Shown: positions 1-64,000 of the stretch, piece by piece | Numbering within the stretch: the stretch's first letter is position 1 | How the letters are laid out: the number at the start of each line of letters is the position of its first letter | Source: an uncultured Pelagibacteraceae bacterium | Lineage (GTDB): Bacteria > Pseudomonadota > Alphaproteobacteria > Pelagibacterales > Pelagibacteraceae | Assembly (NCBI GenBank): GCA_902570525.1 | Contig: CACFYN010000001.1 | Coordinates: forward strand, 1 to 64,000 | DNA: 64,000 nt | Direction: 5' to 3' | Notes under the pieces: generated by a model | The model's input: the letters and a program-made list of their open reading frames with translations, nothing else | What the model was told of the DNA's origin: nothing | Databases searched by the model: none | Translations under genes and position numbers: made by a program

Positions 1-247
1 AGAGATATGTGGTAAGGATATTTCAAAAAAAGAACAGCAAAGTGATTGGGGTAACCCAAAGTTATCAGAAAAACAAATAAGCTACGCCGCTCAAGATACT
101 GAATATTTATTTCAAATTAAAAATAAACTTTCAGAAATGTTGGAAAGAGAAAATAGGAAAGATTTATATGAAAAATGTATTAAGGTAATTCCAATTTTAG
201 TAGATATAGAATTATCTGGATATAAAATTAACGTTTTTGAACATTAA
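1..247 (+). CDS. rnd: Ribonuclease D, C-terminal part (truncated by window edge)
   Basis: Open frame from base 1 ending TAA at 247: ...DWGNPKLSEKQISYAAQDTEYLFQIKNKL..., matching the DWxxRPLxxxQxxYAAxDxxYL region of RNase D. Confidence 0.75.
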   Translation, partial: EICGKDISKKEQQSDWGNPKLSEKQISYAAQDTEYLFQIKNKLSEMLERENRKDLYEKCIKVIPILVDIELSGYKINVFEH

Positions 248-1218
248 TGAAAAATAGTACTTATAAAAAAATTGCAAATAAAGTAATTGAACTTGAAATT
301 GATGCATTAAAAAAATTAAAAAAATCAATAAACAACTCATTCGATAAAGCGGTTAATGCTATAGTAAAATGTCAATCAAAAATTATACTTTGTGGAGTTG
401 GAAAAAGTTATTTGATTGCATCAAAAATTGCTGCAACTTTATCGTCTGTAGGTTGTCCATCTTTTTCTATTTCAGCAAATGATTGTTCCCATGGAAATCT
501 TGGAAGCATATCAAAAAAAGATCTATTGATAGTTATTAGTAATTCTGGAAATACCCAAGAACTAATACCGGTAATTAAATTTGCTAATAGATATAAAATT
601 ATATTAATTGGAATAGTTTCAAAAAAAAATTCTCTGTTATACAAAGCGTCTGATATTAAGTTAGTTATACCAGAGGTGAAGGAAGCTGGGCTGGGAATTG
701 TTCCTACTAGTAGTACATCTGAACAGCTTGCGATAGGTGATTGTTTAGCAGTTGCTGCATTAAATAAAAAAAGATTCAGTAAACAAAATTTTAAAGAATT
801 TCATCCAAGTGGTAGTCTTGGCGCAAAACTTAAAACTGTAGAAGATTTGATGATCTCAGGAAAAAAAATACCATTTGTTTATGAGAATACAAATATGAAG
901 AAAGCGCTTGAATTAATTACTCAAAAAAAATTAGGAATTCTTATAGCAATTAATCAAAGAAAAATTACTACAGGTATAATTACTGATGGTCAAATAAGGA
1001 GGAGTTCACACAAAAATGAGTCATTAATAAAATCATCAGTTAAAAAAATTATGACAAAAAATCCTATAAGTGTTGATAAAAACATGCTTGCAGTAAAAGC
1101 TCTTGCAATTATGTCTGATAAAAAAATAACAAGCCTTTGCGTTCATAAAGGAGCAAGACGTGGAAAAACTATTGGTGTTCTTCATATTCACAACATATTA
1201 GACGGAAATATTAGCTAA
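247..1218 (+). CDS. kdsD: KpsF/KdsD-type arabinose-5-phosphate isomerase (SIS + CBS domains)
   Basis: SIS motifs ISNSGNTQEL, PTSSTSEQLAIGDCLAVA, HPSGSLGAKL; CBS-like C-terminus. Confidence 0.88.
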   Translation: MKNSTYKKIANKVIELEIDALKKLKKSINNSFDKAVNAIVKCQSKIILCGVGKSYLIASKIAATLSSVGCPSFSISANDCSHGNLGSISKKDLLIVISNSGNTQELIPVIKFANRYKIILIGIVSKKNSLLYKASDIKLVIPEVKEAGLGIVPTSSTSEQLAIGDCLAVAALNKKRFSKQNFKEFHPSGSLGAKLKTVEDLMISGKKIPFVYENTNMKKALELITQKKLGILIAINQRKITTGIITDGQIRRSSHKNESLIKSSVKKIMTKNPISVDKNMLAVKALAIMSDKKITSLCVHKGARRGKTIGVLHIHNILDGNIS

Positions 1219-1824
1219 ATGACTAGATCGCACTTTATACAATTTGGTATAATAGTTCTAATTATTTTACTTTTATATTTAACTTACAATTATATCAATA
1301 AATCTAGAAAAGATTCAAATATTGTTGAAAAAACCCAATTAAATGAATTGGTGGAGGAGAAAATTAGTAAGGATGAGGAAACATTGGATAAAAATGTTAT
1401 TTCCGAGCTTACATATAAATCACTTGATGATAATGGAAATATTTATGAAATTAATTCTGACTCAGGCTCAATTCAGGAAAATGATAAAAGTACACTTCTA
1501 TTAAAAAATGTGGAGGCAAAGATCTTGGTATATGGCTATGGAAATGTGTATATATTTTCTGATAATGCATTATATAATAAAGTTAGTTTAGATACTCATT
1601 TTTATGAAAATGTAAATTTAATATATCAAGATCATGATATAAAAAGTGATGACCTTTTCTTAAAGTATTCAGATAAAAAAGTGAAAATCTCAAATAACGT
1701 GTATTATGAGTCTGAAAATAGTAAATTAATTGCGGACGAAGTTACGATGAATTTGTTAAATAAAGTATCAAAAATTTATATGACAAATAAAAATAAAAAA
1801 GTTAAAGCTATAATTAATAACTAA
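1219..1824 (+). CDS. lptC: LptC-like LPS export periplasmic protein
   Basis: N-terminal TM anchor, beta-rich body, position directly between kdsD and lptB. Confidence 0.65.
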   Translation: MTRSHFIQFGIIVLIILLLYLTYNYINKSRKDSNIVEKTQLNELVEEKISKDEETLDKNVISELTYKSLDDNGNIYEINSDSGSIQENDKSTLLLKNVEAKILVYGYGNVYIFSDNALYNKVSLDTHFYENVNLIYQDHDIKSDDLFLKYSDKKVKISNNVYYESENSKLIADEVTMNLLNKVSKIYMTNKNKKVKAIINN

Positions 1825-2601
1825 ATGGCAATAATTAAAAAGTTTAGGATCAAATCTTTTAAAAATACTGATCCGTTACTTGAAATTAGAAATATATCGA
1901 TATCATTTGAACAAAGAAAAATATTAGATAATATATCTTTCAAAATAAATCCTGGGGAAATTTTAGGTTTGTTAGGTCCTAATGGAGCAGGAAAGTCTAC
2001 AATATTTAATCTCATTACTGGCTTATTAAAACCAGACTTTGGAAAGGTATTATTTGGAAGCAAAGACGCTACTAATTTCCCAATTTATACAAGAACAAGA
2101 AAGTTTAAAATCGGATATGTCCCACAATATGGTGGCTATTTTGGTGATTTAACAACATATCAGAATCTTAAGGCCGTTGCTGAAGTACTAATTAAAGATA
2201 GTAGAGATCAAAATACCAGAATTGAGTATCTGATTTCCAAATTTGAACTTGATTACATAAGAAATATTAAAGCTTCAGTTTTATCTGGAGGCCAAAAAAA
2301 AAAGCTAGTTATTGCTCTATCTTTATTGGGCGATCCTAAAATACTTCTTTTAGATGAGTGTTTTGCAGCATTAGATGTCTTAACAATTCAGATGTTACAA
2401 AAAATAATTGTAAATTTGCAAATGGAGGAAAGAATTGGGATTATAATCTGCGATCACCAAGCTAGAGACTTATTATCTTGTGTTGACATAGCCATGATAT
2501 TGTCAGATTGTAAAATTATTGCACAAGGAACCCCTAAAGAACTGGTAAATAATCCGATAGCCCAGAATGCATATTTTGGAAAAACTTTCAAAATAAACTA
2601 A
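1825..2601 (+). CDS. lptB: LPS export ABC transporter ATP-binding protein
   Basis: Walker A GPNGAGKST, signature LSGGQ, Walker B ILLLDE; neighbours kdsD/lptC. Confidence 0.85.
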   Translation: MAIIKKFRIKSFKNTDPLLEIRNISISFEQRKILDNISFKINPGEILGLLGPNGAGKSTIFNLITGLLKPDFGKVLFGSKDATNFPIYTRTRKFKIGYVPQYGGYFGDLTTYQNLKAVAEVLIKDSRDQNTRIEYLISKFELDYIRNIKASVLSGGQKKKLVIALSLLGDPKILLLDECFAALDVLTIQMLQKIIVNLQMEERIGIIICDHQARDLLSCVDIAMILSDCKIIAQGTPKELVNNPIAQNAYFGKTFKIN

Positions 2602-2605
2602 ATTT

Positions 2606-3940
2606 ATGCGTTCTAATTATTTAGTTATAAAAAATAAGATTAATAAGTTTAAAAAGAAAATAAATGTAGATGGTGATAAAAGTCTTTCCATAAGATGGGT
2701 TCTGCTTGCATCTCAAGCGATTGGTATATCAAAAGCATCAAACTTATTAAAATCAGAGGATGTTTTGAGCGCCATAAACTGTCTTAAAAAATTAGGGGTA
2801 AAAGTAAAATTTATCAAAAATACCTGCTTGATTGAAGGCAGAGGTATAAATGGTTTTAAATTTAAAAAAAAATTAGTACTTAATGCAGGTAATTCTGGAA
2901 CAGTTGGAAGACTAATATTACCACTCCTTATAAAATCACCCAATAAGATAAAGATTATTGGAGACCAAAGTCTTTCGAAAAGAGATTTTTCAAGAGTTAC
3001 AAAACCGTTGAGCAAAATAGGAGCAAGTTTTTTTCCAATAAATAAAAGTAAACTTCCAATATCAATACTAGGAAGTGATTATTTAAGACCAATTAATTTT
3101 TATGAAAATAGAGGTTCCGCACAATGTAAAACTAGTGTGATGTTTGCATCTTTAAACACACCAGGAGAGATGAAAATAATTGCGCATAAATCTAGAGATC
3201 ATACTGAATTAATGTTTAAAAACCTCAAGATACCAATAAAAGTTACTAAAGGTAAAAAAGTCGATTTAATTAAAGTATCAAGTCCAAAATTGATAAGTAA
3301 TTTTAATATTAAAGTCCCTGGTGATATTAGTTCTGCATCTTTTTTTATAGTTTTAACTATTTTATCAAAAAAATCTGAGCTCATTTTGAAACATATAAAT
3401 TTAAATCCATCAAGACTAGGGGTAATCAAAATTTTAAATAAAATGGGTGCAAAAATTAAAACTAAGAATATTAAAAATTATAATGGAGAAAAATGTGGAG
3501 ACATCTATGTTAAAAGTGTTCAAAATTTAAAGGGCATTAATTGCCCATCTTCACTTAATAGTAGTGCAATTGACGAATTTTTGATAATCTTTTTAGTAGC
3601 ATGTAAAGCTAAAGGAATTTCATATTTTAAAAATTTATCAGAACTTGATCAAAAAGAGAGTCCAAGGTTAAAACTTGGTTCAAAAATTTTAAATATGATG
3701 GGGATTAAAACCAAGCTAACAAAAAGCTCTATTAAAATCTATGGCAATCCTAATTTAAGTCTAAATAAAAATTTCGTAATAAAGAATTATTTAAAAGACC
3801 ACAGAATAATGGCATTATGTACCATTGCTGCTCTAACCCTTGGTGGAAATTGGAAAATATTTGATCCAAAATCAATTCAAACATCATTTCCATCTTTTTT
3901 TAAAATTCTAAAAGAAAATTTTAAAGCAAAAATTATATGA
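2606..3940 (+). CDS. aroA: 3-phosphoshikimate 1-carboxyvinyltransferase
   Basis: DGDKSLSIR, LNAGNSGTVGRL, GSAQCKTSVMFA, DHRIMAL motifs. Confidence 0.92.
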   Translation: MRSNYLVIKNKINKFKKKINVDGDKSLSIRWVLLASQAIGISKASNLLKSEDVLSAINCLKKLGVKVKFIKNTCLIEGRGINGFKFKKKLVLNAGNSGTVGRLILPLLIKSPNKIKIIGDQSLSKRDFSRVTKPLSKIGASFFPINKSKLPISILGSDYLRPINFYENRGSAQCKTSVMFASLNTPGEMKIIAHKSRDHTELMFKNLKIPIKVTKGKKVDLIKVSSPKLISNFNIKVPGDISSASFFIVLTILSKKSELILKHINLNPSRLGVIKILNKMGAKIKTKNIKNYNGEKCGDIYVKSVQNLKGINCPSSLNSSAIDEFLIIFLVACKAKGISYFKNLSELDQKESPRLKLGSKILNMMGIKTKLTKSSIKIYGNPNLSLNKNFVIKNYLKDHRIMALCTIAALTLGGNWKIFDPKSIQTSFPSFFKILKENFKAKII

Positions 3941-4602
3941 AAGAAAAAAAACTTATTACAGTAGCTATCGACTCACCAGCGGCCGCAGGAGCAGGAACTC
4001 AAGCAAAACTTATAGCTAAACATTATAATTTATTTAAGCTTGAAACTGGAATGATATATCGACTTATCGGTGATATGAGGCTGAAAAATCCAAAAAAATT
4101 TAATTATACTTCTGTAAAAAAAAAAATAAATAATTTAAAAATTTATGATTTGGAAAATAAAAATTTATTATCTGATAAGATCGCGATTTCAGCCTCAGTT
4201 GTAGCTAAAGACAAGAATATTAGAAATATAGTTTATAAATTTCAACAAAATTGTGCTTACCATCCACCAAAAAAATATGCAGGATCAGTACTCGATGGAC
4301 GGGATATAACTAGTGTGATTTTGAAAGATGCTATGTTTAAATTTTATATAACCGCAAATATAAATGTTAGAGCTAAAAGAAGATTTAAAGAATACAGGTC
4401 ATTAAAAAAAGGTTTAAACTTTAAAGAGGTATTAAAAAGCCTCAAAAAACGGGATAAATCAGATAAAAATAGAAAATATGGACCACTTAAAAAAACCAAA
4501 GATTCAATATTGATTAATACAACTAAACTTAGTAGAAAACGATGCTTTAAAAAAATAAAAGCAATTATGGATAGGAAACTAAAATTAAATGGAAATTTAT
4601 AA
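3937..4602 (+). CDS. cmk: Cytidylate kinase with non-canonical P-loop
   Basis: AIDSPAAAGAGTQAK...LETGMIYR...LDGRDITSVI...RFKEYR; between aroA and rpsA. Confidence 0.85.
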   Translation: MKEKKLITVAIDSPAAAGAGTQAKLIAKHYNLFKLETGMIYRLIGDMRLKNPKKFNYTSVKKKINNLKIYDLENKNLLSDKIAISASVVAKDKNIRNIVYKFQQNCAYHPPKKYAGSVLDGRDITSVILKDAMFKFYITANINVRAKRRFKEYRSLKKGLNFKEVLKSLKKRDKSDKNRKYGPLKKTKDSILINTTKLSRKRCFKKIKAIMDRKLKLNGNL

Positions 4603-6325
4603 TAATTTAGAAAGCAAAGCGTCTAAAGAATTTCAGGAACTACTTAATAGCCAGTTATCAAAAACCAAAAATCTAGCAGAGGGAAAAATAATTGAAGGCA
4701 AAATCACTAAAATTACTGAAAAATTTGTTTTTTTATTTATAGAAGGACTTAAATCCGAGCCTGTTGTAGATATCAATGAATTAAAAAGTTTAGGATTAAT
4801 TGAAAACGTTAAACTAGGGAACAAATTATCAGTTCTTCTTGAAAGAATCGAAGATAAAAATGGTGAAGTGGTAGTTTCAGCATCAAAGGCTCTAAAAATT
4901 AAGGGATGGGATAAATTAGTTGAAGCTTACGAAAAAAATGAACCGATAATTGGAAAAATTACATCGAAATGTAAAGGAGGAGTTATAGTTGAACACACAG
5001 ATACTGGTTCTTTAATGTTTTGTCCAGGATCGCAGATATCAGATAAACCACTTAAGGATATTTCACATTTAATGAATGAACCGCAGAAATTCGCTTTGAT
5101 AAAACTGGATAAAGTGAGAGGCAATGCATGTGTTTCTAGAAGACAGATAATTTCATCAAATAAAAAAGAAGATAAAGCAAAAATAATTGAAAAATATAAA
5201 GTTGGTGATGTTATTAAGAATGCAATAGTTAAAGGTTATTCTTCGTTTGGTTGTTTTTTTGATGTAAATTCAGAACTTGATGTGCTAGTTCACCTTCAGG
5301 AAATTAGTTATTCTCGTGTTAACCATCCAGAAGAAATTTTTAATATTGGTGAGCGACATGATCTTCTAGTAATTGATGTTAACAAAGAAAAACTGCAAGT
5401 TGGTTGCTCTATTAAACAATTATCTCCTGATCCATTTGAACATATTTCTAATTACGAATTAAAAAAAGAATATAAAGTTAAAGTTGTAAAATTAATGGAC
5501 TTTGGTGCTTTTTGTGAATTGGAACCAGGCTTAACTACTTTACTTCACTCAAGTGAAATTAGTTGGACAAAAAAAAATCCCTCTGTTAAAAAAATCTTCA
5601 AAGTCGGGGATGAGATTTCATGTGTTATAACCGAAATTGATAAAGATAAAAGAAGAGTATCGATATCTCACAGATTAACTGAGGAAAATCCATTCTCAGT
5701 GTTAGAAAAAAAATCACCGGTAGGTTCATTAGTTGAAGGTAAAATTACATCTATAAATGATTATGCGATTTATGTAAAAATAGACGGATACGATATTGAT
5801 GGATTTTTGCATTCGAATGATTTGACTTATGACAAAAATCCGGAGGAGGAACTAAAAAAATATAAGAAAGATGAAAAAATTAAAGTTAAAATTTTAGAAA
5901 TTAAGCCTGAACAACAAAAGGTAAGAGTTGGGTTAAAACAAACACAAGCAGATCCATTTGAATTTTTTAAAGATAAGAAAGTAAACGATGTAGTTACTGT
6001 AAAAGTGCTTGAAACGGATAGTAAAGGAATTTTAGTTTTACCTGAGGGTGCAAAGGTTGAATTACAAATTAAAAAATCACAAATTGCAATAAATGCAGCA
6101 GATGCAAGACCAAACAGGTTTATAAAAAATGACAGAATAGATGCAGCTATTCAGGAATTAGATCTTAATAAAAGAAAAGTGTCTTTAAGTATCAAATTAC
6201 TTGAAGAAATTCAAAATAAGGAAGCTGTATCTAAATTTAGCTCTCCATTATCAGGTAAAAACCTTCCTTTTTCTTCACTTTCAGATAAACTCGAAAAAAA
6301 AGAGAATAAGAAAAAGAAAGAATAA
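4589..6325 (+). CDS. rpsA: 30S ribosomal protein S1
   Basis: 578 aa with repeated S1 domains. Confidence 0.95.
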   Translation: MEIYNNLESKASKEFQELLNSQLSKTKNLAEGKIIEGKITKITEKFVFLFIEGLKSEPVVDINELKSLGLIENVKLGNKLSVLLERIEDKNGEVVVSASKALKIKGWDKLVEAYEKNEPIIGKITSKCKGGVIVEHTDTGSLMFCPGSQISDKPLKDISHLMNEPQKFALIKLDKVRGNACVSRRQIISSNKKEDKAKIIEKYKVGDVIKNAIVKGYSSFGCFFDVNSELDVLVHLQEISYSRVNHPEEIFNIGERHDLLVIDVNKEKLQVGCSIKQLSPDPFEHISNYELKKEYKVKVVKLMDFGAFCELEPGLTTLLHSSEISWTKKNPSVKKIFKVGDEISCVITEIDKDKRRVSISHRLTEENPFSVLEKKSPVGSLVEGKITSINDYAIYVKIDGYDIDGFLHSNDLTYDKNPEEELKKYKKDEKIKVKILEIKPEQQKVRVGLKQTQADPFEFFKDKKVNDVVTVKVLETDSKGILVLPEGAKVELQIKKSQIAINAADARPNRFIKNDRIDAAIQELDLNKRKVSLSIKLLEEIQNKEAVSKFSSPLSGKNLPFSSLSDKLEKKENKKKKE

Positions 6326-6331
6326 TTTAAA

Positions 6332-6625
6332 TTGGCTCTTGTAAAATCAAAGCTTCTAAAAAAAATTTATCAAAACTACCCAAACTTCTACAAAAAGGAT
6401 TTAGATAAATTTTTTGATATCATCTTAAAAGAGATAAAAAATTCTTTAAAAAGAGGAGATAGGGTAGAATTTAGAGGTTTTGGAACTTGGGCTTCAAATA
6501 TTCAAAAGGCTCGATTATCAAGAAATCCAAAAACCGGCGAAAAAGTAAGTACACCTGAAAAAAGAACAATTAACTTTAAAATGTCAAAAGATTTGTTTAA
6601 AAAAATAAATAATGAAGAAGAATAA
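6332..6625 (+). CDS. ihfB: Integration host factor beta / HU-family DNA-binding protein (TTG start)
   Basis: VEFRGFGTWASNIQKARLSRNPKTGEKVSTPEKRTINFKMSKDL; downstream of rpsA. Confidence 0.88.
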   Translation: MALVKSKLLKKIYQNYPNFYKKDLDKFFDIILKEIKNSLKRGDRVEFRGFGTWASNIQKARLSRNPKTGEKVSTPEKRTINFKMSKDLFKKINNEEE

Positions 6626-7286
6626 AATATTTGTCGCGTGTGATACCACAAATATTAAGAAAATTAAAAATATAATAAAACACACAAAAAATTCAAAGAT
6701 TACAATTGGTTATAAATTCGGACTTCAATTTCTCAATTCAAAAAATGGGAGACAATTTGTATCCAAATTAAAAAATAAAATAATTTTTGCTGATTATAAG
6801 CTTCATGATATACCAAATACCTGCGCCTCAGCAATAAAAGCAATTAGGGATCTAAAGGTAAATTATCTTACAATTCATATAAGTTCAGGCCTTCAGGCTC
6901 TTAAAGCTGCCAAAAAGGTTTCTGGAAAAATCAAACTTGTTGGTGTAAGCATTCTCACATCTTTAGACGATAAATCAGTGAAACAAATTGGTTTTAGTAA
7001 AAAAGTAAAAGATTTGGTAAAATATCAAGCAAGACTGGCATCAAAAGCAAAATTAGATGCGATGGTATGCAGTCCACTCGAAGTCAAATTGGTAAAAAAA
7101 ACATTTAGAAAAGAAATTATAACACCAGGCATACGATTTAAAAAAAAATCAGATGACCAAAAAAGAATAATGAGTCCAAAAGAAGCTTTTAAAAATGGAA
7201 GTGACTGGTTAGTAATTGGAAGACCGTTAACTAAGGGAAATATAAAAAATAATTTAAAAAATTTAAGTGATCATTTAGAACAATGA
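6612..7286 (+). CDS. pyrF: Orotidine 5'-phosphate decarboxylase
   Basis: FADYKLHDIPNTCASAIKAI, VCSPLEVKLVK, ITPGIRF motifs. Confidence 0.92.
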   Translation: MKKNKIFVACDTTNIKKIKNIIKHTKNSKITIGYKFGLQFLNSKNGRQFVSKLKNKIIFADYKLHDIPNTCASAIKAIRDLKVNYLTIHISSGLQALKAAKKVSGKIKLVGVSILTSLDDKSVKQIGFSKKVKDLVKYQARLASKAKLDAMVCSPLEVKLVKKTFRKEIITPGIRFKKKSDDQKRIMSPKEAFKNGSDWLVIGRPLTKGNIKNNLKNLSDHLEQ

Positions 7287-7900
7287 CACTTAAATGTAAA
7301 ATATGTGGAGTTTCTAACTCTAGAATTTTAAACTTTATTGTAAATCATAAATATCCTCCTCAATTTATAGGTTTCATTGTAAATTATCCAAAATCAAAAC
7401 GTTATGTTGATTTAGAAAAACTTAAAAGATTAATAAGCTCTGATAAAAAAAAATCCAAATTTGTAGCAGTCTTAGTTAAACCTAACGATGAAATACTCGA
7501 AAATATAAAAGACTTAAAATTTGATTACTATCAAATCTACGATTGTACCCCTGAACAAATTAAGTTTATTAAAAGTAAATACAAAAAAAAAATTATTTCT
7601 GCTATTACAGTTGAGACTAAGTCGGATATAGAAAAATATAAACAGTTTTTGCCTATTTCTGAAATTATATTATTCGACTCTAAAGGATATGAGAAATCTA
7701 TTGGGTTCGACCACAATATGTTAGAAAACTTAACAGATAATTTTAATAAAATGATTGCTGGAAATATTCAAATTAATGATATTTTTAGATATAAAAATAA
7801 AAAATATATAATTGATATTAGCGGAGGACTTGAAGACGCTAGTGGGGAAAAAAATATTTATAAAATTGATAAATTTTTGAATGAATTAAATAAAGTATGA
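7283..7900 (+). CDS. trpF: Phosphoribosylanthranilate isomerase (divergent)
   Basis: CKICGV N-terminus, YYQIYD, ILFDSKG, IDISGGLEDASGEKN; directly upstream of trpB. Confidence 0.85.
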   Translation: MTLKCKICGVSNSRILNFIVNHKYPPQFIGFIVNYPKSKRYVDLEKLKRLISSDKKKSKFVAVLVKPNDEILENIKDLKFDYYQIYDCTPEQIKFIKSKYKKKIISAITVETKSDIEKYKQFLPISEIILFDSKGYEKSIGFDHNMLENLTDNFNKMIAGNIQINDIFRYKNKKYIIDISGGLEDASGEKNIYKIDKFLNELNKV

Positions 7901-9129
7901 AATTAAAAAAAAAAATATCTGTTTTAGATCAGCATGACAAATTTGGATTTTGGGGAGGAAAATTTGGTGGAAATTTTGTTCCCGAAACATTAAAAAAACC
8001 TATTAACGATCTAGAAATCTTATTTGATAAATTAAAGAATGATAAAAGATTTTTACAAGAAAGAGATAAATATTTCAAAAATTGGATTGGGGCTCCAACA
8101 AGGTTTATTAAATTAAATAATCTTACAGATTTTGTTGGTGGGGCTCAAATTTGGTCTAAAGTTGTGTCTGATGCAAATGGTGGTGCACATAAAATTTATA
8201 ATGCAACAGTTCATTGTTTGTTAGCTAAAAGATCGGGTAAAAAAGTTATTTGTGGTGATACTGGTGCAGGTTATGCAGGTAAAATGTTAAGCATGGCTGC
8301 AAAGAAATTTGGATTAAAATGTAAAATTTTCATGGGTGCAAAAGATATTGAACGACAGCAGCCAAACGTAAAAGCTATGAAAAAAAATGGAGCTGAGGTA
8401 ATTCCAGTTTATACTGGAAGCCAGACATTAGTCGATGCAGTTTCCGAGTGTATGAGATTTTGGGTAGCAAATTGTGACACGACTGCAATGTGTGTTGGGT
8501 CAACTGTAGGACCAAATATTTTTGTAAGAATATGTGGATGGTCAACCAGCCAAATTTCAAGAGAACTTAAAACTCAAATTTTAGAAGAATTTGGAAAAAT
8601 GCCAAAAAAATTAAAACTGTATAATTGTGTTGGGGGAGGAAGTTCAAGTTTTGGTTTTTGGAATGAGTTTATGGACTATGATAAACGGCAAGTTGAATTC
8701 ATAGGTGTTGAAGCTGGAGGACCTTCAAGGAGTAAAAGACATGCAGCACCATTGACCTATGGATCAAAAATCGGTGTTCTTCATGGTGCAGCGCAATACG
8801 TTAATCAAAATTCGGAAGGTCAAATAGAGGAAACAGAATCTATTTCTGCAGGTTTAGATTATCCGGGTGTATCACCGCTACATTGTTTTTTAAAAGATAC
8901 TAAACGTGCAAGATACACTGCAGCTAGTGATGAAGATGCTTTAAATGCTTTTAAAATAGTTTCAAAATATGAAAATTTAAGACCTTCTTTAGAACCAAGT
9001 CACGCTTTCTCTATAGCAATAGATGAAAGTAAAAAACTTTCTAGGGATACCATAGTTGTGGTCAATAGCTGTGGGGATGCTTATAAAGACAGAAAAATAC
9101 TAAAAAAAAAATTAGGCGTTTCATTATGA
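7897..9129 (+). CDS. trpB: Tryptophan synthase beta chain
   Basis: GGKFGGNFVPETL, NGGAHKIYNA, GDTGAGYAGKM, CVGGGSSSFG. Confidence 0.95.
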   Translation: MKLKKKISVLDQHDKFGFWGGKFGGNFVPETLKKPINDLEILFDKLKNDKRFLQERDKYFKNWIGAPTRFIKLNNLTDFVGGAQIWSKVVSDANGGAHKIYNATVHCLLAKRSGKKVICGDTGAGYAGKMLSMAAKKFGLKCKIFMGAKDIERQQPNVKAMKKNGAEVIPVYTGSQTLVDAVSECMRFWVANCDTTAMCVGSTVGPNIFVRICGWSTSQISRELKTQILEEFGKMPKKLKLYNCVGGGSSSFGFWNEFMDYDKRQVEFIGVEAGGPSRSKRHAAPLTYGSKIGVLHGAAQYVNQNSEGQIEETESISAGLDYPGVSPLHCFLKDTKRARYTAASDEDALNAFKIVSKYENLRPSLEPSHAFSIAIDESKKLSRDTIVVVNSCGDAYKDRKILKKKLGVSL

Positions 9130-9926
9130 TTAGCTCAATAAGCAGAGCATTTAGTATTGCAAGAAAACAAAATAGACCTGCATTATTAACTTATACTGTT
9201 GCAGGGGATAATACTAAAAAAAAATCTTTAGAGATATTAAAATCAATTTCAAGACATGTTGATATTTGTGAGTTAGGATTTGCACACAATACTCCTATAG
9301 CAGACGGAGGACAAATCCAAACAAGTGCTTACAGAGCTATTAAAAATGGAACAAGATTAAAAGACGTTTTTCAAATTGTGAAAAAATTTAAAAGAAGCAA
9401 ATTCTCAAAACCAATTATTCTTATGGGATATTATAATATGATATTACAGTATGGAGAGAATACTTTTTTAAATGATTGCAAGAAAAATAAAGTAGATGGC
9501 TTAATCGTGGTAGATTTACCTTGGCCAGAGAATAAAAATTTTGCAAAAAAATGTAAACAAAGATCTATATGTTATGTTCAGCTTCTTTCACCTACAACAT
9601 CTCAAAAAAGACTAAAATTAATAGTAAAAGACTCTCATGAAATGATTTATTACATTTCGATGCTTTCAACAACTGGAGGTAAATTAAAAGTTTCACCATC
9701 TAAAATATTAACCAATTACAAAAAAATAAAAAAAATCAGTCGATATAAAAACTGCGTAATTGGTTTCGGAATAACAAAAACCACTATTTCAAAATTAAAG
9801 TCAGCTGATGGATTGGTTGTAGGAAGCGCAATATGTAAAGAAATTACTAGAAGTTTACAAAAAAGACAAAATCCTGTCACAAAAGTAGAGAATATGGTAA
9901 AAAAACTTAAATCTAAAATTATATGA
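9126..9926 (+). CDS. trpA: Tryptophan synthase alpha chain
   Basis: ICELGFAHNTPIADGGQIQ, GLIVVDLPWPE, VIGFGI; follows trpB. Confidence 0.92.
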   Translation: MISSISRAFSIARKQNRPALLTYTVAGDNTKKKSLEILKSISRHVDICELGFAHNTPIADGGQIQTSAYRAIKNGTRLKDVFQIVKKFKRSKFSKPIILMGYYNMILQYGENTFLNDCKKNKVDGLIVVDLPWPENKNFAKKCKQRSICYVQLLSPTTSQKRLKLIVKDSHEMIYYISMLSTTGGKLKVSPSKILTNYKKIKKISRYKNCVIGFGITKTTISKLKSADGLVVGSAICKEITRSLQKRQNPVTKVENMVKKLKSKII

Positions 9927-10858
9927 ATTGGATAAAAAAAACTCTTCGAATTGGTGAAAAAATAAAAAGACTTATCAATAAGCACAGACCTACCAAAGAA
10001 GAGATGGAAAAAAGTGATTGGACATCATGTTGTAAAGGTCCAATATTAAAAAAGGATTTAGAAGATAATTTATGGTGTTGTAATTTATGTGGTAAACATC
10101 ATCGTATAAGCTCACGCCAGAGGTTTGATGTTTTCTTTGGAAAAAATAATTATGAAATTATTCAGACACCAATTCCAATCGATGACCCAATTTCCTGGAA
10201 AGATACAAGACCTTATACAAAAAGATTAAAAGATGCCCGAAAGAAAAATGATCAAGAGTGTGGTGTATTGGTCGCGAAAGGAAAAATAAATAATATTGAA
10301 TTAGTTTGTGCAGCTATGAACTTTAATTTTATTGGCGGTTCTATGGGTACTGCTGAAGGAGAAGCAATTATATCCGGTATACAGCACTCAATTGATAATT
10401 CAGTTCCATTTGTAATTTTTACATCAACTGGTGGTGCCCGGATGATGGAGTCTGGTTTAAGCTTAATGCAAATGACAAGAACAGTATTAGCAGTTAATGA
10501 ACTTAAAAATAAAAAATTGCCTTATATTGTATGTATGTGCTCGCCAACAAGTGGAGGGGTAACTGCTTCTTTTGCAATGCTTGGTGATATTCAAATAGCA
10601 GAACCTGGAGCGGAAATAATTTTTGCTGGGCGTCGTGTAATAGAATCAACCATCAAAGAGGAGTTGCCTGAAAATTTCCAAACTGCAGAACATACGATGA
10701 AATGTGGGTTTGTTGATACTATAATAGCAAGAAAAGATTTACCTGAAAAAATAGGGACACTATTATCAATATTGCTTAACAAAAATTCTGAGGTAAATTC
10801 TACTTCAGAAAATGAAACTTCAGAAAATACTCAGCAACTTTCAAAAGTTGCATCCTAA
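9923..10858 (+). CDS. accD: Acetyl-CoA carboxylase carboxyltransferase subunit beta
   Basis: Zn-ribbon-like N-terminus, TGGARMMESGLSLMQM, CSPTSGGVTASFAMLGD, EPGAEIIFAGRRVIEST. Confidence 0.94.
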   Translation: MNWIKKTLRIGEKIKRLINKHRPTKEEMEKSDWTSCCKGPILKKDLEDNLWCCNLCGKHHRISSRQRFDVFFGKNNYEIIQTPIPIDDPISWKDTRPYTKRLKDARKKNDQECGVLVAKGKINNIELVCAAMNFNFIGGSMGTAEGEAIISGIQHSIDNSVPFVIFTSTGGARMMESGLSLMQMTRTVLAVNELKNKKLPYIVCMCSPTSGGVTASFAMLGDIQIAEPGAEIIFAGRRVIESTIKEELPENFQTAEHTMKCGFVDTIIARKDLPEKIGTLLSILLNKNSEVNSTSENETSENTQQLSKVAS

Positions 10859-12080
10859 AGAGATTGATCTTAGCTTAGATCGTATAAAAAACCTCTGCGA
10901 AAAATTAGGGAATCCTCAGAACAATATAAAATGTATTCAGGTTTGCGGAACTAACGGAAAAGGAAGCACAATTTCTTTTTTACATTCGATACTTAAGGAG
11001 GCTAAAATAAAGTGTAATGTTTACACCTCGCCTCACGTAAGGTCAATTAATGAGAGATTTATTTATAATGATGAAATTATAAGCGACGATGAACTTGCAG
11101 AATTATTGAAGAAAGTGGAGGATATCAATGATGGTCAACCTCTTACATATTTTGAGGCTCTTACAGCAGCTTTTTTTTACGGATGTCGAAAATATAAAAA
11201 TAATATCGTTCTTGCAGAATTTGGTCTTTTTGGAAGGGGAGATGCAGTTAATATCTTAAACAAAAATCTTTGTAATATTGTTACATCAATTAGCGAAGAT
11301 CATTTAGATTGGTTGCCAGAAAATGAAAGAAATATAGAGAGAATTATTTTTGAAAAGACATCGTCTTTACTTGATTCGAATATAATAGTTGCAAAACAAT
11401 CATCTAAAGAAATTACTGAAAGTATTAAAAAAAATACTTCAAAAAATAAAGCGAATAAATATTTTTTTAACGAAGACTATAGTTTTGTTATTAAAGAAAA
11501 CGATTTTTTTTATTACGAGGATAAATATGGAGGTTTAAAAATACCAAAACCAAGCATGAAAGGTCAGTTTCAATTAGAAAATGCATCTACAGCAATTGCC
11601 TCATTACGAGTATTAGAAAATTTAAATATCAAAGATAAACACATAATAAATGGAGTAAAAAAAGCCTACAATCCAGCTAGGCTTGAGGAAATTAAATCTG
11701 GCAAACTCAAAAATTTAGTAAGAGATAATACTCTAATTGTTGATTCATCTCATAATCCTGGCGGATCCAAATCTTTAAATGAGTATCTTCAAACTTTAAA
11801 TTGCAATAAGCACGTTATTATTGGAATGATGGAGAACAAAGATCATGAAAAATTCATAAGCTATTTTAAAGACATTTCATCATTGACTGTGATTGATATA
11901 CCCAATCAAGTAAATGCAATCAGCGGAAAAAAGTTAAAAGAAAAATTTAAAAATTTTTCAAATTTAAGTTTTAGTGAAAACATTGAGCAAGCTTTAAAAG
12001 ATTTACAGATAAACCAAAATGATATCGTTATAATAACTGGATCTATTTATTTAACAGGAGAAGTGCTAAATCTTAATTAA
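10812..12080 (+). CDS. folC: Folylpolyglutamate/dihydrofolate synthase
   Basis: VCGTNGKGSTISFLHSIL, YTSPHVRSINERF, VDSSHNPGGSKSL. Confidence 0.92.
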   Translation: MKLQKILSNFQKLHPKEIDLSLDRIKNLCEKLGNPQNNIKCIQVCGTNGKGSTISFLHSILKEAKIKCNVYTSPHVRSINERFIYNDEIISDDELAELLKKVEDINDGQPLTYFEALTAAFFYGCRKYKNNIVLAEFGLFGRGDAVNILNKNLCNIVTSISEDHLDWLPENERNIERIIFEKTSSLLDSNIIVAKQSSKEITESIKKNTSKNKANKYFFNEDYSFVIKENDFFYYEDKYGGLKIPKPSMKGQFQLENASTAIASLRVLENLNIKDKHIINGVKKAYNPARLEEIKSGKLKNLVRDNTLIVDSSHNPGGSKSLNEYLQTLNCNKHVIIGMMENKDHEKFISYFKDISSLTVIDIPNQVNAISGKKLKEKFKNFSNLSFSENIEQALKDLQINQNDIVIITGSIYLTGEVLNLN

Positions 12081-12394
12081 AGATTTTCTTTTAAAAAATC
12101 TCTCATTTGTTGTTCAGGCAAACCACCAACTTTTCTTGCAACTTCGACACCTTTTTTATAGACGACTACTGTAGGTACTCCACGCACAGCCGCTGCAGAT
12201 GCTGAATTAATTGCCTTCTCATCTATATCTGCATAGTAAAAATTTGCTTTGTCTTTAAACTCATCTGAGAGCTTTTCCATAATCGGTTTTAGAACTTTAC
12301 AAGGCCCACACCAAGAAGCTGAAAATTGAAGAATTGAAACATCTTCGTTTTTTACTTTACTCTCAAAGTCGCTGTCTAAAAAATCTATAAGCAT
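12077..12394 (-). CDS. trxA: Thioredoxin
   Basis: SASWCGPCKVLKPIMEKL, AVRGVPTVVVYKKG. Confidence 0.95.
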   Translation of the reverse strand: MLIDFLDSDFESKVKNEDVSILQFSASWCGPCKVLKPIMEKLSDEFKDKANFYYADIDEKAINSASAAAVRGVPTVVVYKKGVEVARKVGGLPEQQMRDFLKENL

Positions 12395-12428
12395 TTAATT
12401 TTTTTAAATTATTACAGTCGAAAGTCAA

Positions 12429-13868
12429 CTAGGCATTTTCATATTTTTGCTCGACAGTTTTCGCAAATTGATCGTGCTCATCAAGCTGTTTAAGTTTTTC
12501 TTTATCATTTTCATCATCATATTTATCTCTAAGCATATCTATTTCGCTGTAAAGTTGTCCAATTGTAATCCATTTTTCATTTGCTTTGCTTAATATTCTT
12601 TTTGCTATCTTTCTTTTTATTGATTTTCGCAAATCCTCAGGGAGCACTTCTGGTGCTTCTTGATATATCATTTTTTGTGCAAACCAGTGTAATCGCGTAT
12701 CCTCAAACTTTGGAATTAATCTTAATTTATCTTGCCAATTTGCAGCGTGCCACTCAGTAAAGAGAAGTTGATCCTTTTTGGGTGAAAAATTATTATAGAT
12801 ATCCTCTTCTGGATAAATATCTTCTTGGGACTCTGATTGCTTTTTGTCCTCTGCTATCTCTTTTACTGCAATTAAAATATTTTGTGATAATTTTTCATTT
12901 TCTTTAACAAGTTTTATTTTTTTTTCAATTTCCTCAAACGACATTTCATTGTAAGGCTTCTCTTGCTTTGCAAATTTAGGATCGAGCAATATGGGTCCTT
13001 TGTTGCTACGAATGGTTCTTAGAAATTTTGGAACTTTTTTCATCTGAGCCTTCAATTCATTAATCGACATGTTCATTAAAGCTTCAATATCTGACTTAAC
13101 ATCAATTGCTAAAGCCCATTTATAGATAGGATGGATACAATGATTTTTGTGTAACGGAATAATTAAATAGTTATGGACACGTCCATAAAAAAATTCGCTT
13201 AGAGTTAAGAGATCATGACTTTTGACGATTGTTTCAGTTTCTATTTTGCTAGATGTTTTAAAAAAACTATCCCAATTTTCTGGTTGTTTATTTTTAATTA
13301 AACTTAATATGCGTGCAGTGTTTGATGCATCTGTAAACGCTGTATGGCTGGTAGATGTATCAAAACCTTGCATGCGACTTAAGCTTTCGAGCTTAAAAAC
13401 AGGGTTGGACTTATGATTCAGCTCAACTTTAAGAATATTAGGATCTATTCCATATGCTGCACGGGCAATGTTCAAACCGTCATGGCGCCTATTTGGAGAG
13501 CTATTTAATAAATACGGATATCTTAACCCTCTGAAAAATTCCTTTCTAAGCATTTCATCGTCAAAACCTATATTAGACCACCCTAAAAAGATTGTAGAAC
13601 CTTGCCTGCCCCATTTCTGAAATATTTTTTCTATTTGATCTATTAATTCATAATGACTTAAGTTTACTTGAGTCAATTGCTTAATTGATGTGCGATTAAC
13701 TAGCAATGCCATACTCTGAAATAATTCCCCTTCAGGTAATCTTCCTCGTAAATTAAATCTATCTAATTCTTTGAAATTTTCGTCTACCAAAATTCCACCA
13801 GCCTCTAAAATAAAACCAAAAAAAGTGTCTGATGAATTAGTTTCTAAATCCCAAATAGCATAACGCAT
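12429..13868 (-). CDS. sbcB: Exodeoxyribonuclease I
   Basis: DEDD-type exonuclease N-terminus WDLETNSSDTFFGFILEAGGI, RHDGLNIARAAYGIDP, HTAFTDASNTARI. Confidence 0.88.
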   Translation of the reverse strand: MRYAIWDLETNSSDTFFGFILEAGGILVDENFKELDRFNLRGRLPEGELFQSMALLVNRTSIKQLTQVNLSHYELIDQIEKIFQKWGRQGSTIFLGWSNIGFDDEMLRKEFFRGLRYPYLLNSSPNRRHDGLNIARAAYGIDPNILKVELNHKSNPVFKLESLSRMQGFDTSTSHTAFTDASNTARILSLIKNKQPENWDSFFKTSSKIETETIVKSHDLLTLSEFFYGRVHNYLIIPLHKNHCIHPIYKWALAIDVKSDIEALMNMSINELKAQMKKVPKFLRTIRSNKGPILLDPKFAKQEKPYNEMSFEEIEKKIKLVKENEKLSQNILIAVKEIAEDKKQSESQEDIYPEEDIYNNFSPKKDQLLFTEWHAANWQDKLRLIPKFEDTRLHWFAQKMIYQEAPEVLPEDLRKSIKRKIAKRILSKANEKWITIGQLYSEIDMLRDKYDDENDKEKLKQLDEHDQFAKTVEQKYENA

Positions 13869-13874
13869 ATAAAT

Positions 13875-14786
13875 TTAATTAAGCTTATCTGGGTTATCGT
13901 CTTGATTGATTTCATCTAAAGTTTTTTGATCAAGATCTAAATTCAAGATTTTTGAAATGTGTTTTCGTATTTTTTCAACTGAGGTTCTGGACTGTCTAAA
14001 TGATTCAGAAATTTGAGAATGTTTTGTATCTGCATCTGTAATTCTTTTTGTCAATCTTTCAATATCTTCGTCTAAAGCAAAAACTTCTTTTTGAATAATT
14101 CCTGATAGAATATACATCTCTCTATTTTGTATTAATAGTCTGTAGGTTCTTAAAAAGCCAAAGATTGTATCTGGAGATACAATTACAACATTTTTTTCCC
14201 TAGCTTTTTTAATAAAATTATATGGGTGCTTGGAAATATCTCTAAAAACCTCCTCTGCTGCTACAAACATCAGCGATAAGGGGGCTGTTTCACCAATAAT
14301 TATATATTTATCAGCAACCTCTTTTATATGCTGCATTATATCTTCTTTAAAAGCCTTCGCATGAGACTTTCTGATTTCTGGATTTTTTTCTTCATGCATT
14401 TTTTTATAGTTTTCCCAGCTAAATTTAGAGTCTATACAAACAGACTCTTCAGGGCTACCAAAAGTAAGGAAGCAATCAGGTCTCTTACCGTTTGATAAAG
14501 TATGTTGAAATTTATAATGTTTTTTATTTAGTGCATCTCTTACTAAATCTTCCAGATATTCTTCTCCAAATTTTCCCCTATCAGATCTGTTATTAAACAA
14601 ATTTTTAAAATCAACCATATCACCCTGCAAATTTTCCATTGTTTTCTTAGCTTCGACAATAGTTTGAAGTTTAGTATCTATATTAGTTAATACAGTGTCA
14701 TCTCCCTTTGTATTAACTTTTTGATAAATTAAATAGGCTAATACTGCTATTACAACTAAAATTACTATTATTATATATTCAATCAT
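13875..14786 (-). CDS. rmuC: DNA recombination protein RmuC family
   Basis: N-terminal TM, GKFGEEYLEDLVRDAL, PDCFLTFG, CIDSKFSWENY. Confidence 0.85.
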   Translation of the reverse strand: MIEYIIIVILVVIAVLAYLIYQKVNTKGDDTVLTNIDTKLQTIVEAKKTMENLQGDMVDFKNLFNNRSDRGKFGEEYLEDLVRDALNKKHYKFQHTLSNGKRPDCFLTFGSPEESVCIDSKFSWENYKKMHEEKNPEIRKSHAKAFKEDIMQHIKEVADKYIIIGETAPLSLMFVAAEEVFRDISKHPYNFIKKAREKNVVIVSPDTIFGFLRTYRLLIQNREMYILSGIIQKEVFALDEDIERLTKRITDADTKHSQISESFRQSRTSVEKIRKHISKILNLDLDQKTLDEINQDDNPDKLN

Positions 14787-14969
14787 TTATCTGTATCTAC
14801 GATTTATAGTTTAGGGGGAAGTTTAATTTTTGAAACTAAACACCATCTAAACAAGTAGGTGTTGAATCATATATAGTTTTTAAAAAAGAATTGTCAAGTG
14901 GCTTTAGATTGAAAAGTAGTATTTATTAATTTTTTTATTTATATAGAAATTGAATTAATTAGTATCATA

Positions 14970-15119
14970 ATGATGTCGAATTTAAAATTTATAGATCTAT
15001 TTGTAGGCTGTCTAGGATTATCACTAGGTTTGAAGCAAGCAGATTTTCATCCATTTTACGTAAATGAATTAAAAAAAGAAGGCAAGTTTAAAAAATTTAT
15101 AATTATTTTTTTTAAGTAA
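14970..15119 (+). pseudogene. Truncated C5-cytosine DNA methyltransferase (N-terminal motif I fragment, 49 aa)
   Basis: MMSNLKFIDLFVGCLGLSLGLKQADFHPFYVNELKKEGK...*, resembles IDLFAGxGGLSLGLxQAGF; no later C5-MTase motifs (PCQ, ENV) downstream. Confidence 0.7.
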
Positions 15120-15605
15120 ATGTCTTCGAATAAAGAAAATAGATATAATAAAAATAGCTTCTACTTTAGTATCACAGAAGAAATATGGTGTTGGAAGCAG
15201 ACATCCGCTGGAAAAATATTTAAAGCTAAAACTAAGTCTGAACTTTTGAATATTAAAAATAGAAAATTTATAGGCTCAGGTAATTATTCAAGAGAATATA
15301 AATTAAATAAGAACTTAATTAGCACGGAGCAGTTTGGCAAAATAAGCGGTGTAGGATCGAAAGAATATGTAAGCATGCTTTTAAGAAGAGGCACTAAGCC
15401 AACAAACAAATACGAAAACAAATCTGGAGGGCAAGGGGTTCACAGACCTGAAAATAGAAGGAAAAAAGGTCTGCACTTTATTGATTGTTTAAATAAATCA
15501 AATATAAATTTTGACAGAGTTTTAAATCAATTCAATACCTATGTTTGGGTATTTAAAAATGTAACGGTTGAAAAAATTATTCGATTTAAAAATTATTGGA
15601 AGTAA
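15120..15605 (+). CDS. Hypothetical protein, 161 aa, basic
   Basis: ATG immediately follows the stop of the MTase fragment (TAA|ATG); no family recognised. Confidence 0.55.
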   Translation: MSSNKENRYNKNSFYFSITEEIWCWKQTSAGKIFKAKTKSELLNIKNRKFIGSGNYSREYKLNKNLISTEQFGKISGVGSKEYVSMLLRRGTKPTNKYENKSGGQGVHRPENRRKKGLHFIDCLNKSNINFDRVLNQFNTYVWVFKNVTVEKIIRFKNYWK

Positions 15606-15607
15606 AT

Positions 15608-16294
15608 TTAATTAGTATTCAATTCTTGAAATTTTTTTAGTCTCCCTAAAAATAAATTTTGGTACATTTCTAAAACATCATTTTGTATAACAAATTTTTG
15701 AAAGTAATTATCTACTGTACACATTAATATCACTCCCTGTTTTATGTTAGTTTTATAAACGAAATTATGTGCAAGGCTGTATGCTGAAATTTGGAGAAAA
15801 TAATCTTGAATATAACTTTCTTTTTTTGGTTTATTTGCTTGTTTCAGGTCAAGAATTGATTCGACGCCATCATAAATCCCAACAATGTCTGCCTGTCCGC
15901 CAAATTTTTTTGGATAATATAAATTGCATTCAACACCCCATATCTCTGTTAAGCTTCCTTTAATTCCATTAGTTATAATTTGATTAGCCATACATTTGTA
16001 TTGCTCATCACTTTCAAAAAAAAAACTCTCGTTTACTCTTCCTTTCAAGAAGTCCTCAACATATGCGTGAAGAGCGCTTCCTCTAGCTGATGCCTCATTC
16101 TTTATTTTTTTTGCGTTTGTTTCACCAACACGCTGCTCCCACAATTTCAACGAGGCTAATTCTTCTGGACTCCTTGTTGCTGCAAGCACAGAAGTCACAC
16201 TTGGGAGTTTTTCGTTATTAATTACATATTTTCTAACCCCATTTTCAATAGATCTAATTGTGCGAGGATAGCTAAATTTATTATTCCAAATCAT
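15608..16294 (-). CDS. PD-(D/E)XK / RecB-like exonuclease family protein
   Basis: GGQADIVGIYDGVESILDLKQANKPKKESYIQDYFLQISAYSLAHN: D-(x)n-DLK plus QxxxY motif. Confidence 0.7.
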   Translation of the reverse strand: MIWNNKFSYPRTIRSIENGVRKYVINNEKLPSVTSVLAATRSPEELASLKLWEQRVGETNAKKIKNEASARGSALHAYVEDFLKGRVNESFFFESDEQYKCMANQIITNGIKGSLTEIWGVECNLYYPKKFGGQADIVGIYDGVESILDLKQANKPKKESYIQDYFLQISAYSLAHNFVYKTNIKQGVILMCTVDNYFQKFVIQNDVLEMYQNLFLGRLKKFQELNTN

Positions 16295-16329
16295 TTTAAG
16301 TTTGTTTTAATTAATATATTATTAATTTA

Positions 16330-16461
16330 ATGGATATAAGTAATATTTTTTATCTAATAATGTTAATAACTCTAAGTATCAGTCTTTTTGTTTTTATTAG
16401 AAATCTTGATGTGATTAAAATTATTATTAGGTATTTCATTGAAAAATTACTTAGCAAGTAA
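16330..16461 (+). CDS. Possible 43-aa membrane peptide
   Basis: MDISNIFYLIMLITLSISLFVFIRNLDVIKIIIRYFIEKLLSK*; single hydrophobic segment; convergent overlap with hisG; not in the ORF track. Confidence 0.3.
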   Translation: MDISNIFYLIMLITLSISLFVFIRNLDVIKIIIRYFIEKLLSK

Positions 16462-17127
16462 TTTTATAATCTTTTTTACAATGGTGTTATTTTTGTAAGA
16501 TTTTGAAACAAATAAACTCGCTGATGTTTTAAGAACTGATTCTATTGGTTTAAGATTATTTTGTAACAGAGTTTGACCTGTTGAGCTCAAATCTGATATC
16601 AAGTCTGCTTTTCCAATTATATGTGAGTTTTCTGTTGCTCCTAATGATGAAATAAGTTCATATTGTGTGATGCCCTTCTCATTGAACCATTCTCTTGTTA
16701 AGTTTTTAAATTTAGTTGCAACCCTCATTAATCTTCTCTTTTTTTTAAAAAATTCAAATGAAATTTCTTCCAAATCAGCAGAGTTAACGCAATCAATCCA
16801 TTCAGCAGGAACAGCAATTACAAGATCGGATTTTCCCCAATCGTATTCTTTGACTAAAGATATTTTAGATTGAATTCCTGCATCACTTTCACGCCAAAGG
16901 TCTTTGCCACTTATTCCTACTGCACAAACTCCCTTTCCTAATGCTTCTATTATTTCTGTTGCATTCATATACATTACACGAACCATAGGGTATTTTTTTA
17001 TCGAGCCAATCAAAGATCTTTCGCTTGTTTTTGAAATACTTAAACCGCATTTCTTGAAAACTTTTTCTGCCTCATTTTTCAGTCTTCCTTTTGATAAAGT
17101 TGCGATGTTAATTATTTCATTTTTCAT
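16447..17127 (-). CDS. hisG: ATP phosphoribosyltransferase (short form)
   Basis: IATLSKGRL, GISGKDLWRE, DLISDLSSTGQTLLQN; next to hisZ. Confidence 0.92.
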   Translation of the reverse strand: MKNEIINIATLSKGRLKNEAEKVFKKCGLSISKTSERSLIGSIKKYPMVRVMYMNATEIIEALGKGVCAVGISGKDLWRESDAGIQSKISLVKEYDWGKSDLVIAVPAEWIDCVNSADLEEISFEFFKKKRRLMRVATKFKNLTREWFNEKGITQYELISSLGATENSHIIGKADLISDLSSTGQTLLQNNLKPIESVLKTSASLFVSKSYKNNTIVKKIIKLLAK

Positions 17128-18167
17128 AATAAACTTGTATTAATTGCAGCACCAACTGCAGTTGTATCCTTTTTGCTTCCAAGATTTTTTAATAATTTAT
17201 CGTAGCGACCGCCAGAAATTAGAATATTTTTTTTTCCTCTTTTAACTACAGAAATATTAAAAACCATTCCTGTGTAATACTCTACAGAACGATTTATATT
17301 CGGTGAAAATTTAACTTTTAAATTTTTTTTTAAATTAGAATTTATTGGAAAATAATTTTCGTAAATAAACAAATTCAATTTATTTTTTTTGAAAAATTTG
17401 TTAAGTATTCTTGGGGCATGTTCAATAGGACAAGATATTTTCAAAAAATCTTTAATAATTTTTACATTTTTTTTATCTGTTTCTAATCTGGGCTCTTTAT
17501 AATTTTTTAAATCAAAACGATCTAAAATATCCTTGAGCGATCTTCCTGAATAAATAGTATTAGGATTTAGTTTTCTTAACTTGTCTGCAATTTTTTTATC
17601 TTTTTCCACTATTACAGGATTTATATCAGTTCTACTTGAAAGCTTGTTTAGCAATTGATTAAAGTATTTTTCTCTACAAAAATGTCTTTTTATTCTTTCC
17701 TTCCAACGAACCTGTAAAGATAATCTATCTACCAATGCATTGAATATTTCAATATTACTCAAATTAATCTCCGCTTTTTTAAATTTTGATTTTTTGAATA
17801 TTTCTAAAGATGTGTTAACAATTTCATAGTCATCTTTAATTTTATTCTTTGAGGCAAATATTTCAAAACCTGTTTGATTTATAATAGGAGAATTTTCATT
17901 TTTATTTTGTTTTCTATAAGCTTCTCCTGAATAAAACCATTTTGTTTTACTTTTAATATTATTTTGAATAAATTTAACTACACTACTTACTGATAAGTCA
18001 GGAACTAATGACCATTCTTTGAGGTTTTGATCATAAAAAGAGAACAAAAATTGTCTAAAATTTCCACCAGATCTTTTAAGAATGTATTTTGACTCAATAA
18101 TATTATCTAGTTCAATATTCTTAAATCCTCTTGTTATAAGAATTTTAAATAAGTTTTTTGATTTCAT
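17124..18167 (-). CDS. hisZ: ATP phosphoribosyltransferase regulatory subunit
   Basis: Class II aaRS-like paralogue of HisS (YYTGMVFNISVV, ISGGRYDKLLKNLG) between hisS and hisG. Confidence 0.85.
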   Translation of the reverse strand: MKSKNLFKILITRGFKNIELDNIIESKYILKRSGGNFRQFLFSFYDQNLKEWSLVPDLSVSSVVKFIQNNIKSKTKWFYSGEAYRKQNKNENSPIINQTGFEIFASKNKIKDDYEIVNTSLEIFKKSKFKKAEINLSNIEIFNALVDRLSLQVRWKERIKRHFCREKYFNQLLNKLSSRTDINPVIVEKDKKIADKLRKLNPNTIYSGRSLKDILDRFDLKNYKEPRLETDKKNVKIIKDFLKISCPIEHAPRILNKFFKKNKLNLFIYENYFPINSNLKKNLKVKFSPNINRSVEYYTGMVFNISVVKRGKKNILISGGRYDKLLKNLGSKKDTTAVGAAINTSLL

Positions 18168-19533
18168 TTACTAGATTTTCTTTTGGAATGGACACTTGGT
18201 CATTCTCTTTTTTAGACTTTAATTTTTTTACTAAAATCTTATTTTCTTTTATTTCGTTTTCTCCAATTATGATTGCTAAATCTGTATTTTTGCGGTCGGC
18301 ATATTGGAGCTGTTTCTTTAGATTTTTATTTTGATCAAGATAAATTTCTGAATTAATTCCTTTTTCCCTTAATTGATTAATAATTCCATAACAATTTTGA
18401 ATATATTTTTTATCTAAAATACAAACTAGTACTGGTGATTGTGGATTTACCTTTATTTCATCAATTTGGTTAAGCGCATATAATAATCTGTCAATTCCGA
18501 TGCTCATACCGGTGCCTTTGTAATCAGCCCCTTTGAATCTTGAAATTAAACTATTATAACGCCCACCAGATCCACAACTACCACTGTTCACCTCTTTTCC
18601 TTTAGCATTTTTAATTTTAAAATTAAGATTTGTTTCAACCACGAAACTATTATAGTAAGACAATCCGCGAGTAATACATATATTTGTTTGAACTCTTTCT
18701 AAATTATTACCATAAGAAAGAACTTCATATAATTCCTCTAACTCTTTAATACCTGTAATACTTAATTCATTTTTTAAATTAGACTTTAATTCATTTAAAT
18801 TCTTTGAATTTATTGTAGTTTTAATTTGACTAACTTGATCATCAGATAATTTACATCCTGCAATGAATGCTCCCGAGCCATCTGTTCGACCATCTTTTAA
18901 TAATTTTTCTACACCCTCAAAACCCAGTCTATCTAATTTATCAATTGTCTTTAATACTTGATATTGCTTTTCCTCTGGTATTTTGATCTCTCTTAATAAT
19001 CCTTCAAGTATTTTTTTATTTGAAACATTTATTACAAACTGCTCCTTTTTAAGACCACACTCTAAAAATGAGTCTGCAATTAAATTACAAATTTCAGCAT
19101 CTGCCTGAGCTTCATTCACATCACCAATTATATCAGCATCAAATTGTGAAAAAGATCTAAATCGTGCTACATCGGCTTTCTCTTGTCTAAATACATCTCC
19201 ATAAGCATATCTTTTAAAAGGAAAAACTATATTCATGTAATTTTGAGCAATGAATCTAGAAAGTTGAGCACTCAAATCGTAGCGCAATGTAAGTGACTCT
19301 TTTTCATCATTAAAAGTAAAAACATCGCTCATTGGATTATTAGGATCTTCTGCCAGAAACGAGCCAATATTTTCACTTATTTCTAACGCTGGACTCTCTA
19401 AAGGTTGGTAGCCATAATTTTTGAAAATATTTTCAATTTTAGAAACAATTTTCTTTTTTGTTTCAAGTTCGGAACCGTACCTATCTTTAAACCCCTTAGG
19501 TAGATTTGGTATTAATTTTTTTTCTTTATCCAT
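18145..19533 (-). CDS. hisS: Histidyl-tRNA synthetase
   Basis: LIPNLPKGFKDRYG, RYDLSAQLSRFIAQN, FRQEKADVARFRSFSQFDADIIG, CGSGGRYNSL; start moved to ATG at 19533 because the ORF-track extension to 19578 runs into tRNA-His. Confidence 0.92.
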   Translation of the reverse strand: MDKEKKLIPNLPKGFKDRYGSELETKKKIVSKIENIFKNYGYQPLESPALEISENIGSFLAEDPNNPMSDVFTFNDEKESLTLRYDLSAQLSRFIAQNYMNIVFPFKRYAYGDVFRQEKADVARFRSFSQFDADIIGDVNEAQADAEICNLIADSFLECGLKKEQFVINVSNKKILEGLLREIKIPEEKQYQVLKTIDKLDRLGFEGVEKLLKDGRTDGSGAFIAGCKLSDDQVSQIKTTINSKNLNELKSNLKNELSITGIKELEELYEVLSYGNNLERVQTNICITRGLSYYNSFVVETNLNFKIKNAKGKEVNSGSCGSGGRYNSLISRFKGADYKGTGMSIGIDRLLYALNQIDEIKVNPQSPVLVCILDKKYIQNCYGIINQLREKGINSEIYLDQNKNLKKQLQYADRKNTDLAIIIGENEIKENKILVKKLKSKKENDQVSIPKENLVNEIKKLI

Positions 19534-19539
19534 TTGGCT

Positions 19540-19611
19540 TACTCCCGAGTTGAATTGAACAACTACCTTTTCTTCCACAGAGAAACGTGACTACCATTAC
19601 ACCACGGGAGC
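19540..19611 (-). tRNA. tRNA-His(GTG)
   Basis: Cloverleaf: GCTCCCG/CGGGAGT acceptor, TTTCT-CTGTGGA-AGAAA anticodon arm, AGTTG-TTCAATT-CAACT T arm, A73; no encoded CCA. Confidence 0.92.
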
Positions 19612-19665
19612 ATCTCCTTTCAATGTTTTATACTAATTGTGGTTAATTTTAAATTTATAATATGA

Positions 19666-19740
19666 TTAAACTGCTAGCGTGCAGCCAGCATGGAAATGAT
19701 GTCTGTGTGAATTTGCGATTTTGTAATTCTTCTTAACCAT
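19666..19740 (-). CDS. Candidate His-rich leader peptide, 24 aa
   Basis: ATG...TAA: MVKKNYKIANSHRHHFHAGCTLAV; 4 His codons within 6; upstream of and co-oriented with tRNA-His-hisS-hisZ-hisG; not in the ORF track. Confidence 0.5.
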   Translation of the reverse strand: MVKKNYKIANSHRHHFHAGCTLAV

Positions 19741-19748
19741 AAGTGAGT

Positions 19749-19776
19749 TAAATACCTGAAAAAATTTTAAATGCAA
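19749..19776 (-). promoter_or_regulatory. Candidate sigma70-type promoter for the leader ORF/tRNA-His/hisSZG unit
   Basis: TTGCAT (19771-19776) - 16 nt - TATTTA (19749-19754), which would place the TSS at or next to the leader ATG. Confidence 0.45.
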
Positions 19777-19780
19777 CAGT

Positions 19781-19828
19781 TAATTGTATAGGGATATGGA
19801 ATTTAACCACTCATCCCTATTACAATTA
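19781..19828. terminator. Long hairpin between cspA and the his leader, possible terminator
   Basis: TAATTGTA-TAGGGAT / ATCCCTA-(T)-TACAATTA: 15 bp stem with one bulge and 17 nt loop; T-rich tract follows on + strand, no clean U-tract on - strand. Confidence 0.45.
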
Positions 19829-19843
19829 TTGATTTTTAGAAAA

Positions 19844-20059
19844 TTAAGATTTCTTTTGAACCAGTTTAACAGCCGACGGTCCTTTTGGTCCATCTTCTAT
19901 TTCAAACTGTAATTCGTCACCTTCATTTAGGAAACGAAGTCCTGCTTCTCTTACCGCGCTTGCATGTACAAACACGTCCTTTTCTTTATCATCTCTCTCA
20001 ATAAAACCGTAGCCCTTTTTACCATTGAACCACTTTACCTTGCCGTTTAATGTACTCAT
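19844..20059 (-). CDS. cspA: Cold shock protein
   Basis: [31 protein letters not shown]. Confidence 0.93.
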
Positions 20060-20113
20060 ACTTATTTTACTCTTTCTTCTTGTTTTTTACTTATAGCTAA
20101 ATTAGCTGGGGAC

Positions 20114-20142
20114 TAATTATTAGATTTTAAAATTTATTGCAA
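20114..20142 (-). promoter_or_regulatory. Candidate cspA promoter
   Basis: TTGCAA (20137-20142) - 17 nt - TAATTA (20114-20119) upstream of cspA. Confidence 0.45.
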
Positions 20143-20166
20143 GCGTTTAATTATTAATTTTTGATT

Positions 20167-20239
20167 TGGGTCCCCCTGGAAACGAACCAGGTCCTAACGC
20201 TTTTCAGGCGTTCGTGCGCACCAGCTACACCAGAGACCC
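20167..20239 (-). tRNA. tRNA-Phe(GAA)
   Basis: Cloverleaf with anticodon arm AACGC-CTGAAAA-GCGTT, T arm CCTGG-TTCGTTT-CCAGG, A73. Confidence 0.9.
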
Positions 20240-20244
20240 ATAAA

Positions 20245-20460
20245 CTAAAATCTAAAAATTATTCTTCCAAGTTGAAGATTATAGGGTGAGATTTCAATTT
20301 TTACTTTATCACCAAGAAGACATCGAATCCGGTTCTTACGCAAACGCCCACTAGCATGTGCTAAAACTGTGTGCCCGTTTTCGAGTTTCACCCTAAATTG
20401 TGCGTTCTTTAATAATTCAATTATTACGCCGGAAAATTCTAGGGTCTCTTCTTTTGTCAG
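20245..20460 (-). CDS. infA: Translation initiation factor IF-1, apparent CTG start
   Basis: (M)[74 protein letters not shown] 9 nt before CTG; not in the ORF track. Confidence 0.9.
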
Positions 20461-21740
20461 TTTTTTTTTCTCCTTATTATTCTAGATTTTATGCTTTGAG
20501 TATGACCATGTAATTGTTCAAACTCGGAAAGAGTTATAGCTGGATTTGCAATTTTTTCTACCCCTAATTTACTCAAAGTCACAATTGATATTTTTTTAGT
20601 AAATTCGTTTAAATTTAAACCTGAGCTAAATTTTGAGGATCCTGCAGTTGGCAAGACATGATTGGTTCCAACTGTATAATCTGATGCACTCATTGGAGTA
20701 TTTGGTCCATTGCAAATACTTCCAGCATTTTTAATCTTATTTTCGTAGTTTTTAAAATTTTTTACGTTAAGCTCGAGATGTTCTGGGGCTATCTCATTTA
20801 TTGTTTCAACTATTTGTTTATCATTCTTTACGAGAATAAATAAGCCATTTTTTTTTAATGACTTTGAAGCTATTATTTTTCTTGGTAAATCGCTTAAGAC
20901 TTTTTTAACCTCTGTTCGAACTTTTTTTATCAAGTTTTTATCTTTAGTAATTAATATACACTGACTATCTGGGTCATGTTCTGCTTGAGAAACTAAGGAT
21001 GTTGCAACTTGAGATAAATCTGAATTTTTATCAGCAAGAACACATATCTCAGATGCTCCAGCATACATTGTTTCTGTTCCTATAATCTTTCCAGATAATT
21101 GCCTCTTAGCTTCAGCTACATACTTATTACCTGGACCAACCACTTTGTTTACTTTTTGAATAAATGCTAGACTCGCAATTGCTTGAGCCCCTCCCATTGA
21201 AAAAATTTCTTTTATACCTAATTTTTTTGCTGCATATAAAACAGCAGGGTTTAATTTATTATTTATTTTTGGAGTAGCTAACACCATTCTTCTTACTCCT
21301 GAAATCTTAGCAGGGATACAATTCATTAATAAAGTTGAGGGTAAGTTACCAGGAACGTATACTCCAACTGAATCTATTGGTATAGACTTATACTCCAATT
21401 TATTTTTGTATTTATCTATAAATTTAATTTTTTTAAAATTTTTGACTTGGAGCATGTGAAATTTAAAAATTCTTTCATAAGCATAATCAATAGCCTTTTT
21501 AACATTTTTATCCAAATTTTTAATTGTATTACTAATTTTTTTTTTTGATAACTTAATTTCCTTATTTTTTGAATATTTATTCTCGTATTTTTTTAGAGCT
21601 TTAAACTTATTTTTTTTGATGTCATTAATAATTTTATTTACAAGATCTACATCAGTATTTTTAGAATTTCTCCTTCTATCAAGAAAGTTTTTCAAGTAAT
21701 TGTGCCCTGATCCATTTTTATATTTTATAATTTTAATCAT
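20457..21740 (-). CDS. hisD: Histidinol dehydrogenase
   Basis: [74 protein letters not shown]. Confidence 0.95.
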
Positions 21741-22131
21741 TTATTTTATTTTGATCTTCTAATACTGCCTCAATAATTTCTGCAGTTAATGTTATAATTC
21801 CATTATTCGAAAATAATAGTGTTATTTCATAATTTTTATTATTTTTAAAAAGGTTGATTGCGGCTAATTCAACAAATGTTTCAATTTTTCTACTATCAAT
21901 GTTTTTAGATTTTGATTTTTCAATATATTCAAATTTAACAATACTTTTTACCTTTTCTTTTGTATTTCCTTTTTCTCTGGCAATTCTTTCAACTAAAAAT
22001 AAAAAAATTTTGTTTTTTGGTAAATATTTAATTTCATCAATTTTTATTTTTCCGCCTTCACAACATGCTGAAATCACTTGTAAATCTTGTGGAGATTGGG
22101 CAATGATTTTTTTGAGATATTTTTTAGCCAT
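21733..22131 (-). CDS. DUF2948-like family protein
   Basis: SPQDLQVISACCEGGKIKIDEIKYLPKNKIFLFLVERIARE; lies between murA and hisD. Confidence 0.65.
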   Translation of the reverse strand: MAKKYLKKIIAQSPQDLQVISACCEGGKIKIDEIKYLPKNKIFLFLVERIAREKGNTKEKVKSIVKFEYIEKSKSKNIDSRKIETFVELAAINLFKNNKNYEITLLFSNNGIITLTAEIIEAVLEDQNKIND

Positions 22132-23402
22132 TAAGATAGTCTTTTAATTTTTACTCCAATTTTTTTTAGTTTATTTTCAATTTTTTCATAACCTCTATCT
22201 AAATGATATATTCGCGAAATTATTGTTTTTCCTTTAGAAACTACACCTGCAAGCACTAGTGCGGCTGAAGCACGAAGATCTGAACTCATAACCTCTGACC
22301 CACTGAAATTTGCATTGCCCTCGATTATTGCAGTGCTATCTTTAATCATTATTTTTGCTCCAAGTCTCTGGAGCTCCATGACGTGAATAAACCTTCCTTG
22401 AAAAATATTTTCAGTAATTGTACTAATACCGTTTGCTTTACAAAGAAGTACCATAAATTGAGGCTGGAGATCTGTTGGAAAACCCTCATATTCTTTAGTA
22501 GTTATATTTCTTATGCTTTTAATTTTTTGTGGTCCGTGTATATGGATTTTGTCTTTAGAAGTTTTTATTTTTGCTCCAATTTTTTTTAATATATTCAATT
22601 CTGTTTGAATTAAATTTGGATTAAAATTTTTTATAATTAAATTTCCTTTTGCTAAAGTTGCTAATACACAAAATGTTCCTGTTTCAATTCTATCACCCAT
22701 AACAGAGTAAGTAGTTTGATTTAATGAATTAACACCTATGATTTGGCAAGTTCTTTTTCCAATCCATTTAATGTTTGCTCCTGCAGATTTTAAAAAATTT
22801 GTTAGATCTTTTATTTCTGGTTCAATTGCGCATTGCTTGAGCAAGGTTTTACCCTTCGCCAAAACTGCAGACATTATTAGTTGCTCAGTTGCCCCAACAC
22901 TAATTTTAGGGAACTTAATAGTAGTACCTTTTAATTTTCCATTAGATTTTGCATAAATATATCCCTTTTTTATTTCATACTTCACCCCAATTTTTTTTAA
23001 CGCATTTAAATGTAAATTAACCGGCCTACCTGAATTACCATTTAAAATACAACCACCCGGAAAACTACAAATTGATTTGTGGTACTTAGAAACTAATGGA
23101 CCAAGAATTAATATTCCAGCTCTCATTGTTTTAAGAATTGAGTATGATCCAAAATATTTTTGTTTTTTTGTTTTATAGATCTTTACGGTTTTTTTATTTT
23201 TTGAAAATTTAATTTTGGAACCAAGTGATTTAAGAAGATTTATCATTGTGTCTATATCTCTTACTCTTGGAAGGTTTTCAATGGTAACTGGTTTATCAAA
23301 TAATAATGTTGAAGCTAAAATTGGTAAAGCAGCATTTTTTGAGCCACTAATAGAAACTTCTCCCTTGACTCTACAAGGACCTGTTATCAAAAACTTATCC
23401 AT
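22131..23402 (-). CDS. murA: UDP-N-acetylglucosamine 1-carboxyvinyltransferase
   Basis: GSKNAALPILAS, FPGGCILNGNSGRPVNLHL (catalytic Cys retained), DLRASAALVLAG. Confidence 0.93.
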   Translation of the reverse strand: MDKFLITGPCRVKGEVSISGSKNAALPILASTLLFDKPVTIENLPRVRDIDTMINLLKSLGSKIKFSKNKKTVKIYKTKKQKYFGSYSILKTMRAGILILGPLVSKYHKSICSFPGGCILNGNSGRPVNLHLNALKKIGVKYEIKKGYIYAKSNGKLKGTTIKFPKISVGATEQLIMSAVLAKGKTLLKQCAIEPEIKDLTNFLKSAGANIKWIGKRTCQIIGVNSLNQTTYSVMGDRIETGTFCVLATLAKGNLIIKNFNPNLIQTELNILKKIGAKIKTSKDKIHIHGPQKIKSIRNITTKEYEGFPTDLQPQFMVLLCKANGISTITENIFQGRFIHVMELQRLGAKIMIKDSTAIIEGNANFSGSEVMSSDLRASAALVLAGVVSKGKTIISRIYHLDRGYEKIENKLKKIGVKIKRLS

Positions 23403-23403
23403 T

Positions 23404-23961
23404 TTATTTTATTTTAGCGACCTGAATGGTTGTTTGACCCTGATATTTTCCGTTCTTAGATTTATATGTTGTGTCTGGTTCGATTTCTGATTTAAAAAAT
23501 AAAAACTGCGCTATTCCTTCATTAGAATATACTTTTGCAGGATTAGGAGTCGTATTGCTTAGCTCGATTACAATATTGCCTTCGAATTCATTTTCAATTG
23601 GAGTGACGTTACAGATTATCCCCGTTCTAGCATAAGTGCTTTTACCAACACAAATACAAAGAACATCTTTTGGTATTCTAAAATATTCAATAGTTTTAGC
23701 TAGAGCAAAAGAATTGGGTGGAATAATGCAGTGAGGTCCTTTTTTTTCAATGAAATTATCATCAGAGAAATTCTTAGGATCAACTAAAGAATTGTTAACA
23801 TTGGTAAATATTCTATACTCATCTGAAATTCTTACATCATAACCTAGACTACTGAGGCCATATGATATTTTCCCCTCTGAAACTTGATGATCTAAAAATG
23901 GTTCTATCATATTATGTTCTTTACACATTTTTTTAATCCAAGAATCTGGTTGAATAGACAT
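23404..23961 (-). CDS. dcd: dCTP deaminase
   Basis: [63 protein letters not shown]. Confidence 0.93.
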
Positions 23962-24063
23962 CTATTTATTTTTTTTTTGTTTCTTTTGAAAAACTTTTCT
24001 TTTTTTTAAATTTTTTTTTAAAGCAAGTTCAAGTCTATAATACTTATCCTTTTTTGAATTCAT
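23962..24063 (-). CDS. Very small basic protein, 33 aa
   Basis: MNSKKDKYYRLELALKKNLKKRKVFQKKQKKNK*; abuts dcd; not in the ORF track. Confidence 0.5.
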   Translation of the reverse strand: MNSKKDKYYRLELALKKNLKKRKVFQKKQKKNK

Positions 24064-24067
24064 TAGA

Positions 24068-24364
24068 TTACTTTTTATTTGGATTTGTAAGATCTTCTAA
24101 CGTAATCGTTTTTGAGATGTCATGCATTTTTGTATCTTGATTTTTTGAGGTCAAACCTTTTTCCTCTGCCTTCGCTTGTTTCTTAGCTCTTCTCTCGGCA
24201 AGTTTCTTTTCTCTTTTAGCTTGCTTTTCCATAGCCTTGGCGCCCCTGGTGCTCTTAAAATCATAGTGGATACCACAATGAGAAATCTTACCTGCATAGT
24301 GGAAAGATTCTTCCTCTATTACATTATTATTTTTATCAAAAAGTATTTTAGTATATATTTTCAT
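24068..24364 (-). CDS. Hypothetical protein, 98 aa, basic/coiled-coil-like
   Basis: Open frame filling the gap; MKIYTKILFDKNNNVIEEESFHYAGK... Confidence 0.6.
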   Translation of the reverse strand: MKIYTKILFDKNNNVIEEESFHYAGKISHCGIHYDFKSTRGAKAMEKQAKREKKLAERRAKKQAKAEEKGLTSKNQDTKMHDISKTITLEDLTNPNKK

Positions 24365-24462
24365 GACTATTTACTCGATAATTGTTATATCTTAATAGAA
24401 TAATATGGCAATAATTAGCAATTTAAATTGTTAATAAAATGTTAATTTATTATCTGATCAAT

Positions 24463-24538
24463 GCCCCTTTAACTCAGGTAGCAGAGTATTTTCATGGTAA
24501 GAAAAAAGTCGTCCGTGCAAGTCGGGCAAGGGGCACCA
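24463..24538 (+). tRNA. tRNA-Thr(GGT), CCA encoded
   Basis: GCCCCTT/AAGGGGC acceptor, anticodon arm TTTTC-ATGGTAA-GAAAA, A73 + CCA. Confidence 0.9.
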
Positions 24539-24541
24539 TAT

Positions 24542-25264
24542 TTACTTTTTGTAAAATATTTTTCTTAGGAAAATTGTAGTAATTATCAAAATAAAAAAAG
24601 CTCCTAATGGAAAATAAATTTCGGATGAAAATATTATATCCATTACACCGGGTGGTTTTAAATTTTGACCAATTATTGTTTCTAAACCACTACCAATAGA
24701 CACAACTAAAAAAACTTGTGGGATTATACCTATTAATGTTGCAAAGAAAAAGTTAATCACTCGCACATTAAACAAAGTTGGTAATATACAACTTAATTGC
24801 CATGGGATACCCCCTATAAATCTATAAATGAGAAGATACATAAATTCTGATTTTTTAAATTTATTTTCCAAATTTTGAAATTTATTTAAAAATTTATCTT
24901 GTACAAAATCTTTTAAGAAAAAATTCGCGAAAATATATAAAAAAGATGCACCGATGCTTAATCCTAGAATAACCACAAAAGTCCCAAACCATTTACCAAG
25001 TATGAAACCTGCTAATAAGGCAATAGGTGATCCAAATCCTAAAAATGGAAAAACCCATAAGATCGTAAAAATTAAAAAAAATAAAGATAATAAAAATATG
25101 TTTTTTGTTTTTATCTCTGAAAAGTACTCAATATTATCTTTTATAAATTCATAAGATGAAAGCTCCTGTAAACTGAATTTAGAAAACAAAAAATAAAGAA
25201 ATATTCCTACAGTCACCAGATAAAGTAAACCAATGTATATTTTAATTTTTTTTACTTTTTCCAT
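24542..25264 (-). CDS. TVP38/TMEM64 (VTT-domain) family membrane protein
   Basis: Multi-TM; FPFLGFGSPIALLAGFILGKWFGT, YRFIGGIPWQLSCILPTLFNVR. Confidence 0.75.
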   Translation of the reverse strand: MEKVKKIKIYIGLLYLVTVGIFLYFLFSKFSLQELSSYEFIKDNIEYFSEIKTKNIFLLSLFFLIFTILWVFPFLGFGSPIALLAGFILGKWFGTFVVILGLSIGASFLYIFANFFLKDFVQDKFLNKFQNLENKFKKSEFMYLLIYRFIGGIPWQLSCILPTLFNVRVINFFFATLIGIIPQVFLVVSIGSGLETIIGQNLKPPGVMDIIFSSEIYFPLGAFFILIITTIFLRKIFYKK

Positions 25265-25295
25265 AAATTTTAATTGTAAATTTAAAATCTTCTAT

Positions 25296-25324
25296 TTGCT
25301 ATTTATATATTTAATTAATATAAA
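25296..25324 (+). promoter_or_regulatory. Candidate sigma70 promoter of rpmH-rnpA-yidD-yidC
   Basis: TTGCTA (25296-25301) - 17 nt - TATAAA (25319-25324), 34 nt before rpmH. Confidence 0.6.
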
Positions 25325-25358
25325 GGGCGAAAATTATTAGAAAATTAAACCATATTTT

Positions 25359-25496
25359 ATGAAAAGAACATATCAACCAAGTAGACTAGTGCGAAAAAGA
25401 CGTCATGGATTCAGGTCAAAAATGAAGACCAAAGGTGGAAGAAAGCTTCTAGCAAGAAGAAGAGCAAAAGGGAGAAAAAAACTTACAGTTTCATGA
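25359..25496 (+). CDS. rpmH: 50S ribosomal protein L34
   Basis: [45 protein letters not shown]; not in the ORF track. Confidence 0.97.
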
Positions 25497-25834
25497 AGGT
25501 AAGAATTTGCTCTTTATCAAAGAATGAGGATTTTAGATCCATTCTTAATGGAAAAAAAATAAATAATAAATATTCTACAATTTTTTTTAAAGAAATAGAT
25601 CGTTTGAACTCCAAACAATTAAATATTAGTTTTATTGCAAAAAAAAAATTGGGCAACGCTGTTATAAGGAATAAAATTAAAAGAAGATTGAAAAATATAA
25701 TGAGAGATATAATTAAAAATATTAATATTAATTGTAAATACTCTTATTTAGTTATTGCAAAAAAAATTGTTTTTAATCACAAATTTGAAGATATAAAGAA
25801 AGAGTTATTTCTTAATTTTAAAAAAATAAAATAA
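25493..25834 (+). CDS. rnpA: Ribonuclease P protein component
   Basis: [22 protein letters not shown]; follows rpmH. Confidence 0.92.
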
Positions 25835-25835
25835 A

Positions 25836-26075
25836 ATGAAAAGTGTTCTGATATTCATTATAAAAACTTATAAATATTTAATTTCTCCATTTATAGGCAA
25901 TAATTGCAGATATCTACCTACGTGTTCAGAATATTTTATTGATTGTCTAAATGAATTTGGAATTATTAAAGGTTGTACAAAAGGGGTAAAGAGAATTTTA
26001 ACATGCCACCCAATTAAAACTCTTGGTGGTGGTGATGGTTATGATCCCGTAATTAAAAGAAAAGGTAAACAATAA
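25836..26075 (+). CDS. yidD: Membrane protein insertion efficiency factor YidD
   Basis: YKYLISPFIGNNCRYLPTCSEYFIDCLNEFGIIKG. Confidence 0.93.
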   Translation: MKSVLIFIIKTYKYLISPFIGNNCRYLPTCSEYFIDCLNEFGIIKGCTKGVKRILTCHPIKTLGGGDGYDPVIKRKGKQ

Positions 26076-27745
26076 TGGATACAAAGAATGTAATAGCAGC
26101 AATATCATTGAGCGCAGCTGTAATAATTCTTTACAGTTTATTTTTTGCCCCAAGTCCGAATGAATTAAAAAAGATAGACGAACAAAAATCATCTATGAGT
26201 TCAGAGGCTCCTAAATTGGAAGAGTCCGAAAAAATAGTTGAATTATCTAGAGATAAAGCGTTAAAAGAAAGTAATAGAGTTGAATTCGAAAATCAAAACA
26301 TCAAAGGTTCAATTTCTTTGATGGGTGGAACAATTGATGATTTAATTTTTAAAAATTATACTGAGACTCTCGATGGTAAAAACAAAATAACCTTATTAAA
26401 CCCAAAAAAATATAGTGAAGGATATTTTGTAGAAACTGGCTGGGTATCTAGTAGTAAAAATATTGAGTTACCAAATTCTAATACAAATTGGAAGGTAGAA
26501 GGAAACAATAAACTTACACCTGGCAATCCAGTGACTTTGGTTTGGAATAATAATCAAGGCATAAGTTTTAAAAAAAAAATAAAAATTGACGAAGAATTTT
26601 TATTCTCAATAGATCAAATAATTACAAATCAATCAGAAAAATCTTATGACTTTTATGCATACGGTCAGATAATAAGAAATAAATCACCAGAAGTAACAAA
26701 TTTTTATATTCTGCATGAAGGTTTAATTGGTGTTTTAAATGACCAGCTTGTAGAAAAAGATTATGATGATATTGAAGAAAAAGAGTTTTCACAAAAAGCA
26801 GAGACTGGGTGGCTAGGTATAACTGATAAATATTGGATCACTACCTTAATTCCCGAAAAAAATAAGGAATTTAGGGCAGACTTCAATTTTAAAAATAAAT
26901 TCAGAGCGAATTTCATTGAGACCAAACCCTTGGAATTGGAGTCAAAGGGGACTGTTTCAAGCAATGTAAGGGTAATCGTAGCTGCAAAGGAGGTGGATGT
27001 TATAGATAGTTATGCAGAAAAATCTAATATATCTAAGTTTGATCTAGCAATTGATTGGGGATGGTTTTATTTTTTCACAAAAAATTTCTTTTTCGCAATT
27101 GATTATTTCTTTAAACTCACAGGTAACTTTGGAATAGCGATAGTATTAATTACAATTTGTATAAGAATACTATTTTATCCTTTGGCAAATTATTCATTTA
27201 AATCTATGGCCAAAATGAAGGTTCTACAACCAGAAATGACAAGACTTAAAGAGTTGCATAAGGACGATAAAATGAAACTACAGCAAGAAATGATGGCTTT
27301 ATATAAGAAAGAAAAAGTAAATCCTGTATCAGGTTGTTTACCAATTTTTATTCAGATTCCTTTCTTTTTTGCTATATATAAAGTTCTTTTTGTTACTTTA
27401 GAAATGAGACACCAGCCATTTTATGGTTGGATAAAAGATTTGTCTGAGAGAGACCCAACTTCAATTTTTAACCTTTTCGGCTTAATTCCATGGGACCCTC
27501 CATCATTTCTTATTATAGGAGTTTGGCCTTGTCTTATGGGCTTAACAATGTATTTGCAGCAAAAGTTAAATCCTACTCCTCCAGATCCTATACAACAAAA
27601 AATTTTTATGTTCTTTCCTTTATTTTTAACAATTATATTGGCACCATTTCCATCAGGCTTAGTTATATATTGGACAATAAATAACGTTTTAACTATGGCT
27701 CAACAACTTGTGATAATGAGACAAACCAAAGTTAAAACTACTTAG
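26075..27745 (+). CDS. yidC: Membrane protein insertase YidC
   Basis: N-terminal TM, large periplasmic domain, MKVLQPEMTRLKELHKDDKMKLQQEMMALYKKEKVNPVSGCLPIFIQIPFF. Confidence 0.95.
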   Translation: MDTKNVIAAISLSAAVIILYSLFFAPSPNELKKIDEQKSSMSSEAPKLEESEKIVELSRDKALKESNRVEFENQNIKGSISLMGGTIDDLIFKNYTETLDGKNKITLLNPKKYSEGYFVETGWVSSSKNIELPNSNTNWKVEGNNKLTPGNPVTLVWNNNQGISFKKKIKIDEEFLFSIDQIITNQSEKSYDFYAYGQIIRNKSPEVTNFYILHEGLIGVLNDQLVEKDYDDIEEKEFSQKAETGWLGITDKYWITTLIPEKNKEFRADFNFKNKFRANFIETKPLELESKGTVSSNVRVIVAAKEVDVIDSYAEKSNISKFDLAIDWGWFYFFTKNFFFAIDYFFKLTGNFGIAIVLITICIRILFYPLANYSFKSMAKMKVLQPEMTRLKELHKDDKMKLQQEMMALYKKEKVNPVSGCLPIFIQIPFFFAIYKVLFVTLEMRHQPFYGWIKDLSERDPTSIFNLFGLIPWDPPSFLIIGVWPCLMGLTMYLQQKLNPTPPDPIQQKIFMFFPLFLTIILAPFPSGLVIYWTINNVLTMAQQLVIMRQTKVKTT

Positions 27746-27751
27746 AATTTA

Positions 27752-28597
27752 ATGGATCTAAATAAAATTTTGCCTAAGGATGGTCCACCTATAGATCAAG
27801 TTAAAAAATATATAGAAAAATATAAAAATGACTTAATAGTTATTAAATATGGAGGAAATGTTTTTATTGATAGAAACATTTTTAATAACTTTATAGAAGA
27901 TATAAGTATTTTAAATAAACTGGGTCTGTCAATCGTCGTAATTCATGGTGGAGGACCTAGAATAAAAAGAGAGCTAGATAAATCAAATATCGTATCAAAG
28001 TTTATTAGAGGATTACGAGTGACAGATGCAAAAGTTATAAATATTGTTGAAAAGGTACTAATTGAGTTTAATGAAGATATAGTTTCTTCTTTAAAAGAAA
28101 AAGGTGTTAAAGCTATATCTTTAAATACAAAGCAAAACTGTGCGATTGAAGTGATACCGGAAGCTAAAGAGCTAGGATTTGTTGGAATACCAGACAGAAT
28201 TGATGTTGATACTATTAAGGATAAAATTGAAAATAAATTAATACCAATAATATCTCCTCTTGGACTCGGAAGTAATAATCAAGCATTTAATATAAATGGT
28301 GACATTGCAGCTGGAGCTATTGCCAAGTCTCTGAGCTGTAGAAGATTATTACTAATGACAAATGTTGAGGGTGTATTAGATAAAAATAAAAAACTAATAC
28401 AAGAAATAACTTCATCAGAAATCTTAGATATGGTTAAAAATGGTACTATCACAGAAGGAATGATACCCAAGATTAATACTTGTTTAGATGCAATAAATAA
28501 TGGTGTTACTGCAGTTGCTATTATAGATGGAAGAAAGAAACATTCTGTACTATTTGAAATTTTCTCAGATAAAGGTTCGGGGACTTTAATTAGGTAA
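27752..28597 (+). CDS. argB: Acetylglutamate kinase
   Basis: VIKYGGNVF, VVIHGGGPRI, FNINGDIAAGAIA, GMIPKINTCLDAI. Confidence 0.93.
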   Translation: MDLNKILPKDGPPIDQVKKYIEKYKNDLIVIKYGGNVFIDRNIFNNFIEDISILNKLGLSIVVIHGGGPRIKRELDKSNIVSKFIRGLRVTDAKVINIVEKVLIEFNEDIVSSLKEKGVKAISLNTKQNCAIEVIPEAKELGFVGIPDRIDVDTIKDKIENKLIPIISPLGLGSNNQAFNINGDIAAGAIAKSLSCRRLLLMTNVEGVLDKNKKLIQEITSSEILDMVKNGTITEGMIPKINTCLDAINNGVTAVAIIDGRKKHSVLFEIFSDKGSGTLIR

Positions 28598-28606
28598 TTA
28601 TTTAAA

Positions 28607-29278
28607 ATGAAAGAACTTAAAACTAAAAAAAATTTATTATTAGATTTAGATGGAACTGTTTATCAAGACTTAGAGGCCGTTTTTGGACAAGTTTCCAGAT
28701 TAATGACAAAATATATTTCTGAAAAATTAAATATAGATTTAATTAAGGCCAAAGAATTACAAACCAATTATTTTTATAAATATAATACTAGTCTCAATGG
28801 ATTAATGATACATCATGATATTCAACCAAAAGAATTCCTAAAGTATGTTCATAATATAGATCTTTCCTTTATGAAGAAAGATACAGTTTTGAGGGAACAA
28901 CTAGAGAATTTAGATATGAGAAAATTAATTTTTACAAATGGAAGTACTGATCATGCAAAGAATGTGCTTACTCATTTAGGTATTGAAGATTTATTTGAGG
29001 GGATATTTGATATCAGCGATGCTGAGTACAGACCTAAGCCAGAACCAAAAGCATTTGATTTAATGGTAAAAAAATTTGGGATAGATCCAAATAACACAAT
29101 TTATATAGAAGATATTGCTAAAAATTTATCAATAGGCAAACAAAGGGGTTGCACAACTGTTTGGTTAATAAATGATGAACAGTGGGGCAAAATGGAGTCC
29201 GACAAAGATTACATTGATTACAAAATTGAAAATCTATCTTTATTTTTAAAAGAAATAAGGTTATTAAAAAGTAAATAA
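28607..29278 (+). CDS. HAD hydrolase, pyrimidine 5'-nucleotidase-like
   Basis: LLLDLDGTVY, LIFTNGSTDHAKNVL, YIEDIAKNLSIGKQRG. Confidence 0.8.
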   Translation: MKELKTKKNLLLDLDGTVYQDLEAVFGQVSRLMTKYISEKLNIDLIKAKELQTNYFYKYNTSLNGLMIHHDIQPKEFLKYVHNIDLSFMKKDTVLREQLENLDMRKLIFTNGSTDHAKNVLTHLGIEDLFEGIFDISDAEYRPKPEPKAFDLMVKKFGIDPNNTIYIEDIAKNLSIGKQRGCTTVWLINDEQWGKMESDKDYIDYKIENLSLFLKEIRLLKSK

Positions 29279-29281
29279 ATT

Positions 29282-30109
29282 ATGACTATTGAAAAAATTA
29301 TAAATGAAGCTTGGGAAAATAAAGATCAAGTAAATCAGAATTCTGATCAATCCTTAAAAGATGCTGTTAATCAAATTATTGATGATTTAGACAGCGGAAA
29401 AGCAAGAGTAGCTGAAAAGATTAATGGTGAGTGGAAAACTCATCAATATCTAAAAAAAGCTATCATGTTAAGTTTTAGAATGTATCCAATGGAAAATTTA
29501 AATGGTCCATACAGCAGCTGGTATGACAAAGCTCATTTACTAAAAGGAAAAACAGCTGGATGGACAAAAGAAGATCATGAAAAAGCTGGTTTTAGAATGG
29601 TTCCAAATTCACCAGTAAGAAAAGGATCATTTGTTGGAAAAAATGCAGTTTTGATGCCGTGTTATGTAAATATCGGAGCATATATTGATGAAGGGACAAT
29701 GATGGACACGTTTAGTCGTGCTGGAAGCTGTTGTCAGATTGGAAAAAATTGTCATATCTCTGCAGGTTCTGGAATTGGGGGCGTCTTGGAACCCGCTCAA
29801 GCATTACCAACAATTATTGAAGATAATGTTTTTGTTGGTGCGATGTCTGAGGTTGTCGAAGGTGTGATAGTTGGAGAAGGCTCTGTATTAAGTATGGGAA
29901 TGCTGATTACTCAAAGCACTAAAATAGTAACGCGTTCAACAGGTGAGATTACTTATGGAAAAATTCCTCCATACTCAGTTGTTGTACCAGGTTCTTTGCC
30001 AGATAAAAACAATCCATCTGCACCATCTTTAAGCTGTGCAGTGATTATTAAACAAGTTGATGAAAAAACGAGATCTAAAACATCAGTTAACGATCTTTTA
30101 AGAGAGTAA
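29282..30109 (+). CDS. dapD: 2,3,4,5-tetrahydropyridine-2,6-dicarboxylate N-succinyltransferase
   Basis: Hexapeptide repeats; YVNIGAYIDEGTMMDTFSRAGSCCQIGKNCHISAGSGIGGVLEP. Confidence 0.94.
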   Translation: MTIEKIINEAWENKDQVNQNSDQSLKDAVNQIIDDLDSGKARVAEKINGEWKTHQYLKKAIMLSFRMYPMENLNGPYSSWYDKAHLLKGKTAGWTKEDHEKAGFRMVPNSPVRKGSFVGKNAVLMPCYVNIGAYIDEGTMMDTFSRAGSCCQIGKNCHISAGSGIGGVLEPAQALPTIIEDNVFVGAMSEVVEGVIVGEGSVLSMGMLITQSTKIVTRSTGEITYGKIPPYSVVVPGSLPDKNNPSAPSLSCAVIIKQVDEKTRSKTSVNDLLRE

Positions 30110-30111
30110 AA

Positions 30112-31269
30112 ATGCAAAAAATTAATGAGCTTCAATTAGCTAAAGAGCTAATAAGGTTTCCATCTATAACACCAACAGATGCTGGTGTGATGAGATTTTT
30201 AGAAAAGAAATTAAAAAGACTTGGTTTTAAAACAAAAATATTAGAATTTAGAGAAAAAAAATCTAAACCAGTTAAAAATTTATACGCAAGGTTGGGGAAT
30301 AAAGCGCCTAATTTTTGCTTTGCTGGACATTTAGATATTGTGCCTCCAGGTAATATTAAATACTGGACAGTTAACCCTTTTAATCCATCTGTTAAACAAG
30401 GTCACCTAATTGGGAGGGGTGCAAATGATATGAAAGGTTCTGTTGCTGCTTTTGTTTCGGCTGTGAGTATATTTTTAAATAATAACAAAAAATTTAAAGG
30501 ATCAATTAGTTTTTTAATTACTGGGGATGAGGAAGGCGATGCAATTAATGGAACAAAAAAAGTTATAGACTATCTTAAAAAGAAGAAGGAAAAAATTAAT
30601 TTTTGTTTAGTGGGTGAGCCTACTAATCCAAATAGATTAGGTGAAATGATTAAAATAGGTCGTAGGGGTAGTTTAACTGGAATACTTACAATACTTGGCA
30701 TTCAAGGGCATGTTGCTTATCCACATAGAGCAAATAATCCTTCAACAACATTAATAAAAATTTTAAATGAATTAAAAAATATTAAACTTGATAAAGGAAC
30801 AAAAAATTTTCAACCATCAAACCTAGAGGTTACAAAAATTAATATAGATAATAATGCTGATAATGTTATTCCAAGAATGGCTCAAGCCACTTTTAATATT
30901 AGATATAATGATAAACATTCATCAGATTCTTTGAAAAAAAAACTTAACAAAGTATTTAGTAAAATTAGTAAAAAAAATAAATCTAAATTTAAAATAGAAT
31001 ATAGAGTATCTGGTGAAGCTTTTTTAACAAAACCAAATGCAACAACATTTATGGTTCAAAATATCGTAAAAAAAATAACAAAAATAAAACCAAAGCTTTC
31101 TACAACTGGTGGAACTTCAGATGCTAGGTTTATAAAGAATATATCTCCTTGTTTAGAGTTTGGATTGGTTGGTAAAACTATGCACAAAGTTGATGAAGCA
31201 GTATCTTTGAGTGATTTGAAAAAATTAACAAAAATTTATTCTTTAATTTTAGATAATTATTTTTCGTGA
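30112..31269 (+). CDS. dapE: Succinyl-diaminopimelate desuccinylase
   Basis: M20 peptidase family: FAGHLDIVPPG, GRGANDMKGSVAAF, TGDEEGDAINGT. Confidence 0.92.
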   Translation: MQKINELQLAKELIRFPSITPTDAGVMRFLEKKLKRLGFKTKILEFREKKSKPVKNLYARLGNKAPNFCFAGHLDIVPPGNIKYWTVNPFNPSVKQGHLIGRGANDMKGSVAAFVSAVSIFLNNNKKFKGSISFLITGDEEGDAINGTKKVIDYLKKKKEKINFCLVGEPTNPNRLGEMIKIGRRGSLTGILTILGIQGHVAYPHRANNPSTTLIKILNELKNIKLDKGTKNFQPSNLEVTKINIDNNADNVIPRMAQATFNIRYNDKHSSDSLKKKLNKVFSKISKKNKSKFKIEYRVSGEAFLTKPNATTFMVQNIVKKITKIKPKLSTTGGTSDARFIKNISPCLEFGLVGKTMHKVDEAVSLSDLKKLTKIYSLILDNYFS

Positions 31270-32192
31270 AAACTGCAATAATTTCATCGGATACCTCTAT
31301 AAATCATTTAACAGGCGATGGTCATCCAGAACAACCAAAAAGAGTTTTAGCTATTAAAGAAAAATTAAAAAAACATAAAAATTTAATTTGGGATAAGCCA
31401 AGTACTTTTGATCATGATATTTTAAAAAAAGCGCATAATGAAAATTATATTGATATGGTTAAAAAAAGTTTTCCAAATGAGGGAATAAAATTTTTAGATG
31501 GAGACACTATTATCTCTCCTGGTAGCAAAGATGCTACAATTGATGCTGTTGGTTCTGTGATTAAAGCAATTGACGGGGTTGAAAATAAAAAATTTAAAAA
31601 TGCATTTTGTGCAGTACGTCCACCTGGTCATCATGCTGAAAAAGATAAAGCGATGGGATTTTGTATTTATAATAATTGTGCTGTTGCAGCACATTATCTT
31701 ATTGATAAATTTAATTATAAAAGAGTAGCTATATTCGATCCTGATGTTCATCATGGAAATGGGACTCAAGATATTTTTTATGATAACAAAAACGTTTTAT
31801 ACCTATCAACCCATCAATATCCATTTTATCCTGGAACTGGAAGCGACAAAGAAAAAGGAAATCATGATAATATTTTCAATGTACCACTGCCAGCAGGAAC
31901 AAATACCGAAGAATATTTAAGTGCATTAGATAAAGTTTTAGATAAATTAGCAAAATTTAGGCCAGAATTTTTGATTTTTAGTATGGGTTTTGATGCAAAT
32001 ATAGCTGATCCACTTGCTCAATTTGAATTACAATCTGAAGATTTTTATGAAATTACAAAAAGAACACTTAAAGCAACTAATGAGTTTACAAAAGGTAAAG
32101 TTATATCAGTATTAGAAGGTGGGTATGACCTTAATGCTCTTGCTCAAAGTGCCTTCAATCATGTAAACGCTCTATCTGAAAACAAAACATGA
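31266..32192 (+). CDS. Histone deacetylase-like (HDAC/AcuC/AphA superfamily) deacetylase
   Basis: AVRPPGHHAEKDKAMGFCIYNNCAVAA, FDPDVHHGNGTQDIFY, STHQYPFYPGTG, VLEGGYDLNAL. Confidence 0.88.
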   Translation: MKTAIISSDTSINHLTGDGHPEQPKRVLAIKEKLKKHKNLIWDKPSTFDHDILKKAHNENYIDMVKKSFPNEGIKFLDGDTIISPGSKDATIDAVGSVIKAIDGVENKKFKNAFCAVRPPGHHAEKDKAMGFCIYNNCAVAAHYLIDKFNYKRVAIFDPDVHHGNGTQDIFYDNKNVLYLSTHQYPFYPGTGSDKEKGNHDNIFNVPLPAGTNTEEYLSALDKVLDKLAKFRPEFLIFSMGFDANIADPLAQFELQSEDFYEITKRTLKATNEFTKGKVISVLEGGYDLNALAQSAFNHVNALSENKT

Positions 32193-32659
32193 AATTATAT
32201 AAAATAAAAAAATCAAATATCGACAAAAAAGGTCTTTACGCTAAAAAAAATATTAAAAGTGGTACTAGAATAATTCAATATAAAGGGAAAATTATAACTA
32301 ATAGTGAAGTTGAGCGTAACCCCAAATATGATAATGACAAAGATATATACTTATTTGATATTAATAAAAGGTATTCACTAGACGGCGATTACTCGTGGAA
32401 CGTAGCTAAAAATATAAATCATAGTTGTGATCCAAACTGCGAAGTCGATGGTACTGGATATAAAATTTATGTAACAGCAATAAAAAATATTAAAAAAAAT
32501 GAAGAGCTAACATATGATTATGGATTTTCATATGATGAGGATTATAAACAGTTTCCATGCAAGTGCCGCGCAAAAAATTGTTGTGGTTATATAGTAAGAT
32601 CAGAAAGTCGATGGAGAATAAATAAAAAATTTAGAAAAAGCTCTAGAATTAATAAATAA
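32189..32659 (+). CDS. SET-domain protein-lysine methyltransferase with post-SET-like Cys cluster
   Basis: KGLYAKKNIKSGTRIIQYKGK, NINHSCDPNCEV, NEELTYDYGF, PCKCRAKNCCGYIV. Confidence 0.85.
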   Translation: MKLYKIKKSNIDKKGLYAKKNIKSGTRIIQYKGKIITNSEVERNPKYDNDKDIYLFDINKRYSLDGDYSWNVAKNINHSCDPNCEVDGTGYKIYVTAIKNIKKNEELTYDYGFSYDEDYKQFPCKCRAKNCCGYIVRSESRWRINKKFRKSSRINK

Positions 32660-33389
32660 CTTTTTTAAGAAATAAGCCACTAGGTGGTGCTGGAGGTGCA
32701 CAAAATATTCTTTTTTTTGATAAAGTTACATTTTTAAACTTCTTTAAATCCCATTTTCCCTCTCCTAGATATTTAAGACAACCTACCATTGATCTAACTT
32801 GTGTTTGAAGAAATGACCTAGATCTAAATTCAATGAATATTTGATTTTTTTTTTTTAATATTTTTACTTTTTCTAAAGTTCTTATGGGGCTCTTTGCTGA
32901 ACATGAAGAAGCTCTAAAGGTTGAAAAATCTTTTTTTCCAACTAGAAATTTTGCACCTCTTTTAATATTTTCTAAATTGATTTTTTTTCTTATATGCCAA
33001 ACTCTATTTTTATTAATTGTTGGAACACTTTCTCTATTTAAGATTATATACTGATATATTCTAGCTTTAGCTGAATATCTTGAATGAAATTTTTCATTTC
33101 TTTTCTTTATATTTAATATTGAAATCATACTTTTATTAAGTAAAAAATTTAATCTGTTTAGAAATCTATTAATATCCAAAATTTTAATTTTAGTATCAAA
33201 ATGAGCAGACTGTGAAATTGCATGGACACCTGCATCTAATCTTCCTTGACCAACTACTGATATTTTTTCTTTCAAGATTTTTTCTAATGATTTTTCAATG
33301 GTTTTCTGAACTGATTTCCCTTTTGGTTGAGATTGCCAACCAATAAACCCTGTTCCAACATATTCTATAAGAATCTGATATCTAAACAT
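32649..33389 (-). CDS. truA: tRNA pseudouridine synthase A
   Basis: QILIEYVGTGFIGWQSQPKGKSVQ, GRLDAGVHAISQSAHFD, RSFLQTQVRSMVG. Confidence 0.94.
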   Translation of the reverse strand: MFRYQILIEYVGTGFIGWQSQPKGKSVQKTIEKSLEKILKEKISVVGQGRLDAGVHAISQSAHFDTKIKILDINRFLNRLNFLLNKSMISILNIKKRNEKFHSRYSAKARIYQYIILNRESVPTINKNRVWHIRKKINLENIKRGAKFLVGKKDFSTFRASSCSAKSPIRTLEKVKILKKKNQIFIEFRSRSFLQTQVRSMVGCLKYLGEGKWDLKKFKNVTLSKKRIFCAPPAPPSGLFLKKVIY

Positions 33390-34320
33390 TATTTAGGTTT
33401 GAACCTTTTTTTATCCTTGATCCAAGTAAAAATTCACCTATTTTTTGAACTTTCTTTCCCTCTCTTTGAATTTCAGCTATTTTTAAGGATCCTTCCTTAC
33501 ATCCTATCTCTAGATTTTGGCCTAAAACAATTCCTGGCTCACCCTTTGAATTTCCTACCTCTGCTTTAAGTATTTTATATCTTTCTCCTTTAAAGGTAAA
33601 CCATGCTCCAGGAGATGGAAATAATCCATTTATTAATCCTAATATTTCCTCTGCCTTGATATTCCAATTTATTTTACCTTCAGTCTTTTCAATTTTATTT
33701 GCATAAGTTGCTTTATCATGTTCTTGCTCTATAAAATTTGCTTTGCCGTCTATAATATTATCTATTTCATCAAGTATTTTTTCTGATGCGATTAACGAAA
33801 GTTTTTCAGATATTGTCTCAGAATTATCTTGTTTTTTAATTTCAATTTCATATTTATTGCATACTGGACCAGAATCTAGTTTATTATTAATTTTCATTAC
33901 ACTAATTCCAGTTTTTTTATCTAAATTAATTATTGCTCTTTGTATTGGTGCAGCCCCTCTCCAACTTGGCAAAATTGATGCATGAATATTTATAAATCCT
34001 TTTTTTGTTAAATTTAAAAAACTTTCAGGCAATAATTTTCCATAAGCGACCACTATTGCAAGATCTGCATCAAGGTTTTTAAGAAAGCTTTCTTCTATAG
34101 AATTTCCTTTTAGGACATCTGGAGTTCTAGCTTCAATGTTTAAGGTTTCTGCCATAAGATGAACGGGAGATTTTTGAGTTTTCATTCCTCTACTTGATTT
34201 TTTAGGAGGTTGAGAATAAACAACAGAAACTGGATATCCATTTTGATATAACGATTTTAATATAGGCACAGCAAAAATTGGTGTTCCCATAAAAATAATT
34301 TTTTTAAGCATTCTATACAA
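33382..34320 (-). CDS. fmt: Methionyl-tRNA formyltransferase
   Basis: IFMGTPIFAVPIL, FINIHASILPSWRGAAPIQRAI, KLDSGPV. Confidence 0.94.
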   Translation of the reverse strand: MYRMLKKIIFMGTPIFAVPILKSLYQNGYPVSVVYSQPPKKSSRGMKTQKSPVHLMAETLNIEARTPDVLKGNSIEESFLKNLDADLAIVVAYGKLLPESFLNLTKKGFINIHASILPSWRGAAPIQRAIINLDKKTGISVMKINNKLDSGPVCNKYEIEIKKQDNSETISEKLSLIASEKILDEIDNIIDGKANFIEQEHDKATYANKIEKTEGKINWNIKAEEILGLINGLFPSPGAWFTFKGERYKILKAEVGNSKGEPGIVLGQNLEIGCKEGSLKIAEIQREGKKVQKIGEFLLGSRIKKGSNLNNV

Positions 34321-34837
34321 CTATTCTATCTGGATTTTTTTTCGCTTTAGATAATTTTTTAATAATTAAATCTTTTTTTAATTTTGATAAATAATCAATT
34401 ATAAGTTTACCGTCTAAATGATTTATTTCATGTTGAATGCAGGTAGATAAGAGATTATCACATTCCATCACTTTTTTTTTTCCTTTAATATCTATGTATT
34501 CAATTAGACAGGTCTTAGGTCTCTCAATTTTAATAAAGGTGTCAGGTATTGATAAACAACCTTCCTCGTATACAGATTTTTCACTACTCATTTTCCTCAC
34601 TATTGGATTGATAAAACATAATGGTGTTTTTTTTTCCTCTTTTTGCGAAACATCTAAAACAATTATCCTTTTTGGTATTCCAACTTGGATTGATGCTAAA
34701 CCGATTCCTTTATGATGATACATTGTCTCAAACATATCATTCACCAGTTTCTTTTCATCGTTTGTTATTTTTTCAATTGGTTGAGATTTTTTACGTAAAA
34801 CTTCGTCTGGCACAGTGATTAATTTTTTAATGGTCAT
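34313..34837 (-). CDS. def: Peptide deformylase
   Basis: GIGLASIQVGIPKRI, EEGCLSIPD, QHEINHLDGKL. Confidence 0.95.
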   Translation of the reverse strand: MTIKKLITVPDEVLRKKSQPIEKITNDEKKLVNDMFETMYHHKGIGLASIQVGIPKRIIVLDVSQKEEKKTPLCFINPIVRKMSSEKSVYEEGCLSIPDTFIKIERPKTCLIEYIDIKGKKKVMECDNLLSTCIQHEINHLDGKLIIDYLSKLKKDLIIKKLSKAKKNPDRIVV

Positions 34838-34850
34838 AAAACTTATTCTT

Positions 34851-36605
34851 TTATACTTTTACAGGAATAACTTGAAGAATGATATCATTTCTAATTTTAT
34901 CAATATTAAGTTTATTTAAAGTACTAATGATGAAATATAATGTTTCTGTCCCAAGATTTTTTAAATCATCCTCTCCAATAATTTCAACTAATCTCAGTAA
35001 AATCATTGCTGTCTCACCGTCGTTAATCATAACTTCAATATCAGTCGGAATATTTGATTTATCTAAATCTAAAATACTCTCATACTTTTCAGGAATTTCA
35101 ATCCCATCAGAAATTAAGGACTCAATAACTATGTTATCTTTAGTTGAAAAAAAATATTTTTTATTTTTCTTTAATTTTTTAAATCTTTTATTTAAATCTT
35201 TTTCTACTTTGTCTTTAGAGATTTTGCCATCAAAGTAGTTGATTAATCTGGATTGGTGTAAAATTTTATTATTATACTTTATTTTTTGGTTTTCATCTTT
35301 GACCCTTGCTATTTGTATGTTGTAAAAATCTAAGGCTTGGTTTGTCAAATCATCTTTATTAATATTTCGAATTAATTTGATTAATTCTTTATCAAAAGCA
35401 TTATTGAGATTATCGTCATCAAACTCTTTTTTAAGAAGTTCTAATAATAACATTTGATTTTGAGGTTCTTTAGAGACTAAAAAGGCCTGATATAAAAGTG
35501 CTCTAGCCTCATAGCTTGGTAAAAGTTTGTAAGCGTCAAATACAGAAACTAACTGATAAATATTAAACTGAAATCTAGTATACAAATCTAATAAATCAGA
35601 CTCCTTATAACTTCCATTATTTGTAGCATTTTCAAATGATCTTATTTTTTCTCTATCATCTAAATCAACTTCATTTGCTTTTGTTAATAAATTATTAGAC
35701 GACAAATACTGCCAAATAATTTTTTTTGTTTTTTTATTTGGTTCGAATGAAAAATTTTCATTTGCCAAATATGTTAAGTGGAATTCTAATAAACTTTTTT
35801 CAGATATATCAACTTCAATATTTTCTGAATATCCAATCAAAAAATTAAAAATATTATCAAAAAATTCATCCTCATACCCACTTTCTTTAAACAAGTCGTA
35901 TTGTAGCTGAGCAATTTCTTTTTTATTCTCATTGATAAGGCAATATATTTGGAATTTAGTAATATAATTATCTTTTGGAAGGTTTTTTATAAAAGAAAAT
36001 AACTCACAAGATTTCTCAATTTTTGCAAGAGATAAATTTTGATTTAAATAATATTTTATTAGACTAAGGTTATAATTTTCATAATCATTTTTTACCAAAA
36101 ATTCTTTAATTAACTCTAAATCATTATTTTTAATTAACCAATTTATTTTTAAATTAATAAAATCTTGAGTATTTATATTCTCGTTTGGAGGAAAAGAATT
36201 TGTTAAAATTAGTTTATTATAAATATTTTTTGCGTCATATGATAAATTCAATTTATGTATTTTTTCAACTATTTGAATTATTTTATCTCCATCTGACTTT
36301 TCCCACATATCAATTGTTAAGTCATTTTCGTCAGGATCATACAGCCCAACTAAATTATTTTCATCTTGATTAAATTTCTCATCTTGCTCAACAGAAATTA
36401 AATTTGTTGAATTTAAATTATTTATTGATGTTTGATTATTATTCTTATTTAAATTCTCTTTTTTTTTAATTATTTCATTATTTTTTTTATTATTTTCTAA
36501 ATTCCAAATATCTACAGTTTCATTTGCAAAAGATGGTGAAATAATTAAAAAGTAGCTAAAAAGAAATATGAAAATATTTCTACTTAACAATTTTAAAATT
36601 TTCAT
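34851..36605 (-). CDS. Hypothetical exported protein, 584 aa, helical repeat-like
   Basis: Signal peptide MKILKLLSRNIFIFLFSYFLIISPSFA; no family recognised. Confidence 0.65.
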   Translation of the reverse strand: MKILKLLSRNIFIFLFSYFLIISPSFANETVDIWNLENNKKNNEIIKKKENLNKNNNQTSINNLNSTNLISVEQDEKFNQDENNLVGLYDPDENDLTIDMWEKSDGDKIIQIVEKIHKLNLSYDAKNIYNKLILTNSFPPNENINTQDFINLKINWLIKNNDLELIKEFLVKNDYENYNLSLIKYYLNQNLSLAKIEKSCELFSFIKNLPKDNYITKFQIYCLINENKKEIAQLQYDLFKESGYEDEFFDNIFNFLIGYSENIEVDISEKSLLEFHLTYLANENFSFEPNKKTKKIIWQYLSSNNLLTKANEVDLDDREKIRSFENATNNGSYKESDLLDLYTRFQFNIYQLVSVFDAYKLLPSYEARALLYQAFLVSKEPQNQMLLLELLKKEFDDDNLNNAFDKELIKLIRNINKDDLTNQALDFYNIQIARVKDENQKIKYNNKILHQSRLINYFDGKISKDKVEKDLNKRFKKLKKNKKYFFSTKDNIVIESLISDGIEIPEKYESILDLDKSNIPTDIEVMINDGETAMILLRLVEIIGEDDLKNLGTETLYFIISTLNKLNIDKIRNDIILQVIPVKV

Positions 36606-36765
36606 TAGGTATTATTTTTTCAATATTTTTATTTGGTGCAGGAAAATTAATTTGATCTACCATAATTAATATTATAAAAAAAAGAAAAACTATTAAGGAT
36701 AATTTTATAACCAATTTAATGTAGTTGTTAGATTTACCTATGGTTGTTTTTTTATAAAAATGCAT
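36580..36765 (-). CDS. Small single-TM hypothetical protein, 61 aa
   Basis: ORF with one TM, overlaps the start of the 584-aa gene by 26 bp. Confidence 0.5.
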   Translation of the reverse strand: MHFYKKTTIGKSNNYIKLVIKLSLIVFLFFIILIMVDQINFPAPNKNIEKIIPNENFKIVK

Positions 36766-36827
36766 ATAACTTTTAATATTTTCAAATTAAGACAAATTTG
36801 TGTTTTTTCAATACCGAAACTGAAAGA

Positions 36828-37331
36828 ATGAAAAAAAACCTAGTATTAGTAGGCATGATGGGCAGTGGTAAATCCACAATTGGAAAGGTAATTTCAAGAA
36901 AGAGTGGGTTAAAGTTTATAGATACTGATGAGTTAATAGAAATTCAGGAAAAAATGAAAATTAGAGAAATATTTAAAAATAAAGGCGAAGATTTTTTCAG
37001 ACAAATTGAGGAAAAAATAATTTTAAAAGTAATGAAACTAGATGGGCATGTAATAGCTGTTGGTGGAGGAGCTTTTATAAATCCAAAAGTAAGAAAAGAA
37101 ATAAATAAAAATGGTATATCTTTTTGGTTAAATTGGAAAGAAGATGTATTAATTAAAAGAATTAGATATAATAAAAAAAGACCAAAAGTAACCGATCTAA
37201 CTTTGCAAGAGCTTAGAAAATTAATAGTTTCAAGATCTAAAATTTATATTAAAGCGGATTTTAAAATAAATTGTGATAAATTAGATAAGTTCCAAATTAC
37301 AAAAAATATTCTTGAGTTTTATGAAAAATAG
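36828..37331 (+). CDS. aroK: Shikimate kinase
   Basis: LVLVGMMGSGKSTIGKVISRKSGLKFIDTDELIE, AVGGGAF; start set at MKKNLVL. Confidence 0.93.
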   Translation: MKKNLVLVGMMGSGKSTIGKVISRKSGLKFIDTDELIEIQEKMKIREIFKNKGEDFFRQIEEKIILKVMKLDGHVIAVGGGAFINPKVRKEINKNGISFWLNWKEDVLIKRIRYNKKRPKVTDLTLQELRKLIVSRSKIYIKADFKINCDKLDKFQITKNILEFYEK

Positions 37332-38427
37332 AAAAATAATTATAAACACAAATGAAAATAAATATCCAATTTTAATAGGAAAAAATTTATCATTTAAATT
37401 AGGAAGCATACTTTCCAAAAATTCAATTACACCATCCAAAATATTATTTATTATTGACAATAAAGTGCCAAAAAAAATAATTAGTAAAATTACAAAATCT
37501 ATCAAAAAAAAATATCAAATATTATATTTTAATTCTAATGAGAAGAATAAGTGTCAGAAAAGTATTAATAAAATAATCGATATACTGCTTAAAAACAATT
37601 TTAATAGAAATGATTGTTTAATATCCATTGGTGGAGGTATTACTGGAGATACAGCTGGATATGCAGCTAGTATTTTTAAAAGAGGAATGGTTTATATTAA
37701 TATTCCCTCAACTCTTCTTGCTCAAGTAGATGCATCGATTGGGGGTAAAACTGGTATTAATACTAAATATGGAAAAAATTTGATTGGTTCTTTTTATCAA
37801 CCAGCACTAGTTATATCAGATACAAATTTCTTAAAATCTTTACCAAAAAGAGAAATTTTATGTGGTTATGGTGAAATTTTTAAACACTCAATAATATTTG
37901 ATAGAAAATTTTTTCTTTTTTTAGACAAAAATTTAGACAAAATTCTAAAACTACAAACACCATATATTGAAAATTCAATATTAAAAAGTTGTATTATAAA
38001 AAAGAAAATTGTCGAGAAAGATTTTAAAGAAAAAAATTTGAGAAAAACACTTAATTTAGGTCATACCTTTGGTCACGCATATGAAGCTTGCTTGGGATAT
38101 TCAAGAAAATTGAATCATGGGGAGGCAGTTATACTTGGTATTGCTAGTGCGACAGCCTTTAGCTATTTAAATAGATTATTAAATTTTTCAAATTATAAAT
38201 TAATTTTAAATCATATTTCGAAAATAAGTAAAAATCTTGAGATAAAAAAATATTTTAATATAAAAAGTAAAAATAAAATACTTAAATATATGGTAAATGA
38301 TAAAAAAAATTTTGATAAAAATATCAATCTTGTTTTAATCAACAATATAGGAAAGGTTAATTTCAAGAATAAGTATGCTTTATCTAAAATTAACAAATTC
38401 CTCACTCATCAACTAAAATCAATCTGA
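37321..38427 (+). CDS. aroB: 3-dehydroquinate synthase
   Basis: SIGGGITGDTAGYAASIFKRGM, IPSTLLAQVDASIGGKTGIN, NLGHTFGHAYE, LNHGEAVILG. Confidence 0.94.
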   Translation: MKNRKIIINTNENKYPILIGKNLSFKLGSILSKNSITPSKILFIIDNKVPKKIISKITKSIKKKYQILYFNSNEKNKCQKSINKIIDILLKNNFNRNDCLISIGGGITGDTAGYAASIFKRGMVYINIPSTLLAQVDASIGGKTGINTKYGKNLIGSFYQPALVISDTNFLKSLPKREILCGYGEIFKHSIIFDRKFFLFLDKNLDKILKLQTPYIENSILKSCIIKKKIVEKDFKEKNLRKTLNLGHTFGHAYEACLGYSRKLNHGEAVILGIASATAFSYLNRLLNFSNYKLILNHISKISKNLEIKKYFNIKSKNKILKYMVNDKKNFDKNINLVLINNIGKVNFKNKYALSKINKFLTHQLKSI

Positions 38428-38693
38428 ATCGAATGTATATAATTTTTTAGTTCAAACTCTAAAATTTTGTAAATCTTTTTAGTCGAATCAATTTTTTTCA
38501 TTTTAGACAAACTTTCTGATTTAATAAAAATTTTAAGGTGAAACTTACTTTTTTGGAAATTTTTATGTTTCACATGCAAAAAAGTTTTATCTTCAATCTC
38601 TATATCATCTATTAAAACTTCTTTGGATATTTTTTGTTTAATAATATTATTTAATTCATTTATATTCATAATAAAAGTCGTATTATTATACAT
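38409..38693 (-). CDS. bolA: BolA-family protein
   Basis: Small alpha/beta protein with SKFHLKIFIKSESLSKMKKIDSTKKIYKIL pattern. Confidence 0.7.
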   Translation of the reverse strand: MYNNTTFIMNINELNNIIKQKISKEVLIDDIEIEDKTFLHVKHKNFQKSKFHLKIFIKSESLSKMKKIDSTKKIYKILEFELKNYIHSIQIDFS

Positions 38694-38694
38694 T

Positions 38695-39222
38695 ATGAAA
38701 ACAATTTGTGACTGGAATAATTGCTTCGAAATTGGGAGATATCGCGCACCTGTAGAGAAAGATAACAGTAAAAATTTTAGGCTACTTTGTTTGAAGCATA
38801 TTAAAGAATTTAATAAAAACTGGAACTATTTTTCTGGCATGAGTGACAGAGAAGTAATTGAATTTTTAAAATCAGATATGACATGGCACAAAAAAACACA
38901 AAGTTTCAGCTCTTCAGATAATTTTTTTAAGGTTTTATGGAATAATGTTTTAAATGAAGGCATGGAGGATCTGCATTTGAAAGATAAATTTATAAGAAAT
39001 AAAAATATACCATTTGATAAAGACGATATTAAAGCTTTCAGCATTTTGGGAGTTAAGGTAGGTTTAAAGTGGGACAAAATACAGCAGAAATTTAAAAAAC
39101 TTGTTAAAAAATTTCACCCTGATATTAATGCTGGTGATAAAAACTATGAAGAAAAGTTGAAAGTTATTACTTTAGCTTATACACAGTTAAAAAATACATA
39201 TAGGCAAAAAATTGGAAAATAA
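38695..39222 (+). CDS. J-domain (DnaJ-like) protein
   Basis: C-terminal AFSILGVKVGLKWDKIQQKFKKLVKKFHPDINAGDKNYEEKLKVITLAYTQL with HPD motif; ATG at 38695. Confidence 0.85.
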   Translation: MKTICDWNNCFEIGRYRAPVEKDNSKNFRLLCLKHIKEFNKNWNYFSGMSDREVIEFLKSDMTWHKKTQSFSSSDNFFKVLWNNVLNEGMEDLHLKDKFIRNKNIPFDKDDIKAFSILGVKVGLKWDKIQQKFKKLVKKFHPDINAGDKNYEEKLKVITLAYTQLKNTYRQKIGK

Positions 39223-40186
39223 TCTAAATATCAAACCAGACATAAAGATATCAGTAAACCAAACTTTTGGTATTGATAGTGATATGGAAATTGAGGCGTT
39301 TTCAAAAAAAAATGATTATGTTCCTGAAATCGACAAAAATTATATTTTTGATAGAGATACAACTCTAGCAATTTTATCTGGTTTTGCATTTAACAAACGT
39401 GTTTTAATCCAAGGATACCACGGAACAGGAAAATCAACTCATATAGAGCAAATAGCAGCAAGATTAAACTGGCCGTGTGTAAGAATAAATTTGGATAGCC
39501 ATGTAAGCAGAATTGATCTGATTGGAAAAGATGCAATTATACTTAAAGATGGAAAGCAGATAACAGAATTTAAAGAGGGGATATTGCCTTGGGCTATTCA
39601 AAACTCTATTGCATTGGTTTTTGATGAGTATGATGCAGGAAGACCAGATGTTATGTTTGTAATTCAAAGAGTTTTGGAAGCAGATGGAAATTTTACTCTA
39701 TTAGATAAAAATAAAGTTATTAAACAAAATAAATTTTTTAGACTTTTTGCTACAACAAACACAGTTGGTCTAGGAGACACTACGGGACTTTATCATGGTA
39801 CTCAACAAATTAACCAAGGACAGATGGATAGATGGAATATAGTAAGCACTCTAAATTATTTAAGTTTAGAGAAAGAAATGGAAATTGTTTTAGCAAAAAA
39901 TAAAAATCTTAACAATGCAAAAGGGAAAGAAAAAATTGCTAATATGATTAAAGTGGCATCTCTTACAAGGAAAGGTTTTATGTCTGGTGATATTTCAACG
40001 GTAATGAGCCCTAGAACTGTGCTACACTGGGTAGAAAATTCAGATATTTTCAAAGATACTGGATACGCATTTAGAGTAACGTTTTTAAATAAATGCGATG
40101 AAGTTGAAAAAAATATTATTTCTGAATATTATCAAAGATGCTTTGGAGAAGAATTGCCAGAGTCTATGGTAAATATTCAGGCTTAA
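39212..40186 (+). CDS. cobS: CobS-like AAA+ ATPase
   Basis: [90 protein letters not shown]. Confidence 0.9.
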
Positions 40187-41985
40187 TGAGTAAAGAGAAT
40201 AATATCAAAGAAAAATTTAAAATTGCATTAATTTCGACTGAAAAGGTAATTTCAGGCGATTACTTGATAAAAAATAAAAAAAGTAAAAATGTTAAGAAAA
40301 ACATTGATTATTTTGAAATAGATACTTTAAATTCAAAAAACGAGTTTGTTAAATATAGAGCTGAAAGTGATTCCAGAGCTTTACTCAAAAAATTTTCAAA
40401 TGAAGAGATATTCAAGTCAAATCACCCTAAAAATATTGCCTGTAAATCATTATATGAGTTTTCTGAAAAAATAAGATGTGAACTGCTTGGTTCTGAAATG
40501 TTGAAGGGGACAAAGCTAAACTTTTTAGAAAATTACAAAAATACTCTTTCAAAAATTAAAATTGAAAATATTAAAAGTAAAGAGGATGTAAAAATATCTG
40601 AGGCTTTTGAAATTTATATTCTGAAAAATTTTTTTAATCTTAATCTAAATAATAATTGTGAAAAAATATTAAGTTATTGGCAAAAGGATTTAAGAAATGC
40701 TTTCGATAAACATGTGCGATTTTTCAAAGAAAACTTACAAAATCAAAAAATTTACAACTCCAAAATATCAGAAATACTCAAAGATATGGATTTGTTTGAG
40801 AGTAATGATGAGACACAGAATAATAATGAAGATCAAGATGATGCAAACAAATCTGAAAATAAAGAAGAAAATCAAGACCAAAATTCAGATCAGGATCAGA
40901 GTTCCCAAGAAACTCAAGATGAGAATCAAGGTATAGATACTGAATATGATTTTTCTGAACATCAGCTAGAGGAGAATTTATCAGATGCAGACACTGAAAA
41001 AGAAAATTCTGAAAACTTAATGCAAAAAATTAATAACAGTTCTTCAGATCTTGAGTATAAGATTTTTACTACTAACTTTGATGAGATTGCTAAAGCTGAA
41101 AAACTTGAAGGTTTAGATGAGATAATTAAATTAAGGAAAAATTTAGATCAGCAATTAGTAAGTTTTCAAGATCTGATTACTAAATTAGCAAATAAACTAC
41201 AGAGACAACTACTGGCTAGTCAAAAAAGAGCTTGGGAATTCGATTTAGAAGAAGGTTTATTAGATACATCTAAACTCACAAGGGTAATAATAGATCCATA
41301 TAGTTCGCTATCTTTCAAAAAAGAGAAGGACTATGAGTTTAAGGATACTGTTGTAACCTTACTGATTGATAACTCTGGTTCAATGAGGGGAAGACCAATT
41401 ACAATAGCAGCAATATGTGCTGATATCTTATCAAGAACATTAGAAAGATGCTCAGTTAAAGTGGAGATCTTAGGTTTTACAACTAAAAATTGGAAGGGTG
41501 GTCAATCTAGAGAATATTGGAACAAAAATGGTAAACCAAAATCACCTGGAAGGTTAAATGACCTTAGACATATAATTTACAAAAGCGCTGATACGCAATG
41601 GAGAATAAGCAAAAATAATCTTGGACTAATGTTAAAAGAGGGTTTGCTCAAAGAAAATATTGATGGAGAAGCTATAAACTGGGCTTTTGGTAGACTTAAA
41701 AAGAGAAAAGAGGAAAGAAAAATTTTAATGGTTATTTCAGATGGTGCTCCAGTTGATGACTCAACTTTATCTGTAAATTCAGGTGATTTTTTAGAAAAAC
41801 ATCTTAAAAAAACGGTTAAATACATTGAAAACAAAGGCGATGTAGAGATTTTGGCAATTGGAATTGGACACGATGTTTCGAGATACTATTCTAAGGCTAT
41901 AAAAATAACTGATGTGCAAGAACTAGGGGATGTGATGATCGAGCAATTAAGTGGTTTATTTGTAAACAAAAAGAAACTTAATTAA
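40186..41985 (+). CDS. cobT: CobT-like VWA-domain protein
   Basis: [34 protein letters not shown] (MIDAS), acidic linker, [12 protein letters not shown]; start set at MSKENN (taATGa overlap with cobS). Confidence 0.9.
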
Positions 41986-43272
41986 TTATATTTTTCTTAA
42001 ATCTTTATCTCGCCACTCAATAAGAACTTCTGCACCCCCTATAGTTTCTGAATTTTTAAATTTGACAGATGCAAAGTTTTTCTCGAGTAAAGTTTTACCA
42101 ATAAAAGTTCCCAATCCTAAACCTTTGGATGAAATATTTACGTTATCTAGAGTTCTTATGTATGGCTCTCCAAGTTTATCTTTATTGAGTAAATCATTTG
42201 GAAAACCTTTTCCATCATCAATTATTTTCACAAATGTACTTTTGTTTTTATTAAATAGAAGTATCTTAATTTTATTTTTAGTAAACTTATTTGCATTCCC
42301 TATAAAATTTCTTAGTCCATAAATAATTTCTGGGGATTTATTAATAGTTATTTTATTTGTAAATTTTTCAGTGTTTACTTCAAATTTTTTTTTACTTATT
42401 TCTCTAAACGATTTTACTATTTCAATTATATAATCACTTAAATTTAAATTAGCATTAATAAATTCGTCATTTATTCTCGGGTTAAGAGATAGTTTTTTTA
42501 ATATTTCACTACATCTTTTACTTTGAGATACCAATAAATCTAGATCTTTATTCAATTTATTATCGTGCTTAAATTCTTTTTTTAGCTCTTTTGCCGTCAA
42601 AAGTATTGTGGATAAAGGAGTCCCTAATGAATGAGCTGCTGCTGCGGCCTGACCACCTAAAGATAATAATTCATTTTCTTTTGCCATTATTTCTTGAATT
42701 TTATCAAAGGCTTTTTTTCTTTTTCTGTTTTGTTCACCAAACTGTACAGCAAAATAAACTAAAAATAACAAACCAATTAAAATAGAAATTGGGATTGCAT
42801 ACAAATAGTAGTCTGGAACGTGAAAATGTAATTCTCCTGGATGAGGAAGTTCGATGTAATAAAAAGTCAGAAATGATATCGATGAAATAGTTATAAGGAC
42901 TAAAATAACAGAGCTTGCGATTGTAAGATATTGTGAAGAAAATACTGCAGGGATTATTAACAAAAAAATAAAAGGATTTGTAATCCCTCCAGTCAAATAA
43001 AATAAAAAACTTAGCTGCAGAATATCGTAAGTCAAATATGATAATGATAAAGAATTACTAATTTGATTTGCTTTTACTTGAAATTGTAGCAGTATATTTG
43101 TTATCGCTCCTAATGTAATAATACCAAGGCAGGGGATATAATTAAATTTATATTCAAAAATAAATTCTACTATTAAAATAGATATTATTTGACCTAAAAA
43201 TGCTATCCATCTTAAATTTACATAAGTAGATCTATTTAAAGTATAAAGTTCTGAATTTTCAAAAAACTTCAT
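41986..43272 (-). CDS. regB: RegB/PrrB-type redox sensor histidine kinase
   Basis: Six-TM N-terminus with GGITNPF, H-box AAAAHSLGTPLSTI, SKRCSEIL cysteine after H-box, HATPase C-terminus. Confidence 0.85.
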   Translation of the reverse strand: MKFFENSELYTLNRSTYVNLRWIAFLGQIISILIVEFIFEYKFNYIPCLGIITLGAITNILLQFQVKANQISNSLSLSYLTYDILQLSFLFYLTGGITNPFIFLLIIPAVFSSQYLTIASSVILVLITISSISFLTFYYIELPHPGELHFHVPDYYLYAIPISILIGLLFLVYFAVQFGEQNRKRKKAFDKIQEIMAKENELLSLGGQAAAAAHSLGTPLSTILLTAKELKKEFKHDNKLNKDLDLLVSQSKRCSEILKKLSLNPRINDEFINANLNLSDYIIEIVKSFREISKKKFEVNTEKFTNKITINKSPEIIYGLRNFIGNANKFTKNKIKILLFNKNKSTFVKIIDDGKGFPNDLLNKDKLGEPYIRTLDNVNISSKGLGLGTFIGKTLLEKNFASVKFKNSETIGGAEVLIEWRDKDLRKI

Positions 43273-43274
43273 TA

Positions 43275-45341
<2,067 letters not shown>

Positions 45342-45480
45342 TTAGGAAAAAATAGTTATAACATTTTTATGAAATTAAATAAAATCTGAAATTAAACTAA
45401 TGCTCTAAAAGTATTGATAAATATCAATAATCTTGCATTTTTTTATTAAATTTTCTTAAAAGGGTAAAACCCTTAAAAAA

Positions 45481-45570
45481 TGGCGGAGAGAGTGGGATTC
45501 GAACCCACGAAAGAGTTGCCCCTTAACACGCTTTCCAAGCGTGCGCCTTAAACCACTCGGCCATCTCTCC
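45481..45570 (-). tRNA. tRNA-Ser(GGA), CCA encoded
   Basis: Long variable arm, anticodon arm CACGC-TTGGAAA-GCGTG, GGAGAGA/TCTCTCC acceptor + G73 + CCA. Confidence 0.95.
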
Positions 45571-45577
45571 ACATTAT

Positions 45578-46450
45578 TTAAAATATTTTAAACCTATTTC
45601 TATATCTATTTAATGTTTTCTTTTGTCTATCTAAAAATCTTAATAAGATATTTCTTTTTTTATCTCTTCTCGCAATAATAGGAAATTTTTCAAGATGTGA
45701 AAATGTTCTGACTTTATTTTCGTTCAATGCCCATTCTGACTCGTAAGCAGAAACTAATTCACAATTGTTCATTTTAAATAGAATAGACAAAACACTTTGG
45801 GGATGTTTGTGGTGGATATATCCTTTGCAAGATTTTTCTATAAATTTTGACTCATCATCATCAATTAAATCAAATCTATTTCTACATAAATTGTAATGCT
45901 CTGCCATTACTTCCTCTGCAATTTGACACTTTTTTAATAAAAAGGATCCACCCCATAAAGCAGGGCTTTGAATAATTTTATCCTCACAAGTGAGATTGAA
46001 ATATTTTATCAAATCAGCTTTTGTATACTGATACTCAAAGAGCTCTGGAAATTCATAATTTGAATATTTAGGCTCAAAGTGAGGCTTTGAATAATCAAAA
46101 CCTAGAATTCCACTTTTACTATCTGAAACGATATTAAAATATTCTTTTAATCTATTTACTCCATTTTTATTTAAATGATTTCCAATATCACTCCATTGAT
46201 AAATATCATTTTCTTCCATTTTAGATAAAACCAATCTATGAAAATATGATTGCCATACCCAGTAGCCAAAGCCTAGTTTTTTTCCTCTCCTTATTAAAGA
46301 AAATACATAATCTCTATATTCCTCACTAAGATCATTTTCATTGAAAATATTAATTTCATGATAAATACCAATTTTTTCTGCCTGTTCTCTAAATCTTTCT
46401 GCAGATCTTGATAAGTCAGAGCTTGCAAAAGATGATAAATAAATTTTCAT
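45578..46450 (-). CDS. Putative glycosyltransferase/polysaccharide biosynthesis protein
   Basis: GFGYWVWQSYFHRLVLSKMEENDIYQWSDIG pattern as in sugar-transfer proteins; in polysaccharide island. Confidence 0.55.
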   Translation of the reverse strand: MKIYLSSFASSDLSRSAERFREQAEKIGIYHEINIFNENDLSEEYRDYVFSLIRRGKKLGFGYWVWQSYFHRLVLSKMEENDIYQWSDIGNHLNKNGVNRLKEYFNIVSDSKSGILGFDYSKPHFEPKYSNYEFPELFEYQYTKADLIKYFNLTCEDKIIQSPALWGGSFLLKKCQIAEEVMAEHYNLCRNRFDLIDDDESKFIEKSCKGYIHHKHPQSVLSILFKMNNCELVSAYESEWALNENKVRTFSHLEKFPIIARRDKKRNILLRFLDRQKKTLNRYRNRFKIF

Positions 46451-46460
46451 TTATAAATTT

Positions 46461-47108
46461 CTAAACTTTAAATATTTTTAAAATATATTTTTGGTTCTTA
46501 AATTTAAAAAAAGCTGGATACCTCTCATTGTCACAAATTCTTAGAAGATTAAATTGAGACTTTATTGATTTTTTAATATTTATTTCGCTATCGTTAGAGT
46601 TACGTTTTCTGTTATAACTTCCCTTACCTTTTTGTTTTTTTTTATCAATTTTAGGATATTTCTTTAAAAATTTTTTTATTAAATTCAACCTTGCGTATGC
46701 TTGTCTTTCTCTCAACTCTGGCATTAGTTCATCACCATTTAATTTAAACTTGTCAATTAAATAAATATCACCAGTATCAATTTTTCCAGCAGCCTCAATT
46801 AGACATATATGAATTTTTTTTTTATTTTTTAAAACTTGATAATGAATAGGCGCTCCTCCTCTATCATATGGAAGTTTACTTTCATGTATGACGAGATTAA
46901 GTTTATTTTTTTTTAGGAACCAATTGGAGAGTAACCTTCCATACCCTAATATGAAAACTAAGTCTTGACCTTTAATTTTTTTATGGTTTTCCTCAATATT
47001 ATAAATGTACTTATTTTTATATCCAAAATTTGTTTTTTTTATATACGTATGAAACCAATTATTGGATTTGTCTAATAAAAAAGTTACTTTAGTTTTTTTT
47101 TTACTCAT
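46461..47108 (-). CDS. Formyltransferase-family protein (sugar N-formyltransferase-like)
   Basis: LVIHESKLPYDRGGAPIHYQVL, GKIDTGDIYLI. Confidence 0.7.
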   Translation of the reverse strand: MSKKKTKVTFLLDKSNNWFHTYIKKTNFGYKNKYIYNIEENHKKIKGQDLVFILGYGRLLSNWFLKKNKLNLVIHESKLPYDRGGAPIHYQVLKNKKKIHICLIEAAGKIDTGDIYLIDKFKLNGDELMPELRERQAYARLNLIKKFLKKYPKIDKKKQKGKGSYNRKRNSNDSEINIKKSIKSQFNLLRICDNERYPAFFKFKNQKYILKIFKV

Positions 47109-47186
47109 TATTAATTAAAATAATATATATATATTCTTTAAATAAAAAAATATATTACTTTGTTTCTAATCATCTAGTATTCAATT

Positions 47187-48164
47187 ATGAAAAATATTTT
47201 AATTTTAGGATCTGAGGGTTTTCTGGGTTCCGTTTTAGTTCCATATATACTTAAAAATAATAATTATAATGTAATTGGAATTGACAAATGTTTTTTTGGA
47301 AAAAATAATAAAAATACTAAAAATTTTAAGTTTTATAAAAAAGATTATAACCAGTTGAGCAGTAAATTTTTTGAAAAATTCGATTATATAATTGATCTTG
47401 TAAATATTTCAAATGATCCAGCATCCGAGTTGAACCAAAAATTTACCTACTTAACTAATTTTTCGAATAAAGTTAAATTATACAAAAAAATAAAAAATTT
47501 GAGTAAACTTTCTAGATACATTTACATGTCATCTTGTTCTGTTTATGGAAATAACAAAAAATTAATTAATGAGAAATCATTACCAAAACCAATATCTTTA
47601 TATTCAAAGTTATGTCTAAAATACGAGAATTATTTAAAGTCTGAAAATAAAATACCTTTTACTATTATGAGACTTGGAACTTTATATGGTTGGTCTCCAA
47701 GAATGAGATATGACATCGCAATAAATAAAATTATAAGGGACATGGTTTTTTTAAAAAAAATTGAGATTTTGGGGGGAACCCAATTAAGATTTTTTTGCTA
47801 CAACTTATTTGCGTGTAAGGTAATAAATAAATTAATTAATGAAAAATCCAAAAAGAAAAATAGTAAAATATTCAATGTTGGAAATTTTAATACGAACATT
47901 GTTCAACTTTCAAAAAAAATACTATCTTTAACAAAAATAAAAGGTGTTAATGTATTTCATGAAACAAATACGATAGACAAAAGATCTTATGAAGTTTCAA
48001 CAAAATCATCCAAAAGGTTAATTAAAAATTTAAATTTTAGTAAATTCACAAATAATTCAATTATTGAAACATTTATTAAAATAAAAAAAGATAAGTTTCC
48101 CTTTTCAGATAATAAGATAACTTTATCAATATATAAGAAATATTTAAAAAACCATAAGGTATGA
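47187..48164 (+). CDS. NAD-dependent epimerase/dehydratase (extended SDR)
   Basis: NILILGSEGFLGSVLVPYIL, YMSSCSVYG, IFNVGNF. Confidence 0.8.
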   Translation: MKNILILGSEGFLGSVLVPYILKNNNYNVIGIDKCFFGKNNKNTKNFKFYKKDYNQLSSKFFEKFDYIIDLVNISNDPASELNQKFTYLTNFSNKVKLYKKIKNLSKLSRYIYMSSCSVYGNNKKLINEKSLPKPISLYSKLCLKYENYLKSENKIPFTIMRLGTLYGWSPRMRYDIAINKIIRDMVFLKKIEILGGTQLRFFCYNLFACKVINKLINEKSKKKNSKIFNVGNFNTNIVQLSKKILSLTKIKGVNVFHETNTIDKRSYEVSTKSSKRLIKNLNFSKFTNNSIIETFIKIKKDKFPFSDNKITLSIYKKYLKNHKV

Positions 48165-49285
48165 TCTCATTCTATAAACACAATTTGAACAAAAATAAAA
48201 ACTACCTAAACAAAACAATTAGTGGTCAATACTTAACATCAGGACCTATGTGTGAAAAGGTAGAAAGCTTGCTAAAAAAAAAGTTTAGTAAAAAATTTGC
48301 TTATCTCACAAATTCTTGGACTAATGCCGCTATCGCAATTCTTCTGGCTTTAAAAATTAAAAAAGGAGACGAGATAATTATACCTGCATGTACATTTGTG
48401 GCATGTGCTAACGTAATCGAAATGATTGGAGGCAAAGTAATATTTGCAGATATCGATGCAAAAACTAAATTGATGGATATAAATGATTGTTTAAATAAAA
48501 TTACAAATAAAACTAAGGTTATAATGCCTGTTCACCTTTATGGAAATTTATTTCCAACATTTAAGCTTAAAAAAAAAATTAGAAAAAATATATTTATAAT
48601 CGAAGATAGTGCTCATGCCTTTTCAGGAGAATATAACAATAAACCATTAGGATTTTATTCAGACTTTTTAATTTTTTCTTTTTACGCTACAAAAAGTATT
48701 ACATGTGGCGAGGGAGGAGCAGTTTTATCAAATAACAAAAAAACGATGGAAAAAATTCGTTCTATTGCAAATAACGGTATGTCAAAACCGGCATTCAAAA
48801 GGTTTGAAAATAATAAATACAAACCATGGGATGTTGAGAGTTTTGGATTCAAGGCCAACTTGAGTGATATAAATGCGTGTTTATTAAAAGATCAGATTTT
48901 AGGTTATAAAAAATTATCAAATAAAAAGAAAAAAATATATTTCAAACTTAAAAAAAAATTGTCTAACTTAAAACAAATAGAATTTCCAAGTAATTTGAGA
49001 AATAACGATAGAGACTTCTATTTATTTCCTATAGGTGTAAACAGAAAAATAAGAAATAGGCTAATTGAACATTTAACCTCAAAAAAAATATTTGTAACAG
49101 TAAATTTTAAATCAATAACTAATCTGAGTTTTTATAAAAAAAAATATAAAGTAAAAAATTGCTTAAATAGTATTAAATGGGGAGAGGAGACTTTAAGTTT
49201 ACCATTTCATGCAAAAATTAAAGAAAAAGAAATCAATACAATTTACAAAGAGATAAATTTTTTTTTTAAAAATCAAATTTATTAA
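48161..49285 (+). CDS. DegT/DnrJ/EryC1 family PLP aminotransferase
   Basis: IIIPACTFVACANVIEMIGGKVIFADID, IEDSAHAFSGEY, FYATKSITCGEGGAVLSN. Confidence 0.88.
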   Translation: MISFYKHNLNKNKNYLNKTISGQYLTSGPMCEKVESLLKKKFSKKFAYLTNSWTNAAIAILLALKIKKGDEIIIPACTFVACANVIEMIGGKVIFADIDAKTKLMDINDCLNKITNKTKVIMPVHLYGNLFPTFKLKKKIRKNIFIIEDSAHAFSGEYNNKPLGFYSDFLIFSFYATKSITCGEGGAVLSNNKKTMEKIRSIANNGMSKPAFKRFENNKYKPWDVESFGFKANLSDINACLLKDQILGYKKLSNKKKKIYFKLKKKLSNLKQIEFPSNLRNNDRDFYLFPIGVNRKIRNRLIEHLTSKKIFVTVNFKSITNLSFYKKKYKVKNCLNSIKWGEETLSLPFHAKIKEKEINTIYKEINFFFKNQIY

Positions 49286-49296
49286 TAAGTTTTTAG

Positions 49297-50373
49297 TTAA
49301 AGATTTTTATTTAATATTTTAGAAACACAATTGTATAGTTTTTTATATCCTGCTTCATTAGGATGTCCGTCATAATTATAAAAATAGCTAGGATCATCTT
49401 CAAAATTACAATGAAAATGTTTATCTGTTAAACCAGTGATAAATTTTTTCCCATAAATTGAATTATAATTTTTTCCTTTATTATGAATTTCATCCAATGT
49501 CTGTATCTGGATAAATATAATATCTTTACCATATTTATTTACTAAATTTCTTATTGAATTGAAATTTTTAGTAATTTTTTCATTTTGTGATTTATAGAAT
49601 TTGTTTTGTAAAAAATCTCTTGGAATTCTTATAATATAAAGATTTGCTAATGAATTTTTAATTTTTCTTCTTATTTTTTTCCATGTTAATTTGCTTTTTT
49701 TATCGTCTCTATATTTTTTTAATTTTTTAAGAAAATTGGTTGGATCTTTTTCCTCTAGTGGAAAACCATAAAAATTTTCAGGTCCTTTGCAATAATTATG
49801 ATTTTCTAAACATTTTAAATTTTGTTTAGAAAAATTAAATGGATCTCTGGTTATATCTCCACCTATATATAATACAATTACTTTTTCAATATCATAATGC
49901 TGATCTATATGTTTTTCTAAAAATTCAAATTGTTGCGGACCTGTTCCGAAAATTCCACCGTTAATAACTTGGTAATTATTTACTTTACCTCCAAAATAAT
50001 TTACCCAACTAGGTGCCCCCATACCTTCAGTAAATGAGTCACCTAAAAATAAAATTGAAGGTTTGCCTGAATAAATATCATTATCCTGTACTAATCCAAA
50101 GTTATTAGTCTTTATTTTGTAGGAATATTCTTTAATAAACTCATTATTTAAATCAAAAAAAACTTCATGCCTGACTGATAAATTAGGTTCAAATTTAAAG
50201 AAGTTATCTATATTTTTGAATATTTTTCCTTGATCCCAAAGTCTATATATTACTTTGTAATATTTATTCACATAATGTTTTGGTAAAAGTAGGTTAAAAA
50301 ATATTTCGAGAATTATTAATGTAAACAATATGCTATAAATTATCAGCCAAAAATTATGTATTTTTTTTTTCAT
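49297..50373 (-). CDS. Membrane-anchored SGNH-hydrolase-like protein
   Basis: N-terminal TM, ILFLGDSFTEGMGA (block I), GHPNEAGY near C-terminus. Confidence 0.65.
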   Translation of the reverse strand: MKKKIHNFWLIIYSILFTLIILEIFFNLLLPKHYVNKYYKVIYRLWDQGKIFKNIDNFFKFEPNLSVRHEVFFDLNNEFIKEYSYKIKTNNFGLVQDNDIYSGKPSILFLGDSFTEGMGAPSWVNYFGGKVNNYQVINGGIFGTGPQQFEFLEKHIDQHYDIEKVIVLYIGGDITRDPFNFSKQNLKCLENHNYCKGPENFYGFPLEEKDPTNFLKKLKKYRDDKKSKLTWKKIRRKIKNSLANLYIIRIPRDFLQNKFYKSQNEKITKNFNSIRNLVNKYGKDIIFIQIQTLDEIHNKGKNYNSIYGKKFITGLTDKHFHCNFEDDPSYFYNYDGHPNEAGYKKLYNCVSKILNKNL

Positions 50374-50399
50374 TTTAAATTGCTAAAATTCTAAGTTTC

Positions 50400-51401
50400 T
50401 CAAATTATTTTAATTTTTAATCTTTTTATATTTTTTTCCCACTTAATTGAGCTAAGAAGAATATTTTTGATATTATTATATTTAGGCTTCCATTTAAGTG
50501 TTTTTTTAAATTTTTTTGTATTTGCGTAGACTTGAGCTATATCCCCAGGTCTTCTTTTTTCATAGAGAACTCTACAATTTTTTTTAATTTTTTTAAAAAT
50601 ATTAACTACTTCCTGCACAGAATAACCTTTTCCGTATCCACAATTTAGTGTGATAGATTTTTTTTTTTCAAATAAATAATTAATACATTTAACGTGAATA
50701 TCTGCTAAATCAGATACATGAATATAATCTCTAACGCATGTACCATCTTTGGTATTATAGTTTTTCCCGTAGACCCTAATCACAGGATTTTTTTTTAAAG
50801 CTTGGATAGAAATATTTTTAAAAAGTTGGCCATGTGATTTTTCTATTTGACCTATTTTTTTTGAAGGGCTTGCACCAGCAACATTAAAGTATCTTAGGAT
50901 TGCAAAATTATAACCGATTTCTTTTGAGTATTTTTTGATTAAATTTTCACCTTTATATTTTGTAAAAGCATAGTATCCCATTGGATTAGGTTTTTTGTGT
51001 TCACTCACTGAACCTACGGTATTTCCGTAAATTGAACATGAGGATGAATAAATTATATTTTTAACTTCTGAGTTTTTACAAGCCTCAACTAAGTTTTTAG
51101 TTCCAATTACATTATTTTTGTAATATTTTTTTTTATTACTTTCTGCTTCACTTACATTTAGATATGCAGCTAAATGAATTATAGTATGTATTTTATTCTT
51201 TAAAATTATATTTTTTAAATTTTTTTTATTTTTTAAATCTGCATTAATAAATTTTGCTTTTTTATTTATTAGTCTTTTATAACCTGTAACTAAGTTATCT
51301 ATAATTATTATATTATTTTTTTGATTCACTAGTTGTTCAGCTATATGACTTCCAATATATCCAGCTCCACCAGTTATAAGAATTTTTTTTTTATTATACA
51401 T
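50400..51401 (-). CDS. galE: UDP-glucose 4-epimerase
   Basis: KILITGGAGYIGSHIAEQLV, YSSSCSIYG, YYAFTKYKGE, CVRDYIHVSDLADIH. Confidence 0.88.
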   Translation of the reverse strand: MYNKKKILITGGAGYIGSHIAEQLVNQKNNIIIIDNLVTGYKRLINKKAKFINADLKNKKNLKNIILKNKIHTIIHLAAYLNVSEAESNKKKYYKNNVIGTKNLVEACKNSEVKNIIYSSSCSIYGNTVGSVSEHKKPNPMGYYAFTKYKGENLIKKYSKEIGYNFAILRYFNVAGASPSKKIGQIEKSHGQLFKNISIQALKKNPVIRVYGKNYNTKDGTCVRDYIHVSDLADIHVKCINYLFEKKKSITLNCGYGKGYSVQEVVNIFKKIKKNCRVLYEKRRPGDIAQVYANTKKFKKTLKWKPKYNNIKNILLSSIKWEKNIKRLKIKII

Positions 51402-51417
51402 ATAATTTTTAAAAATA

Positions 51418-52215
51418 TTAATTATCTATAAATCTCCAAGGCCATTCTAAAAATTTAGTTTTTTTTCTAAACCAAAAAGATAAATATCTTTCAGCTAAAT
51501 AAGCATACAACCTTTCGGAGTCATACCCATAAAGATCTTTAAACCCGAAAGTTTTCTCACAAGCAAATAACCATTCAAATAAATCTTTAAACCATTCATT
51601 CAATATATGATTCTTTGAAATAACCATTATATGAGGATTATATTCATTATTATTATTTACATAATCTTTAAAATCATTTACATGATCTTGTTTAACTAAT
51701 TCTATTGCTTTCTCTAATCTTCCATTGCCATGATGCATATCAAAATGTATTTTTATTGTTTCTTTATTTTCATTAAATAATAAACTTGGATTTTTAAGTA
51801 AATTTCTCCATCCTCTTTTTATTATTTTTATTTTTTTTGCCCCTGAAACTTTAATTGGCTTACATAATATGGCATCAAAATCCGTCCAAGAAGCATCGGC
51901 ATCAACAAGCATATGCGACATGAGGTTATCTTTATTAATTTCTACACCTACTGACTCTTGCTTAATCCAATATCTTCTCTTTTGACAAAAACCAACCCAC
52001 TTATCATCATTTAAATTTAATAAATTTTTCCAATACCAGTAATGAAAAGTCAATTCAGAATAATATTTTTCTTTATCAAATATATTTTGTTTAATATCAG
52101 ATCTTTGATAATTTTTGTGTGTGAAATTTTTTCCAACAGAACACAATTTATAACTTGAGTTCTCTAAAAACTGTATTCTTTTATTAGTCACACAATAAAT
52201 ATCAAGATTATTCAT
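51418..52215 (-). CDS. DUF4422-like putative glycosyltransferase
   Basis: YYSELTFHYWYWKNLLNLNDDKWVGFCQKRRYW. Confidence 0.6.
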   Translation of the reverse strand: MNNLDIYCVTNKRIQFLENSSYKLCSVGKNFTHKNYQRSDIKQNIFDKEKYYSELTFHYWYWKNLLNLNDDKWVGFCQKRRYWIKQESVGVEINKDNLMSHMLVDADASWTDFDAILCKPIKVSGAKKIKIIKRGWRNLLKNPSLLFNENKETIKIHFDMHHGNGRLEKAIELVKQDHVNDFKDYVNNNNEYNPHIMVISKNHILNEWFKDLFEWLFACEKTFGFKDLYGYDSERLYAYLAERYLSFWFRKKTKFLEWPWRFIDN

Positions 52216-52281
52216 TAATTATTTTATTACATATATTTTGTTGTAGATAAAACTAAATTTTCATAATAATTCTATTTAAAG

Positions 52282-53031
52282 ATGACTTCAAAATTACTAA
52301 AAAAAATTATCGGTGCTGCAGGTTATAAACTTTTTGATAAAAACTACGTAGAAAATAGTAGATTAGTAAACCAACACTCATTTTTAAGTATTAGGGAAAT
52401 ACTAAAATTTTTTTTTGAAAAAAAAGAAATTACGTCCTTAATACAGATTGGTGCTAATGACGGTGAAAGTTTTGATGAATTATCATTATTTATTAAAAAA
52501 TATCAGATTAATTCAATCCTTGTTGAGCCGATAGATGAGCACTTTCAAAACCTTAAAAAAGTATATTCATCGTTAAATAATGTGATCTTAGAAAAAGTAG
52601 CAATTTCTGATGACGAAAAAAAAAAATATCTTTATTCAGTTAAAAATGAAGAAAGAAAAATTTATGGCTCTCATGCAAAAGCGATAAGCTCGTTTGATCT
52701 TAATCATCTTACTAAACATGGAATAAAAAAAAAACATATTGAAAAAGTTGAGATTAATACGAGCTCTATTAAAAAATTAATTGAAAAACACAAATTGGAT
52801 AAAGTTGACCTATTTTTTTGCGATGCAGAAGGATATGACGGACAAATTATTTTAAGTTTTTTAAACTGCTCCATTAATTGTAAAATAATTATTTTTGAAT
52901 TTATTCATATTGAAAATAAAATTTTAAAAAAAGTTATTAATAACTTAGAGAGGGAAAATTTTCGACTGTTTCCAATAAATGAAAACCTTGTTTGTATAAA
53001 AAAAAATATTGAAATTATCTTAAAAAATTAG
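52282..53031 (+). CDS. FkbM-family methyltransferase
   Basis: SLIQIGANDGESFDELSLFI, SILVEPIDEHFQNLKKVY, VDLFFCDAEGYDGQII. Confidence 0.8.
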   Translation: MTSKLLKKIIGAAGYKLFDKNYVENSRLVNQHSFLSIREILKFFFEKKEITSLIQIGANDGESFDELSLFIKKYQINSILVEPIDEHFQNLKKVYSSLNNVILEKVAISDDEKKKYLYSVKNEERKIYGSHAKAISSFDLNHLTKHGIKKKHIEKVEINTSSIKKLIEKHKLDKVDLFFCDAEGYDGQIILSFLNCSINCKIIIFEFIHIENKILKKVINNLERENFRLFPINENLVCIKKNIEIILKN

Positions 53032-53837
53032 TCTAAAATATAATCTTTATACTTAAACTGGTTATCAATTAAATACTTTGGAAGATTGTTATCTATAGGA
53101 ATTTTTTCGTATTCGTGTCCTCTTTCAAAAAGATCTATTTTTTTTTCAATTTTCTTCTTTATAGTTTTAACAGATGAGTATTTGTTGTCTGCATATTCTG
53201 AGTGAGCAAATGTTCTTAGTTTTAATGAAATTTTTTCGGCAGACATCACATTGTTGAAATGCCATCCACCATCTTTAAAAATTTGAATATTTCTCTCCTT
53301 GTCAAATCGTAAAAAAGAATAATTCAAATTTTTTGATTTGATTTTTTGTCTCATAAAATCTATGGATTTGAGATTTTTTTTCATACAAACTCTGGTACCC
53401 TCCCATGGAGTTTCATATTTATTAAATAAATTAAATTTGTAATTAAAGCAGTTTTGAAAAAAAATTCCGTATTTTTTCTTTAAATTAAAATTTTTCAACA
53501 AGTGTGGGTTGGGTATTTCGTCTGGATCTGAAAAGAAAATATAGTCGTTATCCTCAAAATTATTTAATTTTTTTAACAAATATTCTCTTTGAAAAGCTTG
53601 ATTTTCCCAAATATTATTTTTTTCTGGAAATGGCTCCTCTAATAAAAAATATTTTACTTTTTCTTTATTAAAATAATTTTGATTAATAAAATTAATCTTT
53701 TTTTCTTTATTTCTATGATCGTATTTGGACTCACATATAACAAAAAAATCAACAAAATCCTTTAAAACATTGTATCGAAAATCAAACATATAATTATTAT
53801 CAAAAAAAGTTATGCAATCGATAATTCTACTTTTCAT
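53028..53837 (-). CDS. Glycosyltransferase family 17-like protein
   Basis: RIIDCITFFDNNYMFDFRYNVLKDFVDFFVICES, DYIFFSDPDEIPNP, GGWHFNNV. Confidence 0.75.
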   Translation of the reverse strand: MKSRIIDCITFFDNNYMFDFRYNVLKDFVDFFVICESKYDHRNKEKKINFINQNYFNKEKVKYFLLEEPFPEKNNIWENQAFQREYLLKKLNNFEDNDYIFFSDPDEIPNPHLLKNFNLKKKYGIFFQNCFNYKFNLFNKYETPWEGTRVCMKKNLKSIDFMRQKIKSKNLNYSFLRFDKERNIQIFKDGGWHFNNVMSAEKISLKLRTFAHSEYADNKYSSVKTIKKKIEKKIDLFERGHEYEKIPIDNNLPKYLIDNQFKYKDYILD

Positions 53838-54853
53838 ATATTAAGCCATTCATTGATTATTTTTGTATTTAGAAATGTTTCGTCAAAATTCATGCCTGGA
53901 TATTTAACCTTAAAGTTATTTTCTAAAATATTTTCGGAAAATTTTTCAATTTCATAAGCATAAATGCTTTTATTAGAATCTATATTAAAAACCTCATTAT
54001 ACTTTCCTTCTACGAATATTTTTGATGGTTCACCATGCCAAGTATCCTCTATTTTTATGGTTCCATCCTCACCCTTTATGACTGTTTTTTTTCCTAGATT
54101 ATTTTGAAAAGACGTTCCGATATAAGATACAAAATCATTATCAAAATTAAGTGTAGCAAATGAATTTATATCAACACCAGTTTTATAATAATCTAATTTT
54201 TTGTCTTTAACTTCAACTTTTTTAAAATGAGATTTTAGAGATGCTATTAAAATACTCATAGAGGACGGATAACAACCAAGGTCAAGTACAGCACCACCCC
54301 CAAGATTTTTATTAAATAATCTATCGTTTTTATTTATTGTTTTATTTTTTGTAAAAAAAAATAAAAATTTTTTTTTCATTATATTAACTCCATAATACGA
54401 GTTCATTTCTATCAAATTACCAATATAATTATTCTTTATTAATTCAATAACTTTAGTCAACTGGGGATGATATCTGTACATAAATGCTTCAGCAAAAAAT
54501 ATTTTATTATTAAAATTATTTTTTAAATTTTTTATCTCTTCTAGACTTATTACAGCAGGTTTTTCTATAATTACATTTTTGTTACTTTTGAAACATTTTA
54601 AAATGTTTTCATAGTGCATAGAGTGTGGAAGGGTAATATAAATAATATCTATATCGCTACACTCAATTAAATCATTATAATTTGAAAAACAATATTTTTT
54701 ATCTAAATTAAATCTTTTTTTAAATTTATCTATTTTGTCATTGTTTTTGCTGGCGACACCTTTCAATTTTGCATTTTCCACGTTTTTAAATCCTTCGACA
54801 AAGCTTTCTGCAATATTACCTAGTCCTAACACTCCCCAATTTATTTTTTCCAT
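53834..54853 (-). CDS. Gfo/Idh/MocA family oxidoreductase
   Basis: WGVLGLGNIAESFVEGF, VIIEKPAVISLEE, EAFMYRYHPQ, GGGAVLDLGCY. Confidence 0.88.
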   Translation of the reverse strand: MEKINWGVLGLGNIAESFVEGFKNVENAKLKGVASKNNDKIDKFKKRFNLDKKYCFSNYNDLIECSDIDIIYITLPHSMHYENILKCFKSNKNVIIEKPAVISLEEIKNLKNNFNNKIFFAEAFMYRYHPQLTKVIELIKNNYIGNLIEMNSYYGVNIMKKKFLFFFTKNKTINKNDRLFNKNLGGGAVLDLGCYPSSMSILIASLKSHFKKVEVKDKKLDYYKTGVDINSFATLNFDNDFVSYIGTSFQNNLGKKTVIKGEDGTIKIEDTWHGEPSKIFVEGKYNEVFNIDSNKSIYAYEIEKFSENILENNFKVKYPGMNFDETFLNTKIINEWLNI

Positions 54854-54855
54854 TT

Positions 54856-56661
54856 CTATTCTTTATTAATTTTTAAAACACCTATAAATGCTTCTTGAGG
54901 TATTTCTACTTTGCCAAACTGCTTTGATCTTGCTTTACCTTTTTTTTGTTTGTCCAACAATTTTCGCTTTCTGTCGCGCGCTCCTCCTCCATGTATTTTG
55001 GTCAATACATCTTTTTTAAAACCTTTTATTGTTTCTCTGGCAATAATCTTTCCCCCTATTGCTGCTTGAACAGGTATCATGAAATTGTGTCGTGGTATTA
55101 GATCTTTCAGTTTTTCACATACTTCTCTACCAATAGTTTGGGCAAAATCTTTGTGCACCATCATTGCTAATGCATCTACTGGCTCTGTGTTTACCAGTAT
55201 TGACAATTTAACTAAATCTCCCTCTTTATGGTCAATTATCTCGTAGTCAAAGCTAGCGTATCCACTTGTTATTGATTTAAGTCTATCATTAAAATCAAAG
55301 ACAACTTCATTAAGAGGTATTTCATAATTTAAAACTGCTCTATTTCCTGAATAATTTAAATTTGTTTGTACGCCTCTTTTACTTTGGCATATTTTAATAA
55401 TTGATCCAAGATACTGATCTGGTGTTATTATTGTAGCTTTTATCCATGGCTCCTCTATTAATTTAATCAATGTAGGATCTGGTAAATTTGATGGATTTTG
55501 TAAGTCCATAATTTTACCATTGTTTAAGTGAACTTTATAAACAACTCCTGGAGTAGTTGTTAAAAGATTTATATCAAATTCCCTCTCCAATCTTTCAGTA
55601 ATAATTTCTAAATGTAAAAGCCCGAGAAATCCACACCGAAAACCTAAGCCTAAAGCAGAGGAAGATTCAGCCTCGTAAGAAAAACTTGAATCGTTTAGCT
55701 TAAGTTTGGCTAAACCATCTTTTAATTTCTGATATTCAGAGCTGTCCACTGGAAATAGGCCGCAAAATACAACTGGTTTGCTTGGTTTAAATCCTGGTAA
55801 AGCTTGTTTTAAAGGTTTGGATGTTTCGCAAATTGTATCACCTACTTTAGTTTCAGATAAGTTTTTGATTCCTGTGATTATAAACCCTATCTCACCTGAG
55901 TTTAACTCCTCTACATCTTTAGGTTTTGGGGTAAAAACGCCTACTTTTTCAACAACATATTCTTGATTTGTTGACATCATTTTAATTTTCATATTTTTAG
56001 TTATTTTTCCGTCTATAATTCTTACAAGAGTAACAACTCCTAGATAGGAGTCGTACCAACTATCTACCAAAAGACATTTAAGATCATCATTTTTGTTACC
56101 CTTTGGGGGAGGTAAGATTTTAATAATTTTCTCTAAAATTTCGTCTATACCTTCACCAGTTTTTCCTGAACATGGCACAGCATTTGATGTTTCAATACCA
56201 ATTACATCTTCTATTTGATTTTTTGTTTTATCTATTTCTGAGGCTGGTAAATCAATTTTATTGAGAACTGGAATTATCTCATGATCAATTTCCATTGCTT
56301 GGTAAACATTTGCGAGTGTTTGTGCTTCTACTCCTTGAGTACTGTCTACAATTAATATTGATCCTTCGCATGCATAGAGAGATCTGCTTACTTCATAACT
56401 AAAGTCTACATGTCCTGGTGTATCTATAATATTTAAAATAAAATTTTTTCCCTCTTTTGATTTATAATTTAATTTAACCGTTTGAGCTTTAATTGTAATG
56501 CCTCTTTCTCTCTCAATATCCATAGAGTCAAGAACTTGTTCTTTCATCTCTCTTTCTGTTAATCCTCCACACCTATGAATTATTCTGTCTGCTATTGTAG
56601 ATTTGCCATGATCAATATGCGCGATTATTGCAAAATTTCTTATATTATCAATTGTAGACAT
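54856..56661 (-). CDS. lepA: Elongation factor 4
   Basis: [62 protein letters not shown]. Confidence 0.97.
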
Positions 56662-56664
56662 TGT

Positions 56665-59073
56665 TTATGATCTTATTTTAGCACCAGATTTTGTCTCAAC
56701 TGTTGAAATAATCAATTTATTAATTTTTTCTAAATCATGATCATTCAATGATTTATCCATCGATTGAATTGTAACATTTAAAGCAATCGATTTTTTATCA
56801 TTTGGAATATTTTCTCCTTCATATAAATCAAAAACTTTTACATCCCTTATTAAACTATTATCAATCTCTGAAATAATTTTAACTAATTCTTGAACTTTAA
56901 AAGTTTTATCTATTATAAATGCAAAATCTCTTTCTGATTTTTGAAAATCTGAAAATTGATATTTCCTTTTTTGATCTTTCAATTTGTTTTTGCTAAGTTT
57001 AACTCTATCAAGATATATTTCGAATAATATAAGTGCTTCTGTTTTTATTTCTAATTTTTGCAAAATATTTGGATGAATTTCTCCAAAGTAAGCAATTGGG
57101 ACTCTTTCACCATTATTTTGATTTATAGATCCTGATTTTCCTGGATGGTAATAACTCGGCGCCTTAGATGTTATTTTAAATTTATTTTGATCAAGCCCTA
57201 TTTCGACTAAGCTTTGAATTACATCCCTCTTGGCGTCGAAAACATCTAATTTTCTCTCTTTTTCTATCCAATTAAGTCTAGAAACCAGTCCTGACCTCAA
57301 TGCACCGATTACTATCTCTTGTTGACCAGGTTTATTTCCATAAAATGTAGGACCAATTTCAAATAATGATATATCCTTTATATCTCTATCGAGATTTTTC
57401 TTTAAATAAGACAGCAAGTTTGAAAAAATTGAGCTTCTCAAAACATTTAAATCTGAACTTATTGGATTTACTATTTCCACACTCTGTTTATCCCCTTTAA
57501 GCATATCGTTTATACGCGAGTCTGTAAATGACCAAGTTATAGTTTCATAATAGCCTTTAGAGGCTACAGATCTTTGTAAAAGATGAAACAACTTTTGTTG
57601 TTTATTAAGTGTTGGTTTTTTTCTAGTTTTCTCAGGTATCTCCATTTTGATTTTGTCATAGCCTTTAATTCTTACTATTTCCTCCACAACATCTATTGCT
57701 TGAGCTATATCATGCCTCCAAGATGGTACTGTAAGATTAAAATGTCCCTCATTTTGTTTCACCAAAAAACCTAAATCTTTTAATATTCTAATTATTTCAT
57801 TACTCTTAATTTCAAATCCGGTAATTTGTTTAAACAAACCTATTGGAAACTTTACGTTTTTATTTTTAAATTTTTCATTTTTAACAACATCTAACTTACT
57901 GACAGTTCCACCGCAGATTTTTTGAATTAATTCTGCAGCTTTAACAAGTCCTTCTTCTATCGAATTCGGATCTATTCCTCTTTCAAATCTAAATTTAGCG
58001 TCTGTATCAATTCCAAGTCTTTTAGATGTTGATCTTATTGATTTTGGCTCAAAATATGCTGATTCTAAAAGAATATTTGTTGTTCCTAATTCTGTTCCAG
58101 ACTTAGTTCCACCAATAATTCCTCCGAGACCTAAAACACCTGAATTATCAGATATAACACACATGCCTTCGTCTAATATGTATTTTTTATTATCTAAAGC
58201 ATCTAATTTTTCGCCTTTTTTTGAGTTTCTTACAATGATGCCCTTATCAATTTTATCTGCATCATATGCGTGAAGTGGTCTATTAAGATCTATCATTATG
58301 TAATTAGTTATATCAACTACTGCTGAGATAGGCTTTTGGCCTAAAGATAATATTTTATCTTTTAGCCATTTTGGACTTTCTGTATTCTTTATTCCTTTAA
58401 TTAAACAACTGCCAAATGAAGTGCATCCTTGGTTTTTTTCTTTTGTAATTTTTACCTTGATTTTCTGTGATCCTGAGAATTTAATTTTATGTAATTTTTT
58501 TTGTTTAAGTTTGCCAGCTCCAGCTGCAGCTAAGTCCCTGGCTACACCTTTTACTCCAAGACAATCAGCTCTATTAGGAGTTATTGAAAGATCTATAACT
58601 TTAGGGCTACTATTTTTAAAATATTTTTTTCCTATCTGGTTGCCATATTTTTTTACATTTAAATCTATTATTCCTTCACTCTCATTCGATATATTTAATT
58701 CTGATTCAGAACAGAGCATTCCATATGAAGTTACTCCTCTTATCTTGCTAACTGATAATTTCATTTGATTTTTAGGAATAATTGTTCCTGGTGGGGCGTA
58801 TACAGTATATAAATTATTTTTTGCATTTGGTGCACCGCAAACAACTTTTACTGTTTCACTTTTTCCTATATCAACGTCACATAATCTTAATCTATCTGCA
58901 TTTGGGTGTTTTTCTGTATTTACAATTTTACCTACAATAAAATCATCAAATTCAGATGTCTGATTTTCAAAGCTTTCGACCTCTAAACCTATATTTGTTA
59001 ATTTATCAATAATCTTATGATCGTTTAACTTTGTATCCAAATGGTCTGTCAGCCAATCAACCGCAAATTTCAT
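56665..59073 (-). CDS. pheT: Phenylalanyl-tRNA synthetase beta subunit
   Basis: N-terminal tRNA-binding domain, [36 protein letters not shown]-terminus. Confidence 0.95.
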
Positions 59074-60137
59074 CTACTCAATCCTCTGTAGTTCGAGGGA
59101 ACATCAAGAGGATCAAATCCAAAATGACTTATCCACCTATAATCTGTATCAAAGAAAGCTCTCAAATCATTTATTCCATATTTTAGCATTGCCAATCTAT
59201 CTATACCTATACCAAATGCATAACCTTGATACTTCGAAGTATTTACTTTTACATTTTTTAAAACATTTGGATGAACCATTCCACAGCCTAAAATTTCTAA
59301 CCATTTATCCCCTTCTCCAATAATTATTTTTCCATCTTTTAATTCGTAGCCTATGTCAACCTCTGCTGATGGCTCTGTAAATGGAAAATGACTTGGTCTA
59401 AACCTCATTTTGATTTTTTCTACCTCAAAGAATTCTTTTATAAAATGATTTAAACATCCTTTTAAATGTCCCATATTAATATTTTTATCAATGTGAAGAC
59501 CTTCTACTTGGTGAAACATTGGCGCATGTGTTTGATCGCTATCGGATCTATAAGTTCTACCTGGAGCAATTATTTTAAATGGAGGTTTACCTTTCAACAT
59601 TGTTCTTACTTGCACTGGAGAAGTATGAGTTCTTAATAAAAATTCTTTCTTATGATCTAAATAAAAAGTATCATGCATGTCTCTTGCTGGATGGTTATCT
59701 GGTGTATTGAGTGCTGTAAAATTATTATATTCATTCTCGACATCAGGACCTTCCTCGACACTAAAACCTATTTCTGAAAATATTGATGATATTTCATCAA
59801 TAACTTGTGACACTGGGTGTATTTTACCTTGAACAAAACTTCTTTCTGGTAATGTTACATCGACTTTTTCACTTTGAAGTTTCGAATTAATTTGTTCAAT
59901 TTCAAAATCCTTTATTTTTTTTTCAATAGCAGTTTGAATTTCATCTTTTGCAGAATTCACCTCAGATGCAAATTTTTTTTTTTCATCTGCAGATATGTTT
60001 GAAATTTTTTTAAATTCATTTGTAATTTTTCCGTTTTTGCCAAACAATTCTGACTTAATTTGATTTATATTTTCAAGACTTATATTTTCACTTAGTTTTT
60101 TTAGATACTCTTCTTTTAATTTTAAAATATCAGACAT
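59070..60137 (-). CDS. pheS: Phenylalanyl-tRNA synthetase alpha subunit
   Basis: [53 protein letters not shown]. Confidence 0.96.
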
Positions 60138-60180
60138 TTTGGTAGAATATTTCTTAAGCTAAGAAAAACAATAGAGAAGA

Positions 60181-60537
60181 TTAGTTTAATGCTGCTTGAG
60201 CCTTTTTAACTATAGTTTTAAATGCCTCTGGGTTATCATATGCTATTTCTGCTAGAATTTTTCTATCAAGTTTAATACCAGATTTATTTAATCCATTGAT
60301 AAATTTTGAATAAGTTAAGCCTTCAGATCTAACTCCGGCATTAATTCTCTGTATCCATAAGGACTTAAATTCCCTTTTTTTATTTCTTCGATCTCTGTAA
60401 GCATATTGCATGGCTTTTTCCATTGCTTGTCTAGCAACTCTGATTGTATTTTTTCTTCTCCCCCACTGACCTTTAACCGCTTTGAGAACTTTTTTATGTT
60501 TAGCTCGACTGGTAACACCTCTTTTTACTCTAGCCAT
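60181..60537 (-). CDS. rplT: 50S ribosomal protein L20
   Basis: [67 protein letters not shown]. Confidence 0.97.
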
Positions 60538-60538
60538 T

Positions 60539-60745
60539 TTATCCTCTTAAATTGTATGGCATATAAGATTTTACTATTTTACCGTCTTGTTTTGCCATAA
60601 TAGTTGTTCCTCTTTGTTTCCTAATTTGTGAATTTGTTCTTTTTATCATTCCATGTCTTTTACCAGCTTGTGGCATCACTACTTTGCCTCTAGCTGTTAT
60701 TTTAAATCTTTTTTTTGCTGAGCTTTTTGTTTTTAATTTCGGCAT
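60539..60745 (-). CDS. rpmI: 50S ribosomal protein L35
   Basis: [33 protein letters not shown]. Confidence 0.96.
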
Positions 60746-60798
60746 ATGTGGCCGATTTTATACAAATATTATAATTGAAATACAACCTTAATTATTGA

Positions 60799-61344
60799 TT
60801 ACAATGGCTGAATTACCATTATCATCTGTTTTCCATCGAATTTTGGTTGAAGTTCTATTTTTCCTACTGATGACATGTCTGTCTTAATTTTTTCCATTAA
60901 CTCATTTCCTAAATGTTTGTGCTGCAGTTCCCTTCCCTTAAATCTAATTGTAAATTTTACTTTGTCGCCTTTAGTTAAAAATTTTTGAGCGTTTTTAATT
61001 TTAAAGGTGTAATCGTGAACTTCTGTAACTGGCCTGAGCTTAATTTCTTTTAAGTCAACTTTTTTTTGTTTTTTCTTAGCTTTGTTTGCTTTCTTTTGAG
61101 CATCATATTTAAATTTTCCCATATCCATTATTTTACATACAGGTGGATTTGCATTTGGAGATATTTCAATTAAATCTAAACCTTCTTCTTTTGCTATTGA
61201 AATAGCTTCATTAGTATTTAGTATTCCAAGATTTTCTCCATTGCTTGATATAACTTGAACCTCTGGAGAGAAAATTCTATTGTTTGATCTCGGACCTTTA
61301 TTTTTATTTCTCCGCTGAAAATGATTTCTATGATGATCTGCCAC
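60799..61344 (-). CDS. infC: Translation initiation factor IF-3 (GTG start abutting the thrS stop)
   Basis: LDLIEISPNANPPVCKIMDMGKFKYDAQKKANKAKKKQKKVDLKEIKLRP. Confidence 0.95.
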   Translation of the reverse strand: MADHHRNHFQRRNKNKGPRSNNRIFSPEVQVISSNGENLGILNTNEAISIAKEEGLDLIEISPNANPPVCKIMDMGKFKYDAQKKANKAKKKQKKVDLKEIKLRPVTEVHDYTFKIKNAQKFLTKGDKVKFTIRFKGRELQHKHLGNELMEKIKTDMSSVGKIELQPKFDGKQMIMVIQPL

Positions 61345-63264
61345 TTAATTTAGGGATGCTTGATTTAAAGCAGAATATTTTTTGATAAAATCTTTTAGCT
61401 TCATATTTTCTTGTTTTTTATTATCTAATTCTCTAATAGTTACACTGTCACTGTCAACTTCTTTTTTACCACAAATTAGTAAAACTGGCACTTTAGACAG
61501 TGAATGCTCTCGAATTTTATAATTTAAATTATGATTCTTTAAATCTACTTCACAATTTAATCCAACATCTCTAAGTTTATCAGCTACTACTGAAGCATAT
61601 TTATCGAATTCATCTGATACAGGTATAACTACTACTTGAAGAGGACTAATCCAAAATGGAAGTTTTCCTGCATAATTTTCTATGAGGATTCCGATAAATC
61701 TCTCTAGTGATCCAAAAAGAGCTCTGTGTAACATTACAGGAACTTTTTTTGAACCATCTTTGTCAACAAATGTAGCGCCTAATCTTTCAGGTAAGTTTAA
61801 ATCAACTTGCAATGTTCCACACTGCCAATCTCTTCCTATTGCATCTCTCAAGACAAACTCAATCTTAGGACCATAAAAGGCGCCTTCGCCCTTATTGATT
61901 GAATATTCTAATTTTGTTGCTTTAACTGCATCTAACAAAGCTGCTTCTGATTTATCCCAAACCTTATCGTCACCTACTCTTACCTCGGGTCTATCTGAAT
62001 ATTTGAGTATAACGTTTTTAAATCCTAAATCTTTGTAGATATCTAATATTAAATTTGTTACGCTTAAAGACTCTTCTGTAATTTGTTCTTCAGTGCAAAA
62101 AATATGTGCATCATCTTGAGTAAATGCTCTAACTCTCATGAGCCCATGTAAAGCTCCTGAGGGTTCGTACCTGTGTACCTTTCCAAACTCAGACATTTTT
62201 AATGGTAAATCTCTGTAACTCTTTAATCCTTGATTAAAAACTTGAACACATCCAGGACAATTCATTGGTTTAATTGCAAATACTTTTTCGTCTGGAGTCT
62301 TTGAAGTATACATATGTTCTCCAAATTTGTCCCAGTGGCCAGATTTTTCCCATAAAGATCTATCTAAAATTTCTGGTGTATTAATCTCTTTGTATCCAGC
62401 TTTTCTTTGTCTATCCCTCATATAATTCACAAGCTTTTGAAATAAACTCCAACCTTTTTCATGCCAAAAAACTGAACCAGGACTTTCCTCTCGGAAATGG
62501 AAAAGATCCATTTCTTTTCCAAGCTTTCTATGATCTCGTTTTTCGGCTTCTTCAATTCTTTTTAGATAAGTATCTAGGTCTTTTTGATTGGCCCAACCAG
62601 TACCATATATCCTTTGAAGCATTTCATTTTTTGAGTCGCCACGCCAATATGCTCCTGAAACTTTTGTCAATTTAAAAGCTTTTCCAATTTTACCAGAAGA
62701 CTCTAAGTGTGGGCCTCTACATAAATCATGCCAGCTATCACCATGATGATAAATTGTAAGTTCTTCATTTTCAGGTATGCTCTCAATTATTTCGGCTTTA
62801 TATTTTTCGCCAATTTTTTTAAAATGATTAATTGCTTTTTCTCTTGCCCAGACTTCTCTTTTTGTTTTCACATTTTTGTCAACTATTTCTGACATTCTTT
62901 TTTCAATTTTATTCAAATCTTCACTTGTAAAAGGTTCCTTTCTAGCAAAATCATAGTAAAAACCATTTTCAATTACTGGACCAATAGTTACCTGTGTTCC
63001 TGGATATAGTTCTTGAACAGCCATAGCCATTATATGAGCAGTATCGTGTCTGATTACTTCTAAACCCTCAGGATCCTTTGCTGTAAAAATTTTTACAGTA
63101 CTATCCTCTTTAATAGTATAATATAAATCTCTTAGTTCCCCATTCACACTCATTACTAAAGCTTGTTTTGCCAGAGATTTACTTATTTTTTCAGCAACCT
63201 CAGAACCAGTTACAGGTTTATCAAATTTTATTGTCTTACCATCTGGTAGTGTGATATTTGCCAT
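61345..63264 (-). CDS. thrS: Threonyl-tRNA synthetase
   Basis: N-terminal TGS domain, IKPMNCPGCVQVFNQGLKSYRDLPLKMSEFGKVHRYEPSGALHGLMRVRAFTQDDAHIFC. Confidence 0.97.
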   Translation of the reverse strand: MANITLPDGKTIKFDKPVTGSEVAEKISKSLAKQALVMSVNGELRDLYYTIKEDSTVKIFTAKDPEGLEVIRHDTAHIMAMAVQELYPGTQVTIGPVIENGFYYDFARKEPFTSEDLNKIEKRMSEIVDKNVKTKREVWAREKAINHFKKIGEKYKAEIIESIPENEELTIYHHGDSWHDLCRGPHLESSGKIGKAFKLTKVSGAYWRGDSKNEMLQRIYGTGWANQKDLDTYLKRIEEAEKRDHRKLGKEMDLFHFREESPGSVFWHEKGWSLFQKLVNYMRDRQRKAGYKEINTPEILDRSLWEKSGHWDKFGEHMYTSKTPDEKVFAIKPMNCPGCVQVFNQGLKSYRDLPLKMSEFGKVHRYEPSGALHGLMRVRAFTQDDAHIFCTEEQITEESLSVTNLILDIYKDLGFKNVILKYSDRPEVRVGDDKVWDKSEAALLDAVKATKLEYSINKGEGAFYGPKIEFVLRDAIGRDWQCGTLQVDLNLPERLGATFVDKDGSKKVPVMLHRALFGSLERFIGILIENYAGKLPFWISPLQVVVIPVSDEFDKYASVVADKLRDVGLNCEVDLKNHNLNYKIREHSLSKVPVLLICGKKEVDSDSVTIRELDNKKQENMKLKDFIKKYSALNQASLN

Positions 63265-64000
63265 TAATTAAATAATTTCTTGTATTCTGAATAAGTATTT
63301 AAACACATTTTTTCAATATTAAATCTATTTATAACATTCTTTCTACCTTCTTTGCCCATTAATTCCAGAGTTAAAGTGTCAAGATTTATTATCTCATTAA
63401 TTTTTTTTGACAATGACTCAGCATTTCCACTCTCAAATAAAATACCAGTTTTATTGTCGATTATCGTTTCATTTGAACCTCCAATGTTACTTGCAATTAT
63501 AGGTTTTTTCATTGATTGGGCCTCTACAGAAACTCTACCAAAAGCCTCGGGCTCTATTGAGGATGAGATCACAATATCTGCTAACATATAAGCCGCTGGC
63601 ATGTATTCGCACTTACCAATAAACCTAAAATCATTGGTTAGATTGTACTGTTCAACTAATCTTTCAAGTTTTTTTTTATAAACTGTTCTACCTTGGTCGT
63701 TACCTAAAATAACAGCTGTAAAGTCCACGTCAGCATTTAATTTTTTGAATTTATTAATTGCCTCGATAAATAATTCTTGACCTTTCCAAGATGTCAACCT
63801 GCCTGGTAAAAGAATTACCTTACTATTATCTTCTATTTGCCAAAGAGTTTTCAATTTACTAACACTATTTTTCTTTAAGTTTTCTTGATCAAAATATTCA
63901 GTGTTAATGCCTCTAAAAATAACAAGAAATTTTTTTTTTGAATTTAAGTACTTGAGATAATTTTCGTTTATATGTGAAAAAATAAAGTTTGATCCAGCAA
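63264..64000 (-). CDS. Glycosyltransferase family 4-like protein (start beyond window edge)
   Basis: LLPGRLTSWKGQELFIEAINKF, SSIEPEAFGRVSVEAQSMKKPIIASNIGGSNETI; frame stays open to the window end. Confidence 0.85.
   Translation of the reverse strand, partial: AGSNFIFSHINENYLKYLNSKKKFLVIFRGINTEYFDQENLKKNSVSKLKTLWQIEDNSKVILLPGRLTSWKGQELFIEAINKFKKLNADVDFTAVILGNDQGRTVYKKKLERLVEQYNLTNDFRFIGKCEYMPAAYMLADIVISSSIEPEAFGRVSVEAQSMKKPIIASNIGGSNETIIDNKTGILFESGNAESLSKKINEIINLDTLTLELMGKEGRKNVINRFNIEKMCLNTYSEYKKLFN

Follow-up and report, generated by a model that had tools for sequence, protein, structure and literature searches.

The locus examined here raises the question of whether a short, His-rich frame in front of tRNA-His and three histidine genes is a translated leader, and whether it could serve as a histidine sensor in SAR11 (Pelagibacterales), which outnumbers all other bacterial groups at the ocean surface and is thought to regulate little. 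In gammaproteobacteria, His leader peptides precede the his operon. The window (the whole 64,000-nucleotide stretch of DNA that was analysed) comes from an uncultured Pelagibacteraceae genome that is ~65% complete, and G012, a complete genome of the same genus with 1,343,202 bases, was used as a reference. An initial annotation had predicted, from the letters alone, an ATG-TAA frame, a run of His codons within it and an adjoining hairpin, and all three were found exactly where predicted, with tRNA-His, HisS, HisZ and HisG as the next genes, all on the leader's strand. The leader sits between cspE (CspE) upstream and tRNA-His, with hisD further upstream, and the locus reads as follows:

19749..19776, minus strand: leader promoter TTGCAT-N16-TATTTA, its -10 ending 8 nt before the ATG
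19740..19666, minus strand: leader ORF, MVKKNYKIANSHRHHFHAGCTLAV*, an ATG-TAA frame that is probably leaderless
19690..19707, minus strand: His run CAC AGA CAT CAT TTC CAT (codons 12-17), the final CAT touching the hairpin
19672..19690, minus strand: hairpin P1, TGCTGGC-TGCAC-GCTAGCA, a candidate pause or terminator hairpin whose arms covary between lineages
19625..19639, minus strand: conserved CAATTAGTATAAAAC, candidate -10 of a second promoter that would serve tRNA-His
19539..19612, minus strand: tRNA-His (GTG), CCA not encoded, the first gene behind the leader
18145..19533, minus strand: hisS, histidyl-tRNA synthetase (TIGR00442 above cut-off)
17124..18167, minus strand: hisZ, ATP phosphoribosyltransferase regulatory subunit (its best-scoring NCBIfam models are those for HisZ, with scores under the cut-offs)
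16447..17127, minus strand: hisG, ATP phosphoribosyltransferase, short form (TIGR00070 above cut-off)

In G012, the tRNA-His at the leader locus is the sole tRNA-His gene of the genome. An Rfam scan of the window returned only tRNAs at gathering scores and gave the leader no family match, and the covariance model RF00514 (His_leader) had no gathering-score match in the window; a tRNA-Thr (GGT) at 24463-24538 was matched by ARAGORN and lies below the Rfam tRNA gathering score. The tRNA-His at this locus is remarkably variable across SAR11 (L013-L055, L113-L192): the 97 recognised copies include 25 distinct sequences and fall into 8 clusters at 80% identity, and a further 20 were missed by ARAGORN, many of the form GCCTTGGTGGTGAAATAGTATCACG... 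with the T-loop AGCGTAA instead of TTCRA. The window copy ends (19534-19545) in ...CGGGAGTAAGCC without an encoded CCA, and most relatives encode ACCA. Behind cspE, the conserved inverted repeat TTGTAATAGGGAT...ATCCCTATACAA (19784-19825) is probably the cspE terminator, and an unrelated terminator of more classical form takes its place in other lineages.

Comparison across relatives indicates that the leader frame is real and selected as a translated peptide. The leaders of what we call the first family number 121, of which 117 are distinct, with 100 distinct peptides. From the ATG to the last His, their 2374 in-frame codons contain no stop, versus 258/2257 and 255/2257 (~11%) in the other two frames of the same 117 leaders, figures that are counts and not independent events since the leaders are related by descent; the other two frames are stop-free in just 2 and 6 of the 117. 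Over the six codons that precede the last His, 34% of positions are His, a ~22-fold excess over the 1.56% in G012 proteins, and since both CAT and CAC are used at the main His positions, and both TTT and TTC for the Phe before the last His, selection acts on the residue. First-family leaders are 18-35 residues long and second-family leaders 11, most leaders carry 2-4 His, and one large group has two His codons only. While the N-terminal part varies across SAR11, the frame, the His run, the promoter-to-ATG spacing and the hairpin are kept. A scan of G012 for a promoter followed by an ATG, a short ORF and an adjacent hairpin gave three occurrences, only the hisS one being His-rich, and this result, together with the stop-free frame, rules out a chance ORF. 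A genome-wide search for further leaderless leaders in G012 yielded none that was convincing, and the element is apparently the only one of such build in this complete genome. Two side observations concern the peptides themselves: the N-terminal parts in groups B and C (L022-L044, L114-L166) resemble 12-nt repeats, ACT nnn AGA nnn, that place an Arg every four residues and may have a slippage origin or a link to Arg, and CATCATCATTACCAAATCTAA (HHHYQI*) recurs in many genomes of the window's own genus (G222, G325, G453 and others), away from the examined leaders.

Upstream of the frame, the promoter that had been proposed is present on the minus strand at 19776..19749, and its counterparts recur among relatives. 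A TTG lies 33-38 nt upstream of the ATG in 118/121 leaders (the three exceptions are LD12-like or related), in the leaders read by eye 7-8 nt separate the end of a -10-like hexamer from the ATG, and in an ATG-anchored logo of the 117 distinct leaders the -35 and -10 columns stand out and no Shine-Dalgarno column is seen. Because of this promoter-to-ATG spacing, the leader mRNA is probably leaderless, starting at or next to the ATG. Between the leader and tRNA-His, nearly all relatives have TATAAA or GATAAA close in front of tRNA-His, with little variation in the distance; it is a candidate second promoter that could bypass an attenuator.

Evolutionarily, the element follows SAR11. Both the ATG frame and the His codons, whose absence from relatives the initial annotation had named as telling against it, are conserved across this group. 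A back-translated HxHHFHAG pattern matched 12/101 relatives, once each and always in front of tRNA-His, and its reversed control matched none; among same-genus genomes with a hisS match the element was upstream of hisS in 43/43, mostly with a different peptide, and the sister-genus leader at L085 reads MKNIVLNHTHHHTHAKHGLGN. A hisS profile search of named genomes, whose hits were nearly all single-cell genomes and MAGs of SAR11 (Pelagibacteraceae), some of them recorded as Candidatus Pelagibacter ubique, found the element at 77/80 hisS loci, which is every SAR11 locus among them, the other three being non-SAR11 records of which one is truncated. In a second family of the order, a His leader of other sequence (MFKFKHHHYHI*, MINKLIHHYHI*, MLIIKHHHSHI*) was present at all 17 loci read (L056-L072), with no tRNA between it and hisS. 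The upstream regions of hisS, the only his gene scanned, in 68 other alphaproteobacteria held no convincing His leader in a scan that requires 3 His in 6 codons and therefore misses 2-His leaders (it recovers 104/121 known leaders of the SAR11 family and 17/17 of the second family); its few non-SAR11 hits were GC-rich chance frames or lay >600 nt upstream. Placed on a tree of 71 HisS proteins, the four architecture groups require nine changes or more. One locus, L192, has a HRHHFHAGCTLAI leader, yet by its HisS it groups with loci whose leaders are mostly of the HARLLLS type, possibly through transfer or convergence.

The hairpin P1 is tied closely to the end of the His run. In the window, P1 opens with the third base of the last His codon, and in 119/121 leaders the 5' arm starts either in the final two bases of that codon or right after it (1 nt further on in the other two), a result to be read with the fact that our automatic leader definition included a His codon adjoining the hairpin; pairing hairpin and frame without the His requirement gave the same result in nearly all loci, with competing longer stems at L159 and L165. 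First-family stems are 6-8 bp with energies of about -6 to -11 kcal/mol, and their arms vary by lineage while staying complementary (GCTGGC/GCTAGC, ATAGCC/GGCTAT, ATAGCTG/CAGCTAT, ACGCAAGC/GCTTGCGT, GCTAGGC/GCTTAGC, GCTGAGC/GCTTAGC). Double changes are also seen within alignment A3, and in group C the outermost pair, to which the last His codon contributes its third base, occurs as U-A, C-G or U-G. The stop codon lies in the loop or reaches the 3' arm in 60 leaders and falls ~18-23 nt after the start of the stem in 57; at L054, the Cys codon TGC has become TGA inside the loop and the stem is kept. The second family has a 9-bp hairpin at the same position, with four doubly changed pairs. On its 3' side, all second-family leaders share an unchanging ACCCC, then Y and a stretch rich in T and A, and no pairing partner or role was found for this ACCCC; a pseudoknot between loop and U-tract in this family was dropped because by eye it fits only some sequence types.

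Whether P1 could end transcription was judged from what surrounds it. Behind P1, 69/117 leaders have at least 5 T in 8 nt, compared with 27% of shuffled spacers, and 40/117 have exactly four, the window among them; the earlier caveat of a weak U-tract thus holds for the window, where P1 is also short. In the second family, no recognisable terminator follows the hairpin, with ACCCC-Y in place of a direct U-tract. Consensus folds of three groups contain P1 and, in group B, a second helix that does not compete with it, and in none of them did a conserved alternative to P1 appear. A point 8 nt beyond the P1 stem is 25-30 nt away from the last His codon in 117/117 leaders, and with toeprints lying 15-16 nt from the first P-site base (PMC6851288), a ribosome whose A site holds that codon would lie over the 5' arm of P1. 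The His leader itself is well supported by these comparisons, and we infer the termination step: P1 may serve as a transcription terminator, and histidine supply would control termination there.

The second helix emerged from a pairing that had been suggested between TGGTTAA at the start of the ORF and TTAACCA downstream. Both halves are present (19739..19733 and 19646..19640), but the distal half is not conserved, and as it varies freely in relatives we rejected this helix in favour of a proximal one, a putative long-range helix newly described here as P0, in which the first 8-13 nt of the RNA pair with the bases just 3' of P1:

19732..19740, minus strand: P0 5' strand, AUGGUUAAG, which includes the start codon
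19662..19670, minus strand: P0 3' strand, UUUAAUCAU, right after P1 and overlapping the weak U-tract

In group B, P0 was called unprompted in the consensus fold, with 99.1% of cells paired, and 11/32 sequences carry a U-A to A-U double change that possibly reflects one or two events. In group A, the register fits 88% of cells, with one subgroup needing a shifted register and with weak covariation. A leader's own 5' and 3' partners pair ~2 kcal/mol better than swaps between groups do in A, B and D, and by less in C. The single-sequence fold of the window is mildly unusual (z -1.5) and prefers the distal TTAACCA when this is included, so the case for P0 rests on the comparison.

Functionally, the His-rich frame and its hairpin are very probably a histidine sensor that switches the genes on when histidine is short, and on balance we favour a ribosome-mediated attenuator of tRNA-His-hisS-hisZ-hisG as the way in which it acts. 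Judging from the promoter spacing, transcription would start at or next to the ATG and a 70S ribosome would load on the bare 5' end and translate a short peptide, whose lasting constraint, from the comparison, appears to be the His-rich stretch with its final His codon against P1. With charged tRNA-His plentiful, the ribosome would pass fast and leave at the stop in the P1 loop, in the 3' arm or beyond; P1 would then form, P0 would draw the U-rich stretch onto the 5' end, and RNA polymerase would stop. With charged tRNA-His scarce, the ribosome would wait, its A site occupied by the last His codon or one close by, and would cover the 5' arm of P1, and the polymerase would continue. In the completed RNA, P0 would bury the leaderless start codon, so that probably one pioneering ribosome reads it. 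The gene directly behind the leader encodes a tRNA, and maturation of this tRNA severs the leader from the hisS mRNA, which makes regulation of transcription likelier than regulation of hisS translation. A ribosome stalled at the first His (codon -5) leaves P1 free, so the masking model needs a polymerase waiting at P1; known attenuators depend on a synchronised race of ribosome and polymerase, and the same theory predicts low sensitivity for the large group with only two His codons (PMC1183508). The element would thus work like an attenuator, but an antiterminator was not found and the U-tract is weak; what had been anticipated as an analogous but differently built His sensor fits an element that is probably leaderless, has one hairpin and shows no antiterminator. 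Its most minimal form is a tentative suggestion, which we regard as doubtful in its full detail: an mRNA beginning at the start codon, a single hairpin acting as both pause and terminator, and P0 closing the start after one ribosome, with each transcript read exactly once.

Codon counting leaves one pattern unexplained, as Arg at position -4 (81/117 leaders) and Phe at -1 (91/117, as TTT and TTC) are about as conserved as most of the His, which suggests either codon-context tuning or a nascent-peptide effect. A nascent-peptide sensor, in which the conserved [TS]HRxxFH end of the peptide halts its own ribosome, perhaps together with free histidine or a different ligand, so that the arrested ribosome masks or frees P1, would make use of these residues, and a stalled ribosome that blocks a terminator has a precedent in tlrB; we nevertheless think it unlikely, as the peptide ends differ strongly (HRHHFHAGC, THRNCFHSQ, HAHFHAG, SHSHRVHARLLLSL, HHHYHI) and the only residue common to all first-family leaders is the His next to the hairpin. 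We give the same low weight to a read-out other than intrinsic termination, in which translation of the His codons matters but P1 and P0 act on Rho-dependent termination, on pausing or on the decay of leader RNA. The weak U-tract of many leaders and the ACCCC-Y behind the second-family hairpin would suit such a read-out, whereas the stretch behind P1 is T-richer than the rest of the spacer and the tight 25-30 nt geometry suits a polymerase halted just behind P1. Much less probable is an element without histidine sensing, in which P1 and P0 have no role beyond insulation or processing on the 5' side of tRNA-His and the frame is a coincidence: tRNA-His does lie directly downstream with a promoter-like -10 of its own, but the frame is free of stops and enriched in His, and the second family keeps its His leader with no tRNA before hisS. 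A functional metal-binding micropeptide (HRHHFHAGC), which the initial annotation offered as an alternative, matches the His/Cys-rich end in group A and is nonetheless the least credible, since some lineages retain only 2 His and the Cys is absent or lies after a stop, including one inside the hairpin loop, in many (L054 HAG; group C HAG; LD12-like HAEHALS).

If the attenuator reading is true, SAR11 senses its amino-acid supply by the position of a ribosome, through an attenuator kept across the order, and the synthetase, the first step of histidine synthesis and what is in a complete relative the sole tRNA-His gene would lie in one feedback loop. As an attenuator of very small size in which no antiterminator is visible, it would also lend itself to tests of how the coupled positions of ribosome and polymerase decide termination. 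We found no report of a leader peptide or attenuation in SAR11 in the open-access literature, and a survey of structured RNAs in Pelagibacter removed tRNA-containing intergenic regions from its candidate table (PMC2704228), which would explain why the leader was missed.

Compared with known systems, the SAR11 leader shares with the enterobacterial hisL (RF00514) a His-codon frame ahead of histidine genes and adjacent hairpins. It differs in apparently having no 5' UTR, in its one hairpin as opposed to the four competing segments of hisL, in preceding tRNA-His-hisS-hisZ-hisG, and in carrying mostly 2-4 His as opposed to seven in a row. In Bacillus, His leader peptides have been described ahead of hisZ/hisS paralogues, and in other Firmicutes ahead of his operons (PMC2965389, PMC9413887); these have the same gene family downstream, but belong to another phylum and were described with terminator and antiterminator hairpins. 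Among alphaproteobacteria, trpL (peTrpL) of Sinorhizobium meliloti is an attenuator with a leaderless ORF at the 5' end of its mRNA (PMC10117765), a likeness that in SAR11 is drawn from promoter spacing; trpL uses Trp codons and precedes another operon, and we claim no homology. In tlrB (yxjB) of Bacillus subtilis, no overlapping antiterminator was found, a stalled ribosome blocks the terminator, and the start of the leader can itself be shut by structure that forms further downstream (PMC6851288). Although tlrB senses tylosin via an RYR arrest motif and is not leaderless, it resembles the SAR11 leader in combining a terminator that lacks an overlapping antiterminator, which P1 would be, with a leader start that downstream structure can close, as P0 may do.
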